From the NCBI GenBank assembly GCA_017886375.1, contig JAGGNB010000113.1:1-64000 (forward strand): 64,000 nt of DNA, written 5' to 3'. The DNA is from Octadecabacter sp. (GTDB lineage Bacteria > Pseudomonadota > Alphaproteobacteria > Rhodobacterales > Rhodobacteraceae). Numbering within the stretch: position 1 is the first letter of the stretch; the number at the start of each line of letters is the position of its first letter. Positions 1 through 64,000 of this stretch are shown here, one piece after another. The position numbers were made by a program, and so were the translations under genes. The notes beneath the pieces were generated by a model. The model did no database searches. It was not told the origin of the DNA and was given only the letters and a program-made list of their open reading frames with translations.

Positions 1-2
1 TG

Positions 3-101
3 ACGGCGGGCCAAATGATCATTGAAACGCCCGAAGGAATGGACGGCCAAGTGATGCTTTTCCAAAACGGTGTTCGGCTGGTATACACCCCGCAGCAATA
101 G
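3..101 (+). CDS. lptC: LptC C-terminal fragment (LPS export periplasmic protein), truncated by window edge
   Basis: Open frame ...TAGQMIIETPEGMDGQVMLFQNGVRLVYTPQQ* directly upstream of lptA/lptB. Confidence 0.6.
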   Translation, partial: TAGQMIIETPEGMDGQVMLFQNGVRLVYTPQQ

Positions 102-112
102 GATTCTTTGAC

Positions 113-598
113 GTGAAAATTTTCAAAACTGCTTTGTTCTGCGCGTCCATGATCTGCGCCGCCCCAGTGTTCGCCCAAACCGACATCAACCTTGGGGCGA
201 TTAACGCGGACCCGACTGCGCCGGTAGAAATAACAGCTGACAGCCTCAGCATTGATCAGGTGTCTGGCACGGCGATCTTCATCGGCAACGTCGTATTCGG
301 CCAAGGCGAACTGCGATTGAACGCCGCGCGCGTGCAAGTCATCTATGACGATGCATCCGGCGATATCAGCCGCCTATCTGCAAGCGGCGGCGTGACGTTC
401 GCGACTGCAACCGAAGCCGCCGAGGCGTCAACAGCTGACTATAATCTTGATACAGGAACGCTTGAATTGGCAGGCGATGTGTTATTGACCCAAGGGGCCA
501 GTGCAATTTCGTCAGATACCATGCGCGTGAACTTGTCTGATGGCAGCGCCCAAATGGAAGGCCGCGTGCGCACGATATTCAACCAAGGCAACAACTGA
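113..598 (+). CDS. lptA: LPS transport periplasmic protein LptA (OstA-like)
   Basis: Signal peptide, OstA-like pattern (ITADSLSIDQVSGTAIFIGNVVFGQGELRLNAARVQV), adjacent to lptB. Confidence 0.85.
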   Translation: MKIFKTALFCASMICAAPVFAQTDINLGAINADPTAPVEITADSLSIDQVSGTAIFIGNVVFGQGELRLNAARVQVIYDDASGDISRLSASGGVTFATATEAAEASTADYNLDTGTLELAGDVLLTQGASAISSDTMRVNLSDGSAQMEGRVRTIFNQGNN

Positions 599-1362
599 TG
601 CCAGATTCCGGACATGGATTGACGGTCACAGATGGTGACGTCGGCCTGAAGGTCGTCAACTTGCGGAAAAGCTACCGCAAACGGATGGTCATTCGTGACG
701 TCAGCCTTGAACTGGGTCGTGGCGAAGTTGTTGCGCTTCTTGGGCCAAACGGATCCGGCAAAACCACTTGTTTCTATGCCATCGCAGGTCTTGTGACGCC
801 CGAAGCCGGCAATGTCATTGTCGACGGCCGCGACATTACAGCCTTGCCGATGTATCGCCGTGCGAAACTCGGTATCGGGTATTTACCGCAAGAAATGTCT
901 ATTTTTCGCGGGCTAAGCGTCGAAGACAATATCCTCGCGATCCTTGAAATTGCCGAACCTGACCGCACCCGTCGACGTGAACGACTCGAAGAGTTGCTGT
1001 CGGAGTTTTCGATCGAACATTTGCGCCGCGCCCCGGCGATGGCCCTGTCAGGTGGTGAACGCAGGCGTGCAGAAATCGCACGCTGTCTGGCCGCTGATCC
1101 AAAATATGTGCTGCTGGATGAACCATTTGCTGGCGTTGATCCGATTGCTGTGGGAGAAATTCGCCACCTTACGGCAGACCTCAAGAACCGTGGGATCGGC
1201 GTGTTGATAACCGACCATAACGTCCAGGAAACGCTACAGATTGTGGATCGGGCCTACATTCTGCATGACGGCAAAATCCTGATGTCCGGCACCACGGACG
1301 AGGTCGTGCGCGACGAGAATGTGCGCCGCGTTTACCTTGGGAATTCCTTCCGCGTTCCGTGA
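598..1362 (+). CDS. lptB: LPS export ABC transporter ATP-binding protein LptB
   Basis: Walker A GPNGSGKTT, signature LSGGERRR, Walker B YVLLDEPFAGVDP; overlaps lptA stop. Confidence 0.93.
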   Translation: MPDSGHGLTVTDGDVGLKVVNLRKSYRKRMVIRDVSLELGRGEVVALLGPNGSGKTTCFYAIAGLVTPEAGNVIVDGRDITALPMYRRAKLGIGYLPQEMSIFRGLSVEDNILAILEIAEPDRTRRRERLEELLSEFSIEHLRRAPAMALSGGERRRAEIARCLAADPKYVLLDEPFAGVDPIAVGEIRHLTADLKNRGIGVLITDHNVQETLQIVDRAYILHDGKILMSGTTDEVVRDENVRRVYLGNSFRVP

Positions 1363-1516
1363 TCTTTTTACAGATGTCATTGACAGGCACCCCCCTTTTG
1401 TCGCCAAATACTAATGATGACAGAACAGGTTTCCAATGCAAACTGGTCCACGCCTCACAGGCGCCAGTCGCACACAGCCCATTCCCTGGCATCACCCCTG
1501 ACAATTCCAGCTTAAC

Positions 1517-1531
1517 TTAACGTTGTCTTAA
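1517..1531 (+). promoter_or_regulatory. Candidate CtrA-binding site TTAA-N7-TTAA upstream of hpf
   Basis: TTAACGTTGTCTTAA read directly, 46 bp upstream of the hpf ATG; an additional TTAA at 1512-1515. Confidence 0.45.
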
Positions 1532-1577
1532 TCGTTTTGATGCCCGAATTGCCTTTAACGACTAAAAAGGAGACGAG

Positions 1578-2153
1578 ATGCACTATCAGATCACAGGAAA
1601 GCAAATCGACATTGGTGAAGCCCTGCAAACCCATGTGCAGTCTGAAATGAGTGAGGTTTTTAGCAAATATGCCGGACGTCCAACCGACGCAATTATTGTT
1701 TTTTCCAAGAGCGGGCATGAATATGTTTGCGAAGCTGAAGTCCATCTTTCAACAGGTTTGACCGCACAGGCCAAAGGCAAAGCCACTGAAATCTATGCAG
1801 CTTTTGATGGTGCATCCGAAAAAATGGAAAAACAGCTGCGGCGGTATAAGCGCCGTCTAAAGGATCATCATAGGGACCGATCACAACCCGTTGAACTTTC
1901 TGATGCAGGCTCGTATATCCTCGCTTCGAACGATGAGTCGGATGATCAGGAACCGAACGGCGTAAACTCAATGATCGTGGCTGAGATGGAGACCAAAATC
2001 CCATCAATCTCCGTCGGAGAAGCAGTCATGCAAATGGAGATCGCCGATGCACCGGTGTTGGTTTTCCGAAACGAAGGACATAGCGGAATCAACGTTGTTT
2101 ATCGCCGCGAAGACGGCAACATCGGTTGGATAGACCCGCGTAACACAGGCTAG
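1578..2153 (+). CDS. hpf: Ribosome hibernation promoting factor, long form
   Basis: MHYQITGKQIDIGEALQTHVQSEMSEVFSKY... N-domain plus C-terminal domain (ETKIPSISVGEAVMQMEIADAPVLVFRNEGHSGINVVYRREDGNIGWI); RBS AAAAAGGAG. Confidence 0.9.
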   Translation: MHYQITGKQIDIGEALQTHVQSEMSEVFSKYAGRPTDAIIVFSKSGHEYVCEAEVHLSTGLTAQAKGKATEIYAAFDGASEKMEKQLRRYKRRLKDHHRDRSQPVELSDAGSYILASNDESDDQEPNGVNSMIVAEMETKIPSISVGEAVMQMEIADAPVLVFRNEGHSGINVVYRREDGNIGWIDPRNTG

Positions 2154-2182
2154 TTCGGGCAACGTCCGACGTGATTTAAAGC

Positions 2183-2647
2183 ATGACAATACAAGACATT
2201 CTTCCGGCGGCCGGAATTAAGGTGATTGCTGCAGCAAGCAGCAAGAAGCGTATGTTCCATGACATTGCCGATATGGCAGAATCTTGTTTTAGAATGAAGC
2301 AGTCCGTTGTGATTGATGCCCTTCTGGACCGCGAAAGCCTTGGCCCCACAGGCGTGGGCCATGGCGTCGCGCTTCCGCATGCACGTCTTCCGGGATTGGA
2401 GCAGGTCTGCGGGCTGTTCTTGCGGGTGAAAAAGCCACTGGATTTTGATTCTGTGGATCGCCAGCCAGTTGATCTCGTGTTTGCTCTTTTTGCTCCTGAA
2501 GACGCTGGTGTCATCCATCTCAAAGCACTGGCACTCGTGTCGCGTACGCTGCGCGACGAAGGCATCTGTGCCAAGCTTCGGGCGAACGAAGACCCAACCA
2601 CAATTTACACGATCCTGACCGAAGCGAGTTCTGCACAGGCTGCATAA
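2183..2647 (+). CDS. ptsN: PTS IIA-like nitrogen regulatory protein PtsN
   Basis: EIIA fold motif GVGHGVALPHARLPGL; downstream of hpf. Confidence 0.85.
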   Translation: MTIQDILPAAGIKVIAAASSKKRMFHDIADMAESCFRMKQSVVIDALLDRESLGPTGVGHGVALPHARLPGLEQVCGLFLRVKKPLDFDSVDRQPVDLVFALFAPEDAGVIHLKALALVSRTLRDEGICAKLRANEDPTTIYTILTEASSAQAA

Positions 2648-2657
2648 ACCCAACAGT

Positions 2658-4079
2658 TTAAACGTATGGCCCAAATCCGAACATAATGTAGTCGCGCTGA
2701 TAAACGTCGTGGACCGCCGCCTCAATTTCATCGTCATAAATTTCGGCCAACAACGCTGCATGGGGATCAGTCACATCCGCGATCTTTGGCATTGTTGATT
2801 TGCCAACCTGCGCCGCCACGATCCCAAGGTCTTCTTCCAGTCGCTCTTCGCGCAGAATTAAATCGGGCGATGCGAATTCCGCAAACCCCTGCAACGCCTG
2901 TGACTGTGTTGCCCAATGTGCATCCACACGGATCGCAGTCTGCGATGCAATATTCGATTTCACAAACTTCAAGAATGCAAGAAATGCCGCTCGGTGTTCT
3001 AGCGGCGTGTAGACCGGATCGGGATATTTTGCAGGGATCGGCAATTTAAATTGGTTGCGCAGAATATTTCTAATTTCGGTAAGACTGCCCTCATCTGATG
3101 ATAGTATCTTATCGTAGAACGCTGCATGGGCGCGGGCAACTGGATGGCGCAGAACGGTAAAGCTGCGATGACCGGGCAGTTGTCGTTTCCATTGACGCAG
3201 GGATTTCTGGGTGAACTTTCCCAGAAGATCGTCCTGCTGCGCATCATCAAGGCCCGCCAACCACGCTTTTACAACTGCGACGGGGCCAGATTTGATCGGC
3301 AAGTACAAAAGCGGGGATTTGGACGCTGCAATGTAGCCTGGCACCGCTGGCCCGCGACGTGGTTCAAAGTTCGGTGTGCGGTTCAGGTTAAACCGATCCA
3401 GCTGCGCGAGCGCTGTTTCCATCTCATCAAAGTTCTCGACTTTGTCGGACAGTGCGCTGGGGTTTTGTTTCTTCAACGACGTGTCGAGCGTTTCAAGACG
3501 TTCATAGACACCAAGAAAGCCAGCAAGTCCGTTCATAACATCAACGTCTTGCAGGTCTTCATAATCTATATAAAACGCTGTCTGTCCGGCCTTCTGCAAC
3601 GTGTTGAGAAGACGCACCTGAAACGCCTGTAGCTTGTCGATGTGTTGCCTGAATTCAGTCGCTTTGAACGTCACGGTGTCTTCGCGCAATCGTTTTACAT
3701 CAGTCAGTTTCCACTGGCCGGTGGCCTTTGCGATTTTCCAACTGACGTAGCTTTCAACCGGATTGCGGGTCAAAATAATCTTGGCGCAACGTTGATCGGC
3801 CATCACAGCGTCAAACACCCGTGGATCGTGGTCGTTGAAATAGCGAAAACCAGTCAATCCATCCGCAACTTTGACTTTTTCCAGCAGAATGTGCGGGTCA
3901 GCGTTGCGATCTTCCAGCGTCACATCCAGAATCTCTGTTCGGTTTGGATAGCCGACAAAATGCGGATTATACGCCTCACCAAGGCAAGTCAGACCATCAA
4001 ACGCGTTGATGTTGGTTTCCAAAAAGTTGGACCCAGTGCGCATTTCCGCGAACACGACAAAATAGTCAAAATTACCCAT
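2658..4079 (-). CDS. Sulfotransferase, two sulfotransferase-like modules
   Basis: N-terminal VVFAEMRTGSNFLETNIN (PAPS-binding-like) and C-terminal SFTVLRHPVARAHAAFYDKIL. Confidence 0.7.
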   Translation of the reverse strand: MGNFDYFVVFAEMRTGSNFLETNINAFDGLTCLGEAYNPHFVGYPNRTEILDVTLEDRNADPHILLEKVKVADGLTGFRYFNDHDPRVFDAVMADQRCAKIILTRNPVESYVSWKIAKATGQWKLTDVKRLREDTVTFKATEFRQHIDKLQAFQVRLLNTLQKAGQTAFYIDYEDLQDVDVMNGLAGFLGVYERLETLDTSLKKQNPSALSDKVENFDEMETALAQLDRFNLNRTPNFEPRRGPAVPGYIAASKSPLLYLPIKSGPVAVVKAWLAGLDDAQQDDLLGKFTQKSLRQWKRQLPGHRSFTVLRHPVARAHAAFYDKILSSDEGSLTEIRNILRNQFKLPIPAKYPDPVYTPLEHRAAFLAFLKFVKSNIASQTAIRVDAHWATQSQALQGFAEFASPDLILREERLEEDLGIVAAQVGKSTMPKIADVTDPHAALLAEIYDDEIEAAVHDVYQRDYIMFGFGPYV

Positions 4080-4082
4080 GTT

Positions 4083-5777
4083 CTAGCGTACCAAATAGGG
4101 TTTGCGGCGCGACGGGCGTTGCACCGTTGGGCCAGCGTCGGAGGGGAAGTCACCCATCAGATACGGATGCATCCCCTGGTTTTTAAGGTTTTGTAAGAAC
4201 TGACCAAAGCCTGTCAGGTCCGCCATTTTTGGGGCCTCGGTGACACGGCGCAGATTCTTGGCACCCATTTCATCAAGGACCGTTTGCAGCGCCTCCATCG
4301 GCGTTTCAATGAAATCAGCCAACGTCCAAATCCGAATACGCGCCTTGACCCAAGTGGAGCGGAGCGCGTTTAAATGCTCACTCTCAATGCGCTGCAAGTC
4401 GGCAGCATCCGCGCGGATATCTGAGAAGTTCCGGTTCGACTGGAACAGCGGAATGGCCCAGGCACCAGAGATCACAGAAATCTGTGCGTTGGGGTCTTTG
4501 GCTAAATCCCAGCTGACAAGCTGACTGTCCATCGGGCCATATTGAAAGCACTGACGCTCACCACGCGTGTTCCAAATCAGGTTCACAAGAAAGGACTGCG
4601 CATGGTGGTCTCGTAATTTCGCATTGTCGCACAATGCGCCGCTGAACGTCTCTTGCCGGCCCTCAAATTCGACACGGTCTTTGGCATATAAATGCCCATG
4701 CACCCGTGTACCTGTCATCCGCCCGAGCCATGGTTCAAAATCTTCAAACAGTTCGGCAAAGCCTTCGAACACTGAATATGGCGCAGAGGTAAATCCGTTC
4801 TCATGCCCTGGTCGGGGCAGGCGACTTTGCATGAACAGGCCCGCGCGCCCACGTGTGCGCCGCTCAACCGCCTTTGAAAAGATACGGTCAATCTTGCCGG
4901 GGTTCGGTTCAGCCCCCTTCAACGGATTTTCTTCGTTCAGGAAGTTATCATAAAGCCTGTTCGCATGTGGCCATATTTTGCGCGCAACAAAGCAATCTGA
5001 TCGCCGAAGAAGTTGCAGATGATCGTCATAAAAGATGTGCGGTTTGCCCTGATAGTCGAACTTGGACAGCGTGAGGGACCGGCTTTCGACACTTTGCGAA
5101 TAGAGCCGCACAAGCGTCTGAAAATAGCTTTCATCCGGAATCCAGACCCGCTTGAAATATCTGTCATAAACGGCGCGATCGGGGTCTTCCAGAATCGCCG
5201 ACAATGTCTGGCGCGTCAGACACCACCACTGCGATCCCATGTGCGGCACAATCCCTTCAGGCACGCGGCGGTACATTTTGAATCGCCGTTGAAAATCAAC
5301 GTAACTGTCAAATAGCATACGATGCTTACGCCATGAAAAGGGAAACCGCAGCGTGAAGCGTTCAAAATCAAGGCCGCCTTGGGTCCACGGAACGTCTGCG
5401 GTCGTCGCGCTTTCGATGAAATCGGTACGCGGGCGTTTTTCCAGATAGGATTGCAAATCTTTGATCGGGCGCAGCGGTAAACAAGACCCAGACGCCAGAT
5501 AGACATGACGCACGTCGGCAAATTTATTCAACATCATACTTGATGCGGATTGCGACGCAGCGACGATGCCCCACGTGCCCCATTCACAGCGATGGCGCTT
5601 GGAAAACATCACATCCGGCAAGTCTGCCACGCTTTTTACGAATGCATCGTAGCTGGCAAATTTAACGTTCTTGTCGACATGGATCACCACGGGGCAACCC
5701 GCAGCCGCCCAATGACGTATCGCCTGTTCGGCACGATCAAATGCATTGTGCACCAACATGACGACACCGACGCTCAT
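4083..5777 (-). CDS. Beta-1,6-N-acetylglucosaminyltransferase-like (core-2/I-branching type) with DUF5928-like C-terminus
   Basis: MSVGVVMLVHNAFDRAEQAIRHWAAAGCPVVIHVDKNVK...HVYLASGSCLPLRPI...ESATTADVPWTQGG...GSQWWCLTRQTLSAIL. Confidence 0.75.
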   Translation of the reverse strand: MSVGVVMLVHNAFDRAEQAIRHWAAAGCPVVIHVDKNVKFASYDAFVKSVADLPDVMFSKRHRCEWGTWGIVAASQSASSMMLNKFADVRHVYLASGSCLPLRPIKDLQSYLEKRPRTDFIESATTADVPWTQGGLDFERFTLRFPFSWRKHRMLFDSYVDFQRRFKMYRRVPEGIVPHMGSQWWCLTRQTLSAILEDPDRAVYDRYFKRVWIPDESYFQTLVRLYSQSVESRSLTLSKFDYQGKPHIFYDDHLQLLRRSDCFVARKIWPHANRLYDNFLNEENPLKGAEPNPGKIDRIFSKAVERRTRGRAGLFMQSRLPRPGHENGFTSAPYSVFEGFAELFEDFEPWLGRMTGTRVHGHLYAKDRVEFEGRQETFSGALCDNAKLRDHHAQSFLVNLIWNTRGERQCFQYGPMDSQLVSWDLAKDPNAQISVISGAWAIPLFQSNRNFSDIRADAADLQRIESEHLNALRSTWVKARIRIWTLADFIETPMEALQTVLDEMGAKNLRRVTEAPKMADLTGFGQFLQNLKNQGMHPYLMGDFPSDAGPTVQRPSRRKPYLVR

Positions 5778-6886
5778 GCCCAGTTGCCTTTCGACATGAG
5801 GCCAAGAATTTCAAGCTGGCGCCAGTTGATGTATTTCTCAGACCATTTGCACCACAAGTCAGGATGTTTCGAAATTCCGTCCGCGTAGGCCTTATATTCC
5901 TGACTGCCCGCGTAGTGCTCACCACGCGCCAATTCTTCGGCTGCTTTGACGCCAAACGTATCGAGGAACTTGGCATGCAGCAGCACGCCTGATGCTTTTT
6001 CGCCACCCCATTCATCATACACAAGATTCAAGCCGCGCGGCAGAACCATATGGGTGGAACTCACGTAGGCGTAATTCCTGTTCCACTTCACCAGTGGCGT
6101 TTTGTTCAACGCGGGCGCACGCCATGGCTCATCCTTAAAGAACACGCGGGCCCGCGGGCCGCCTTGAATCCACAGATTGTAGAATAAATGGTTCTTTGAA
6201 ACCGTGTAATTGCCGCTATCAAACCACGACGCGATCTCCATCGGGTCTTGGCCACGTTGATAAGGTACAGCATCAAGCCGACCTTTGGGGTACATATCCA
6301 ACAGCATTGCACCAAAACTGCGAATGTCAGACGCATCCAGCCAATCGGTCAACGCACGCACAGGCCGGGTGTCGCAGAACGGGTAGACAAAAAACTCATC
6401 CGGATCGACGACAAGCGTCCAATGACCATCCGCATATTTACGCTGAAGGTGGTTCAGCCAGTCGACGCCAAACCGCGAACGGCGATAGCTACCCTTGGCC
6501 TTCCAGACCGAAACATCCGGTTGATTCACTGCATAGTCGCCACCACCATCATCGCTATCGTTGTCCACCATAATGAAATGGTCGACACCTAAGTCACGGT
6601 AATATTTAAAGAAATATGGCAAGCGAATGTCTTCGTTGCGAAACGTGCAGAACACAAGGATATCGTTAGGCTTAATTTGGCTTGTACGATCTTTGACCGA
6701 CGACAACTCACGCGACTTGCGCCAGGCACGCAGGTGCCCCCGCTTTCGCTTAAGGCGAAGCCGATATGATGTCCAAGCGCTCAAGTTCATCCTTCCAATC
6801 GTGCCGCCGAAGTCTGCAAACCTCGCTAGAGCTTTATAGTTAACACACCATTGATAATACGAGTAATTGGCGCCCGTTGTTGCCAT
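5774..6886 (-). CDS. Glycosyltransferase family 2-like protein (true start may be near 6790, MNLSAWTSYRL)
   Basis: DILVFCTFRNEDIRLPYFFKYYRDLGVDHFIMVDNDSDDGG and DPDEFF; 4-nt overlap with downstream gene. Confidence 0.75.
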   Translation of the reverse strand: MATTGANYSYYQWCVNYKALARFADFGGTIGRMNLSAWTSYRLRLKRKRGHLRAWRKSRELSSVKDRTSQIKPNDILVFCTFRNEDIRLPYFFKYYRDLGVDHFIMVDNDSDDGGGDYAVNQPDVSVWKAKGSYRRSRFGVDWLNHLQRKYADGHWTLVVDPDEFFVYPFCDTRPVRALTDWLDASDIRSFGAMLLDMYPKGRLDAVPYQRGQDPMEIASWFDSGNYTVSKNHLFYNLWIQGGPRARVFFKDEPWRAPALNKTPLVKWNRNYAYVSSTHMVLPRGLNLVYDEWGGEKASGVLLHAKFLDTFGVKAAEELARGEHYAGSQEYKAYADGISKHPDLWCKWSEKYINWRQLEILGLMSKGNWA

Positions 6887-6934
6887 TCAATAAACAACAG
6901 GCAGAATTTGGCAACCTTTCGAAAAGGTGATGCT

Positions 6935-8002
6935 CTAACCCCACGTTCCACGTGTCATCAGCCCAAGAGATTCAAGCTGCGCAGTGCCACTGTATTCGAC
7001 AGACGAATCGATCCAAAGATCCGGATCGTCGATCAGCGCCTTGTAGTAGGGCTGGTACAGATCGCTGTTTTCAAAATGTTGCGCACGGGTCAGTTCCTCG
7101 GCAGATTTCTCTGCAATGTTGGGCAAGAATTTCGTGTGCAGCAGCACGCCGGACACGCGCGCGGCCCCACCCAAGTCAAACACTTCGTTCAGCCGTCGTG
7201 GAAGAATTTGGTGGGTAGACGTAACATAAGCAAAGCCACGACGCCATTTCACCAGCGGTGTCTTGTTCAGTGTCGGGGATCGTTCAGGCTGGCTGCCAAA
7301 AAACATCCGGTCCCGCACGCCGCCTTGTATCCATAAATTGCCAAACACCGGATGTATCTTCGCGCGGTAATTGTTGGCGTCAAACCACGGAAGGGTCCGG
7401 ATCGGATCATCCCCGGCCACATAACGCGACTGCCCGATTGGGCCCTTGGGGTACATATCCAGCATCAACGCTCCGAATGCCTCGCACCCCTTGGCGTCTA
7501 GATATTGGGTCAATGCACGCAGATCATGTGTGTCACTGTCTGGGTAGACCAACAGCTCGTCGGCATCGACGGTCAAGCACCACCGCCCTGCACCGTGTTT
7601 GATCTGCAAACAAGTCAGCCAATCCACCCCGAATCGAGAGCCTTTGTAACTATGCGGCGTGGTCCATAATGACACATCAGTCTGCTTGGCCAGAACCGCA
7701 GCAGTCCCATCATCACTGCCGTTGTCGACGATCAGAAAATGCGTAACGCCAAGCGCGCGGTAATGTGAAAGCCAGTGCTCAACCCGCGCCATTTCATTAC
7801 GCATGGTCGAAAAGACCAAGACGCCCGACTGCGGGATATCCCCACCTGAAAGGCGCGTTATCTCAGCACGCCGACGTAAAGACCGAACAAGCAAACGCCG
7901 GCGTTTCCACCGCATACGGTAAGCAAAGAGGGCCTTGGAAAAGGCCGACGCTTTGTGTTGATCAGCAATTTGATCCCCTGTGACAGTAAAGGGAAACATC
8001 AA
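6935..8002 (-). CDS. Glycosyltransferase family 2-like protein, paralog of the adjacent gene
   Basis: GVLVFSTMRNEMARVEHWLSHYRALGVTHFLIVDNGSDDGT, DADELLVYPD; similar along its length to 5774..6886. Confidence 0.78.
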   Translation of the reverse strand: MMFPFTVTGDQIADQHKASAFSKALFAYRMRWKRRRLLVRSLRRRAEITRLSGGDIPQSGVLVFSTMRNEMARVEHWLSHYRALGVTHFLIVDNGSDDGTAAVLAKQTDVSLWTTPHSYKGSRFGVDWLTCLQIKHGAGRWCLTVDADELLVYPDSDTHDLRALTQYLDAKGCEAFGALMLDMYPKGPIGQSRYVAGDDPIRTLPWFDANNYRAKIHPVFGNLWIQGGVRDRMFFGSQPERSPTLNKTPLVKWRRGFAYVTSTHQILPRRLNEVFDLGGAARVSGVLLHTKFLPNIAEKSAEELTRAQHFENSDLYQPYYKALIDDPDLWIDSSVEYSGTAQLESLGLMTRGTWG

Positions 8003-8010
8003 ACCAATGA

Positions 8011-8904
8011 CTACTGTGCGGCCTGATGCATCGACATCAATTCGCGCAAGTAGCCGTCGAATTCGCCGCGCAAATCGTCGCGGGCAAGTCCGAAGGCCAC
8101 TGTCGCTTGCAGGAAACCAGCCTTGGATCCGCAGTCAAACCGCTGTCCACGGAACCGATATCCAAACACGTCATGTCCGCTTTTCAGTTCAGCATCAATC
8201 GCATCGGTTAGCTGAACTTCGCCGCCTGACCCAGTTTTGATTTTGTTAAGATTCTGCATTATCCGTGGCGTCAGAATATATCGCCCGATGACCGCCAGGT
8301 TGGACGGCGCTTCTTCGGCAGCGGGTTTTTCAACCAGACCTTTGACGGACACCATAGACCCAAAATCCTCTTTGATATCGATCACGCCATAAGATGACGC
8401 TTTGTCTTTTGGCACTTCCATCGCGGCGACCATACAGCCACCAGTTTCCTCATGGGCTTCGACCATCTGTTGAAGACAGGGCGTTTCAGCCGCAATCACG
8501 TCATCAGGCAGGATCACCGCGAACGGTTCATTGGCAACCAGGCGGCGGGCACACCAAACTGCGTGGCCAAGACCCAGCGCCTTGTGTTGCCGGATATAGG
8601 CGATCGCGCCACTTTCCATGTTGGTGGATTTAAGCTCCTCCAACATATCGAGTTTGCCCTTTTTTCGCAGCGCGCGTTCCAATTCCGGAGCAATATCAAA
8701 ATAATCTTCAAGCGCGGATTTGCCGCGCGAGGTTACAAAAATAAATTCTTTGATGCCGGCGGCACGGGCTTCATCAATGGCGTATTGGATCAAAGGGCGA
8801 TCCACGAGCGTCATGATCTCTTTGGGGATAGACTTCGTTGCGGGTAGGAACCGCGTTCCCAAACCGGCAACTGGAAAGATAGCTTTTGTAACACGTTTTT
8901 GCAT
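8011..8904 (-). CDS. galU: UTP--glucose-1-phosphate uridylyltransferase
   Basis: KAIFPVAGLGTRFLPATKSIPKEIMTLVDRPLIQYAIDEA. Confidence 0.95.
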   Translation of the reverse strand: MQKRVTKAIFPVAGLGTRFLPATKSIPKEIMTLVDRPLIQYAIDEARAAGIKEFIFVTSRGKSALEDYFDIAPELERALRKKGKLDMLEELKSTNMESGAIAYIRQHKALGLGHAVWCARRLVANEPFAVILPDDVIAAETPCLQQMVEAHEETGGCMVAAMEVPKDKASSYGVIDIKEDFGSMVSVKGLVEKPAAEEAPSNLAVIGRYILTPRIMQNLNKIKTGSGGEVQLTDAIDAELKSGHDVFGYRFRGQRFDCGSKAGFLQATVAFGLARDDLRGEFDGYLRELMSMHQAAQ

Positions 8905-9021
8905 ATTTTTCTCATTATGAAGCTGAAAAGGGTTTTTTGCTCTCTAAGTCCATATCACCGATAATGTTGGCAACAAAGTGACCAAGCTTAGCGCAAAGCG
9001 GGGAAAATCAGCTCTTTTTAG

Positions 9022-9822
9022 TCAGAAATGGCCCATTTCTGCAAGCATAGCTTCAATTTTAGGTACGTCTTGTGGGTTATTCAGCTCCCAAAACTGGCGA
9101 CCTCGGGCTTCAACCTCAACACACAGCATATGCGCGCCGCGTTCCAGAAACCGCAGCTGCTCAAGACCCTCTAGATGTTCCAGCGGCCCCGAAGCCCAGC
9201 GCGGATAAGCGGCCAATGCGGACGGGCGGTAGGCATAAACCCCAACATGATGGAACACTGGGGTTTCGTCTGCATCATCAAACTCTTGGCCCGTGTAAGG
9301 AATCACTTCTTTCGAGAAGAACAGCGCATTGTGGTCGGCCCCGAACACCGCCGTGGTGCCGCCAACACGTCCCTGACGGCGATCATTCAGCAGACCGTTC
9401 AACGCGCGACCATCGCAGCGCAGCACGGGGGTTGCGACTTCGGCTACTGGATGCGCAGACAGACCAGCTACAAGGTCTTCGATAAACCAAGCGGGCGTAA
9501 GCGGTGCATCGCCTTGCAGGTTCACAACGATATCGTACCCGCCGCCCAATTTGTCCAAAGCTTCAGCGCAACGCTCGGTGCCGTTTTTACAGTCTGTCGA
9601 TGTCATAACGACCTCAGCACCAAACGCTTCTGCCACAGATTTAATCCGGTCATCGTCTGTTGCGACAACGACACGGTCCACGCCCGTAACACCCTGCGCT
9701 GCGTCCCATGATCGCTGGATCAGGCTTCGAGATTCACCCGTCGCGCCGCGCAGTTCAACCAACGGCTTTCCCGGATAACGTGTCGAAGCATAGCGGGCGG
9801 GAATGACAACAAGGACCTTCAT
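9022..9822 (-). CDS. kdsB: 3-deoxy-manno-octulosonate cytidylyltransferase
   Basis: VVIPARYASTRYPGKPL, NLQGDAPLTP. Confidence 0.9.
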   Translation of the reverse strand: MKVLVVIPARYASTRYPGKPLVELRGATGESRSLIQRSWDAAQGVTGVDRVVVATDDDRIKSVAEAFGAEVVMTSTDCKNGTERCAEALDKLGGGYDIVVNLQGDAPLTPAWFIEDLVAGLSAHPVAEVATPVLRCDGRALNGLLNDRRQGRVGGTTAVFGADHNALFFSKEVIPYTGQEFDDADETPVFHHVGVYAYRPSALAAYPRWASGPLEHLEGLEQLRFLERGAHMLCVEVEARGRQFWELNNPQDVPKIEAMLAEMGHF

Positions 9823-10622
9823 TACGGAAGCTTCAGATCAATACCGGGCGCATAGGCGATAAAGAACGGGTTGGCGAAATCTTCTTTGCCATATGTCAGC
9901 GGCGTGTGGTCATCGAACCGCACAACATGACCGCCCGCACCTGACAAGACCGCGTGACCAGCGGCTGTGTCCCATTCCATCGTCCGGCCAACACGTGGGT
10001 ACAGATCCGCCTCGCCCGTTGCGACCAGACAGAATTTCAATGAAGATCCTGCACTTTTCATGTCATTTACGGCGTATTTATTGATGTAATCATCCGTCGC
10101 CTGATCGCGGTGCGATTTGGATGCGACGACCATCAAGCCCGTATTGTCTGGCGCGGAAACAGAGATCGGGACCGTTGTGCCCACCGTATTCTTGTCCAGC
10201 TCACCAACTTCTTCAACAGAAACGCCCGTCGCGTTGGTATAAAACAACCGCCCCTTGGCAGGTGCGTAAACAACACCACGAAGCGGCACACCATCATGAA
10301 CATAGGCGATGTTCACAGTAAAATCGCCACGACGGTGAATGAATTCTTTGGTGCCATCCAGCGGATCGACGATCAGGAATGTGTTGGCCGTCACGCTGTG
10401 ACTTTCGGCCTGTTCTTCAGTCACAAGCGCTACGTCAGGAAACGCGGCCCGCAATCCAGCAGAAATATGCGCGTCCGCCGCTTCGTCGGCGGCCGTAACC
10501 GGGCTGTCGTCACTTTTTGAACGCACGTCAAAATCATCGGAATTATAGATGTCCATGATGATATCGCCTGCTTCCAGCGAAAGTTTCCGCATCACTTCTG
10601 TCAACTTGTCGAAATCCATCAC
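9822..10622 (-). CDS. cysQ: 3'(2'),5'-bisphosphate nucleotidase CysQ (inositol monophosphatase family)
   Basis: SDDSPVTAADEAADAHI, FLIVDPLDGTKEFIHRRGDFTVNIA, EWDTAAGHAVL. Confidence 0.88.
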   Translation of the reverse strand: MMDFDKLTEVMRKLSLEAGDIIMDIYNSDDFDVRSKSDDSPVTAADEAADAHISAGLRAAFPDVALVTEEQAESHSVTANTFLIVDPLDGTKEFIHRRGDFTVNIAYVHDGVPLRGVVYAPAKGRLFYTNATGVSVEEVGELDKNTVGTTVPISVSAPDNTGLMVVASKSHRDQATDDYINKYAVNDMKSAGSSLKFCLVATGEADLYPRVGRTMEWDTAAGHAVLSGAGGHVVRFDDHTPLTYGKEDFANPFFIAYAPGIDLKLP

Positions 10623-10694
10623 ACTGCTCCTGCATAATACTTGTTCACGGGTGTTTTCATTGATCCGTTAAATTTGACCCCTTATGGTGCGATG

Positions 10695-11588
10695 CTAAAG
10701 GATCATCAAGAATTTCATGCCAAATTAGGCATTCAACCGCATAAGACCAAGACTGGCAGGCCAATAATGTTCGAAGTACAGCGCCCCAAGACCCGTTCGC
10801 GTTCAGCGTTCAGCATGTTAGAATTGATCTATCATTCCATTGTACGTGAAATCCGCAAAGACCACAGGAATGCGGTCGTCGGACTGATTATGAACATGAT
10901 TCAAACGATCGTTTTTGTGGCCGCGTTCTATTTCATGTTCTCTGTTCTGGGCCTAAAAGGCTCAGCGATCCGTGGCGACTTCCTGCTTTATATCATGTCG
11001 GGCATCTTCTTGTTCATCACGCACACCAAGGCGATGGGCGCAGTGCTCGGCGCCGAAGGTCCGGCGTCCGCAATGATGAAACATGCGCCGATGAACACGA
11101 TTGTATCAATCACATCTGCTGCAATTGCAGCACTCTATACCCAAGTGCTGTCGATGTGCGTTGTTCTCTACCTTTATCACGCAACTTTTGGTCCAATCAC
11201 GATTGTTGATCCCATTGGCGCCATGGGAACTTTGCTGCTGGCTTGGTTTTCAGGCGTGGCAGTTGGCATGATCTTTTTATCCATCAAGCCATGGTTTCCC
11301 GGCTTCGTATCAATTGCATCGTCTATCTATGCCCGTGCCAACATGATTGCCTCCGGCAAAATGTTCGTCGCGAACTCGTTGCCTGGTTTCATGCTGCCTA
11401 TCTTTGATTGGAACCCGCTGTTTCACTGCATCGACCAAGCGCGCGGGTACGTTTTTATCAACTACAATCCGCATTTCACCTCTATCAGCTACCCGATAAA
11501 AGTGTCGATTATCCTGATTATGGTTGGCCTTATGCTGGAATTTTATACCCGCAAGAACGCATCTGTCAGTTGGGATGCCGCAAGGTGA
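10695..11588 (+). CDS. ABC-2 type permease, KpsM-like (polysaccharide export); start uncertain (10695 or 10767)
   Basis: SMLELIYHSIVREIRKDHRNAVVGLIMNMIQTIVFVAAFYFMF..., multiple hydrophobic segments. Confidence 0.7.
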   Translation, partial: LKDHQEFHAKLGIQPHKTKTGRPIMFEVQRPKTRSRSAFSMLELIYHSIVREIRKDHRNAVVGLIMNMIQTIVFVAAFYFMFSVLGLKGSAIRGDFLLYIMSGIFLFITHTKAMGAVLGAEGPASAMMKHAPMNTIVSITSAAIAALYTQVLSMCVVLYLYHATFGPITIVDPIGAMGTLLLAWFSGVAVGMIFLSIKPWFPGFVSIASSIYARANMIASGKMFVANSLPGFMLPIFDWNPLFHCIDQARGYVFINYNPHFTSISYPIKVSIILIMVGLMLEFYTRKNASVSWDAAR

Positions 11589-12181
11589 AATGTCTCGTCA
11601 CAGCATTTTTCTTCATGCTTTCCGGGACGTTTGCGAATTCACAATCACTGCCAGAACGTTACATGGTCGCAGATGTGGCCAGTGACGATGTCCTGAACAT
11701 TCGCGACGAGCCCGCCGCGTCGTCAGAGATAATTGGTGAACTTGGCCCCTACACCCTGAATGTAGAAGTCCTGCGCACGCTGGATGGCTGGGGCTATGTC
11801 GGCGCTGTTGAACGATCTGGTTGGGTTTCGATGCGGTTCCTCGCGCCCAATCCGCCACCTGAAAACGAAATCCCACGCCCCATGTCATGTTTCGGTACCG
11901 AACCGTTCTGGAATGTCTCTTTCTATCCGCGTGGCGCTGAATACAACGCCATGGGCGAAGCCCGACGCGACCTGACAATCCTTCGCGAAGGCGTGGCAGA
12001 CAACGGTTACATCGTTGAGGCTCAAGAAGGCCCGGCTTTGACCCGTACCATCATCATCAATGCCCTGCCTTGCAGCGACGGGATGTCAGATCGAAACTTC
12101 GGCATGTCGATGTCCATGTTCATTCAAACCCCTGACGGAAATGACCTGCGGACCGGTTGCTGCACCATGCAAGTAAACTAG
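11585..12181 (+). CDS. Secreted SH3-domain protein (GTG start overlapping previous stop)
   Basis: VKCLVTAFFFMLSGTFANSQ signal peptide; SH3 pattern VASDDVLNIRDEPAASSEIIGEL...GWGYV...GWVSMRFL; conserved-looking C-term CFGTEPFWNVSF. Confidence 0.7.
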   Translation: MKCLVTAFFFMLSGTFANSQSLPERYMVADVASDDVLNIRDEPAASSEIIGELGPYTLNVEVLRTLDGWGYVGAVERSGWVSMRFLAPNPPPENEIPRPMSCFGTEPFWNVSFYPRGAEYNAMGEARRDLTILREGVADNGYIVEAQEGPALTRTIIINALPCSDGMSDRNFGMSMSMFIQTPDGNDLRTGCCTMQVN

Positions 12182-12539
12182 CGCCGCGCGTCGTCTGCGA
12201 AAGCCGAAGTAATAAGTTTTGCATGGATATCGACGATAGACGACAGGCCGCTCTTATCGCTTAGAAAGCGAAACCTTCCCCGAGAACGCCCTCATTGTTT
12301 TCTTGCGCCTTATCAGAGCCGCGATCCTTGTCGTGCCATTCGCCTGAAGACGGTGAAACAGCGACGCTGATAGGAAGGGATCGATAACCGACTGGCTTGA
12401 ACTCGAACAGTCGCTCGCCCCACAAGCTAACCAATTCCGGACCCTGCCGCTGGGGACTGTGTCAGGCTGTCGCATTGTTGATTGTGACGCCTGCACCAGA
12501 TGGTTCTCTTCAATAACGTTTACAACTGGGAAAAGTGAT

Positions 12540-12623
12540 ATGTTCAAGGGTCTAGGAATTTCAATTGCCATCATCTGTCTTGGCATGGTTGGTTTGCCGT
12601 TGCTGTTGCTAGCCATTGGCTAG
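12540..12623 (+). CDS. Candidate 27-aa single-TM small protein MFKGLGISIAIICLGMVGLPLLLLAIG
   Basis: ATG with GGGAAAA upstream; almost entirely hydrophobic; not in the supplied ORF track because of length. Confidence 0.35.
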   Translation: MFKGLGISIAIICLGMVGLPLLLLAIG

Positions 12624-12705
12624 TAACCTTGAACCCCTCGAGTGGAAGGCCGTTTTCAAGAATTGCGGCACCTTTGGGCTGACAGCAAAAATTTAGAAAT
12701 GGCGC

Positions 12706-13356
12706 CTACGTCACCACCCGTAATGTCAGATTGATGCGCCCACCACCTGACAACAAAGTTGATGACCCCGCCCGCGTTTTGTCGATTCCGTGGTAGATCA
12801 GGCGCGCGTCGCCGCCCATCACCACCACATCACCTGACTTTAACCAAATTGATTCGGTCTTGCCGCCACGCGTCGTGTTGCCAATACGAAACAAACCGTC
12901 GTCGCCCAAAGACACAGACACAACAGGTTCACCAAACTCAGTCTCATCGCGGTCCTGATGCATCCCCATCTTCGCCGCTTCGCGATAGAGGTTCACCAAA
13001 CAACACTCCGGCGCACGCGCAGATGCGGACACCCGTCCCCAAACATCCAGAATTGACGCCGGAATCGCGGGCCATGGCGCACCATTCGGGTGAACTTCCG
13101 AATATCGATAGCCAGATCGGTCAGAAAACCAGCCAAACCGCCCGGCGCTGGTCATTTGCACCGACATCGGCTTGCCATAGGGTGTCATTGGCGAAAACAG
13201 TGGCGCTGCGGCAACAATCCCCCGAATATCACTGACCATTGCTTCTTGTGCAGGCCGATCAAGCAGTCCTTGCCAGACTTGAACCCCACGTAAGTCCACT
13301 GTTGGACGTCCTATAATCATCTGTTCACCATTTTTACGCATTACCCACTGTGACAT
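12706..13356 (-). CDS. alkB: Alpha-ketoglutarate-dependent dioxygenase AlkB
   Basis: [52 protein letters not shown]. Confidence 0.88.
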
Positions 13357-13359
13357 AGG

Positions 13360-13388
13360 TTGCAGCCCCTATTTGCCACACCTATATA
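13360..13388 (+). promoter_or_regulatory. Candidate dnaK promoter TTGCAG-N17-TATATA
   Basis: TTGCAG at 13360-13365, 17-bp spacer, TATATA at 13383-13388, about 100 bp before the dnaK ATG. Confidence 0.5.
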
Positions 13389-13491
13389 CACTGCGATCCG
13401 AATGGGGGCTCCCCGTTCAACAACACAACCATTGGCACGGGTGCCGGAACGGGTCCGCGCCGCCTCACATCGCCTCGAAAGGGATTTGAAC

Positions 13492-15393
13492 ATGGCTAAA
13501 GTAATTGGCATCGACCTCGGAACCACCAACTCTTGTGTGGCTATCATGGACGGCTCGCAGCCCCGCGTTATCGAAAACGCAGAAGGCGCGCGCACGACAC
13601 CATCTATTGTCGCATTCACAGACGACGAACGCCTCGTGGGTCAACCCGCGAAACGTCAAGCGGTCACAAACCCAGAAAACACCATTTTTGGTGTGAAGCG
13701 TCTTGTCGGTCGCCGCAATGACGACGCGCATCTTGCTAAAGACAAAAAGAACCTGCCGTTCAACGTCATCGACGGCGGCAATGGCGATGCATGGATCGAA
13801 GCCCGCGGTGAGAAATACTCCCCCGCCCAGATCTCTGCCGTCATCCTGCAGAAGATGAAAGAAACCGCTGAAAGCTATCTCGGCGAAGAAGTCACGCAGG
13901 CCGTCATCACGGTTCCTGCTTACTTCAACGACGCCCAGCGTCAGGCCACCAAAGACGCCGGTAAAATTGCCGGCCTCGAAGTGCTTCGTATTATCAACGA
14001 GCCAACGGCCGCGGCACTTGCCTATGGTCTCGACAAAAAAGAGACCCAAACCATTGCGGTTTATGACCTTGGTGGCGGTACGTTCGACGTGACGATTCTG
14101 GAAATCGACGACGGTCTGTTCGAAGTGAAATCCACCAACGGCGATACATTCCTCGGCGGTGAAGACTTCGACATGCGCATCGTTAACTACCTTGCCGACG
14201 AATTCAAAAAGTCCAACGGCGTTGATCTGAAGAAAGACAAGATGGCGCTTCAGCGCCTCAAGGAAGCTGCAGAAAAAGCAAAGATCGAATTGTCCTCTGC
14301 CAGCCAGACAGAAATCAACCAGCCGTTCATCTCGATGGGCAAAGATGGCTCCCCACTGCACATGGTCATGAAACTGACCCGTGCAAAGCTGGAAAGCCTC
14401 GTTGGCGATTTGATCAAAGCATCGATGAAACCATGCGCGGCTGCGTTGAAAGACGCGGGCCTTACGACCAAAGACATCGACGAAGTCGTCCTCGTTGGCG
14501 GTATGACACGCATGCCAAAAGTCATCGAAGAAGTGACCAAGTTCTTCGGCAAGGAACCACATAAAGGTGTGAACCCTGACGAAGTTGTCGCCATGGGTGC
14601 GGCTATTCAGGCTGGTGTTCTTCAGGGCGACGTCAAAGACGTGGTTCTGCTGGACGTCACACCATTGTCCTTGGGTATCGAAACCCTTGGCGGTGTCTTC
14701 ACACGCTTGATCGACCGCAACACAACGATCCCAACGAAAAAGAGCCAGGTCTTTTCGACCGCCGAAGACAACCAGAACGCAGTGACGATCCGTGTGTTCC
14801 AAGGTGAACGGGAAATGGCTGCCGACAACAAAATGCTTGGCCAGTTCAACCTCGAAAGCATCCCACCCGCACCGCGCGGCATGCCCCAAATCGAAGTAAC
14901 CTTCGACATCGATGCCAACGGCATCGTGTCGGTTGGCGCATCCGACAAAGGGACCGGCAAGGAGCAGACGATCACGATCCAAGCTTCTGGTGGTTTGTCC
15001 GATGAAGACATCGAACAAATGGTACGCGACGCGGAAGAAAATGCCGAGGCCGACAAAGATCGCAAGGAACTTGTCGAAGCCAGGAACCAAGCGGAAAGCC
15101 TGATCCATTCGACTGAAAAGTCGATGGAAGAGCATGCGGACAAAGTCGATCCAACCACAATTGAGGCGATTGAACTGTCCATCGCAGCGTTGAAGGACGA
15201 TCTGGAAAACGAAGACGCGGGTAAGATCAAGTCCGGCATCCAGAACGTGACCGAATCGGCGATGAAGCTGGGCGAGGCGATCTACAAGACCGCACAGCAA
15301 GAAGCTGGCGAAGTTGAGCCCGACGTAGCCGCAGCCGACGAAGATATCGTCGATGCAGACTTCGAAGACCTCGACAGCGACAAGCGCGCCTAA
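13492..15393 (+). CDS. dnaK: Molecular chaperone DnaK (start corrected from 13360)
   Basis: [21 protein letters not shown]...; RBS-like AAAGGGA upstream. Confidence 0.97.
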
Positions 15394-15409
15394 GCTTTGG
15401 TGAAATTTC

Positions 15410-15437
15410 GGGACCGGCCCACGATAGGGCCGGTCCC
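15410..15437 (+). terminator. Strong dnaK-dnaJ intergenic hairpin (attenuator, processing site or partial terminator)
   Basis: GGGACCGGCCC-acgata-GGGCCGGTCCC, 11-bp perfect stem, no clear U-tract. Confidence 0.6.
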
Positions 15438-15463
15438 GTCCTTCCCAAAAGGGGAATCTGGTC

Positions 15464-16609
15464 ATGTCAAAACGCGATTACTATGAGATTCTGGGTCTCT
15501 CAAAGGGCGCAAGCGCCGATGAGATCAAAAAGGGCTATCGCCAAAAGGCGAAAGAACTTCACCCTGACCGAAATACAGACAAACCAGACGCAGAAGGTCA
15601 GTTCAAAGAAGCTGGCGAAGCCTACGAAGTCCTGAAAAATGCTGACAAAAAGGCGGCGTATGATCGGTATGGTCACGCTGCATTTGAAGGCGGAATGGGC
15701 GGTGGCGGCGGACGGCCCGGCGCGGGCGGTCAAGGCGACTTTGGGTCTGCGTTCTCCGACATTTTCGACGACCTGTTTGGCAACATGGGCGGTGCGCGTG
15801 GCGCTGGCCGCCAATCACGCGCGTCGCGTGGCAATGACCTACGCTACAACTTGCGTGTTACCTTAGAAGAGGCCTTCGCTGGCCTGCAAAAAACGGTCAC
15901 CGTCCCAACGGCTGTTGGATGCGGATCGTGCAAAGGCACGGGCGCGGAGGGCGGATCTGAACCCCAGACATGCCCCACGTGTTCCGGCATGGGCAAAGTG
16001 CGCGCGCAACAAGGTTTCTTTACCGTCGAACGCACCTGTCCGACTTGTAATGGCATGGGTCAGACGATCAAAAATCCATGTCATGAATGTCATGGCGCAG
16101 GCCGTGTCGAAAAAGAAAAATCGCTTTCCGTTAACATCCCTGCAGGTGTCGAAACCGGCACACGAATCCGTCTTGCAGGCGAAGGCGAAGCTGGCATGCG
16201 CGGCGGTCCGACAGGCGATCTTTATATCTTCATCGAAGTACGCGACCACGACCTGTTTGAACGCGACGTCAATAATCTATTCTGTCGCGTGCCAGTCTCT
16301 ATGGCGACCGCAGCACTTGGTGGCGATATTGAGGTTCCCACAATCGACGGTGGCCGTTCTCGTGTGAAAATCCCTGCTGGGTCACAATCAGGTCGCCAAA
16401 TGCGTTTGCGCGCCAAAGGAATGCCAGCCCTGCGCGGCGGTGGGCCAGGTGACATGTTCATCGAAATGGCAGTCGAAACTCCCGTAAACCTAACGGGTAA
16501 GCAAAAAGAACTACTGCGCGAATTCGAAGACTTGGCGAGCGACAACAACCCGCAAAGCTCTAGCTTCTTCAAATCAGTAAAGTCTTTTTGGGAGTCGATG
16601 AAGGGGTAA
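15464..16609 (+). CDS. dnaJ: Molecular chaperone DnaJ
   Basis: [35 protein letters not shown]; four CxxCxGxG-type zinc motifs. Confidence 0.97.
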
Positions 16610-16636
16610 GCCTCGCTCGTCGTTAACCATGCGGTA

Positions 16637-17458
16637 ATGGAATCAGAGCAAGGTGGGGGCATGAAACATGCCTCCGCCTTTGCCGAAGCCCCGCTTCTAT
16701 CGCTCGATACTGCGACCCCGATCACACTTGACCGTGATGAAGTCGACAGTGTCCCAGCGCTACTGTCCAGTAAATCTGGTAAACAACCGTCATATCTTGC
16801 CGATCATCGCAAACGGCTGCGCCACCGCTTTCTCACGGGTGGGGCCGCTGCCATGCCAGATTATGAAATCCTCGAGCTCACGCTGTTTCGCGCGATCCCG
16901 CGACAGGATGTTAAACCGCTTGCGCGGCTGTTGATTGAAACGTTTGGCGATCTCAACGGGGTCCTCTCGGCCCCCATTGCGCGGCTGGAACGGGTCCACG
17001 GGGTAGGCCCCGCCGTCGCACTTGAACTAAAAGTCATGGAGACCGTGACCCACCGAATGGCCCGCGCGAAAGTGATGCAGCGCCACGTCATCAGTTCATG
17101 GGATGCCGTGCTGGATTACTGCCATACGGTTATGGCGCACCGCGACACAGAACAATTCCGCGTTCTGTTCCTCGATCGCAAAAATGTCCTCATCGCAGAT
17201 GAGGCGCAAGGCAACGGCACGGTTGATCACGTCCCAGTTTACCCGCGCGAGGTCGTTAAACGCGCACTGGAACTCAACGCCTCATCGCTGATCCTCGTGC
17301 ACAACCACCCATCAGGCGATCCGACCCCATCCAACGAAGACATCGCAATGACGATGCAAATCCATGACGCGGCTAAGGCGTTGAACATCTCACTGCACGA
17401 CCACCTTATTATCGGCCGGTCACGTGAGCTCAGCTTCAAATCCCAGGGTCTGATCTAG
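16637..17458 (+). CDS. radC: RadC-like JAMM domain DNA repair protein (start may be 16661)
   Basis: ASSLILVHNHPSGDPTPSNEDIAMT JAMM motif; N-terminal HhH-like GVGPAVALELK. Confidence 0.9.
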   Translation: MESEQGGGMKHASAFAEAPLLSLDTATPITLDRDEVDSVPALLSSKSGKQPSYLADHRKRLRHRFLTGGAAAMPDYEILELTLFRAIPRQDVKPLARLLIETFGDLNGVLSAPIARLERVHGVGPAVALELKVMETVTHRMARAKVMQRHVISSWDAVLDYCHTVMAHRDTEQFRVLFLDRKNVLIADEAQGNGTVDHVPVYPREVVKRALELNASSLILVHNHPSGDPTPSNEDIAMTMQIHDAAKALNISLHDHLIIGRSRELSFKSQGLI

Positions 17459-17468
17459 TGTGTCTGAT

Positions 17469-19013
17469 CTATGACGCGTCTCGCACCCACAGCTCAACCC
17501 GACGATTGGTCTGCTGACCCCAAATTGTGTCGTCGCAAGCCATTGGCAATGCCTCCCCAAACGCAGCGGTATCAATCGCCACGTTTGCTGGAAAACTCCC
17601 GCCAAGTGCCCGTGTCAAATCTCGGCGCACGGCTTCTGCGCGGGCGGATGACAAATCGCGATTTGCTGTTGCAGGGCCGCGTCCGTCGCTAAATCCAACC
17701 AGCATCAATTCCCTCCCGCCAAAGCGACCGTCGCGGATCGCTTGCGCCAACTGCATCACGTTGGACCGCGACTGCACGTCAAGCCGCGTCGACCCCGGAT
17801 CAAATCGAAACGTGCTGGACATGCGCACGCGCGGCGACAGTAGACGTATCATGCGCTGTAGTTCTGCCAACGGGATTTCTGAACCTGCGTTCGCAATCGC
17901 ATTTGCCAATCGATCACCCTGATCCGACAACGGGATCGGCACCGCCGCTAGGTCCACAAATCCAGCCCGTCGGATCACCAATTGCGCCGAAGGGGATCGT
18001 AACCAATCAAGGAAATCCACAATTTGTTGGTGCTGTCGACGTTGCGGTAGATAAATTAACATCGGGAACGTGAGCGGGTAGTCTTCTGTTTTCATCGTCA
18101 GAAACCGCGCGTCTGACCGAAGCCCGCACGGGCCAGTCAACGCTAGCGGTTGCGTGTTTCGTGTCGCACCAAATGGCACCAACGTCAGCCCATGCTCTGC
18201 CCCCGCGACCGACTCTAATAGTGCGTCAACATTATCATGTGATACATCTGGCTGATCCAATGCCAATCCAAATGGCCGCATGAACCGATCCTCAAACCCC
18301 TGAGTTTGACCGTCCAAGTCAGTTTTGAGATGAACCTCAAACTCACTGCGCGTTCCGGCAAGTTCTGCTGTTAGATCCCCTAGGGAAATTGATCGCACGC
18401 CTGACGATGCAGACGTCACAGGCACCAACGCATCCAATGCAAGTATCCGCATCTGCCGCGAAAGATTTAGCTGACCAAGCCCTGCTTCAACAGCGATCTG
18501 CAGTTCTATCGCGCGCAGTTCGCGCATGGACAGCAACACGTCGGCTTCATGGTTCACGAAATTCGAAAACGCGCCTTCTGGCGTCGCAACTGTGATGGCA
18601 ATCTCAAAGACCAACGCCCCGTCAGATCTGTGAAGCTGAAAACCTCGCGTGTCCTCACGCACGTCCCAGCCATTGTCGCGGGCGTAGACGTCGATCAAAG
18701 CGGGCAACAAAAGATCGCCCATCCGTGCCGCGCCAGTCATCCGCAAGGACGGGACATACTCGACCAAATCCGGACAATTCGCGCTGTCACACGTCATCCC
18801 AACGGCCCTGAACGTTACCAATCCTGCGGCTGTTGCAACTGTGGCGTTCTCACCATCAAAGGCGACAAAGCGCCCGGTAACTGCAACGCCTTCATCCACA
18901 CTTCGAAACACCACGTCCTGCGCGGCCAGACTCCCCGCACAAACGAAATGTGCGGCGAAAACCGCCGCACATCTCAAAACTGTCTGTGTTGTGTTAAACT
19001 TAATCCACGTCAT
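17469..19013 (-). CDS. Periplasmic substrate-binding-like protein fused to OmpA C-terminal domain
   Basis: Signal peptide; SBP-like SLRMTGAARMGDLLLPALIDVYARDNGWDV; OmpA-like C-term FRFDPGSTRLDVQSRSNVMQLAQAIRDG...VGFSDGRGPATANRDLSSARAEAVRRDL. Confidence 0.75.
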   Translation of the reverse strand: MTWIKFNTTQTVLRCAAVFAAHFVCAGSLAAQDVVFRSVDEGVAVTGRFVAFDGENATVATAAGLVTFRAVGMTCDSANCPDLVEYVPSLRMTGAARMGDLLLPALIDVYARDNGWDVREDTRGFQLHRSDGALVFEIAITVATPEGAFSNFVNHEADVLLSMRELRAIELQIAVEAGLGQLNLSRQMRILALDALVPVTSASSGVRSISLGDLTAELAGTRSEFEVHLKTDLDGQTQGFEDRFMRPFGLALDQPDVSHDNVDALLESVAGAEHGLTLVPFGATRNTQPLALTGPCGLRSDARFLTMKTEDYPLTFPMLIYLPQRRQHQQIVDFLDWLRSPSAQLVIRRAGFVDLAAVPIPLSDQGDRLANAIANAGSEIPLAELQRMIRLLSPRVRMSSTFRFDPGSTRLDVQSRSNVMQLAQAIRDGRFGGRELMLVGFSDGRGPATANRDLSSARAEAVRRDLTRALGGSFPANVAIDTAAFGEALPMACDDTIWGQQTNRRVELWVRDAS

Positions 19014-20110
19014 CTTGACGCGATTGTCAGGTCCCTAAACATGTTTTGCAAGATCAGAAAGTCACCAACCGTGTCGCATTCAGGCATAATCATCGTCAAA
19101 TCCAATGCCGCTGTTTCACCGCTCGGGGACACTTGAATGCTCTGCGCGTTAAGCTCTTGGCCACAGTTTCCTAACGTAATCTCAGCTTCGGCAGCCAATA
19201 TAACATTCGGAGCCGCGCCCGTCATTCCACTCGGGAAAGTATAGATTTCTGCCATCAAGCCATCACCAACCGATCCGTCACCAAGACGCACCAAATACCC
19301 ACCAGTCGCAGTTTCAAGGCGGTCGATGTCACCAGGGTTATCGACGTAGATATGGTTGTCATCACCAAACGTTGCATCGTTTTCATAAGCGCTCAACATG
19401 ACTGAAACGTCGCCCTGCCATTGCAGCACGGCACGATCATAATTCGCAAAATCTGAAACGATTGCCGTCGCAACAGCGCCGTCGCCACCGATAAAATCTG
19501 CAATTATAACAACGGCTTCAGCCAAGGCGGGCACAATCAGTTCGGCTTCACCAACGCCGTCAGTCATTGCAGTAAACATCATGCCTTGATGGTGAATCGT
19601 AAAAGGTGAATTTACATGGCACGGTGCCTCAATGACCAATCTGATACTGGCTGCAGCGCCAGCTGTTGCTTCCATCGACGGCACGCAATCATTTGCTGAG
19701 TCGCCAGCAATATTTGACCCCACAACCGGGGTGGCTTCTGTATCAAGTGCTGCGAGTTGGATTGGTGCCACCTGCTCGACAGGCACTTTCGCAGTTTCCG
19801 GTAGGATGACAGCCGCAGATACAGCTGGCGCAGGTTCCACGATTTCAGGGGAAGACGCAAAAACGACACCGCCTTGCGCCACTGGAATCGGCAAAAATTC
19901 ATTTTCGGCTGAAACAGGGTTTTCCGGCAACGACTGGTTCTCGACCATCGATGCCTCTCCGGCTGCTTGTGTAAACGGTGCTGGTTGGACCGGCGCCGAA
20001 TCGGCACCGAACCGGCTCGCTAGGACGTCACCATTTTGCATTACAAAACCGATGCCCAACGCGACACTGAACGTGCCAGCTGCCATGCCAATTTTTCTGA
20101 GTTTCGCCAT
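19010..20110 (-). CDS. Secreted hypothetical protein, operon partner of the SBP-OmpA fusion
   Basis: N-terminal signal/TM, 4-nt overlap with 17469..19013; no family recognised. Confidence 0.6.
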   Translation of the reverse strand: MAKLRKIGMAAGTFSVALGIGFVMQNGDVLASRFGADSAPVQPAPFTQAAGEASMVENQSLPENPVSAENEFLPIPVAQGGVVFASSPEIVEPAPAVSAAVILPETAKVPVEQVAPIQLAALDTEATPVVGSNIAGDSANDCVPSMEATAGAAASIRLVIEAPCHVNSPFTIHHQGMMFTAMTDGVGEAELIVPALAEAVVIIADFIGGDGAVATAIVSDFANYDRAVLQWQGDVSVMLSAYENDATFGDDNHIYVDNPGDIDRLETATGGYLVRLGDGSVGDGLMAEIYTFPSGMTGAAPNVILAAEAEITLGNCGQELNAQSIQVSPSGETAALDLTMIMPECDTVGDFLILQNMFRDLTIASR

Positions 20111-20260
20111 CGTTTTACTCCTTACCCAAACTCGGGTCCCACTAGGGGTCAGGAGGCAGATTGGTTTATCCCCATGGCCTTAAAAGGGCGGACATGGGGA
20201 TTCTTTCAGACAGCAATAAGGCAAGAACGCGGCTTTTCGCCTAAATCTTTGGTTAAGCGC

Positions 20261-22957
20261 CTAGGTTAAGCGGCCGTGACAATGTTTGAATTTGTTTCCA
20301 GATCCACAAGGGCATACGTCATTGCGCCCGGGATTGCCCCATGTCGCAGGATCCGCTTCGTCGAAGCCCGGCTTTGCGTCTGCTGTTGGCGCTGGCAACG
20401 CCGGTGCACCCGCTGCGGCCTTTGCCTGACGTTGCTGTTCCATAGCTTGTGCGACCATCGCTTCTTGTTCTTCCTTGGACATAGGTCGAATTTGCGCAAG
20501 CTTTTGCGTCACTTCAGACCGCAACCCATCGAGTAGGCTTTCAAACAGCTGAAACGATTCAGTTTTATACTCATTGAGCGGATCACGCTGCGCATACCCA
20601 CGAAAGCCCACGACGGATCGAAGGTGTTCAAGCGTCAGCAAATGCTCGCGCCATTTTGCGTCAATCGTCTGTAGCAGGATCTGCTTTTCGATATTGCGCA
20701 TGATTTCGGGGCCAAAGGCCGCCGTCTTTTCAGCCATATACGCTTCTGATGCTTCTTCGAGGCGTTCACGCAGATCACTATCATCAACGCCTTCTTCGTT
20801 GGCCCATTCGATAACAGGAACGTCGATTCCCAACTGGGCGATGACCTGCGCATAAAGCCCTTCGGTATCCCATTGGTCAGCGTAGCTTTTGGCCGGAATA
20901 TGGACGTCTACCAAATCATCAATCACTTGGCTGCGCATATCGGCGATGATTTCGGACAAATCTTCGGCTTCCATGATTTCGCGACGCTGGCTAAAGATCA
21001 CTTTACGCTGGTCGTTCATCACATCGTCAAATTTCAGCAACTGTTTACGAATGTCGAAGTTACGGCCTTCGACTTTCGCCTGGGCGCGCTCAAGCGACTT
21101 GTTGACCCAAGGGTGTACAATTGCTTCGCCGTCTTTCATGCCAAGTGATGACAAAACTTTGTCCAACCGTTCGGACCCGAAGATACGCATCAGATCATCT
21201 TCGAGCGACAAGAAGAATGACGATTTTCCCGGATCGCCCTGACGGCCTGACCGCCCACGAAGCTGATTGTCGATGCGACGGCTTTCGTGGCGTTCAGTCG
21301 CTAAAACGTACAAACCGCCTGCGTCTTTAACGGCCTGTTCATCGCCGGTATGTGCTGCTTCGATCTTTGCGCGCACGACTTCATTGTCGTCATCGGGCGA
21401 CGCCGCGATGGCTTCCATGATCTTGAATTCGACGTTGCCACCCAGCTTAATGTCCGTACCACGACCTGCCATGTTGGTCGCAATCGTCACAGCACCCAGC
21501 TTACCTGCATCAGCGACAATCTGCGCTTCCTGCTCGTGCTGGCGTGCGTTCAAAACGTTATGCACGATGCCTTCAGTCGTCAAAAGTTGGCTTAAAAATT
21601 CGGACTTCTCAATCGATGTCGTACCAACAAGGGTTGGCTGACCTTTTTCGTTGGCTTCTTTGATTGCCTTAACGACGCCATTAAACTTCTCTGTCGCCGT
21701 GCGATACACTTGGTCATGCTCATCTACTCGCGCGATGGGGCGGTTTGTCGGTACCTCGACAACACCCAGCCCGTAAATCTCGGCGAATTCATCTGCTTCG
21801 GTTAGCGCGGTGCCCGTCATGCCGCCCAGTTTATCGTACAGGCGGAAATAGTTCTGGAACGTAACAGATGCCAGCGTGACGTTCTCGGGCATGATCTTGC
21901 AACCCTCTTTCGCCTCAATCGCTTGGTGCAGACCCTCGGACAAACGTCGACCTGTCATCATCCGTCCGGTGAATTCGTCAATCAGCACAACCTCGTTGTC
22001 GCGCACGATGTAATCTTTGTCCTTGGTGAACAGCTTATGGGCACGCAGACCTTGATTGACATGGTGCACGATTGACGTGCTTTCGGGCGCATAAAGGGAT
22101 TGATCCGCAGGCAAAATACCTGCCGACACTAACCGCTCTTCAAGAAATTCGTTACCCTCGTCCGTGTAGTTAACGTTGCGGGTCTTTTCGTCGAGCGTGA
22201 AATGTTCGTCCGTAATTTCAGGGATCAGCTTGTCGATGGTCGTATACATCGCAGAACGGTCTTCGGCGGGTCCGGAAATGATCAACGGCGTGCGCGCCTC
22301 ATCAACCAGAATAGAATCCACTTCGTCGACGATCGCATAGTTGTGGCCGCGCTGGTTCATCTGTGCCAGTTCAGATTTCATATTGTCGCGCAGATAATCA
22401 AACCCAAGCTCGTTGTTGGTCGCATAGGTCACATCACAACGATACGCGGCGTTTTTCTCGGCTTCGGGCTGCTGGGGGTAAATCACACCAGTCGTCAGGC
22501 CCAAGGCGCCAAACACTTGGCTCATCCATTCGGCGTCACGTTTGGCGAGGTAGTCGTTCACCGTCACCACATGCACGCCCTTGCCCGTCAGCGCGTTCAG
22601 ATATGCTGGGAACGTCGCGACAAGGGTCTTGCCCTCACCCGTTTTCATTTCGGAAATATTGCCCTGATGCAGGAATATGCCACCCATCAATTGCACATCA
22701 AACGCCCGCAGACCCAAGGCGCGTCTTGCAGCCTCACGACAGTTCGCAAATGCCTCTGGCAACAAATCATCAAGGCTCTCACCGCCCATCGCGCGTTTGG
22801 CCAGTTCCTCGGTCTTCGCTTTGATACCCTCGTCGCTCAGGGCTTCGCATTCAGGCTCCAGCGCGTTGACTTGTTCAATCAGCGGCAGCGTGGCCTTCAC
22901 CAAACGGTCGTTCGGCGTACCGAAAATCTTTTTAGCAATTGTTCCAAGACCGAGCAT
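20261..22957 (-). CDS. secA: Preprotein translocase subunit SecA
   Basis: [39 protein letters not shown]-terminal SEC-C zinc motif [14 protein letters not shown]. Confidence 0.97.
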
Positions 22958-23145
22958 ATTCTCTCCGCGCGCGCCTGTTTCGGCGTCTCTGACATCAATG
23001 TGTGAGGAGGTTGGTTGTGCCTGTCGAACGCGCCCAATAGAAACGGCGCCAAGACCGGCCCCCTCGGGACCTCTAGGGGATGTAAGGGGCCGCTACATAG
23101 GTGTCAACGCCGCGGCCCGCCGCGGCTCATCAAGGAACTGTTAAC

Positions 23146-24000
23146 ATGCTATTTCGCACCAAATTGCTGGCCTCTGCCGCACTTTTTACTTTCACTGCCA
23201 GCTTCGCTTACGGCGACGCCCATACCGACATGACGGCTGAGACTGTCGTGGCGTCGGTCAACGGGTCAGACATAACGTTGGGCCAGCTCGTGATGTTGCG
23301 TTCACAACTGCCGGAACAATATCAACAACTGGCCGATGACGTTGTTTTCAACGGACTGATCGATCAACTGGTGAACCAGCAACTCCTTGGCGATACGCTC
23401 GAGGTTGAACCAAAACGGATCGGCATCGCCATCACGAACGAAGTGCGCTCCTTGCGGGCGGGCGAAGTGGTCAACACGTTCACCAGCGCACCAGTTGATG
23501 AAGCAGATTTGCAAGCGGCCTATGATGCGCGTTTTGCGGATGTCGTGCCTGACGCTGAATTCAACGCCTCCCACATCTTGGTAGAAACCGAAGACGAAGC
23601 GATCGAGATCAAAACGATGATCGACGATGGTGCTGATTTCGCCGAAACAGCCGTCGAAAAATCAACCGGCCCATCCGGTCCATCCGGTGGGGATCTTGGC
23701 TGGTTCGGTCTTGGCATGATGGTTCCTGCCTTCGAAGAGGCCGTGCTGACACTGGACGCCGGCGAAGTATCGCCGCCCGTACAAACGCAATTTGGCTGGC
23801 ACATCGTCAAGCTCAATGAAACGCGCGAAACACCGTTGCCGACACTGGACGATTTGCGTGTTGAGCTAACGACGGGCATTCAACAGCAGGGTCTCGACGC
23901 GCTCATCACGACCTTGACCGAAGCCGCCGACATCACACTGCCCGAAGAAGGCCAGTTCGATTACACGTTGATCCAGAACCTTGAACTGCTTGAGGACTAA
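23146..24000 (+). CDS. Periplasmic parvulin-type peptidyl-prolyl isomerase (PpiC/SurA-like)
   Basis: Signal peptide; ASHILVETEDEAIEIKTMIDDGADFAETAVEKSTGPSGPSGGDLGWFG. Confidence 0.88.
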   Translation: MLFRTKLLASAALFTFTASFAYGDAHTDMTAETVVASVNGSDITLGQLVMLRSQLPEQYQQLADDVVFNGLIDQLVNQQLLGDTLEVEPKRIGIAITNEVRSLRAGEVVNTFTSAPVDEADLQAAYDARFADVVPDAEFNASHILVETEDEAIEIKTMIDDGADFAETAVEKSTGPSGPSGGDLGWFGLGMMVPAFEEAVLTLDAGEVSPPVQTQFGWHIVKLNETRETPLPTLDDLRVELTTGIQQQGLDALITTLTEAADITLPEEGQFDYTLIQNLELLED

Positions 24001-24002
24001 TC

Positions 24003-25217
24003 ATGGCTATTTCCCCGCTCGCACCTGCCAGCTTTCCCGACTTATTTGTCATTGAAGGTGTGCGTTTCGCATCCGGTGCGGCGGGGGTGAAATACAAAGA
24101 CCGAAAAGACGTAATGTTGGTGGAACTCGCCGCTGGCACGGCAGTTGCCGGGGTTTTCACGCGCTCGGCCACACGCTCGGCCCCTGTTTTGGACTGTCAG
24201 TCCAAAATGGGTGGTGCGGCGGATGGCCGCGCGGCGATCCTCGTGAATTCCGGCAATTCCAATGCGTTCACAGGGGCTGCTGGCGAACGCTCCGTTACAG
24301 CAATATGTGACGCCGTTGCGGCGGCCACAGGCATCCAAACGGACCGTATCTTCACAGCGTCTACCGGTGTCATCGGCGAACGCCTGCCCCATGATCGTAT
24401 CATTGCGAAGGTCAATGACCTTGCGGCGGGTCTTACGTCCAGCGGCATCAATGACGCCGCCAAAGCGATTATGACCACTGACACATTCCCAAAAGGCGCA
24501 TGTGCGGAAGTTGTTATCGACGGAAAAACTGTGCGCATCGCGGGCATCGCCAAGGGGTCAGGGATGATCGCGCCCGATATGGCAACGATGCTGGTCTACA
24601 TCTTTACTGACGCCAAGATTTCACAACCCGATCTGCAAACCCTGCTGGCAACGCTCACCGACCAGACGTTCAACTGCATCACTGTGGACAGCGACACATC
24701 CACCTCTGACAGCCTGATGTGTGCTGCCACCGGCGCATCCGGCGTTGATGTAACCAATAGCGCCGGCTTCACCCAGGCACTGCATGGCGTCATGCTCAAC
24801 CTCGCCCACCAAGTGGTGCGCGACGGCGAAGGTGCCACCAAATTCGTCGAAGTCCGCGTGTCTGGTGCGGCCAGCGACGCCGACGCCCGCAAAGTCGGCC
24901 TGTCCATCGCCAATTCCCCCCTCGTTAAGACCGCCATCGCAGGCGAAGACCCAAACTGGGGCCGGATCGTCATGGCGGTTGGCAAGTCCGGTGCACAAGC
25001 TGACCGCGACCGCCTAACAATCCGGTTTGGTGATATCTTGGTAGCTGAAAACGGTTGGGTGTCGCCCGACTACACCGAAGCCGCGGGTGCAGCGTACATG
25101 AAACAACAAGATCTTGTCATTGCCGTCGATCTTGGCATCGCGGGTGGCTTGGGCACTGTCTGGACCTGTGATCTGACCCACGGATACATCACCATCAACG
25201 CCGACTACCGTTCATGA
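24003..25217 (+). CDS. argJ: Bifunctional glutamate N-acetyltransferase/amino-acid acetyltransferase ArgJ
   Basis: ILVNSGNSNAFTG, GSGMIAPDMATML autoprocessing site, GEDPNWGRI. Confidence 0.96.
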   Translation: MAISPLAPASFPDLFVIEGVRFASGAAGVKYKDRKDVMLVELAAGTAVAGVFTRSATRSAPVLDCQSKMGGAADGRAAILVNSGNSNAFTGAAGERSVTAICDAVAAATGIQTDRIFTASTGVIGERLPHDRIIAKVNDLAAGLTSSGINDAAKAIMTTDTFPKGACAEVVIDGKTVRIAGIAKGSGMIAPDMATMLVYIFTDAKISQPDLQTLLATLTDQTFNCITVDSDTSTSDSLMCAATGASGVDVTNSAGFTQALHGVMLNLAHQVVRDGEGATKFVEVRVSGAASDADARKVGLSIANSPLVKTAIAGEDPNWGRIVMAVGKSGAQADRDRLTIRFGDILVAENGWVSPDYTEAAGAAYMKQQDLVIAVDLGIAGGLGTVWTCDLTHGYITINADYRS

Positions 25218-25612
25218 AAACCGTGTTGGTCAGTGCGGTCGCGCTCATCGATGTCGATGGTCGTGTTTTGCTCGCGCAGCGGCCCGAAGGGAAGTCTATG
25301 GCCGGTCTTTGGGAATTTCCCGGTGGCAAAGTAGAGATTGGCGAAACACCCGAGGCTGCGTTGATCCGCGAACTGCAAGAAGAGCTGGGCATTGATACAT
25401 GGCAGTCCTGCCTTGCGCCTCTGACGTTCGCCAGCCACAGCTATGACGATTTCCACCTAATTATGCCGCTGTTCGCCTGCCGGAAATGGGACGGAACCCC
25501 GACCCCGCGCGAGGGCCAGACCCTTAAATGGGTGCGGGCAAACCAGCTGCGCGACTATCCGATGCCTGCCGCTGACCTGCCCCTGATCCCAATCTTACGA
25601 GACTGGATTTAG
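25214..25612 (+). CDS. mutT: 8-oxo-dGTP diphosphatase MutT (NUDIX)
   Basis: GGKVEIGETPEAALIRELQEELGI NUDIX box. Confidence 0.88.
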   Translation: MKTVLVSAVALIDVDGRVLLAQRPEGKSMAGLWEFPGGKVEIGETPEAALIRELQEELGIDTWQSCLAPLTFASHSYDDFHLIMPLFACRKWDGTPTPREGQTLKWVRANQLRDYPMPAADLPLIPILRDWI

Positions 25613-25790
25613 CAGTTAAACGCGAGATATGTTAAAAACAGGCAATATATAGTCACTTTTTTCACTCTCATGGCTATATTTTGGGTGACATACAAACATC
25701 TCACTGCTTTAATCAACTGTAAGTAGAGAGATTGTATCCTGAACCTTCATTGTTTTAGGAATTTGTGAGCAAAGATTTGGGAGGATCGTC

Positions 25791-25925
25791 ATGCTTCGTA
25801 CAATAACAGTTGGAAACCATATTCAGGTTCAGGGCCTGTTTGTTCGGTCGCTTGAAAACGGCAAGGTGATTGTCGCAGTCGGAGAGCGCCAATACCAAGG
25901 CCAGCCGGTAGAGCGTCTCAACTAA
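25791..25925 (+). CDS. 44-aa small protein MLRTITVGNHIQVQGLFVRSLENGKVIVAVGERQYQGQPVERLN
   Basis: RBS GGGAGG 6 nt before ATG, AT-rich upstream region, strong hairpin immediately downstream; unlisted in the ORF track. Confidence 0.65.
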   Translation: MLRTITVGNHIQVQGLFVRSLENGKVIVAVGERQYQGQPVERLN

Positions 25926-25945
25926 TTTGAATGCTATTAAATGAA

Positions 25946-25974
25946 AAAGGGGACGCCGATGTGGCGTCCCCTTT
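25946..25974. terminator. Bidirectional terminator between convergent small ORF and infB
   Basis: AAAGGGGACGCC-gatgt-GGCGTCCCCTTT, 12-bp perfect stem flanked by A-rich and T-rich sequence. Confidence 0.85.
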
Positions 25975-25994
25975 CGTGTTTTCAGGCCGCTGCT

Positions 25995-28475
25995 TTACAG
26001 CGTGCGTTCCACTTCTTCGCGCTCAAAGATCTCGATGACATCGTTTGGACGGATGTCTTCGTATTTCTCGAACGCCATGCCACATTCCTGACCGGACTGA
26101 ACTTCAGGCACTTCATCCTTGAAACGTTTCAGCGTCTTAAGTGTGCCTTCGTGGATCACAACATCATCACGCAGTAGGCGCACACCAGCTGAACGTCGCG
26201 CGACGCCTTCGGTGACCAAGCAACCAGCAATCATGCCGACATTAGAAACCTTAAAGACCTCTTTGATGTTGGCGTAACCGATAAAGTTCTCACGAACTTC
26301 GGCAGACAACAGACCAGACGCCGCCGCTTTGATATCGTCCACGAGATCGTAAATGATCGAGTAGTAGCGAATCTCAACGCCCTTTTGGTTCGCCGACTGA
26401 CGCGCAGATGCATTCGCACGCACGTTAAAGCCGATCACGGGTGCACCGGAAGCTTCGGCTAAGGCGATATCACTTTCAGTGATCGCACCAACGCCGGAAT
26501 GTAGGACCCGCACGCGCACTTCGTCGTTGCCGATCTTGGCCATCGCCTGAACAATCGCTTCGGTCGAACCTTGCACGTCGCCTTTGACGAGGATCGGCAG
26601 CTCAGAAACGCTTTCGCTTGCCTTTGCGTTCGCCATCAACTGGTCCAGGGTCACAGCAGCACCAGCGGCGGCGCGTTTCTCTTTCGCAGCGTTGGCGCGG
26701 TATTCAGCGATCTCACGCGCTTGCGCTTCGGTGGAAGTCACGTTCAAAACGTCACCCGCTTCCGGCGTTCCGTTCAGGCCAAGAACCTCAACAGGGACGG
26801 ATGGGCCAGCCTCTTCGATACGTTCACCTTTGTCATCGATCAACGCGCGGACTTTGCCCCACTGCTCACCCACAACAAAGATATCACCTCGGCGCAACGT
26901 ACCCGTTTCAATCAACACGGTCGCGACAGGGCCGCGGCCAATGTCCAACTGCGCCTCAATCACAGCACCTTGTGCGGCGCGATCTGGGTTGGCTTTCAGT
27001 TCCAGCAATTCGGACTGCAACGCAATCGCCTCAAGCAGTTCATCAAGGCCTTGGCCAGTCAGGGCCGACACTTCGACGTCTTGAACTTCACCAGACATCT
27101 TTTCGACGATCACGGAATGCTGCAACAGATCCGTGCGAACCTTGTTTGCGTCAGCTGCCGGACGGTCGATCTTGTTGATCGCCACGATCATCGGCACGTT
27201 CGCCGCTTTCGCGTGGTGGATCGCTTCGATTGTCTGCGGCATCACTGCGTCGTCAGCAGCAACAACCAGAACCACGATATCCGTGACTTGCGCACCACGG
27301 GCACGCATCGACGTAAACGCCGCGTGTCCCGGAGTATCAAGGAACGTTAGCTTCGCGCCGCTTTCGGTCGTAACTTGATACGCACCGATGTGCTGCGTAA
27401 TGCCGCCCGCCTCGCCAGCCACAACTTTTGCGTTGCGGATTGCATCAAGCAGCGACGTCTTACCGTGGTCAACGTGACCCATGATCGTGATGACCGGTGG
27501 GCGTGGCTTCAGATCTTTCGCGTCGTCTTCGATGATCTTGATCACATCTTCGACATCCGAATCAGAAACACGCACGACTCTGTGGCCAAATTCTTCGACG
27601 ATCAATTCTGCCGTGTCGGCATCAATAGATTGATTCTGCGTCGCCATGATACCGTTGTTCATCAACGATTTCACAACATCGGACACCTTTTCAGACATCC
27701 GGTTTGCCAATTCAGATACAACAATCGCTTCTGGAACCTGAACGTCGCGCATAACTTTTTCACGCTCGACGTTTTGGCCCATAGCCTTTTGACGAGCACG
27801 ATCTTGCTTACGCTTCATCTGCGCCATGGACCGATGACGGCCACCTTCACCGCCACGCAGCGCTTGGTTCAACGTCAGCTTACCACCGCGGCGGGCATCG
27901 TCTTGGCCCTTGTTCTTGCGGGTGTCGCGGTCGTCTTCTTTCTTGCGCGGTGCCGCAGCAGGTGCGCCGCCGCTTGGGGGCGCACGTCGCTGGGCTGGGG
28001 CCAACTCTGGGTCAACGACCGCAGGGGCAGCCGCAGCTTGCGCCGCAACTTCGGCATCACGCTTCTTTTGCTCTTCTTCGTCTTTTTTGGCTTTGACGGC
28101 CTCTTCGCGCTCTTTCTCTTCGAGCTCTTTGGCGTCAATCTCTGCACGACGAAGTTCACGCTGTTCAGCGCGTTCTTTGTCATCCGCATCACGCTTTGCG
28201 GCGTCTTCGACTTCGCGGGCTTTAGCAAGTTGCAGCGCCTTCATCCGGCGCGCCATCTCGACGTCCGAAATACCTGCGGGCCGCTTGGACGGATCACCGC
28301 CCAAAGGTGCAGAACCGCTGCCAGCTGGCTTTGGCGTACCCGGCTTGGGCACGACAACGCGCTTGCGCTTCGTTTCAACTACAACGTTCTTGGTACGCCC
28401 GTGGCTGAAGCTTTGCTTCACGCTTCCGGGACGGGGAGTAACACCAAGTGGCTTTTTGCCGTCTGAATCGCTCAT
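25995..28475 (-). CDS. infB: Translation initiation factor IF-2
   Basis: [45 protein letters not shown]. Confidence 0.97.
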
Positions 28476-29104
28476 GTAGCTTTTATTCCTTCCGAGGCGG
28501 TGCCTTCACCGCCGTCTATCTCGCGCAAGCTCTTAAGCTTCGCGGCTTCCTCTACAACACGGTTACTGAGTTTGCCAGAGGCGAGAGCCCCATGTATCAC
28601 AGTTCCCCGTCCGAATGCCAAACCCAATTCCTGGGCTGTAAGGCAACCAAAATAACGCGCCCCTTCGGGCGTCCATAGCTTCGTCTTGCCGCGTTCCGAT
28701 CCATCAGAGGCCTGCAGCAAAGCGCGGACATTTTCGCCCCCGCCCAGCCAGCCTTTGACTTTTTCGAACCCGGCGACCGCCAAGCCCGCTTTGCGGGCCA
28801 TTGCGATCAAATCAACAACACGGCGCGCCATTTGGCGTTCCACTTCGTCAGTCAATCCGTCCGGCACCGTCACGGGTGCCTTGGCGGACTTGGAAAACTG
28901 GCCGCGACCCGCCTTATCAAGTGCTGCGCGGGTTGCAGTAACCCACATGCCCCGACCTGGCAACTTTTCCAATATATCAGGCACGACCTGATTATCTGGA
29001 CCAATGACAAAACGGATCAACCCCTCCTTCGGAGTTACCTCGCCGGTGACAATGCACCGCCGCTCTGAGACATCTTGGTCTTTGGTGCGCCCACTGCGAC
29101 CCAT
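28472..29104 (-). CDS. YlxR-family RNA-binding protein (DUF448)
   Basis: [24 protein letters not shown]...PGRGMWV, between nusA and infB. Confidence 0.88.
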
Positions 29105-29126
29105 CTGGCTACCCGGAGGCCTGCGA

Positions 29127-30743
29127 TCAGGCCTCCTGTTCCTCGCTTAGATCACCGTCTTCTTCGTCGGTATCTTTTACAAGATCATCAGGATCGACCC
29201 AACCGAGCATCACACGCGCGGTCATAATCATCGTTTGCGCTTCCTCAAGGCTCACCTCAAATGGTTCAAGCGACCCGTCGTCTTTGGTACGTTCACCGTT
29301 CGTGACAGTCCAGCCGCCGGCCAATTCCCAATCGGCACAGGTCGCGAAATCTTCCAGCGTCTTCACACCATCATTCGCCAGTGCTTCAATCATTTGGGGT
29401 GTCAGGCCCTCAAATTCAACAAGGCTGTCTTCTACACCCAATGCGCGGGCATTTTCCATCGCCTTGTTGTTCTTGGCTTCAATCACATCGCGCGCACGGG
29501 CCTGCAATTCGCTGGCCGTATCCGCATCAACACCGTCGATAACCAACAGCTCTTCGACTTCAACGTAGGCGACTTCTTCAAGTGTTGTGAAACCCTCGGA
29601 GACCAACAGCTGTGCAAAGAATTCATCAAGATCGAGTGATTCGATGAACAATCCGGTGCGCAGTTCGAATTCGGCCTGACGACGTTTGGATTCTTCTTCC
29701 TCGGTGAGGATGTCGATGTCCAAGCCTGTCAGCTGGCTTGCAAGACGCACGTTTTGGCCACGACGACCAATCGCCAACGACAATTGCTCTTCTGGAACAA
29801 CGACTTCGATGCGCTCGGCGTCTTCGTCAAACACAACTTTGGAAACCTCGGCTGGCTGCAATGCGTTCACCAAGAATGTTGGCATGTCTTCGTTCCACGG
29901 GATGATGTCGATCTTTTCACCCTGAAGCTCGTTCACAACAGCCTGCACACGCGAACCGCGCATACCAACGCAAGCACCGACTGGGTCGATGGAATTGTCA
30001 TATGAAATCACTGCGATCTTCGCGCGTGACCCTGGATCACGGGCAACGGCCTTGATCTCAATGATGCCTTCGTAAATTTCCGGCACTTCCATTTTGAACA
30101 ATTCAGCCATGAACTGCGGATCGGTGCGGCTCAGGAAAATCTGTGGGCCGCGCTGTTCGCGACGGACTTCTTTGATGTAGCAACGGATACGATCGTTCGG
30201 GCGATAGCTTTCGCGACCAATCTTTTCGTTGCGACGCAGGATCGCTTCGCCCGTGCCAACATCGACGATGACGTTGCCATATTCTTCGCGCTTGACCTGC
30301 GCGTTGATGATCGTACCGGCGCGGTCTTTGAAATCTTCATATTGCTTGTCACGCTCGGCTTCGCGGACCTTTTGCAAGATCACCTGCTTGGCGGATTGTG
30401 CCGCGATGCGGCCCATCTCAACGGGGGGGACTTCTTCGATAAATTCTTGGCCGACCTCAGGGTCTTCCATGTATTCTTTGGCCTGCTCAACTGTGAATTC
30501 AGACTGATAGTTCTCAAGCTCTGCCTCGGCCACAACCGTGCGAACCCGCGTGAACGTCGCCTTGCCGGTCTTGCGGTCGATGTGAACACGAATGTCCATT
30601 TCGGATCCGTAACGCGACTTTGCGGCCCTTGCGAGGGATTCTTCCATCGCTTCAACGACCAAAATAGGGTCAATCTGCTTTTCGCGGGCCACGGCCTCGG
30701 CGGTTTGCAAAAGTTCCAGCTGGTTGGCAGAGGTAATCGCCAT
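29127..30743 (-). CDS. nusA: Transcription termination/antitermination factor NusA
   Basis: [40 protein letters not shown]1 and KH domain segments. Confidence 0.96.
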
Positions 30744-31336
30744 TATTTTTTCTCCTCGTCAGAGCCGCTCAATACGGTCTCAACTTCGTCAAATTGCGTT
30801 TCATCGATCTGGCCCGCATCCTTGCGGCCCTTAAGAACGCCGCGGATCAAGTCTTCCGTCAGCACAAGCTTGGCATCCGTCAGCCATTCAAATTTCAAAC
30901 CAATCGTAACCGGCTCACCCTTATCTTCGATTTCGATCAGGACTTCGTCACCTTCAACACCGCGCAACATGCCTTTGAAACGGCGGCGTCCGTCGATTAA
31001 TTCTTCGGTTTCGATCTTGGCCTCATTGCCGTCCCATTGCACGAAATCCTTCAACCGCGTTAGCGGGCGATCAATGCCGGGGGACGATACTTCGAGGGTG
31101 AAAACATCTTTAATCGGGTCTTCGACGTCCAGAAGGGCAGATACCGCCGTGCTAATCTCTCCACAGTCGTCGACCTCAATTGTGCCATCAGGCTTTTGCG
31201 CCATGATTTGCAGGATCGATTCCTTGCCCGTCATCAGACGCACGCGCACAACCTCAAACCCCAGATCCTCAACGGTCGGGGTGATGATTTCTGTTATACG
31301 GCGATCCATAGCCGCGCGGGCGATCAGTTCAGACAT
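30743..31336 (-). CDS. rimP: Ribosome maturation factor RimP (start corrected to [13 protein letters not shown])
   Basis: [35 protein letters not shown]; upstream of nusA. Confidence 0.92.
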
Positions 31337-31504
31337 GATGACTTTCGTTTGGACACAAAAAAACGGGCGCACGGCCCGTTGGAATTTCGGTGGGCTTCGG
31401 GGGTGGAGGCCGATGCGCCGCTGTTGAGAGGGGATATAGGGGAAGGGGCATGGTTCTGCAAGGGGCTTAACGGGTGCCGTCGTTTGCACCCCTGTGCATA
31501 CAGG

Positions 31505-31537
31505 TTGTGTACGCCTTGTGTACGCCTTGTGTACGCC
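31505..31537. repeat. Three perfect tandem copies of the 11-bp unit TTGTGTACGCC
   Basis: Read directly: 31505-31515, 31516-31526, 31527-31537. Confidence 0.95.
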
Positions 31538-31599
31538 CAAAATCCACCTGATTTCCCCACTAACCCTCGCTTCGGTTCTAATAACAAAGGAGAGAAACC

Positions 31600-31719
31600 A
31601 TGGAAGCAGCATTTTTAGTCGCCGTAAGCTCAGCGTTCTTGTGCGGCGTTGCACTGATGTACCTCGTAATGATGCGTACCGTAAAGAAGCGTTCCGCTGA
31701 AAGCGCGACGCCCGAGTAA
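31600..31719 (+). CDS. 39-aa single-TM small protein [39 protein letters not shown]
   Basis: RBS AAAGGAGAG, hydrophobic segment followed by basic tail, downstream terminator; unlisted in the ORF track. Confidence 0.65.
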
Positions 31720-31736
31720 ACGTTCCAAAAACGCAA

Positions 31737-31764
31737 AAAGCCCCGCCAAAACTGGCGGGGCTTT
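31737..31764. terminator. Bidirectional rho-independent terminator
   Basis: AAAGCCCCGCC-aaaact-GGCGGGGCTTT between the convergent small ORF and the SBP gene. Confidence 0.9.
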
Positions 31765-31785
31765 CTAAATTTTATGACCTAAATC

Positions 31786-33336
31786 TTATGCGACGGACCA
31801 GCGTTCGGCCATACGTCCGTTGTCCATCTGCCAAACCCCACCGACGGTTTCCGGCGATGAGATACGGTTGTTCACAGCCTGCACGTTGTTCGCGAACATC
31901 GGAAGCAACACACCGCCATCGTCACGCAAGATCTGCTGCATCTCATGATACTGCTCACGGCGCGTATCACTATCAAGTTCAGCGCGTGCCAAAAGCAGAA
32001 GCTCTTGGAAGCGTGCAGAATCGTCGCTGTCCCACTGGCTGTCATTCCAAGGTGCATCTTGCTCGTAGGCGGTTGAGAACATCCAATCCTCAGTCGCGCG
32101 ACCCGACCAGTATGATGCGCAAAACGGCTTGTTCATCCAAACATTGGACCAATATCCATCAGCCGGTTCCTGCACCACGTTGATGTTGATTCCGCCTTGC
32201 GATGCAGACGCTTGGAAGAGCTGTGCCGCGTCAACAGCACCCTCAAACGCCGCATTGGAAGCCGACAAATCAATGTCCAGGCTATCGAGGCCAGCTTCGC
32301 GCAGATAGAACTTGGACTTGTCTGGATCAAATTCCAGTTGCTCCATTTCAGCATGGTAGTACTGGTTGGCTGGGCCAATCGGCGAATCGTTTCCGACAGT
32401 GCCGTGACCTTGAAGGATTTTGTCCACCATCTCTTGGCGATCCAGACCGTACTTTAGCGCGCGGCGCACATTTACATCACCGAACGGTGCAACATTCGTC
32501 AGCATCGGGAAGATGTAGTGCTGGTTGCCTGATACTTCTTGAATGCGCAACGCAGGGTTGGCGCGCAGCAGGCTTTCGGTTTTGAAATCGATCCGGTTGA
32601 TGGCATCAACCTGACCCGTCATCAGCGCGTTCATCCGTGCTGTATTGTCATTGATCGCGATGTATTCGATGTCATCAAAGTAGCCAGCGCTGTCACCTTT
32701 ATAGTGATCGGCATAACGCGTCGCAGTCATACGAACGCCCGGATCAAAGGCTGTTACTTGATACAATCCAGTACCGATACCCTGCGCGATTGCTTCTTCG
32801 ATCTGGCCCGCTGGGTACATAAGGATGTGATAGTCCGACAGCAAGTATGGCAAGTCAGCGTTACCGGCAGCAAGCGTCAGCTGCACTTGGTGTTCGGTAA
32901 TCTTCGTCATCTCAACGATGCTTTCGACAATCGGCTTGGCTGCAGACTTGGACTCTTCGCCAAGGTGCATTTGCAGCGATTCGATTACGTCGTCAGCGCC
33001 AAAGGACTTACCGTTATGGAACGTCACGCCCTGACGCAGATTGAACGTCCAGACTTTTGCGTCCGAACTTGCTTCCCAGCTTTCGGCCAATTCACCAACA
33101 AGGCTACCATCTGCTGCAACTTCAGTAAGACTATCAAAGACAGCGCCCTGTGCAGATGCGATCATATAAAGGTCTGAGTGGGTACGCGCATCCCAGCTAT
33201 CGGATGTGTTCGCGCCCGAAAGGCCCGCAGTTAACTTACCGCCACGCGTTTGCGCCCGAAGCGGCAAACCAGTGGCAGCGAGTACACCCGCCGCAACACC
33301 AGATTGCAGCAATCCACGTCTGCTAATTCCATACAT
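31786..33336 (-). CDS. Peptide/dipeptide ABC transporter substrate-binding protein with probable Tat signal
   Basis: MYGISRRGLLQSGVAAGVLAATGLPLRAQ; SBP family 5 pattern GVTFHNGKSFGADDVIESL. Confidence 0.9.
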   Translation of the reverse strand: MYGISRRGLLQSGVAAGVLAATGLPLRAQTRGGKLTAGLSGANTSDSWDARTHSDLYMIASAQGAVFDSLTEVAADGSLVGELAESWEASSDAKVWTFNLRQGVTFHNGKSFGADDVIESLQMHLGEESKSAAKPIVESIVEMTKITEHQVQLTLAAGNADLPYLLSDYHILMYPAGQIEEAIAQGIGTGLYQVTAFDPGVRMTATRYADHYKGDSAGYFDDIEYIAINDNTARMNALMTGQVDAINRIDFKTESLLRANPALRIQEVSGNQHYIFPMLTNVAPFGDVNVRRALKYGLDRQEMVDKILQGHGTVGNDSPIGPANQYYHAEMEQLEFDPDKSKFYLREAGLDSLDIDLSASNAAFEGAVDAAQLFQASASQGGININVVQEPADGYWSNVWMNKPFCASYWSGRATEDWMFSTAYEQDAPWNDSQWDSDDSARFQELLLLARAELDSDTRREQYHEMQQILRDDGGVLLPMFANNVQAVNNRISSPETVGGVWQMDNGRMAERWSVA

Positions 33337-33394
33337 ATTTTAGTTCTCCCTGAAGTGATTCTTCTTTTATAGCGCTTACTCTACGCCGATTTGG

Positions 33395-35038
33395 TCACAT
33401 GTTGTTAATGGCAGCATCACCAATATTGTCGACGCCCCGCTCTTTCAACAAATCCGACAGCCAATCAGGGTCCATTTCGGGGACCGAACTTAGCAGCAAA
33501 TCTGTGTAAGCATGATGTGGCGGCGTAAACATGGACGTTTTCGGCCCCTGTTCCACCACTTTGCCATCCTTCATTACCACAACCTCGTCTGCGATTGATT
33601 TCACAGTCGCGAGATCGTGCGTGATGAACATGTAGGACAGCCCGAGAGTGTCCTGTAGGTCTGCCAGCAGGCGCAAAATACCCTCGGCAACCAATTGATC
33701 CAATGCTGACGTCACTTCGTCGCAAATGATAAATTTCGGCTCAGCGGCCAGCGCACGGGCAATACCAATGCGCTGCTTTTGACCGCCCGAAAGTTCGGAC
33801 GGGAGTCTGTTAAAATACTGTGACGGCTCAAGCTCGATCTGATTGAGAAGATCGTTCACCCGCTCACGCTTTTTGGCACCCGTTAGGCCCATGTAGAATT
33901 GCACGGGACGACCAATAATCTGACCAATTGTCCTGCGCGGGTTCAGCGCGGTGTCGGCCATCTGATAGATCATTTGTGCCTGCCGCAGCTGTTCTTTGGA
34001 CCGCTTTTTGTAGTTAGCTGGTAGAACTTCGCCATCAAAAGCAATCTCACCCATACGCGGAGGCAACAGCCCCGTAATGCAGCGTGCGACGGTCGATTTA
34101 CCTGAGCCTGATTCGCCCACAACAGCCACAGTGCGGCCCGCGTGAATATCAAAACTCACTTCGTGCAGCACATCGGTCGTTCCATAGGCAGCCGTGATGT
34201 TGCGGACGGATACAACAGGCACCGAACCTTGCGGCACCGGTGGCTTGGTAGGTCGCTGGAATGCGCGAACCGCCCACAAAGACTTGGTGTATTCTTCCTG
34301 AGGGTCCGAAAGCATGGTGCGGGTGTCGGCCTCTTCAACTTCATCGCCCTTCAGCAGCACTTTGATCCGGTCCGCCATTTGCGCCACTACGGCAAGATCG
34401 TGGGTGATATAGATCGCAGCGGTGTCATATTCTTCCACGATTTGACGAATCGACGCGAGGACTTCGATCTGCGTCGTTACATCCAGCGCCGTTGTCGGTT
34501 CGTCAAAAATAATCAGATCGGGGCGGCACGACATCGCCATTGCCGTCATCGCACGCTGCAACTGGCCACCGGATACTTGGTGCGGGTAGCGAAACCCGAT
34601 CTCTTCGGGATTCGGGAGTCGCAGTTTTCGGTACAGTTCAACCCCGTCTTCGACACTTTCGCCGCGCCCGCTTACGCCATGCTGCACGGGTGCTTCAGTA
34701 TGTTGGTCGATAATCTTGTGCGCAGGATTAAACGACGCCGCGGCAGATTGCGCGACATAGGCAATGCGCTTGCCCAGTAAATTACGTTTTACCGCAGCGG
34801 ACGCGGTGACCAGATCAATACCGTCAAAAACGACCGACCCTTTGGAAATCCGAACGCCGTCGCGGGTATAGCCCATACACGCCAGACCGATGGTCGACTT
34901 GCCCGCACCGGACTCCCCGATCATTCCCAGCACTTCGCCCTTTTTCAGGGTCAGGCTACAGCCGTTGATAATCGGGTTCCACGTCTCGTCAGAACGGCCT
35001 TCGATCCAAAGGTCCTTGACGGTGAGAAGATCGCTCAT
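33395..35038 (-). CDS. Peptide ABC transporter ATPase, two fused ATP-binding domains (DppDF type)
   Basis: Two Walker A motifs (GESGAGKST, GESGSGKST) and two signature regions (VSGGQLQRA, LSGGQKQRI). Confidence 0.95.
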   Translation of the reverse strand: MSDLLTVKDLWIEGRSDETWNPIINGCSLTLKKGEVLGMIGESGAGKSTIGLACMGYTRDGVRISKGSVVFDGIDLVTASAAVKRNLLGKRIAYVAQSAAASFNPAHKIIDQHTEAPVQHGVSGRGESVEDGVELYRKLRLPNPEEIGFRYPHQVSGGQLQRAMTAMAMSCRPDLIIFDEPTTALDVTTQIEVLASIRQIVEEYDTAAIYITHDLAVVAQMADRIKVLLKGDEVEEADTRTMLSDPQEEYTKSLWAVRAFQRPTKPPVPQGSVPVVSVRNITAAYGTTDVLHEVSFDIHAGRTVAVVGESGSGKSTVARCITGLLPPRMGEIAFDGEVLPANYKKRSKEQLRQAQMIYQMADTALNPRRTIGQIIGRPVQFYMGLTGAKKRERVNDLLNQIELEPSQYFNRLPSELSGGQKQRIGIARALAAEPKFIICDEVTSALDQLVAEGILRLLADLQDTLGLSYMFITHDLATVKSIADEVVVMKDGKVVEQGPKTSMFTPPHHAYTDLLLSSVPEMDPDWLSDLLKERGVDNIGDAAINNM

Positions 35039-36237
35039 TCCTGTAACCCCGATGTCTTATGCAGCATCCAGTCGACAACGAAGTTGACTGCGACGGTCAG
35101 CAGCGCGATTGCGCCCGCTGCCAACAACGGAGTGACAGCTGCCGTCGGAATAAATGCCGCGAAATTGATGAACGGGCCAAGATCACGCACCATTGTGCCC
35201 CAATCCGCAAGAGGTGGCTGAATACCCACACCAAGGAATGACAGCGCCGCAATTGTCAGGAACACAAAGCAGAACCGCAGACCGAATTCTGCCAGCAGCG
35301 GTGCCATTGCGTTCGGCAGGATTTCCTTAAAGACAAGGTATCCCAAACCCTCACCACGCAGCTTTGCAGCCTCGATATAGTCCATCACCACGATGTTCAG
35401 ACCCACGGCGCGGGCCAGACGATAGACGCGTGTACTGTCGATCATCGCAATAATCAGCACCATGAAGATCGTCAGCGGCACGCCAAGTTTGACCGCCCAA
35501 GCACTGGCGATTGTCATCAGAAGCAGGGCGAAAATCAGCGATGGAATTGCCATCAACACATCAACGGACCGCGAGAGAAGTTGGTCAAGCCAGCCTTGTA
35601 ATGTCGCAGCCAGAAAACCCAGGCTGCCACCAATAAAGAACGCCAAACACGTCGTGATAAAGGCAATGCCGACAGTGTTACGTGCGCCATAGATCAAGCG
35701 ACTTAAGATATCGCGACCGATTTGGTCAGTGCCAAGCGGATAGGCGGGATCACCGCCCGCTGCGACATCACCGCCCGCCAACACATTCGCAGCACCGAGG
35801 ATTTCTGATTCGCCGTAGGGTGCGATGCTGCCCGCAAAAATCGCGGTGATTGCATAAAGGATGATCACAAGAATACCGAACGACGCGGTCAGCGGCATTG
35901 AGCGAAACAGCTTTTTGGTTGTCTCGGTTCCAACAGCGCGGCCCAATACGCGGAACAAGAACGCTGCGATACTAGCGATGATAAAGCCCTGCACCGCCCA
36001 GCGAAAGAAAATGACACCAGCGTTTGGCGTTCCAGCCTCGGTGATTTTGGGTTGGAAATAATAATAGACCGCCCAGACAAACAACGCAGCACCGAAGACA
36101 TATCCGAACGCAACGCCAAAGGTCATATCCCGAAACCTAGGTGCATTGCTGGTGATAGCCTGCCCCGCCAGACGGAACACATATGCGGCCACAAGAAGAC
36201 CCGCGATGACAATTGCAAACCAAACAAAGCCGCTCAT
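35035..36237 (-). CDS. Peptide ABC transporter permease (DppC type) with N-terminal extension
   Basis: YPLGTDQIGRDILSRLIYGARNTVGIAF core; about 130 aa of extra hydrophobic sequence before it. Confidence 0.9.
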   Translation of the reverse strand: MSGFVWFAIVIAGLLVAAYVFRLAGQAITSNAPRFRDMTFGVAFGYVFGAALFVWAVYYYFQPKITEAGTPNAGVIFFRWAVQGFIIASIAAFLFRVLGRAVGTETTKKLFRSMPLTASFGILVIILYAITAIFAGSIAPYGESEILGAANVLAGGDVAAGGDPAYPLGTDQIGRDILSRLIYGARNTVGIAFITTCLAFFIGGSLGFLAATLQGWLDQLLSRSVDVLMAIPSLIFALLLMTIASAWAVKLGVPLTIFMVLIIAMIDSTRVYRLARAVGLNIVVMDYIEAAKLRGEGLGYLVFKEILPNAMAPLLAEFGLRFCFVFLTIAALSFLGVGIQPPLADWGTMVRDLGPFINFAAFIPTAAVTPLLAAGAIALLTVAVNFVVDWMLHKTSGLQE

Positions 36238-37220
36238 TTTGGATGCCTCAGACGTGGGTTGGAGATGATGGACAGGACGTCCGCCGTCAGGTTCAGCAAA
36301 ATATACGCCGCCGCAAAGATCAGGCAGCACGCCTGCACCACAGGGATGTCGCGAATTTTTACGCTGTCCACAAACAGCTGTCCGATACCGGGATAAACGA
36401 ACACCACCTCAACCACGACCACACCCGTGATGAGATAGGCGAGGTTCAGTGCAACGACGTTAATGATCGGCGCCAGGGCATTGGGCAGCGCATGCACGAC
36501 GATCACCCGAATGGGCGACAGACCCTTAAGCCGCGCCATTTCAATATATGGCGAGGCCAGCAAACTGATAATCGCCGCGCGCGTCATGCGCATCATGTGC
36601 GCAGTAACAACAAGCGTCAGCGTCAGGGCAGGCAACATGGATTTCTCAAGCCGCTCAGAAAACGCCATGCCGTCATAGATATTAGACAGGCTAGGGAAGA
36701 TCGGGTTCAGCACCGCAAGGAAGAGGATCAGCACATATGCCATGAAAAATTCTGGGCTGGAGATTGAGCTGAGCGTGAACATGTTCGCCGCTTTGTCGAA
36801 TGCAGTGTTGCGATACAATGCTGCCAAGATGCCCAATGTCACAGCCAGCGGCACTGCGATACAGGCCGTCACTGCGGCCAGAAACATCGTATTCGATAAA
36901 CGTGGTGCTATCTGTTCGGCCACAGTCGTGGTGCCAGCGCCACCAAAGTTCGCAAAGTTCAGCTGCGCGAAACTCGTGCCAAGATCGAGGGTCAGCATCC
37001 CCTTGAGCCAAGTAAGATATCGCAAGACGAGGGGCTGATCGAGACCAAGGTCACGGCGAATGGTTGCAACGGATTCAGGTGTCGCGCCCTGCCCTAAAAT
37101 GGCTTCCGCAAAGTCACCTGGGAGCGAATTAACCGCGATAAAGATCACGATCGAGACGACAAACAGGGTAACGATCCCCAGTCCCAGGCGCTGAAGAACA
37201 ATCTTCAAGATTGAGAGCAA
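36234..37220 (-). CDS. Peptide ABC transporter permease (DppB type)
   Basis: LQRLGLGIVTLFVVSIVIFIAVNSLPGDFAEAILG...DLGLDQPLVLRYLTWLKGMLTLDLGTSF. Confidence 0.92.
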   Translation of the reverse strand: MLSILKIVLQRLGLGIVTLFVVSIVIFIAVNSLPGDFAEAILGQGATPESVATIRRDLGLDQPLVLRYLTWLKGMLTLDLGTSFAQLNFANFGGAGTTTVAEQIAPRLSNTMFLAAVTACIAVPLAVTLGILAALYRNTAFDKAANMFTLSSISSPEFFMAYVLILFLAVLNPIFPSLSNIYDGMAFSERLEKSMLPALTLTLVVTAHMMRMTRAAIISLLASPYIEMARLKGLSPIRVIVVHALPNALAPIINVVALNLAYLITGVVVVEVVFVYPGIGQLFVDSVKIRDIPVVQACCLIFAAAYILLNLTADVLSIISNPRLRHPK

Positions 37221-37275
37221 GCTTAGTCCCCCGTGGTTTTCGTTAGCGTAGCGTCATCGTCACAGCTTACAACCA

Positions 37276-38262
37276 TTAGTTTTTGATCACTTTTGTGATA
37301 GCAATCGCGTCCATTGACAGCACAAGTTCCGATGAGATGCCTGGTTCAGACAGGGCGTGGCCCGCTTTTGACACCATGATCAGGCGACTTGCAGGCCACA
37401 ACTCTGCAAGAGTGTGGGCCGAAACGGGCGGGCAGATCATATCGAACCTGCCTTGCACGATGATCCCGGGGATATGGGCAATTTTGTCCATATTGTTTAG
37501 GATTTGCTGATCCGCAGTCAGAAAACATCCATGGCTGAAATAATGATTTTCGAGCCGAGCGAATGCGCGTGCGTATTCCGCCGGGCCCGATCCACCCGCA
37601 CCAGTGCTATCAATTGATGCCAGCGCATTTTCCCATCCGGCCCATGCACGCGCGTAGCGAGTTTCCTTCATTGCATCACCAGAAAACAGTCGTCGGTGGT
37701 AGGCAGCGATCATGTCGCCCCTCTCCTCAACTGGAATCATGTTCTCGAAATTCTCCCAGACCTCAGGCCAAAACGCGCCCGCGCCGCCGCCGTAAAACCA
37801 ATCCAGTTCTCGTTGCGTGCTCAGGAACACACCGCGCAGGACCAAATGCAAAACGTGTTCTGGATGCGCCTGCGCGTAGATCAATGCCAGCGTCGCACCC
37901 CAGCTGCCACCAAACACGACCCAATCTGCGATCCCCAATGTGGTGCGAATAAGTTCAATGTCGGCAACCAGATGCCATGTCGTGTTGTTTTCAACACTGG
38001 CATGGGGACGGGAACGCCCGCAGCCGCGCTGATCAAACAGGATGATACGATACACCGCTGGGTTGAAATACCGCCGCATCATCGGGCTGCACCCACCGCC
38101 AGGCCCGCCATGAAAGACAACCACAGGGATCCCGTCAGGATTGCCACATTGTTCAACATAGATGCGATGTCCGTCCCCCACGTCCAACATTTGCTGATCG
38201 AACGGATCGATTGGTGCATAAAGATGCGACACCGCGCGTTTTTGTCCTGAGGCTTTGTCCAT
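37276..38262 (-). CDS. pip: Proline iminopeptidase (start likely MDKASGQKR)
   Basis: [61 protein letters not shown]. Confidence 0.92.
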
Positions 38263-38338
38263 ATTCAATCTATATAGTGACATAGATCTAATGCCCATTG
38301 TCGGGGCCCAATATCAGGGCAGAATTTTCAGAGGCCGT

Positions 38339-39085
38339 ATGCAAACCGCACAAACAACTGTCGATCCCGCAGAAATTGCCAAGTTCGAGGCCATGGCCGC
38401 TGAATGGTGGGATCTTGAGGGTAAATTCAAGCCGCTTCATATGCTCAACCCGACGCGGCTGGACTATATCACCCGCCAGATTGCGGCAGAATTTGATCGC
38501 GACTTGATGGCGGATAAGCCATTCGATGGCTTGCGGATTCTGGATATCGGCTGCGGTGGCGGATTGCTGTGCGAACCTATGGCGCGTCTTGGTGCGGATA
38601 TAGTCGGGGCTGATGCGGCGCAACGCAACATTCCAGTCGCCCAAGTCCACGCTGAACAATCTGGATTGGACATCGATTACCGTTTTACGACTGCCGAAGA
38701 CATGGCCGCGGCCGGTGAACAATTCGACATCGTGTTGAACATGGAAGTCGTGGAACACGTGGCGAACCCATTGTCCTATCTGACGGCCTGCCAGCAGTTG
38801 CTGAAACCTAAAGGACTGCACATCTGTTCGACCATCAACCGCAATCCGAAAAGTTTTGCGATGGCCATTGTTGGCGCGGAATACGTCATGCGCTGGTTGC
38901 CCAAAGGCACCCATGAATTCAACAAGTTCATCACGCCGGACGAATTGTTTGCGCTGCTGGAACAGGCGGGCCTTAATCCAGTAGATCGCAAAGGTTTCAA
39001 GTTCGATTTTTTGGGATGGAGCTGGTCAATCTCAGACAGCGACATGTCGGTTAATTACGTTACCGCAGCGCTGAAGCCTGCCTAA
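38339..39085 (+). CDS. ubiG: Ubiquinone biosynthesis O-methyltransferase UbiG
   Basis: [53 protein letters not shown]. Confidence 0.95.
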
Positions 39086-39867
39086 TAGCCATCCCGCACT
39101 ATGCCATAGATCGTTTCAGCGTGGGCAAATCCCATTTTACGGTACAAACGCCCTGCATCAGTGTCGGCCTCAGCCACAATGACAACGTCCGCATTTGGGG
39201 CACGGCCCAGCGCCCACAGCGCAGCGTGGCGCAAAAGTGCGCTACATATCCCACGTCTGCGATGTGTCGCCCGTGTTTCGACGGATTGATACCGCGCGAT
39301 GCTATCGTCGTGGAACATGCCCAACTGTGCGACGATCCGGTCCCCCTCGAACGCGCCGAACCATTGGCCAATCCCCTTGGTGATCTGATCACGCCGCCCC
39401 GCATTTCGCCGCGCCAGATAGGGGCCGTAGGATTTCGGATCGCGGCCCTCTTCAAGTCCGACTTCGGCTTGCAAGGCTTCGGCCTTCGTCCAATCATCAA
39501 TGCCATCCAAAGCCCGCACCGAAACACCGTCTGGCATCACAGCATCGCGCAATGAACCCTGCAAGGTCATCGTATCAAACCCGTCGAGCGTACAACCGAG
39601 ATCGCCAACCTCGCGCACCTTCAATGGGTCAAGATTTGGAATATCCCAAACAACCGACCGATGGGACGCGTCGGGAAAATGCGTCTCAAAAATCACAAAC
39701 GTCTCGGGTGCGGACAGCTTAGCATCGGACATAATCAACTGATTGCCCATCCAGAAATCCGGTTCCGTAGGGGTGAACTGAACGAGATAACCGTCGTGCT
39801 CTGTAAGATGGGATATCCCCGACAATGTAAGCAGTTCGCTGCGCATCGCGAGGGAGCGAAGGCTCAT
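39082..39867 (-). CDS. GNAT-family N-acetyltransferase
   Basis: [41 protein letters not shown]. Confidence 0.8.
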
Positions 39868-40337
39868 TCCTCTTCGCTCAACTTAATCCGCAACTCCCGC
39901 ATGACGGGCAGGATCGGACGGACAGTTTCATATCCAACCTTTTCGACAGCCCGCGCAATGATCGGTGCGATGGCAGCCATCGCGGCATCCCGCGCACGAA
40001 AGCCCGCCGGGCTGATCGTTACCAACTTGCGCCGTGCATCTTCCCAGTCAGGTCGGATGTGCACGTAGCCGGAATTTTCAAGCTTGCGCAGTGTGTTCGT
40101 CATCGCCCCACGAGTCAGATGAAACGTCTGCGCCAACTGTGCGGGTGTTTTTTCAATCTGGGCACGGGCAAGATGATTGAGAACGGAAAAATGCGACAGC
40201 TCCATCCCCTTAGGCAGCGCCTTGGCGACAGTATTGCGTGCAAGCTGGTCCACAGTGAGGATTTCACTAAACAAGGCAACTGCGAGGCTGTCGGTCTGCT
40301 GATTCATTGGATTAGGGGTCACCAAACGGTCTGTCAT
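39864..40337 (-). CDS. MarR-family transcriptional regulator
   Basis: SHFSVLNHLARAQIEKTPAQLAQTFHLTRGAMTNTLRKLENSGYVHIRPDWEDARRKLVTIS. Confidence 0.9.
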   Translation of the reverse strand: MTDRLVTPNPMNQQTDSLAVALFSEILTVDQLARNTVAKALPKGMELSHFSVLNHLARAQIEKTPAQLAQTFHLTRGAMTNTLRKLENSGYVHIRPDWEDARRKLVTISPAGFRARDAAMAAIAPIIARAVEKVGYETVRPILPVMRELRIKLSEEE

Positions 40338-41139
40338 GAGTCAGCGCAGGAATACGCTTGCGCGCTTTAGACACGTCCTCAGTGTCAAAATCAACGAGCG
40401 TGACACCGCACTGAGTCCCAGCATCGGCCAAAACCGCGCCCCACGGCGATACCGCGAGTGAATGACCATGGGTTTTTCGCGCTTTGCCAGCACGTGCAGT
40501 GTGGGTGCCGGTCTGGGCCGCAGCCAGCACAAAACAGCCCGTTTCAATCGCACGGGCCCGCAGGAGGGTTTCCCAGTGCGCAGCCCCAGTGACGGGCGAA
40601 AACGCGGATGGCACCAACAAAATATCGGCCCCTGCTTTGGCAAGTGTCCTGTACAGATGCGGGAACCGCAGATCATAACAAATGCTCAGACCGACTTTGG
40701 CTAAACCCGCGTCTGCCACAACCGCTTGATCCCCCGGGGCGTAACCAGACGATTCGTTGTAGGTTTCTGCCTCACTCACCTGCACATCAAACATATGAAT
40801 TTTGTCGTAAGTCGCTGCGATTTGACCGTTCGGGTTGATCAGGAAGGATCGGTTCACAAACCGCCCATCCGCCCCACCTTTAAGCGCTAGAGATCCAATC
40901 GACAGCCAAATACCATAGGCCTTTGCCTTTGATTTCAATGCGATAAGCGTGTGGTCATCCTCTTGATGGCACAGAACCGCAGCTTGATGGGTGCGGTCCA
41001 TGCTGACGCAATTGGTTACTTCCGGCGTGCAAATAAGCGTCGCCCCCAACCCAGCCGCATCCGCGATCATCCCTTGGACAACCGTCAAATTTTCGGTCGG
41101 ATCATCGGACGACGTCAGCTGAAGCAGGGCAGCCTTCAA
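40312..41139 (-). CDS. Carbon-nitrogen hydrolase (nitrilase/omega-amidase-like)
   Basis: TPEVTNCVS (Glu), YDKIHMFD (Lys), VGLSICYDLRFPHLYRTLA (Cys). Confidence 0.9.
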   Translation of the reverse strand: MKAALLQLTSSDDPTENLTVVQGMIADAAGLGATLICTPEVTNCVSMDRTHQAAVLCHQEDDHTLIALKSKAKAYGIWLSIGSLALKGGADGRFVNRSFLINPNGQIAATYDKIHMFDVQVSEAETYNESSGYAPGDQAVVADAGLAKVGLSICYDLRFPHLYRTLAKAGADILLVPSAFSPVTGAAHWETLLRARAIETGCFVLAAAQTGTHTARAGKARKTHGHSLAVSPWGAVLADAGTQCGVTLVDFDTEDVSKARKRIPALTHDRPFGDP

Positions 41140-41393
41140 GCTTTCAAAAGCGTGTCGAGCTTGCCCGCGCGTTCCAGCGCAGACAGCTCGTCGCTACCAC
41201 CAATATGTTTTCCACCGATAAATATCTGCGGCACCGTCCGACCACCATTCGCACGTTGGGTCATTTCAGCGCGGCGCGACGGGTCCGACATGACATCAAC
41301 CTCCGCAAAGCTCACGCCTTTGGATGAAAGCAAACGCTTGGCGCGGTGGCAAAAGCCGCAGATCGGTGTGGTATAGATTTCGACGGTCGTCAT
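41136..41393 (-). CDS. grxC: Glutaredoxin 3
   Basis: VEIYTTPICGFCHRAKRLLSSKGVSF...GGRTVPQIFIGGKHIGGSDEL. Confidence 0.92.
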   Translation of the reverse strand: MTTVEIYTTPICGFCHRAKRLLSSKGVSFAEVDVMSDPSRRAEMTQRANGGRTVPQIFIGGKHIGGSDELSALERAGKLDTLLKA

Positions 41394-41424
41394 TGGGGGT
41401 CATCCTTTATCTGTTCGTTCCTAT

Positions 41425-42144
41425 TTAGGCATCCTTGACGACGCGGGCCAGTGCCAGCACGCAAACGTCATCCGCACCAGCGCTGTAACAGGCCTCGGCC
41501 GCGGCGGCGAAAGTAGCGCCAGACGTCATAACATCGTCAATTAAAAGCACCTTTCGCCCATTAAGTAGGGCCATGCGTTTCGGATTTGGGACAATTGCGC
41601 CGCTTAGGGCTTCAAACCGCTGATCGCGGGTGTGACCCTCAAGCGGAGCCGTTTTTTTGCGGCGAATCAAGGCATCAGGGCAATATTGCACACCAGCAAC
41701 CGCCGCCGTTTGCCCCGCAAGCAATGCGGCCTGATTGAATTTGCGTCTAAGCAGGCGAAAGCGATGCAACGGTACAGGAACAATTAGCGTTTCAGCTGTG
41801 ATGAGCGGCGCCGCAGCCCGCGCCAACCAAGGACCGGCTGCACGGGTCAAATCGGTACGGTCCCCGTGTTTGAGCGACAAAACCAACTGTCGCGCTTTTC
41901 CTTTATAGATCATCGCTGCGCGGCCTTTTGACCACGGACGCGCAATGACCATGCAGTCATCACATAATATGCCTGCCTCAGGCTCCCCTTGCCCGGGCAA
42001 TGGCGACCCGCATCCATCACAACACAGCCCGTCAATGAACGGCGTTTCCGCCCAACATGGTCCACACAACGCAAAATCAACTTCGGTGCGGGCTTCGCAC
42101 ATGACGCATTGCGGTGGATAGAGAATTTGGATCAGGCTTTGCAT
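41425..42144 (-). CDS. comF: ComF-family phosphoribosyltransferase
   Basis: N-terminal zinc cysteines CVMCEAR/CCDGCGSPL, PRPP motif VLLIDDVMTSGATFAAAAEA. Confidence 0.9.
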   Translation of the reverse strand: MQSLIQILYPPQCVMCEARTEVDFALCGPCWAETPFIDGLCCDGCGSPLPGQGEPEAGILCDDCMVIARPWSKGRAAMIYKGKARQLVLSLKHGDRTDLTRAAGPWLARAAAPLITAETLIVPVPLHRFRLLRRKFNQAALLAGQTAAVAGVQYCPDALIRRKKTAPLEGHTRDQRFEALSGAIVPNPKRMALLNGRKVLLIDDVMTSGATFAAAAEACYSAGADDVCVLALARVVKDA

Positions 42145-42175
42145 TATCGCCGATTTCTCCTACATGGCGGGCATG

Positions 42176-42994
42176 GATATGCCCCCTCGTCTCACTGACC
42201 GCGCCGCCTTGCAGCGCAATCGCGCCCGCGCCGATGCAATGTTTTTGCAAGCGACGGCGGCCGATGACGTTCATGAAAGACTTATTGAGGTTAACAGAAC
42301 CTTTACAGCACCGGCAGTTGTGACAGGTTTTCCAGATGCGTGGGCCGAATGGATGCCCAGCGCTACAATCGTGGAAGACAGCGAAACGCTCGATCTTCAT
42401 GAAGAGTCTCATGATCTAGTTATTCACGCGCTTTCACTACATTGGGCAGACGACCCTATCGGTCAGTTGGTGCAATGCCGCCGCGCGCTGAAACCCGACG
42501 GTTTACTTATTGCGACCCTGTTTGCCGGTCAGACCCTGCATGAATTGCGCAGCGTCCTCGCTGAAGCGGAAGTCGCACAAACCGGCGGGTTGTCACCGCG
42601 AATCCTACCAATGGGCGAGGTTCGCGATCTTGGAGGGTTGCTGCAACGAGCCGGTTTCGCCCTACCTGTCGCGGATATGATGCCACTGACTGTGACCTAC
42701 GACTCCCCGATTCACCTGATGCGTGATCTTCGGGCGATGGGTGAGGGCAACGCGATGCAACAGCGCCAACGCATGCCCACACGACGCAAGATTTTCGCCC
42801 AAGCGATGTCGCGTTACGAAGAGGCATTCAACATGGACGACGGCCGCATCCCTGCAACATTTGAAATTGCGACATTGACGGGTTGGGCCCCTGCCGACAG
42901 TCAGCAACAACCCCTGCGCCCAGGGTCTGCGAAACGTCGTCTTTCGGACGCGCTGGGCACCCAAGAAACACCACTTGATCGGTCCAATGATTGA
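42176..42994 (+). CDS. SAM-dependent methyltransferase-like protein (NDUFAF5/BioC-like); start between 42164 and 42176
   Basis: MDMPPRLTDRAALQRNRARA...HDLVIHALSLHWADDPIGQLVQCRRALKPDGLLIATLFAGQTLHELR. Confidence 0.82.
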   Translation, partial: DMPPRLTDRAALQRNRARADAMFLQATAADDVHERLIEVNRTFTAPAVVTGFPDAWAEWMPSATIVEDSETLDLHEESHDLVIHALSLHWADDPIGQLVQCRRALKPDGLLIATLFAGQTLHELRSVLAEAEVAQTGGLSPRILPMGEVRDLGGLLQRAGFALPVADMMPLTVTYDSPIHLMRDLRAMGEGNAMQQRQRMPTRRKIFAQAMSRYEEAFNMDDGRIPATFEIATLTGWAPADSQQQPLRPGSAKRRLSDALGTQETPLDRSND

Positions 42995-43053
42995 CGGTCT
43001 CCGTAGAACCGATAGACGAGTTTCATGAATAAGCACGAAAACGGGGTAGCCTA

Positions 43054-44121
43054 ATGTCTGACTTCAAATCTATTGATACTGCGCAATGTCCAGCACATGC
43101 GCCCGCCGATCACCCAAAAATGATGCCTGCAAAAGTTGGCGTTCTGCTGGCGAACCTCGGCACACCGGATGGGACCGACTATTGGTCCATGCGGCGCTAC
43201 TTAGGTGAATTCCTGAGCGATAAGCGCGTTGTGGACTATTCTGCATGGGTTTGGCAGCCACTGTTACAACTGGTGATCTTGACGAAACGTCCCTTTACCA
43301 GTGGTGCTGCCTATAAGAGCATCTGGAACGAAGAAGCCAACGAAAGCCCGCTTTTGACAATTACCAAACAGCAAACAGCGGCCATGAAGGACCAATTGAA
43401 AGCCGTGTACGGCGAAGATGTGATCGTCGATTTCTGCATGCGTTACGGCAACCCATCGACAGAAGTTAAGGTAAAAGAGATGATCGCGGCTGGATGCCAA
43501 AAGATCCTCTTTTTCCCGCTATATCCGCATTATGCCGGCGCAACGTCTGCCACTGCCAATGACCAGTTCTTTCGCGTCCTGATGAAAGAAAAATGGCAGC
43601 CCATCGCACGTATCGTTGAGCCATATTTTGAAGATGACGCCTATATCGACGCGCTCGCGCAATCGATTGAGACAGCATACGCAAAAGCCGACACAAAGCC
43701 CGAAGTCTTGGTCTGTTCGTACCACGGCGTTCCGGAGAGGTACCTGCGCGAGGGTGATCCTTATCATTGCCAATGTCAGAAAACGACACGCCTGCTAAAA
43801 GAGCGGCTGGGTTGGGACGACAGCCAGATTATCACCACATTCCAAAGCCGATTCGGTCCTGAAAAATGGCTACAGCCCTACACTGTCGAAGAAGTCGCGC
43901 GATTGGCAGAAAAGGGTCGAACAAACATCGCCGTCTGCGCGCCTGCGTTTTCCGCCGACTGCATCGAAACCTTGGAAGAAATCAACGAAGAGATCAAAGA
44001 GAGCTTTGAGCATGCAGGTGGCGAACACTTCACGTACATTCCATGCCTAAATGATAGCCCGGCACACATTGATGCGCTGTCCGGCATCGTTCGGCGCAAT
44101 TTACAGGGCTGGATCGACTAG
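43054..44121 (+). CDS. hemH: Ferrochelatase
   Basis: KVGVLLANLGTPDGTDYWSMRRYLGEFLSDKRVVD, CSYHGVPERYLREGDPYHCQCQKT. Confidence 0.96.
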   Translation: MSDFKSIDTAQCPAHAPADHPKMMPAKVGVLLANLGTPDGTDYWSMRRYLGEFLSDKRVVDYSAWVWQPLLQLVILTKRPFTSGAAYKSIWNEEANESPLLTITKQQTAAMKDQLKAVYGEDVIVDFCMRYGNPSTEVKVKEMIAAGCQKILFFPLYPHYAGATSATANDQFFRVLMKEKWQPIARIVEPYFEDDAYIDALAQSIETAYAKADTKPEVLVCSYHGVPERYLREGDPYHCQCQKTTRLLKERLGWDDSQIITTFQSRFGPEKWLQPYTVEEVARLAEKGRTNIAVCAPAFSADCIETLEEINEEIKESFEHAGGEHFTYIPCLNDSPAHIDALSGIVRRNLQGWID

Positions 44122-44157
44122 GTCCAATCGCCTATTGAATCCTGCCCCAAAACAAAA

Positions 44158-44179
44158 GGCCGCCCCCGAAGGAGCGGCC
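44158..44179. terminator. Terminator hairpin at 3' end of small-protein copy 1 (also downstream of hemH)
   Basis: GGCCGCCCCCGAAGGAGCGGCC, minus-strand T-rich tail (CTTTTGTTTT). Confidence 0.75.
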
Positions 44180-44206
44180 CTTTGCATCGTAATTGAAGTG
44201 TAAGGC

Positions 44207-44398
44207 TTAGTCAGCCAAAGCAGCAGCAATCAAAACAACCAAGATCAGTGGAATGATCAGGCCTGCGGAAGAAGAAGAACCAGCGGTCTCTTCCATAACG
44301 ACAACAGGTGCCATTTCCATTACTGGCTCAGCCATGTTACCAGCGAAAGCAGTAGAAGCGGCGCCAGCGAATGCAGCAGCAAGTGCGAATTTTTTCAT
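44207..44398 (-). CDS. 63-aa secreted/membrane small protein, copy 1
   Basis: MKKFALAAAFAGAASTAFAGNMAEPVMEMAPVVVMEETAGSSSSAGLIIPLILVVLIAAALAD; signal peptide plus C-terminal TM. Confidence 0.85.
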   Translation of the reverse strand: MKKFALAAAFAGAASTAFAGNMAEPVMEMAPVVVMEETAGSSSSAGLIIPLILVVLIAAALAD

Positions 44399-44597
44399 TT
44401 TATTTCTCCAGTTGATGGCCCACGGCGAAGTCGGTGAGGCGTTAGCTATGGACGCTTAATTTAGTCCTCAGGCAACAAAAAACCACGAAATCGGCTCAAA
44501 AGCAAATCCAGAGTCAAGCATCGCGAGTCCATTTTGGTAGCCGATGCGCTATGGACACAACTGCCACGGTACCAAAAAGGCCCCTGAAAAATGAAAA

Positions 44598-44619
44598 GGC
44601 CGCCCCCGAAAGGACGGCC
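44598..44619. terminator. Terminator hairpin at 3' end of small-protein copy 2
   Basis: GGCCGCCCCCGAAAGGACGGCC followed by minus-strand T-rich sequence. Confidence 0.75.
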
Positions 44620-44646
44620 TTTTGCATCGTAATTGAAGTGTAAGGC

Positions 44647-44838
44647 TTAGTCAGCCAAAGCAGCAGCAATCAAAACAACCAAGATCAGTGGAATGATCAG
44701 GCCTGCGGAAGAAGAAGAACCAGCGGTCTCTTCCATAACGACAACAGGTGCCATTTCCATTACTGGCTCAGCCATGTTACCAGCGAAAGCAGTAGAAGCG
44801 GCGCCAGCGAATGCAGCAGCAAGTGCGAATTTTTTCAT
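44647..44838 (-). CDS. 63-aa secreted/membrane small protein, copy 2 (start trimmed from 44895)
   Basis: Protein and coding DNA identical to copy 1 at 44207..44398. Confidence 0.85.
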   Translation of the reverse strand: MKKFALAAAFAGAASTAFAGNMAEPVMEMAPVVVMEETAGSSSSAGLIIPLILVVLIAAALAD

Positions 44839-44987
44839 TTTATTTCTCCAAGTTATTGCCCACGGCAAAATTAGTGAGGTGTAAGCCATGGGCACCCAAG
44901 ACTTCCCTCTTCGATTCCCAAATCACGAATACACATCCATTGCAAAGATATAAGTAGGTAAAGCGCCACAACTTCGGCGCGATGTCG

Positions 44988-45535
44988 TCAAATCAGCAAC
45001 ACTTGTGTGCCAACATCTGTCATCCTGAAGAGTTCGGAAATGTGCTCATTGCAAAGGCCAATGCAGCCGTTTGACGAACGACGTCCGATTTTGCATGTGT
45101 CGTGGGTGCCATAAATCCGTTAGTAGGTCCAAGACAAATAAAGTGCGTGCGTTCCAAGCGGGTTATCTGCGCCAGGGCCAACAAATTCAGGCCATTCGGG
45201 GTTTCTCTCAAGCATTGACGGTGTCGGGCGCCAGCTTGTTCCTTCAACCCTACGCACAACTTCTGTGCAGCCTTTTCGGGTCAAGTCAGCGGTCAGCGGC
45301 ACGGACGTTGGGTCTGAATTTCAATAGTGTAGCGCACGCGACTGGATATCAACGAGGATCGCGCCGCCGTTAAGATTGCTAAAGTATGGCTGCCAGTCAA
45401 GTATCTGGAAACTCGACACATTCCGGATGATCGTTTGGAAAATGTCATTCTCAATCTCAGTCGTATTTTCAGTTTGTGCGACAGCACCCGTGCCGATGGT
45501 GGCAGCGGATGTGACCAAAAAGTACGACGGTTGAG
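44988..45535 (-). pseudogene. L,D-transpeptidase (YkuD/ErfK type) pseudogene
   Basis: One frame reads RNVSSFQILDWQPYFSNLNGGAILVDIQSRALHY*NSDPTSVPLTADLTRKGCTEVVRRVEGTSWRPTPSMLERNPEWPEFVGPGADNPLGTHALYLSWTY*RIYGTHDTCKIGRRSSNGCIGLCNEHISELFRMTDVGTQVLLI*; stops at 45321-45323 and 45120-45122; probable 1-nt frameshift near 45518. Confidence 0.85.
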
Positions 45536-45721
45536 TGTGCTAAAGGTAGATTTTGTAATGGGTCTATACCCCATTCAGTTTCATAAAATCACATGCCTGA
45601 TATGATGCATTTATCGCGCTAACAAATCAGACTGATGATATTTGGGCCGCTTCACGCCGATGTGGGTTTGAAACGTAACGCCTGAGCGGGTATGGCAAAA
45701 GAAATCGATAAGGGTTCTCAT

Positions 45722-46282
45722 ATGCTTCGTCGTTCATTTATTCTTGGTTCTTTGGCCTTTGGTCTGGCTGCCTGTGGTGGCGCGCCTGTGGCGACGATCG
45801 GCCCTGACGGGCTCCCGCTGCCACAAGTCTACCGAATTGGGCCGCAAGACGCCGATGACATCCAGTTCCGTATGCTTGACGGGTTAAATGCACTGCGCGA
45901 CGCCTCTGGTGCCCAACCGGTACGGCCAAACGCACAATTGAACGCCGCAGCAGCAACGCATTCCCGCGATATGTCCGTGCAAAACCGCCCTTGGCATTTT
46001 GGCTCTGATGGATCGTCCCCAATCGATCGCCTACGGCGCGTCGGCTACAGCGGGTCCTTGACCGGCGAAACCATTTCCGAAACCTATGAGACCGAACTTG
46101 AAACGCTCGGCGCGTGGATGCGCCAGCCCGACACGCGGGCTGTTCTGCTGGATACCGATGCAACGGACATGGGTATTGCTTGGTTCCAGGAAGGCAACGG
46201 AAAGATTTGGTGGACGTTGGTTATGGCCGATTCAAACCGGCGCGGGATCATCGCGCAAGAAAATCCCATCCCTTTGCAATAA
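45722..46282 (+). CDS. CAP-domain (SCP/PR1-like) lipoprotein
   Basis: MLRRSFILGSLAFGLAACGG lipobox; LNAAAATHSRDMSVQNRPWHFGSDGSSPIDRLRRVGYSGSLTGETISE. Confidence 0.85.
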   Translation: MLRRSFILGSLAFGLAACGGAPVATIGPDGLPLPQVYRIGPQDADDIQFRMLDGLNALRDASGAQPVRPNAQLNAAAATHSRDMSVQNRPWHFGSDGSSPIDRLRRVGYSGSLTGETISETYETELETLGAWMRQPDTRAVLLDTDATDMGIAWFQEGNGKIWWTLVMADSNRRGIIAQENPIPLQ

Positions 46283-46304
46283 GCGTTGGCCGTTAGAACA
46301 ACGC

Positions 46305-46796
46305 CTAGGCGTACATGAAAATTGGCGTTCCGACATTTACCATCGCATAGATGTCTTCCATCTCACGGTCCTTCACGGCAAGACAACCAGCCGTCCAATC
46401 ATCGCGATTGAGCGATGGTCGAGGTGTTCCGTGGATAAAGATGTCCCCACCAGGTGACTTACCCATCGCATGGGCGCGGGCGCGGTCTGCGGCGTTCGGG
46501 TACGAAATACCGATCGACAGGTAGAAACTGCTGTTTGGATTTTTACGGTCGATATAATACGCACCTTCCGGTGTCCGCCCATCGCCTTCGACTTCCTTAT
46601 GACCAGATGGCGCGAAGCCAAGTTCAAAGTCATACTGCTCAAGCACCTTGTTGTTGTTCAATAGGAACATCTTTCGGCGACCCTTTTGAACCACGACACT
46701 GGTCACGGCAGGTCCAGTATAGACACGAAACTTGTTTGAACAGGCCGTCAGGGCAAAAAGTGCCGCAATGCTGGTGAATGTTCTTCGGTTCATCAT
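46305..46796 (-). CDS. L,D-transpeptidase family protein (YafK-like), intact, lipobox-like signal
   Basis: RRTFTSIAALFALTACSN; GDGRTPEGAYYIDRKNPNSSFYLSIGISYPN; GDIFIHGTPRP; DDWTAGCLAVKDREMEDIY. Confidence 0.88.
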   Translation of the reverse strand: MMNRRTFTSIAALFALTACSNKFRVYTGPAVTSVVVQKGRRKMFLLNNNKVLEQYDFELGFAPSGHKEVEGDGRTPEGAYYIDRKNPNSSFYLSIGISYPNAADRARAHAMGKSPGGDIFIHGTPRPSLNRDDWTAGCLAVKDREMEDIYAMVNVGTPIFMYA

Positions 46797-46894
46797 TAAA
46801 ACTGCCCCAATCGGTCCTTTGTTAAACTTGACCTTTTGAACGCTTGATTAACGCAGGTTTGTTCAATGTCCTAGATATTATCGCGGCTGCGCAG

Positions 46895-48097
46895 TCACGA
46901 CCGGGTGAACGACCCGACAAGTTCAACATGTGGCGACCAGCGAAACTGATCAACGATATCGATCCAGTGCAGCGTAAATCCTGCAGCAACCAGTGCCGCC
47001 GCATCACGCGAGAACGTCACCGGATTACACGACACCATTGCGACGGCCCGAACCTTTGAAGCGCAAAGTGTCGCGATCTGCGCATCGGCCCCGGCACGGG
47101 GCGGGTCAAGAACGGCAAGATCAAAGCGCTTCAGCTCATCAGGTTCCAGCGGGCGGCGATACAGATCGCGGGTCTCGGTTGTTACTGTCTTTAGACCCTT
47201 GGCATGACGCCAGCCACGATCCAGCGATTCCAACATATCAGAGCTGCTTTCGACGGCATGAACTTCAGCAACTTGCGCAAGTGACAGGGCAATGGTGCCC
47301 GCGCCAGCAAACAAATCAACGCAGCGTTTCGCCCCCGTTGCCGTTTCTAAAACAGCGGAAACGAGCGATTTTTCGCCTTCACGCGTTGCTTGCAGGAATG
47401 CGCCCGCAGGGGGTTCAACACGGGTATTGCCGAACTCCTGATCCGGTGCCTTGCGGGTCACAACAACTTCTTCGTTCCACGCCAACCGTGCCAGATTATG
47501 CGCTTCAGCCAATGCCGCCAATTCGATCCGAAGCTGTCCAGTCAATTCGCGATCTGTCTCAACCATAACATCCAACCCGCCAAGGCTATCCGTCACCGTC
47601 AGGTTGACCTCAGACTTGCGCGACGCCGCGATGATGGTCAGCGCCTCAAGTGCTGGGAATCCAGCGCGGATCGCTGGCAGCAACAGCTGGCAATCTGGAA
47701 TATCAATCAAAGCATCTGAGGCTTTCGCATGAAATCCGACCATCGCGCCTTTTTTCGTGCGCCGTCCCGACAAACGCGCACGTCGGCGGCTTTGCGCCGG
47801 AGATGTGTGGATCGTGCGAAACGGGAACGGCAAATCACGTGCCGTCATCGCGCGTTCAACGATCTTAGTCTTCCACGCTGCAACAAAATCGTCTGACGCG
47901 TGCTGCATCGTACAGCCACCACAGCTTTTGAAATGACGGCAGGGTGGCTTAACACGATCCGCAACGGGCGTGATGATACGCGCGGTGCCATCTGGCAGCG
48001 GCTCAACTTCTTCGCCGGGCAAAACCCGTTCCAGATGTGTGCCATCTGCCAGTTGACCAAGCCCTGCTTGATTAAGCCGTTCTACTATCTGACCCAT
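46895..48097 (-). CDS. Class I SAM-dependent RNA (uracil-5) methyltransferase, RumA/TrmA-like with Fe-S cysteines
   Basis: CRHFKSCGGCTMQHASDDFVAAWK, CVDLFAGAGTIALSLAQ, DPPRAGADAQI, AMVSCNPVTFSRDAAAL. Confidence 0.9.
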   Translation of the reverse strand: MGQIVERLNQAGLGQLADGTHLERVLPGEEVEPLPDGTARIITPVADRVKPPCRHFKSCGGCTMQHASDDFVAAWKTKIVERAMTARDLPFPFRTIHTSPAQSRRRARLSGRRTKKGAMVGFHAKASDALIDIPDCQLLLPAIRAGFPALEALTIIAASRKSEVNLTVTDSLGGLDVMVETDRELTGQLRIELAALAEAHNLARLAWNEEVVVTRKAPDQEFGNTRVEPPAGAFLQATREGEKSLVSAVLETATGAKRCVDLFAGAGTIALSLAQVAEVHAVESSSDMLESLDRGWRHAKGLKTVTTETRDLYRRPLEPDELKRFDLAVLDPPRAGADAQIATLCASKVRAVAMVSCNPVTFSRDAAALVAAGFTLHWIDIVDQFRWSPHVELVGSFTRS

Positions 48098-49948
48098 TTA
48101 TTCCGCCGCATCTTTCGTGCTGTCGAACCCACCGGATTGGCGATTCCAATATCGTGCATAGGTTCCTGCGCGTTTCAGCAGGTCCTCATGCGCTCCTTCT
48201 TCCACAATGCGCCCTTCTTCCAGCACAATAATGCGGTCCATACCCGAAATCGTTGAAAGACGGTGGGCGATTGCCACAACCGTCTTGCCGTCCATTGCAC
48301 GATCCAGCGCAATCTGGATCGCAGCCTCAACTTCGCTATCGAGCGCGGATGTCGCTTCGTCCAGCACCAAGATCGGCGCGTCTTTCAACATGGCGCGGGC
48401 TAGTGCAATCCGTTGGCGCTGACCACCGGAAAGTTTCACCCCCCGTTCCCCTAAGTGCGCGTCATATCCCCCGCGACCCACATTGTCGCGAAGGTCGCCG
48501 ATAAAATCATGGGCTTCGGCCTTCCCCGCCGCAGCAATCATCTGTGCATCTGTCGCATCGGGGCGTCCATAAATGATGTTGTCACGTGCCGATCGGTTGA
48601 ACATCGCAGTTTCCTGCGTGACCATTCCGATGGCAGCGCGCAGGCTGTCTTGTGTCACGCCACGCACGGCCTGCCCGTCAATCAGAACATCACCGTTCTC
48701 GGGATCATATAACCGCAACAGCAGCGCCACGAGCGTGGATTTACCAGCTCCAGACGCCCCCACAATGCCGAGCTTTTCGCCCGCTTTGATCGTCAGATTA
48801 ATGCCACCGATCCCGCCTGCCGCACCGCCATATTGAAATGACACGTCGCGAAATTCAATTTCAGCCGCGGTCACATTGATTGGCTTTGCATCTACATTGT
48901 CGGTCAATTGATGCGGCGGGGTCAGGGTCTTCATGCCATCCTCAACCTCTCCGATGTGGCTGAACACTGCCATCAGAACAAAGCTGACCCATCCAGTCAT
49001 TTGACTAAGCCGAATTGACACCGCGCCGATGGCTGCAAGATCGCCAGGTGTGACACCAGCATCGCGCCAAGACAGCCCGAAACCCACCATCGCCAACGGC
49101 AAAATCCCCGCAAGTGTGATGAGGCCAAAGCGGAACAGCGTTGCGACCTCCCCGTAGGCGAGCGCCCGACCACGCAGGTCTTGCATCGCGCTTTGGGCGG
49201 CATCGGATTCATGAAGCGTGCCCGCAAACAATTTGACAGTTTTGATGTTGGTGATCGTGTCGACAACCTGTCCTGTCAGCATCGCGGCCGCGCCTGCGCG
49301 TGCCTTTGATCGTGACCGAATGCGGGGCAGGAAAATCCAGAGAAAGACAACATAGCTCATGATCCAGAACGCCAGCACAATCAGCAGACGGGCATCGATG
49401 GTCATGATAAGAAACGCTGTGCCAATAACCGTCGCCAGCGCGAACAGAACCGCGTTCACCGTTTCAATGACCGTTTCAGTAATTGACCGCGCCACCTGCA
49501 TTTGCTTTTGCGCAATGCGCCCCGCGAAATCATTGTCAAAGAACGTGACCGCCTGTCCCAGTGTCCAGCGGTGCAAACGGCCGACAACCAGCGTGAACAG
49601 GTTTGGCCCAACCACGACGGACTGAAATGACGCCGACAATCCGAAGAGTGCGGGGCGCAAAACCATCAACAACACGACGGCGCCAATCAGCAACCCGGCG
49701 CTGTCGCCAATGGGCTGCGTTGACGCCGCGATGTCCACGACTTGCCCCAACAGGAACATCGCCAAAACTTCGGTCGCGCCCGCCAATGCGGATATAAATG
49801 CAGCCAGCCCAATAACGCGCCACGCGCCAGACAGCGCCCAGTTGAAGAACCGCGCGAGGGTATCTGGCGGTGGGCCATCGGCCTCCATTCGGCTGTCGAT
49901 CAGATTGCCAAGGCGTTTGATCATCTGTTGATACCGCGTTGCAATCAT
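48098..49948 (-). CDS. ABC exporter half-transporter (MsbA-like)
   Basis: TM domain plus GASGAGKSTLVALLLRLYDPENGDVLIDG...LSGGQRQRIALARAMLKDAPILVLDEATSALDS. Confidence 0.93.
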   Translation of the reverse strand: MIATRYQQMIKRLGNLIDSRMEADGPPPDTLARFFNWALSGAWRVIGLAAFISALAGATEVLAMFLLGQVVDIAASTQPIGDSAGLLIGAVVLLMVLRPALFGLSASFQSVVVGPNLFTLVVGRLHRWTLGQAVTFFDNDFAGRIAQKQMQVARSITETVIETVNAVLFALATVIGTAFLIMTIDARLLIVLAFWIMSYVVFLWIFLPRIRSRSKARAGAAAMLTGQVVDTITNIKTVKLFAGTLHESDAAQSAMQDLRGRALAYGEVATLFRFGLITLAGILPLAMVGFGLSWRDAGVTPGDLAAIGAVSIRLSQMTGWVSFVLMAVFSHIGEVEDGMKTLTPPHQLTDNVDAKPINVTAAEIEFRDVSFQYGGAAGGIGGINLTIKAGEKLGIVGASGAGKSTLVALLLRLYDPENGDVLIDGQAVRGVTQDSLRAAIGMVTQETAMFNRSARDNIIYGRPDATDAQMIAAAGKAEAHDFIGDLRDNVGRGGYDAHLGERGVKLSGGQRQRIALARAMLKDAPILVLDEATSALDSEVEAAIQIALDRAMDGKTVVAIAHRLSTISGMDRIIVLEEGRIVEEGAHEDLLKRAGTYARYWNRQSGGFDSTKDAAE

Positions 49949-51792
49949 TGCGCGGCCTCAATTTCTGTACCGATAAAACCACCGGATTGACGCGCCCAGA
50001 AGCCGGCATATTGCCCATTCAGCGCGAGCAGCGTGTCGTGTGTTCCGTCTTCAACGACTTTGCCACCGTCCATCACTACGATCCTGTCCATCTGCGAAAT
50101 CGTCGACAGCCGGTGCGCGATAGCGATGACAGTTTTGCCATCCATCAGGGCTTTCAACGTCTTCTGGATCGTCGCCTCAACCTCGGAATCAAGCGCTGAC
50201 GTCGCCTCGTCCAGCAATAGGATAGGCGCATCTTTCAGGATCACGCGCGCCAGCGTGATGCGTTGGCGCTGCCCACCTGACAGCTTCACACCGCGTTCAC
50301 CGACTTGGGCATCAAAGCCTTTGCGACCTTGTCCGTCTTCAAGATCAAGAATGAAATCATAGGCTTCGGCTTGTTTTGCCGCTGCGATCACCTGTGCGTC
50401 TGACGCGCTTGGATTTCCATACAGAATGTTGTCGCGCACGGACCGATGCAGGAGGGAGCTTTCCTGTTGTACCATGCCGATCGCTTGCCGCAGGGAGTCC
50501 TGACTGACCCCTGCGATGTCCTGACCATCAATCAAGATACGTCCGGATTCTGCATCGTAAAATCGCAATAGGAGCTTAACCAGTGTCGATTTTCCTGCGC
50601 CGGACCGCCCAACCAAACCTATCTTTTCACCCGGTGCAACCGTCAGGGTTAGGTTGTCGATCCCACCAGACGCACGCCCGTAATGATGGCTCAAGGATTG
50701 GATATCCAAGCCGCCGCCAAGAACCTGCAGTGGCTTGGCGTCCGTCGCATCGGTCAACGTGATCGGTTGGGCAATCGTCTCCATGCCCTCGGAAATAACG
50801 CCAAGATTTTGGAACAGGTTCGTCACTGCCCACATGATCCAACCTGTCATCGAATTGAGCCTTAGGGTTAACGCCGCAGCAGCAGCAACGATACCCGCCG
50901 TCGCTAAGCCGCCCGACCAGAGCCACAGTGCCCAACCAACAACCGACACAATCAAGATGCCGTTCAGCAAGACAAGCGATACATCCATAATTGAGAAAAG
51001 CCGCATTTCGCGTTGCAGGGCTGAGCGCGTGTTTTCAATCGCCTCACGTGCATAGTTGATTTCGCGATCATGGTGCGCAAACATTTTGACGGAATGGATG
51101 TTGGTATAGCTGTCCACAACGCGGCCCGTTACCTCAGACCTTGCATCAGAAGATGCCTTGGCCGCGGGGCCGACGCGGCGAACTGTCCAACGCATCAGGA
51201 CGATGTAAAGCGCGAACCAAATCACCAGCGGCAGCAACAACCGCGGATCGGCACCCATCAATAGAACACCCGCGCCAATGATATACGCGAGCGAGAATGT
51301 CACCGCGTCAAACGCTTGAAACGCGACCTCACCAGCTGCGGGTGGTGTCTGCATAATACGGTTGGCGATGCGGCCCGCAAAGTCATTTTCAAACCAACCA
51401 ACAGACTGGCGCAACACGTGGCGATGTGCGCGCCAACGCACGATAGTCCCAAAATTTGGAATGATTGACTGGTTCAAAAGGGCAACGTCGATGATCTGCA
51501 AGAGTGGGCGCAACGTGAGCAGGAAGACCGCAACAAAGAAGAATTCCAATCCATGGTCAGCCCACACGGATTCTTCGGACCCGGGTGCGATCAGATCGAT
51601 AAGACGACCCATGTAGGAAATCAGCCAAATCTCAACTGTTGCAACGATGACGGACATGATTCCAGCAGCCCAGAACACCCGTTTGAACGGGCGCACGTAG
51701 GTTAACAGGAACGGCCAAAGGCGCGTTGGCGGGACGTCGTCCTCGGCATACGCCTCATACGGGTCAACAAGATTTTCAAAGAAGCGAAACAC
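49945..51792 (-). CDS. ABC exporter half-transporter (MsbA-like), overlapping partner
   Basis: GRSGAGKSTLVKLLLRFYDAESGRILIDG...LSGGQRQRITLARVILKDAPILLLDEATSALDS; 4-nt overlap with next gene. Confidence 0.93.
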   Translation of the reverse strand: MFRFFENLVDPYEAYAEDDVPPTRLWPFLLTYVRPFKRVFWAAGIMSVIVATVEIWLISYMGRLIDLIAPGSEESVWADHGLEFFFVAVFLLTLRPLLQIIDVALLNQSIIPNFGTIVRWRAHRHVLRQSVGWFENDFAGRIANRIMQTPPAAGEVAFQAFDAVTFSLAYIIGAGVLLMGADPRLLLPLVIWFALYIVLMRWTVRRVGPAAKASSDARSEVTGRVVDSYTNIHSVKMFAHHDREINYAREAIENTRSALQREMRLFSIMDVSLVLLNGILIVSVVGWALWLWSGGLATAGIVAAAAALTLRLNSMTGWIMWAVTNLFQNLGVISEGMETIAQPITLTDATDAKPLQVLGGGLDIQSLSHHYGRASGGIDNLTLTVAPGEKIGLVGRSGAGKSTLVKLLLRFYDAESGRILIDGQDIAGVSQDSLRQAIGMVQQESSLLHRSVRDNILYGNPSASDAQVIAAAKQAEAYDFILDLEDGQGRKGFDAQVGERGVKLSGGQRQRITLARVILKDAPILLLDEATSALDSEVEATIQKTLKALMDGKTVIAIAHRLSTISQMDRIVVMDGGKVVEDGTHDTLLALNGQYAGFWARQSGGFIGTEIEAAQ

Positions 51793-51831
51793 GGCAGGTT
51801 CCTTTCCCTAGCCGATATAGACCGGATTACG

Positions 51832-52404
51832 TCACAGGAAAACCAGTCCTGAAAAGATCGCCAATGCGATGGCCATAATACGCATAAAAATCCGCCACTT
51901 AGATGCGTCCGCGAGGAGGGTTTTTAGCAGGCTTCCTGCATAGGTCCAAAACAGGCAGACACAAAGGTTTGTGGCGGAGAAAGTTATTGCAAGCATTGTC
52001 GCCTGCATCATCGGTGACAGGTCTGCGATCATCGCGGATGCAGATGTGGCAACGGCCCATATTTTCGGGTTTACCCATTGGAACAGGATCGCCTGAATGA
52101 ACGTAAAGGGGCGATCGGTGTCGCGTGTTTGCACCGGTTTTGCATGCCACAGCTTCCACGCCATCGAAAGGATCCACAACGACGCGATGATCATCAAAAC
52201 GATACGCAAAGTTGGGAACGCCTCAATCAGCGCGCCCAATCCCAAGCCGGTGACGAAGGCAATAAACCCAACGCCCAGCGCCACGCCCAACAGATGTGGC
52301 AAAGTGGCGCGAAAACCAAACCGTGCGCCCGACGTCGTAAGAAGGATGACATTCGGACCGGGGGAAAACAGGCCAAGGAAGACAAAGCCGACGAGCGCCG
52401 TCAC
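51832..52404 (-). CDS. LysE-family amino acid exporter
   Basis: FLGLFSPGPNVILLTTSGARFGFRATLPHLLGVALGVGF...FQWVNPKIW. Confidence 0.9.
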   Translation of the reverse strand: MTALVGFVFLGLFSPGPNVILLTTSGARFGFRATLPHLLGVALGVGFIAFVTGLGLGALIEAFPTLRIVLMIIASLWILSMAWKLWHAKPVQTRDTDRPFTFIQAILFQWVNPKIWAVATSASAMIADLSPMMQATMLAITFSATNLCVCLFWTYAGSLLKTLLADASKWRIFMRIMAIALAIFSGLVFL

Positions 52405-53555
52405 GGGAGTGCTAAGAGGTCAGGCTTTGCCATTGTAAAACCGGATGCGATCCATGCCGTTTCAAGCTGTTTGAGGCGTGCACCCAATGCGGGACCTGCG
52501 TAGGTTGGCATCAGGTCTTTGGCCGTTACGGGGTAGTTTTGTGCACCACCAAACTGCGCCGCGTCCATATCGATCTTTGTAAAGGTGCCGCCGGACAATG
52601 CCGCCCGCAACATTAACGCTTCGATCGCAAGCTCAGAACCCAGATTGTAGCCCAAAGGTGCAGCATCAATCACCGACAACGCGCCGTCACGGATACGGGT
52701 GAATTCAAGGGTGTCGGCCTTGGAGAGGCGCAGCTGCGATGTAACATCACCGGGATTTATGGCAGCAAGTCGCGTGTGCAAATGTGCGGGGCGGCCGAGT
52801 TGTTCTTGAAGATGGATAAGCGGCGCGAGGGCCGACACATCCGCGCCCGCAAGCAGACGACCCAACGCCCCGCACATTGCCATGGACGCCATTGCAGGTG
52901 CGGGGTTTGGCGCAAGGAGGGTTTTCAAAAGCTCGGTCCGCACCCGTTCTTTTGCAAGGCCTTCCAACCCATCAAGATTGGCGGCGCAGGCCGCAAACCC
53001 ATCCGCATTTATCCCCTGATCGGGGTCGCCAAACCACGCATAGAAACGGAAAAACCGCAAAATACGCAGGTAATCTTCACGGATCCGCAAATCAGCGTCA
53101 TTGATGAACCGCACGTGTCGGGCGTGCAAATCAGGGATGCCCCCGACAGGGTCGATGACCGTACCATCCGGCGCGCAATACAGCGCGTTCATCGTGAAAT
53201 CACGGCGCACAGCGTCTTCTTGCAGGGTGTCTGAAAACGCCACAACAGCATGGCGACCATCGGTTTCAACATCGTTGCGGAACGTCGTGATCTCAAACGG
53301 TCGATGATCAGAAATGACTGTAACTGTGCCATGGTCAATGCCGGTCGCAATAACCTTAAGTCTCGCATCCTTTGCCAATTGCATGACCACATCAGGCCGC
53401 GCGTTTGTCGCAAGGTCCAAGTCAGCCACAGGCATATCGACCAAGGCGTTTCGCACACAGCCACCGACGAAATAAACCTCATATCCCGCGTCCACCAGCA
53501 TCCCTGTCACCGCCTTGGATGCATCCGAGTTCAACCAGTTTGCCGACAGTTTCAT
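52401..53555 (-). CDS. cca: CCA tRNA nucleotidyltransferase/poly(A) polymerase family
   Basis: YEVYFVGGCVRNALVDMPVADLDLATNARPD, RRDFTMNALYCAPDGTVIDPVGGIPDL. Confidence 0.92.
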   Translation of the reverse strand: MKLSANWLNSDASKAVTGMLVDAGYEVYFVGGCVRNALVDMPVADLDLATNARPDVVMQLAKDARLKVIATGIDHGTVTVISDHRPFEITTFRNDVETDGRHAVVAFSDTLQEDAVRRDFTMNALYCAPDGTVIDPVGGIPDLHARHVRFINDADLRIREDYLRILRFFRFYAWFGDPDQGINADGFAACAANLDGLEGLAKERVRTELLKTLLAPNPAPAMASMAMCGALGRLLAGADVSALAPLIHLQEQLGRPAHLHTRLAAINPGDVTSQLRLSKADTLEFTRIRDGALSVIDAAPLGYNLGSELAIEALMLRAALSGGTFTKIDMDAAQFGGAQNYPVTAKDLMPTYAGPALGARLKQLETAWIASGFTMAKPDLLALP

Positions 53556-54163
53556 TCGACCACCGCCTCAGCCATTGCGCGCAGGATACGCGCGGTTGCG
53601 CCCCAGATATAATAAGGGCCGTAGGGGACGGTATAATAGTAGCGTTTTTGCCCACGCCAATGACGGCCTTCGATGCGATAATTCGCAAGTGTTAAGACGT
53701 GGCGCAACGGCACGGTGAACGCCTCTTCCACCTCACCCGGTTCAAGTTTGAACGTCAAATCCGAAGGCACCATCGCGATAATCGGCGTGATCGAATAATT
53801 CGTGATGGTGTCATGATAGGGCAATTGACCAAGGATTGTGGCCACCCTTCGGTTGAGGCCAATTTCCTCCTCTGCCTCACGCAGGGCAGTGTGGTTCAGG
53901 TCGCGATCGGTGTCGTCCCTGCGGCCCCCTGCAAACGCAATCTGCCCGGGGTGATGTTTCAGATGGGCCGCGCGTTTTGTCAGGATAAGCTGCCCGTTTT
54001 CCGTCACCGCGATCAACACGGCTGCTGGTTTCAAAATACGTCCTTCGGGCAACACCACGCCTGGATTCAGATCAAAATCTGACGTCGACCTCCCTGCATT
54101 TTCAATACAGCGCTGAAGCGTCTTGTTCAGGTCTTCAGGGCTTTGCATCCGATCCCTTTGCAT
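53552..54163 (-). CDS. NUDIX hydrolase, CoA pyrophosphatase-like (start 54148 or 54163; ORF open to 54223)
   Basis: AFAGGRRDDTDRDLNHTALREAEEEIGL NUDIX box; LTKRAAHLKHHPGQIAFAGG. Confidence 0.9.
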   Translation of the reverse strand: MQRDRMQSPEDLNKTLQRCIENAGRSTSDFDLNPGVVLPEGRILKPAAVLIAVTENGQLILTKRAAHLKHHPGQIAFAGGRRDDTDRDLNHTALREAEEEIGLNRRVATILGQLPYHDTITNYSITPIIAMVPSDLTFKLEPGEVEEAFTVPLRHVLTLANYRIEGRHWRGQKRYYYTVPYGPYYIWGATARILRAMAEAVVE

Positions 54164-55148
54164 CCGGTCCTTCTGTTGCTTCAAACCCCAACGTGTTGGG
54201 TTGAAACACATAATGCGAACCACAGAACTGGCAGTCAGCTGTGACTGTGCCTTCTTCAGTAGTCATATGTTTGATGTCTTTGGCCGAATAAATTGACAGC
54301 GACTGGCGCACTTTATCTGGCGAACACGAACAGCCAAATTCAACCGCTTGCGGGTCAAACACGCGCGGGGCTTCTTCGTGAAACAGGCGCACCAGCAATT
54401 CGGTTGGCTGTACGGTCGGGCCGATCAATTCCATTTCTTCGGCCGTGCGCAGAAGGGTGGTGGCACGGGTCCAATTTTCGCCTTCGTCATCATCCAGAAT
54501 ATCAGCGGCGGTCAGCAACCCATTGTCGGCCACTGGCTCACTCGCAACGGACGGGGACGCCTTAGGCATCGCCTGCAACATAATTCCGCCCGCACGCCAC
54601 GATTCCGCCCCGCCCGGAACAGACGCCTTACCGTATGTCAGCTGGAAAGCTGTCGGCAGCTGTTCGGATTGCGCGAAATACGCCTCAGCGCAGGCAGACA
54701 ATGACCCACCAGCAATTGGTGTGATTCCTTGATAGGGAACCATGCCTTCGCCTTGGTCAATCAGGATCGCGAAATAGCCTTTGCCGACCTGACTAAACGG
54801 ATGCCCAGTCGGGTCGATCGCGTCCTTGTCATAGCTGGCATAGGCACGCACGCGGGCCGGCTTGCCGTCAGCTGATGGGCCGTAATAATCCGTCGCGATC
54901 AAGCGTGCTGGGCCGTCGCCGCGCACTTGCAATGACAGCTTCCAACGCAGTTTAATCGTCTGACCAATCAATGCGGTCAACAATGCCATCTCTGCGACCA
55001 ATGCCTCAATGGCTGGGGGGTAATCGTGCTGCGCCAGCACATTGTCCAACACGCCATCAAGACGCGCGATGCGCCCACGAATATCAGACCGGTCAAGCTG
55101 AAATGGCAGGACGGTATCATCCCAAGCGATGTGTGATGCAATAGTCAT
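54135..55148 (-). CDS. hslO: Redox-regulated chaperone Hsp33
   Basis: C-terminal zinc motif FGCSCSPDKV...ADCQFCGSHYVF. Confidence 0.95.
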   Translation of the reverse strand: MTIASHIAWDDTVLPFQLDRSDIRGRIARLDGVLDNVLAQHDYPPAIEALVAEMALLTALIGQTIKLRWKLSLQVRGDGPARLIATDYYGPSADGKPARVRAYASYDKDAIDPTGHPFSQVGKGYFAILIDQGEGMVPYQGITPIAGGSLSACAEAYFAQSEQLPTAFQLTYGKASVPGGAESWRAGGIMLQAMPKASPSVASEPVADNGLLTAADILDDDEGENWTRATTLLRTAEEMELIGPTVQPTELLVRLFHEEAPRVFDPQAVEFGCSCSPDKVRQSLSIYSAKDIKHMTTEEGTVTADCQFCGSHYVFQPNTLGFEATEGPDAKGSDAKP

Positions 55149-55219
55149 TGGGGTTTCCTAACAAGTCCAAGGTTGGCATACCGCGTCCATATAGGTGCCA
55201 CAAGGCGAGGAAAAAGGGC

Positions 55220-55663
55220 ATGATCAAACGGTACGGCGAACGGGTTGACCCTGCTATGCACTACACGCCGCGCCCCGGCGCCTATGTGATCTTGCAACGC
55301 GGGCATGATTTGCTGCTGACGGTGCAAGACGGGACACGGCTCGAACATCCTGAAATACAACTGCCAGGCGGAGGGATCGATGCGGGCGAACAAATCTTGC
55401 CTGCGCTGCATCGTGAAGTTATGGAAGAAACCGGCTGGCGGATGGGCAAGCCGCGTCGCATAGGGGTCTACAAACGCTTTGTTTTTATGCCGGACTACGA
55501 CATGTGGGCAGAGAAAATTTGCACGATCTATTGGTCGCGACCGACGCTGTGTTTGGGGGCCCCTTTGGAAGACAGTCACACCGCGGTTTGGGTCCCGATG
55601 AACGACGCCCCTGCCCTATTGTCCAATGATGGTGACGCTACGTTCGTGGCCAGCTTGCTCTAG
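55220..55663 (+). CDS. NUDIX hydrolase
   Basis: [29 protein letters not shown]. Confidence 0.88.
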
Positions 55664-55715
55664 CGCAGAAATCGGAGTACCTCGCGAGCGATTAATGCTC
55701 AGGAGCCTTGCGCCA

Positions 55716-56948
55716 ATGTCTAAAGTCACCGCACCCAAAAAAGTCGTCCTCGCCTATTCCGGCGGTTTGGACACGTCGATCATTTTGAAATGGTTGCAGA
55801 CGGAATACGGCTGTGAGGTCGTTACGTTCACCGCCGATCTCGGCCAAGGTGAGGAACTTGAGCCGGCGCGCGCCAAAGCTGAGCTTATGGGCATCCCGCC
55901 TGAGAATATCTATATCGAAGACGTCCGTGAAGAATTCGTGCGCGATTTCGTCTTCCCGATGTTTCGCGCAAATGCTGTCTACGAGGGGCTATACCTGCTG
56001 GGCACGTCTATCGCTAGACCATTGATTTCAAAGCGTTTAGTTGAGATTGCGGCAGAAGTCGGCGCAGATGCGGTGGCCCATGGCGCGACCGGAAAAGGCA
56101 ACGACCAAGTGCGGTTCGAACTGGCTGCCTATGCACTGAACCCCGATATCAAAGTCATCGCGCCGTGGCGTGAGTGGGACTTGTCCAGCCGCACGAAACT
56201 GCTGGAGTTCGCCGAAGAACATCAAATCCCGGTCGCAAAAGACAAACGCGGCGAAGCGCCGTTTTCTGTCGATGCAAATCTGCTGCACACATCATCCGAA
56301 GGTAAGGTTCTTGAAGACCCCGCAGAGATGGCACCAGATTACGTTTATCAGCGCACAGTTGCGCCAGAAGACGCACCAGATACGCCCGAGTTTGTAGAGA
56401 TCGGATTTGAGCGTGGCGATGCTGTTTCGATCAATGGCGAGGCGATGTCGCCAGCTACAATCCTTACTAAACTCAATGAGTTAGGCGGAAATCACGGCTG
56501 TGGCCGTCTTGATCTGGTTGAGGGTCGTTTCGTGGGCATGAAGTCCCGTGGCATTTATGAAACGCCCGGTGGCACGCTGCTGCTTGAGGCGCATCGTGGG
56601 ATTGAATCCATCACGCTCGATCGCGGCGCTGCGCATCTGAAAGACGAGCTGATGCCACGCTACGCTGAGCTGATTTACAATGGTTTCTGGTACTCGCCTG
56701 AGCGCGAAATGTTACAAGCCGCGATTGATAAATCGCAGGAGCATGTGACCGGAACCGTGAAGCTAAAGCTCTACAAAGGGTCGGCCAGAACGGTTGGTCG
56801 TTGGTCCGATCATTCGCTGTATTCAGAGGCGCATGTGACGTTCGAAGACGACGCCGGTGCATACGATCAAAAGGACGCTGCAGGTTTCATTCAGTTGAAC
56901 GCGCTGCGGCTTAAGCTTCTGGCGGCACGTAATAAGCGGCTGAAATAA
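55716..56948 (+). CDS. argG: Argininosuccinate synthase
   Basis: [48 protein letters not shown]. Confidence 0.97.
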
Positions 56949-56955
56949 AACAGAA

Positions 56956-56984
56956 AAGCCCGGAAGCAGTGATGGGTCCGGGCT
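56956..56984. terminator. Terminator hairpin between convergent argG and the sulfotransferase operon
   Basis: AGCCCGG...CCGGGCT inverted repeat; minus-strand side followed by TTTTCTGTTTTA. Confidence 0.65.
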
Positions 56985-57006
56985 TGGTACTTGTGAAGAA
57001 CATAGG

Positions 57007-57105
57007 TTACTGGGCGGTCACAACTGTCATTACGAGATTGCCATCGGGCTTGATTAGGCCGTCTTCCATAGCGCCAAGCGTGTATTCAAATACGCCGGTC
57101 GCCAT
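57007..57105 (-). CDS. Possible 32-aa small ORF MATGVFEYTLGAMEDGLIKPDGNLVMTVVTAQ after the sulfotransferase
   Basis: Open frame starting 11 nt after the sulfotransferase stop and ending just before a minus-strand terminator; weak RBS. Confidence 0.3.
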   Translation of the reverse strand: MATGVFEYTLGAMEDGLIKPDGNLVMTVVTAQ

Positions 57106-57115
57106 GCCACCAGTT

Positions 57116-57817
57116 TCAGATGAGCGTGGTTTTGTTGGACAGAAGATCGCAATAGTAGGGCATTGTTTCAATGCACAGGGCGCGATGCGGTCCGGTAAGC
57201 ACTGGCAGGTCCGCTTCTGGCCCCGCAAAACCGGTACTTTGATGCACGGCACGATACCAATGAGAGGCCCAAATCCCATCAAAAGGGCGGGGACCAATGG
57301 GCCATGACAACATCGCGAAATCGAATGGAACCCCAATCATCAAACATAGGTTTTTTAATGCCTTTTCAGGATCTTGTCGGATCTCGGAGCTGTCGACAAC
57401 GTGCCCACCGATCCGCTTATACAGGGCTAGTTGCTGGGGATATCCAATGTCGTTGAGTGTAAGGTTTTCCCGTTTGGCGGCGTAACTGGCGATGACACGG
57501 GCAGGGTGGCGGATCAGGTGGATGTTCACGCAGTCCTTGGTCCAATCCAACGGGAAACCGTCCAGCATATGATGTGGCATATGTTTCATATACTTATGCG
57601 CTTTTTCGCCGTCATTTGCGCAGGCAGTTGCGACGCGTTGCGGGCCAGTTTCATGGGTCGTTAGAATCGCATCCGACATGGGGTGGTCCAACCCTGTCGC
57701 CGCAAGGTAGGGGGCATAAAACGGTTCGTCCATTGCGGTGAAATCGGCGCGGTTTGCGAAGGAATACATCAGCGCTGTCGACAGGTTGCGCGGGCCGGAC
57801 CAGACGGCAATTTTCAT
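57116..57817 (-). CDS. Sulfotransferase-like P-loop family protein
   Basis: MKIAVWSGPRNLSTALMYSFANRADFTAMDEPFYAPYL, VNIHLIRHPARVIASYAAKREN. Confidence 0.75.
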   Translation of the reverse strand: MKIAVWSGPRNLSTALMYSFANRADFTAMDEPFYAPYLAATGLDHPMSDAILTTHETGPQRVATACANDGEKAHKYMKHMPHHMLDGFPLDWTKDCVNIHLIRHPARVIASYAAKRENLTLNDIGYPQQLALYKRIGGHVVDSSEIRQDPEKALKNLCLMIGVPFDFAMLSWPIGPRPFDGIWASHWYRAVHQSTGFAGPEADLPVLTGPHRALCIETMPYYCDLLSNKTTLI

Positions 57818-57829
57818 GTTTCACTCGAA

Positions 57830-57871
57830 TTTGTACAAAACTCTGACAGGGGGGTGCATGGTTTGTACAAA
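57830..57871. promoter_or_regulatory. Two identical palindromes TTTGTACAAA, 32 bp apart
   Basis: 57830-57839 and 57862-57871, each followed by ACT (13-bp direct repeat TTTGTACAAAACT). Confidence 0.55.
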
Positions 57872-57874
57872 ACT

Positions 57875-58786
57875 TCAGCCCGCCGTTTCAGCCAGAATCA
57901 GCGCCTTATAGAGGTCGCGGATCTGTTTTGTGATCGGGCCCATGTCACCAGTCCCAATCTGACGCCCGTCGATAATGCTAACCGGAGTTTGCGCGCCAAA
58001 GGTTCCTGTCAAAAACGCCTCATCCGCGCCGTATGTATCGACCAGCGAAAAGTTACGTTCATACACAGGGATGTCGTTCGCGCGGCACAGATCGATCACC
58101 TTTTGGCGGGTGATTCCGTTCATGCAATAATCGCCCGTGCTTGTCCAAACCGCACCCTTTCGAACGATAAAAAAGTTACAGGCGTTGGTGGTGTTCACGA
58201 AGCCATGAACGTCGAGCATCAGCGCCTCGTCCGCGCCGGCCTTTTCAGCTGCGATGCAGGCAAGGATACAATTGAGCTTGGAATGAGAGTTGAGTTTCGG
58301 GTCCTGTGTCATCGGCAAACCGCGTTGATGCGGGACGGTCGCAAGGGTGATCGGGCGCGGCAATTTCGGGGTAGAATGTTCCATGATGATAACCATCGTC
58401 GGGCCAGACCGGCTGAGAGATGGATGCTGGAACGGCAATATCTTAATGCCGCGCGTAATCATCAACCGACAGTGGACGTCTGTGTGCATTGAATTGGCCA
58501 ATTGCGTCTCTAACACAGCGGAAATTACGCCGTTTCGATCCATACCAATATCAAGATCAATGGCTTTTGCGGCTTCAAACAGGCGGTCGATATGTTCATC
58601 CATAAAGGCCCAATTGCCATCATAAAGCCGCATCCCTTCCCACACACCATCACCGAGCATGAAGCCGGAGTCATACACGCTTACCGTTGCTTGCGCGCGC
58701 GGGGTCAAGGTGCCGTTGATCCAGATCAGAATGGTCTGATTGCGTGGATCGTCTTCGGCGGTGTGGGTGGTGATTTTATCGGTCAT
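57875..58786 (-). CDS. PLP-dependent class IV aminotransferase (branched-chain/D-amino-acid type)
   Basis: VSVYDSGFMLGDGVWEGMRLYDG, MLDVHGFVNTTNACNFFIVRKG, GITRQKVIDLCR. Confidence 0.88.
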   Translation of the reverse strand: MTDKITTHTAEDDPRNQTILIWINGTLTPRAQATVSVYDSGFMLGDGVWEGMRLYDGNWAFMDEHIDRLFEAAKAIDLDIGMDRNGVISAVLETQLANSMHTDVHCRLMITRGIKILPFQHPSLSRSGPTMVIIMEHSTPKLPRPITLATVPHQRGLPMTQDPKLNSHSKLNCILACIAAEKAGADEALMLDVHGFVNTTNACNFFIVRKGAVWTSTGDYCMNGITRQKVIDLCRANDIPVYERNFSLVDTYGADEAFLTGTFGAQTPVSIIDGRQIGTGDMGPITKQIRDLYKALILAETAG

Positions 58787-58905
58787 GCAGGGACGCTACG
58801 GCGCAGCGCCGATTGTTCCAAGAGGTAAACAGCGCGTGAGGACACGGTCCGGTGAATTGCGCGTGGATGTGTTGGACGCGATGATAGCGCAAAGGGAGAC
58901 ACCAA

Positions 58906-59571
58906 ATGACTTCGATGATGCGAAATCTGAAGACCGTGGCGCTGGCGGCAGCGATTGGAGCGGCAACATTGATGCTTGCTGGCAAAGCGGAGGCGCGCGA
59001 CATGCAGACGATTACGGTCGCGGGCGGCTGTTTCTGGTGCGTCGAAAGCGATTTTGAGAAAGTGACCGGCGTAACCGAGGTCACGTCTGGATATACCGGC
59101 GGAACCACGGCGAACCCGACATATAGCCAAGTTACCGGCGGCGGTACGGGCCATTATGAGGCTGTCGAAATCCGCTACGACGCCGACCAAGTTTCTGCCC
59201 GCCAGATTTATGATCTGTTTTTCCGGTCTGTCGATCCAACGGATGCCGGTGGGCAATTTTGTGACCGTGGCGACAGCTATCGTACAGCAATTTTCGTATC
59301 TAACACGGCGCAACAACAAGCGGCACAGGCAGCATTGTCAGCCGCGCAATCAGAGTTGGGACAACAAATCGTAACCCCGATATTGGCGGCTTCGACGTTC
59401 ACCGATGCGGAAGAATACCATCAGGACTATTACAAAGGTCAGAACCGAGTCGTCACACGGCGCGGTATTAAGACCGAAGCGGAGGCCTATGCGTTTTATC
59501 GTGACGCTTGCGGACGTGACGCGCGGGTTGAACAGCTTTGGGGCAGCAATGCACCATTTATCAATCACTAA
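58906..59571 (+). CDS. msrA: Peptide-methionine (S)-S-oxide reductase MsrA, predicted exported
   Basis: Signal peptide LKTVALAAAIGAATLMLAGKAEA; TITVAGGCFWCVESDFEKVTGVTEVTSGYTGG. Confidence 0.93.
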   Translation: MTSMMRNLKTVALAAAIGAATLMLAGKAEARDMQTITVAGGCFWCVESDFEKVTGVTEVTSGYTGGTTANPTYSQVTGGGTGHYEAVEIRYDADQVSARQIYDLFFRSVDPTDAGGQFCDRGDSYRTAIFVSNTAQQQAAQAALSAAQSELGQQIVTPILAASTFTDAEEYHQDYYKGQNRVVTRRGIKTEAEAYAFYRDACGRDARVEQLWGSNAPFINH

Positions 59572-60427
59572 AGGATTGCACGTCCGCTAAATCGGGGATC
59601 ACGTCGGCGGTACCCCGTCGCGTGACCATGATTGCGGCTGCTTTGGACGCCATTTGCATGGCTTGCAACATGGGTTGGCCCCGATCAAGACCCGCAAGAA
59701 CGTAGCCCGTGAAGGTATCACCGGCGCCAGTGGTATCTATGGGCGTCACTTTGTGGGCAGGAACGTTAATGGGGCCGTCGGGGCCAAACCAAGTGGCACC
59801 CTTGGCGCCGAGCGTGACAATGACGTCTTTGACGGGAATATCTTGCGGGCCTTGTCCAGTCGCGTCTTTAAGCTGCGCGGCTTCGACTTCGTTCAGGATC
59901 AGAAAATCAAGGTAAGGGAGCACCGCCATCACCGCGCCAGAGTCAAACGGTGCGGCGGCATAGGCCACGCGCAGACCCATCTTTGCGGCGAGCGAGGCGG
60001 CTTGCACTTGCAGGTTGGTTTCGTTCTGAAAAACCAATGTATCACCGGTTTCGGCCTGCGTTAGTGCCTGTTCTAACACGTGGGTAGGGATTTTGACGTT
60101 GGCCCCTTGGTGCAAAATGATGATGTTTTCGCCATTTGTATCAACCGCAATAATCGCTTGCGCTGTTTCAACATCGATTTCAACGATATGGCGTGTATCA
60201 ACACCGTATTCCAGCAGCCGTTCAACGGCCCAGCGCCCATCCGCACCAACTGCGCCGATGTGGGCAACACGGGCGGCGGCGCGGGCGGCGGCGACGGACA
60301 TGTTTGCGCCTTTACCGCCCAGAAAAACTGCGCGGCCTGTGCTGGCAAGCGTTTCACCGGGGCTGGGGATGTGCGGAACGGAATAGACAATATCCGCATT
60401 AATGGAGCCTAAGTTCCAGATGGTCAT
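59561..60427 (-). CDS. PfkB-family carbohydrate kinase (ribokinase-like)
   Basis: GETLASTGRAVFLGGKGANMSVAAARAAA, PIDTTGAGDTFTGYVLAGLDRG. Confidence 0.9.
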   Translation of the reverse strand: MTIWNLGSINADIVYSVPHIPSPGETLASTGRAVFLGGKGANMSVAAARAAARVAHIGAVGADGRWAVERLLEYGVDTRHIVEIDVETAQAIIAVDTNGENIIILHQGANVKIPTHVLEQALTQAETGDTLVFQNETNLQVQAASLAAKMGLRVAYAAAPFDSGAVMAVLPYLDFLILNEVEAAQLKDATGQGPQDIPVKDVIVTLGAKGATWFGPDGPINVPAHKVTPIDTTGAGDTFTGYVLAGLDRGQPMLQAMQMASKAAAIMVTRRGTADVIPDLADVQSFSD

Positions 60428-60443
60428 GGCTGATCTTTCTGGT

Positions 60444-62699
60444 TTATCTTGCCGTACTCGACGCGAGAACGGCCATGTTTAGGATGTCGTTCACCGTACT
60501 GCCCGTGGAGCAAATCTGGATCGGTTTATCGATGCCAGCAAGGATCGGGCCAATCACGGTCGCTCCGGCCATTTCTTGCATTAACTTGACAGAAATCGAG
60601 GCAGAGTGGCGCGCTGGAACGACCAAGACATTGGCTGGCCCTGTCAAACGCGAAAACGGATACGCCTCTTGCGCCTTGGTATTGAGCGCCACATCAACGG
60701 TCATTTCGCCCTCGTATTCAAAATCAACACCGCGCTCATCAAGCACATTCGTCGCTTTGTGCATTTTTTCGGCACGCTCAGAGATCGGGTATCCGAAGGT
60801 CGAGAATGACAGGAATGCGACGCGTGGTTCCAATCCAAGACGGCGCGCGACGTAGGCTCCGCGTTCGGCAATGTCTGCCAGATCGTTTTCATCGGGCCAT
60901 TCATGAACCAATGTGTCTGCGATCAATACGATCTTTCCTTTGTTCAGGACAGCCGTCACACCCACTGCGCCATCATGGGGGCCAGCGTCGAATACGTGGT
61001 TAATCAATTCAAGCACATGGGCGGATTTACGGGTCGCGCCAGTCACCATGCCATCGGCGTGGCCGTGGGCCAACATCAACGACGCAAACACATGACGGTC
61101 GCGGTTTGCCAAGCGGTGAATGTCACTGCTGTCGTGGCCCTTGCGTTGCAGGCGATTGTACAAGAATTCTTTATATTCATCGAGGTGCTCGGTGTTTGCC
61201 GCGTTGACGATTGTCAGTTCGGAAACCGCATCGCCGAGGCCTTCAAGAGTGAGCTTGGTTTTGACATCATCCTCCCGCCCGACAACGAGCGCGCGGCCAA
61301 AACCGGAACGTTGATACAGGACCGCAGCACGCAAGATACGCGGATCGTCGCCTTCGGCAAAAACGATCGTATGCTGATTTGCGCGCGCACGTGCGTTGAT
61401 ACCGCGCAGGATGGACGCCGTGGGATCCATCCGCGTTTTAAGAGATTCTTCATAGCCTTCGATATCGACAATCGGGCGTCGCGCGACGCCGGTGTCCATA
61501 CCAGCCCGCGCCACGGCAGGCGGGATAACATGAATCAAACGCGGATCGAACGGCGTCGGAATGATGTAATCACGCCCGAATGTTAGCTTTCGCCCGTAAG
61601 CGAGAGCAACTTCGTCCGGCACATCTTCGCGGGCAAGTTGCGCTAGGGCATTGGCGCAAGCGATTTTCATTTCGTCGTTGATGGCACGCGCATGAATATC
61701 GAGGGCGCCACGAAACAGGTAGGGAAACCCAAGGACGTTGTTCACCTGGTTTGGATAATCGCTGCGACCAGTCGCGACGATAACGTCGCTGCGAACGGCG
61801 TGGACTTCTTCTGGGGTAATCTCAGGGTCGGGGTTCGCCATCGCAAATATAACGGCATTCGGCGCCATGGATTGAACCATTTCTTGCGTGACGGCACCCT
61901 TGGCCGACACACCGAGGAAGACATCGCAGCCATCAATTGCCTGCGCCAAAGTGCGGGTATCCGTTGCGGCGGCGTGGGCAGATTTCCACTGGTTCATGCC
62001 TTCGGTGCGACCCTGGTAGATCACGCCCTTGGTGTCGCACATGATGCAGTTGTTGTGGGTCGCGCCCATTGATTTAAGCAACTCAAGGCACGCGATGCCT
62101 GCCGCACCGGCACCATTCAACACAATTTTGACGTCTTCGATTTTCTTACCGGAGATTTTCAGCGCATTGATCAAGCCAGCGGCGCAGATGACGGCCGTTC
62201 CATGCTGGTCGTCATGAAACACCGGAATGTCCATTTCTTCCTTCAGGCGTTGTTCGATGATAAAACATTCTGGCGCTTTGATATCTTCGAGGTTGATGCC
62301 GCCAAATGTCGGTCCCATCAGGCGCACGGCATTGCAGAATTCGTCGGGATCCTCAGTATCGAGTTCAATGTCGATAGAGTTCACATCGGCAAAGCGTTTG
62401 AACAAAACCGCCTTACCTTCCATCACAGGTTTCGAGCCTAAAGCGCCTAGATTCCCCAATCCAAGGACCGCCGTACCGTTTGAAATCACGGCAACGAGGT
62501 TACCTTTGTTGGTGTAATCGTAGGCGAGTTCAGGGTTTGCAGCGATTGCCTCACAGGGGACCGCGACGCCGGGGGAATAGGCCAGAGACAGATCGCGCTG
62601 CGTTGTCATCGGGACCGTCGCTTGAATCTCCCACTTTCCGGGGGTCGGATCCATATGGAATGCCAATGCGTCTTCGCGCGTAACTTTCGTGTTTGCCAT
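60444..62699 (-). CDS. maeB: NADP-dependent malic enzyme with C-terminal phosphotransacetylase-like domain (start corrected to MANTKVTRED)
   Basis: RDLSLAYSPGVAVPCEAIA, VFHDDQHGTAVICAAGLINAL, C-terminal PTA-like region through MAVLASSTAR. Confidence 0.95.
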   Translation of the reverse strand: MANTKVTREDALAFHMDPTPGKWEIQATVPMTTQRDLSLAYSPGVAVPCEAIAANPELAYDYTNKGNLVAVISNGTAVLGLGNLGALGSKPVMEGKAVLFKRFADVNSIDIELDTEDPDEFCNAVRLMGPTFGGINLEDIKAPECFIIEQRLKEEMDIPVFHDDQHGTAVICAAGLINALKISGKKIEDVKIVLNGAGAAGIACLELLKSMGATHNNCIMCDTKGVIYQGRTEGMNQWKSAHAAATDTRTLAQAIDGCDVFLGVSAKGAVTQEMVQSMAPNAVIFAMANPDPEITPEEVHAVRSDVIVATGRSDYPNQVNNVLGFPYLFRGALDIHARAINDEMKIACANALAQLAREDVPDEVALAYGRKLTFGRDYIIPTPFDPRLIHVIPPAVARAGMDTGVARRPIVDIEGYEESLKTRMDPTASILRGINARARANQHTIVFAEGDDPRILRAAVLYQRSGFGRALVVGREDDVKTKLTLEGLGDAVSELTIVNAANTEHLDEYKEFLYNRLQRKGHDSSDIHRLANRDRHVFASLMLAHGHADGMVTGATRKSAHVLELINHVFDAGPHDGAVGVTAVLNKGKIVLIADTLVHEWPDENDLADIAERGAYVARRLGLEPRVAFLSFSTFGYPISERAEKMHKATNVLDERGVDFEYEGEMTVDVALNTKAQEAYPFSRLTGPANVLVVPARHSASISVKLMQEMAGATVIGPILAGIDKPIQICSTGSTVNDILNMAVLASSTAR

Positions 62700-62836
62700 C
62701 TGATACTCTCCGCCATTTCCTGGTCCTGCGTCCGAACCTTGATAGGGGCGCCGCTTGATCCCCGCAATGGGCGGTTTTTGCGCTTTCGTCGCTAACATAG
62801 GCTCGGTAGGTTGCGCAGACAGCATCAGGGGGATTT

Positions 62837-64000
62837 ATGAACAGCAATGTGACACCGATGATGGTGCAGTATCTTGAAATCAAGGCAGATCATCCCGACG
62901 CGCTGTTGTTCTACCGGATGGGCGATTTCTATGAGCTGTTCTTTGATGACGCGGTGGCTGCTGCGGGCGCGTTGGATATTGCGCTGACCAAACGCGGCAA
63001 ACATTTGGGCGATGATATCGCCATGTGCGGTGTACCGTATCATGCCGCAGAGGGATATCTGCTGACGCTGATCCGCAAAGGGCACCGCGTTGCTGTTTGC
63101 GAGCAATTGGAAAGTCCTGCGGAGGCGAAAAAGCGCGGGTATAAATCTATCGTTAATCGGGGCGTCACGCGGGTTGTGACACCTGGAACGCTCACAGAGG
63201 ATTCGTTGCTTGATGCACGGCGCCATAATTTTTTGGCAGCCTATGCAAACGTTCGTGGCGACGGGGCATTGGCGTGGGTCGACATTTCAACGGGTGCTTT
63301 TTCGGTGCTTGGCTGTGACGGGGCAGGGCTTGGACCGGAACTGGCGAGGCTGAACCCGAAAGAGGTTCTGTTGAGCGATGTGGGTGAGGCGGATTTCGGC
63401 ACCATCGTCGAGGATTCTGGCGCAGCGGTGACAGTTCTTGGCAATGCGGCGTTCGACAGCACAAACGGTGAAAAACGCCTGTGTCTTGTCTATGGCGTTT
63501 CATCCTTGGATGGATTTGGTGCGTTCACACGGGCTGAAGTGGCTGCTTTGTCGGCGGTGGTAGAATACCTTGATATCACGCAAAAGGGAAAACTGCCGCT
63601 GTTGCGTGCGCCAGTGCGCGAAAAACGCGAAGCGGCAATGCAGATTGATGCTTCAACGAGAAAGTCGTTGGAGTTAACGCGGGGAATGAATGGCGGCCGC
63701 GCTGGATCATTGTTGTCGGTGATTGATCGCACACAAACAGCTGGCGGCGCGCGGTTGTTGGAACGGCGGCTTTCATCCCCATCGCGCAATTTGGCCGAGA
63801 TTGGCGCGCGGCAGGATGCAGTTGCTTGGTGCTTGGACAACGGTGATGTGGCCGCGTTTTTGGACGATAGGTTGCGCGAAGTGCCTGATCTGGACCGCGC
63901 TTTGTCACGCCTGTCGATGGATCGGGGTGGACCACGGGACATGACGGCCATTCGCAGCGCTATTGAGCAGGCGACAGTCATCGCCGACATGTTGCCAGAC
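62837..64000 (+). CDS. mutS: DNA mismatch repair protein MutS, N-terminal part, truncated by window edge
   Basis: MNSNVTPMMVQYLEIKADHPDALLFYRMGDFYELFFDDAVAAAGALDIALTKRG, continuous to the window end. Confidence 0.97.
   Translation, partial: MNSNVTPMMVQYLEIKADHPDALLFYRMGDFYELFFDDAVAAAGALDIALTKRGKHLGDDIAMCGVPYHAAEGYLLTLIRKGHRVAVCEQLESPAEAKKRGYKSIVNRGVTRVVTPGTLTEDSLLDARRHNFLAAYANVRGDGALAWVDISTGAFSVLGCDGAGLGPELARLNPKEVLLSDVGEADFGTIVEDSGAAVTVLGNAAFDSTNGEKRLCLVYGVSSLDGFGAFTRAEVAALSAVVEYLDITQKGKLPLLRAPVREKREAAMQIDASTRKSLELTRGMNGGRAGSLLSVIDRTQTAGGARLLERRLSSPSRNLAEIGARQDAVAWCLDNGDVAAFLDDRLREVPDLDRALSRLSMDRGGPRDMTAIRSAIEQATVIADMLPD

Follow-up and report, generated by a model that had tools for sequence, protein, structure and literature searches.

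A tandem pair of small-protein genes beside hemH in Octadecabacter sp.: an old duplication whose coding core was very probably re-homogenised by gene conversion

The process closest to the case described here is gene conversion, or concerted evolution, of tandem paralogs: as in that process, an identical core lies within older copy-specific flanks and appears to have been homogenised after the split of lineages, whereas the present case concerns the gene of a tiny protein and what looks like a single event in one lineage. The product of the gene invites comparison with other systems. Among Peptidase_S74 (intramolecular chaperone) proteins, three paralogs in genomes G030, G010 and G001 share the N-terminal membrane module (S74 domain above the Pfam cut-off in two of them and just below it in one), whereas the protein studied here stops after the membrane helix. 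The E. coli proteins YjbE/GfcA, encoded in group 4 capsule operons, are similar in having a signal peptide, a Ser-rich stretch and a hydrophobic segment, and the yjbH–yjbF operons of Rhodobacteraceae also hold a small secreted protein, sometimes in tandem; the present gene, however, lies by hemH, outside any such operon. PufQ of Rhodobacter, a small membrane protein, acts on ferrochelatase (PMC5725709). The gene studied here adjoins hemH and encodes a predicted small membrane protein too, but it is convergent with hemH, has its own terminator, and its family has paralogs by lon, amtB or DUF502-type genes. Structured 5′ leaders and cis-regulatory RNAs in Rfam resemble the region in front of the gene, where a short covarying hairpin with conserved unpaired blocks immediately precedes a single gene, with a promoter-like region on one side and the RBS on the other; however, its copies in the window reach no family's gathering score (Rfam 15; best 25 bits against a cut-off of 45). 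Literature searches returned nothing on the small-protein gene or its leader.

The analyzed DNA, hereafter the window, is a stretch of 64,000 bp from Octadecabacter sp., a bacterium of sea-ice type (contig JAGGNB010000113.1, assembly GCA_017886375.1). The pair and its neighbour occupy the following positions:

43054–44121, plus strand: hemH, which we take to be the ferrochelatase gene; convergent neighbour, used to fix orthology
44153–44183, minus strand: terminator-like hairpin of copy 1 (seen in the sequence; not flagged by the consensus scan)
44181–44410, minus strand: putatively homogenised tract of copy 1 (RBS, CDS and 3′UTR to the terminator)
44207–44398, minus strand: copy 1, hemH-proximal ORF of a predicted small membrane protein of 63 aa
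44594–44623, minus strand: intrinsic terminator of copy 2 (consensus scan)
44621–44850, minus strand: putatively homogenised tract of copy 2
44647–44838, minus strand: copy 2, hemH-distal 63-aa ORF, identical to copy 1

Copy 1 (W1) adjoins hemH in convergent orientation, and copy 2 (W2) lies farther off. The two are identical over 230 bp at a period of 440 bp, with a mismatch at the very next base at both ends; it should be noted that the assembly, in 225 contigs and 90% complete, may have collapsed one or two genuine differences between them, which limits the reading "exactly 100%". The identical tract contains the RBS, the 63-aa ORF and the 3′UTR as far as the terminator, and the terminator hairpins of the two copies differ, so that in these points an earlier note made from the sequence was exact. 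The same note had limited the likeness upstream of the tract to about 40 bp with many changes; the changes are there, but the similarity extends nearer to 60 bp (75% identity), with background beyond. Taken as whole 300-bp ungapped families, the copies have 94% identity at a spacing of 440. Between W1 and W2, 18 of the 52 gap-free columns of the 5′ flank differ, while the core shows no difference in 230 (Fisher p ~4 × 10−15). No third copy of the 230 bp was found in the 3.26-Mb genome (225 contigs, 89.95% complete).

Comparison of copy number and identity in relatives, which the earlier note had proposed as a check, revealed two copies in genome G015, one intact copy with a decayed proximal relic in G007, and a single copy in G006; most relatives have one hemH-linked copy. 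G015 was the nearest relative compared, with a hemH product 98% identical to that of the window, and both of its gene copies lie beside hemH in the same order. Compared copy by copy, its flanks correspond to those of the window at 91% in the distal block and at 94% in the proximal block with hemH, and in the 5′ flank 15 of 52 columns distinguish the proximal from the distal copy alike in both species (pattern ABAB). Since G015 has both copies, each with flanks orthologous to those of its counterpart in the window, the duplication is, on this comparison, older than the split of the window lineage from G015, and the decayed proximal copy of G007 likewise indicates that it is old. The earlier note had named a very recent duplication of a shorter unit in relatives as speaking against its reading. 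In the form of a short tandem unit copied very recently, the flanks having no relation to each other, this alternative would suit the perfect core identity; it is nevertheless scarcely credible, being excluded by the orthologous copies of G015 with the same 15 diagnostic flank sites and contradicted by the decayed copy of G007. The copies of G015 are 2.6 kb apart, with elements between them (L038, 2613–4890) which we take from their ORFs to be of IS200-like and IS66-like types, and between the two insertions the distal unit's terminator and spacer can still be made out. These insertions cut the proximal copy off from its former upstream sequence.

The history of the core was analyzed in a four-way alignment of W1, W2 and the proximal (A1) and distal (A2) copies of G015. 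Site patterns in the core, in the order W1, W2, A1, A2, comprised 0 ABAB, 29 AABA, 7 AAAB, 6 AABC and 2 AABB; thus W1 equals W2 throughout, 29 sites single out A1, 7 single out A2, and 8 split the window pair from the G015 pair. The contrast of 15 ABAB sites in the 5′ flank with none in the core is significant (Fisher p ~1.5 × 10−12). With G006 as the outgroup, a single-copy genome that may never have had the duplication or may have lost one copy, alignment columns 126, 135, 136 and 147 are substitutions of the window lineage, and they are present in both window copies. The absence of ABAB sites from the core, together with these shared substitutions, indicates that the core was homogenised after the split; had the last homogenisation occurred at or before it, the probability of 0 differences in 230 would be ~2 × 10−7. 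Within the tract, paralogs are more alike than orthologs, synonymous sites included, and the ends of the tract are sharp. A tree of the short CDS was poorly resolved. The window core differs from A2 at 15 sites and from A1 at 37, and this greater closeness to the distal copy makes a distal-to-proximal direction of conversion the most likely one. Recombination between the copies, that is, gene conversion, would be the simplest process. It was therefore concluded with considerable confidence that an old tandem duplication beside hemH had its core re-homogenised later, in the window lineage, by inter-copy gene conversion. The gene conversion that the earlier note had suggested is thus supported by the copy-specific flanks in G015, the identical window cores and the window-lineage substitutions common to both copies, and the locus offers an unusually clean and polarised example of the homogenisation of a small bacterial protein's gene, in which both ends of the tract can be placed to the single base.

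An assembly artefact, in which the collapse or copying of a repeat node during short-read assembly made different copies look identical, was considered unlikely. The genome is fragmented and MAG-like (225 contigs, 89.95% complete), and a repeat of 230 bp can be longer than a short read; however, the flanks on either side of both copies have in-order orthologues in G015 (3 contigs), which makes the two-copy path real, and a core like the proximal one of G015, with 18% of differences, would not be merged by an assembler, so that there is room only for the collapse of a few SNPs. Homologous recombination in which another cell supplied the replacement for the proximal copy is still less probable, and we consider it very unlikely: DNA exchange is assumed among the plastic genomes of Octadecabacter (PMC3646047), but the core matches the resident distal copy exactly, window-lineage sites included, and an intragenomic donor is therefore simpler. 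Gene conversion between the resident copies remained the preferred reading.

The tract is preceded in both copies by a putative structured leader, which lies downstream of a decayed gene in the case of copy 2:

44396–44478, minus strand: degenerate 5′ leader RNA of copy 1, arms 44445–44454 and 44417–44426 (covariance model 51.7 bits, E = 4 × 10−11; in the training set)
44836–44918, minus strand: 5′ leader RNA of copy 2, arms 44885–44894 and 44857–44866 (covariance model 83.3 bits, E = 8 × 10−19; in the training set)
44988–45590, minus strand: putative decayed YkuD-like (L,D-transpeptidase) pseudogene upstream of copy 2 (interrupted frame ending in NGCIGLCNEHISELFRMTDVGTQVLLI and a stop)

The leader is ~70 nt long and consists, in order, of ACGAGGUAAGUCUUGGGUGC, a stem of ~10 pairs, a loop often containing CCUC, the 3′ arm, GCAAUAACUGGAGG and the start codon. 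Among 33 sequences aligned with plain MAFFT, standard pairs made up 80.5% of the pair cells, 8 of the 10 pairs changed on both sides, and 38 cells with two-sided changes were counted versus 15.4 in shuffles (0 of 500). A second alignment, of 24 model matches, 23 of which were not used in model building, gave 93.9% paired cells and 42 two-sided changes versus 14.2 (0 of 500 shuffles), although its fit to the model biases this alignment in the model's favour. Slid controls were paired at 38–46% in the 33-sequence alignment and at most 53% overall. The leader of copy 1 has two non-standard pairs; most of its stem is kept, and the UCUUGGG block is lost. The flank that the earlier note described as diverged is part of this leader, the covariation pointing to a structure under a constraint of its own.

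The covariance model had matches in 76 of 150 Rhodobacteraceae genomes, normally one in each; two matches were found only in the genome of the window and in G028. Downstream of all 30 leader loci inspected was an ORF of the same family, and hemH was close by in 27 of them. As the same small gene follows in each case, the leader may be autoregulatory rather than a metabolite riboswitch. GAGG or GAGA occurred near the 5′ end of the leader in 57 of 57 sequences, and 36 of these also had CCTC in their middle part (10.2 expected); although not universal, this is suggestive of a pseudoknot between the 5′ GAGG and the CCUC of the loop. Before the leader, an arrangement TTTGCAWT ... CTTAGA suggests a promoter, and TTGCA is visible in nearly all aligned rows; a sigma-70 consensus scan of the region found no promoter. 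The hairpin would probably control translation or mRNA of the small-protein gene, a role to which its position and covariation point. Conserved across much of Rhodobacteraceae, the leader is a candidate new RNA family, apparently undescribed. We incline, with little more than even confidence, to the reading that it is an undescribed class of cis-regulatory RNA controlling a one-per-genome small envelope protein, and that conversion refreshed the coding part only; such a class could be protein-binding or ligand-sensing, perhaps with the GAGG/CCUC loop pseudoknot. If true, its control of the envelope protein would extend to about half of the sampled Rhodobacteraceae genomes. In any event, a covarying leader and a promoter-like block precede an uncharacterised family of small membrane proteins in many Rhodobacteraceae, and the presence of the leader in culturable genera such as Cereibacter and Loktanella makes its regulation and function directly testable.

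Upstream of the distal copy lie two boxes, TTGCA and, 46 bp before it, TTGACG; both are missing from the proximal copy in the window and in G015. The TTGACG box was considered as an operator and set aside, as it is perhaps just the stop-codon context of the YkuD-like gene upstream. Pfam gave no match for the pseudogene at 44988–45590; beyond it lie a CAP-domain gene (45692–46282) and an intact YkuD gene (46305–46796).

The earlier note had offered strong dosage constraint as the alternative to gene conversion. Purifying selection or dosage constraint keeping the copies identical without recombination would agree with the good conservation of the protein family in the genus; however, W1 and W2 have no codon differences at all, whereas W2 differs from A2 by 6 synonymous and 3 nonsynonymous codons, so that each window copy has 6 synonymous codons separating it from A2 and none separating it from the other. 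Selection on dosage or on the amino acid sequence was rejected because neither can equalise synonymous sites. Moreover, relatives are single-copy or have a decayed second copy, and most genomes have one leader unit. Together with the lost upstream boxes of the proximal copy, these data leave dosage constraint unsupported, and its probability is negligible. Instead, the proximal copy looks like a decaying duplicate with its coding part refreshed.

A mechanism can be proposed for gene conversion at this locus. The ancestral unit would have been a self-contained cassette of ~440 bp, comprising the promoter region, structured leader, RBS, 63-aa ORF and terminator, which was duplicated in tandem beside hemH long ago. 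In the window lineage, conversion would then have run, most likely, from the intact distal copy 2 to the decaying proximal copy 1, through RecA-type recombination between repeats in which short blocks close to either end of the gene were already identical. A1 and A2 do have identical blocks near the gene start and end, and blocks of this type could seed pairing. The coding part of the duplicate would thereby have been refreshed and its leader left to diverge. Because the upstream boxes and leader of the proximal copy are degenerate, we infer that it may be weakly or differently expressed.

The window protein has a signal-peptide-like start, an acidic and Ser-rich linker and a C-terminal hydrophobic helix (residues 46–62, hydropathy 2.98). 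Pfam gave a sub-threshold match to DUF3377 only, and NCBIfam gave no match. From these features, the product is presumably a small membrane protein of the Sec type with predicted membrane anchoring, belonging to a Rhodobacteraceae family that has no name, probably a Sec-exported, C-terminally anchored small envelope protein; that it is oligomeric is a tentative working guess. A profile of the hemH-linked proteins without the signal peptide scored 31–68 bits on paralogs linked to lon, DUF502-type genes and amtB and on the N-termini of the S74 proteins (shuffles ≤ 11.4); the names lon, amtB and DUF502 are our assumption from reading the sequences of these neighbours rather than from a family search. 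The S74 domain is absent from the window protein, and none was found in its genome. Fusions of this membrane module with a Peptidase_S74 domain occur in L036 (1965–2393, minus strand), L081 and L083; that of L036 stands at the end of a tandem array of six genes.

A link to YjbE and the capsule was considered and not adopted: the profile–profile probability of 97.9% between hemH-linked and yjb-linked proteins was due for the most part to the signal peptide. Once this was trimmed, E. coli YjbE scored −5.1 bits against the hemH-linked profile, indicating no homology, and the yjb-linked small proteins were recognised only doubtfully. A separate small gene follows yjbF in the genome of the window. 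Small secreted proteins directly after yjbH–yjbF operons were also observed in L105 (2099–2320), L100 (2086/2472), L107 (826/1221), L087 and L031; they are placed like E. coli yjbE and are sometimes tandem pairs, the likeness being positional.

Other tandem pairs at hemH were found in G008, G028, L055 and L072, along with six tandem copies in G030 and a triple linked to lon in Loktanella; among those compared, CDS identity was 50–94%. In the triple, from Loktanella sp. IMCC34160 (L069, 3001–3722), three tandem paralogs lie beside lon at a spacing of ~250 bp.
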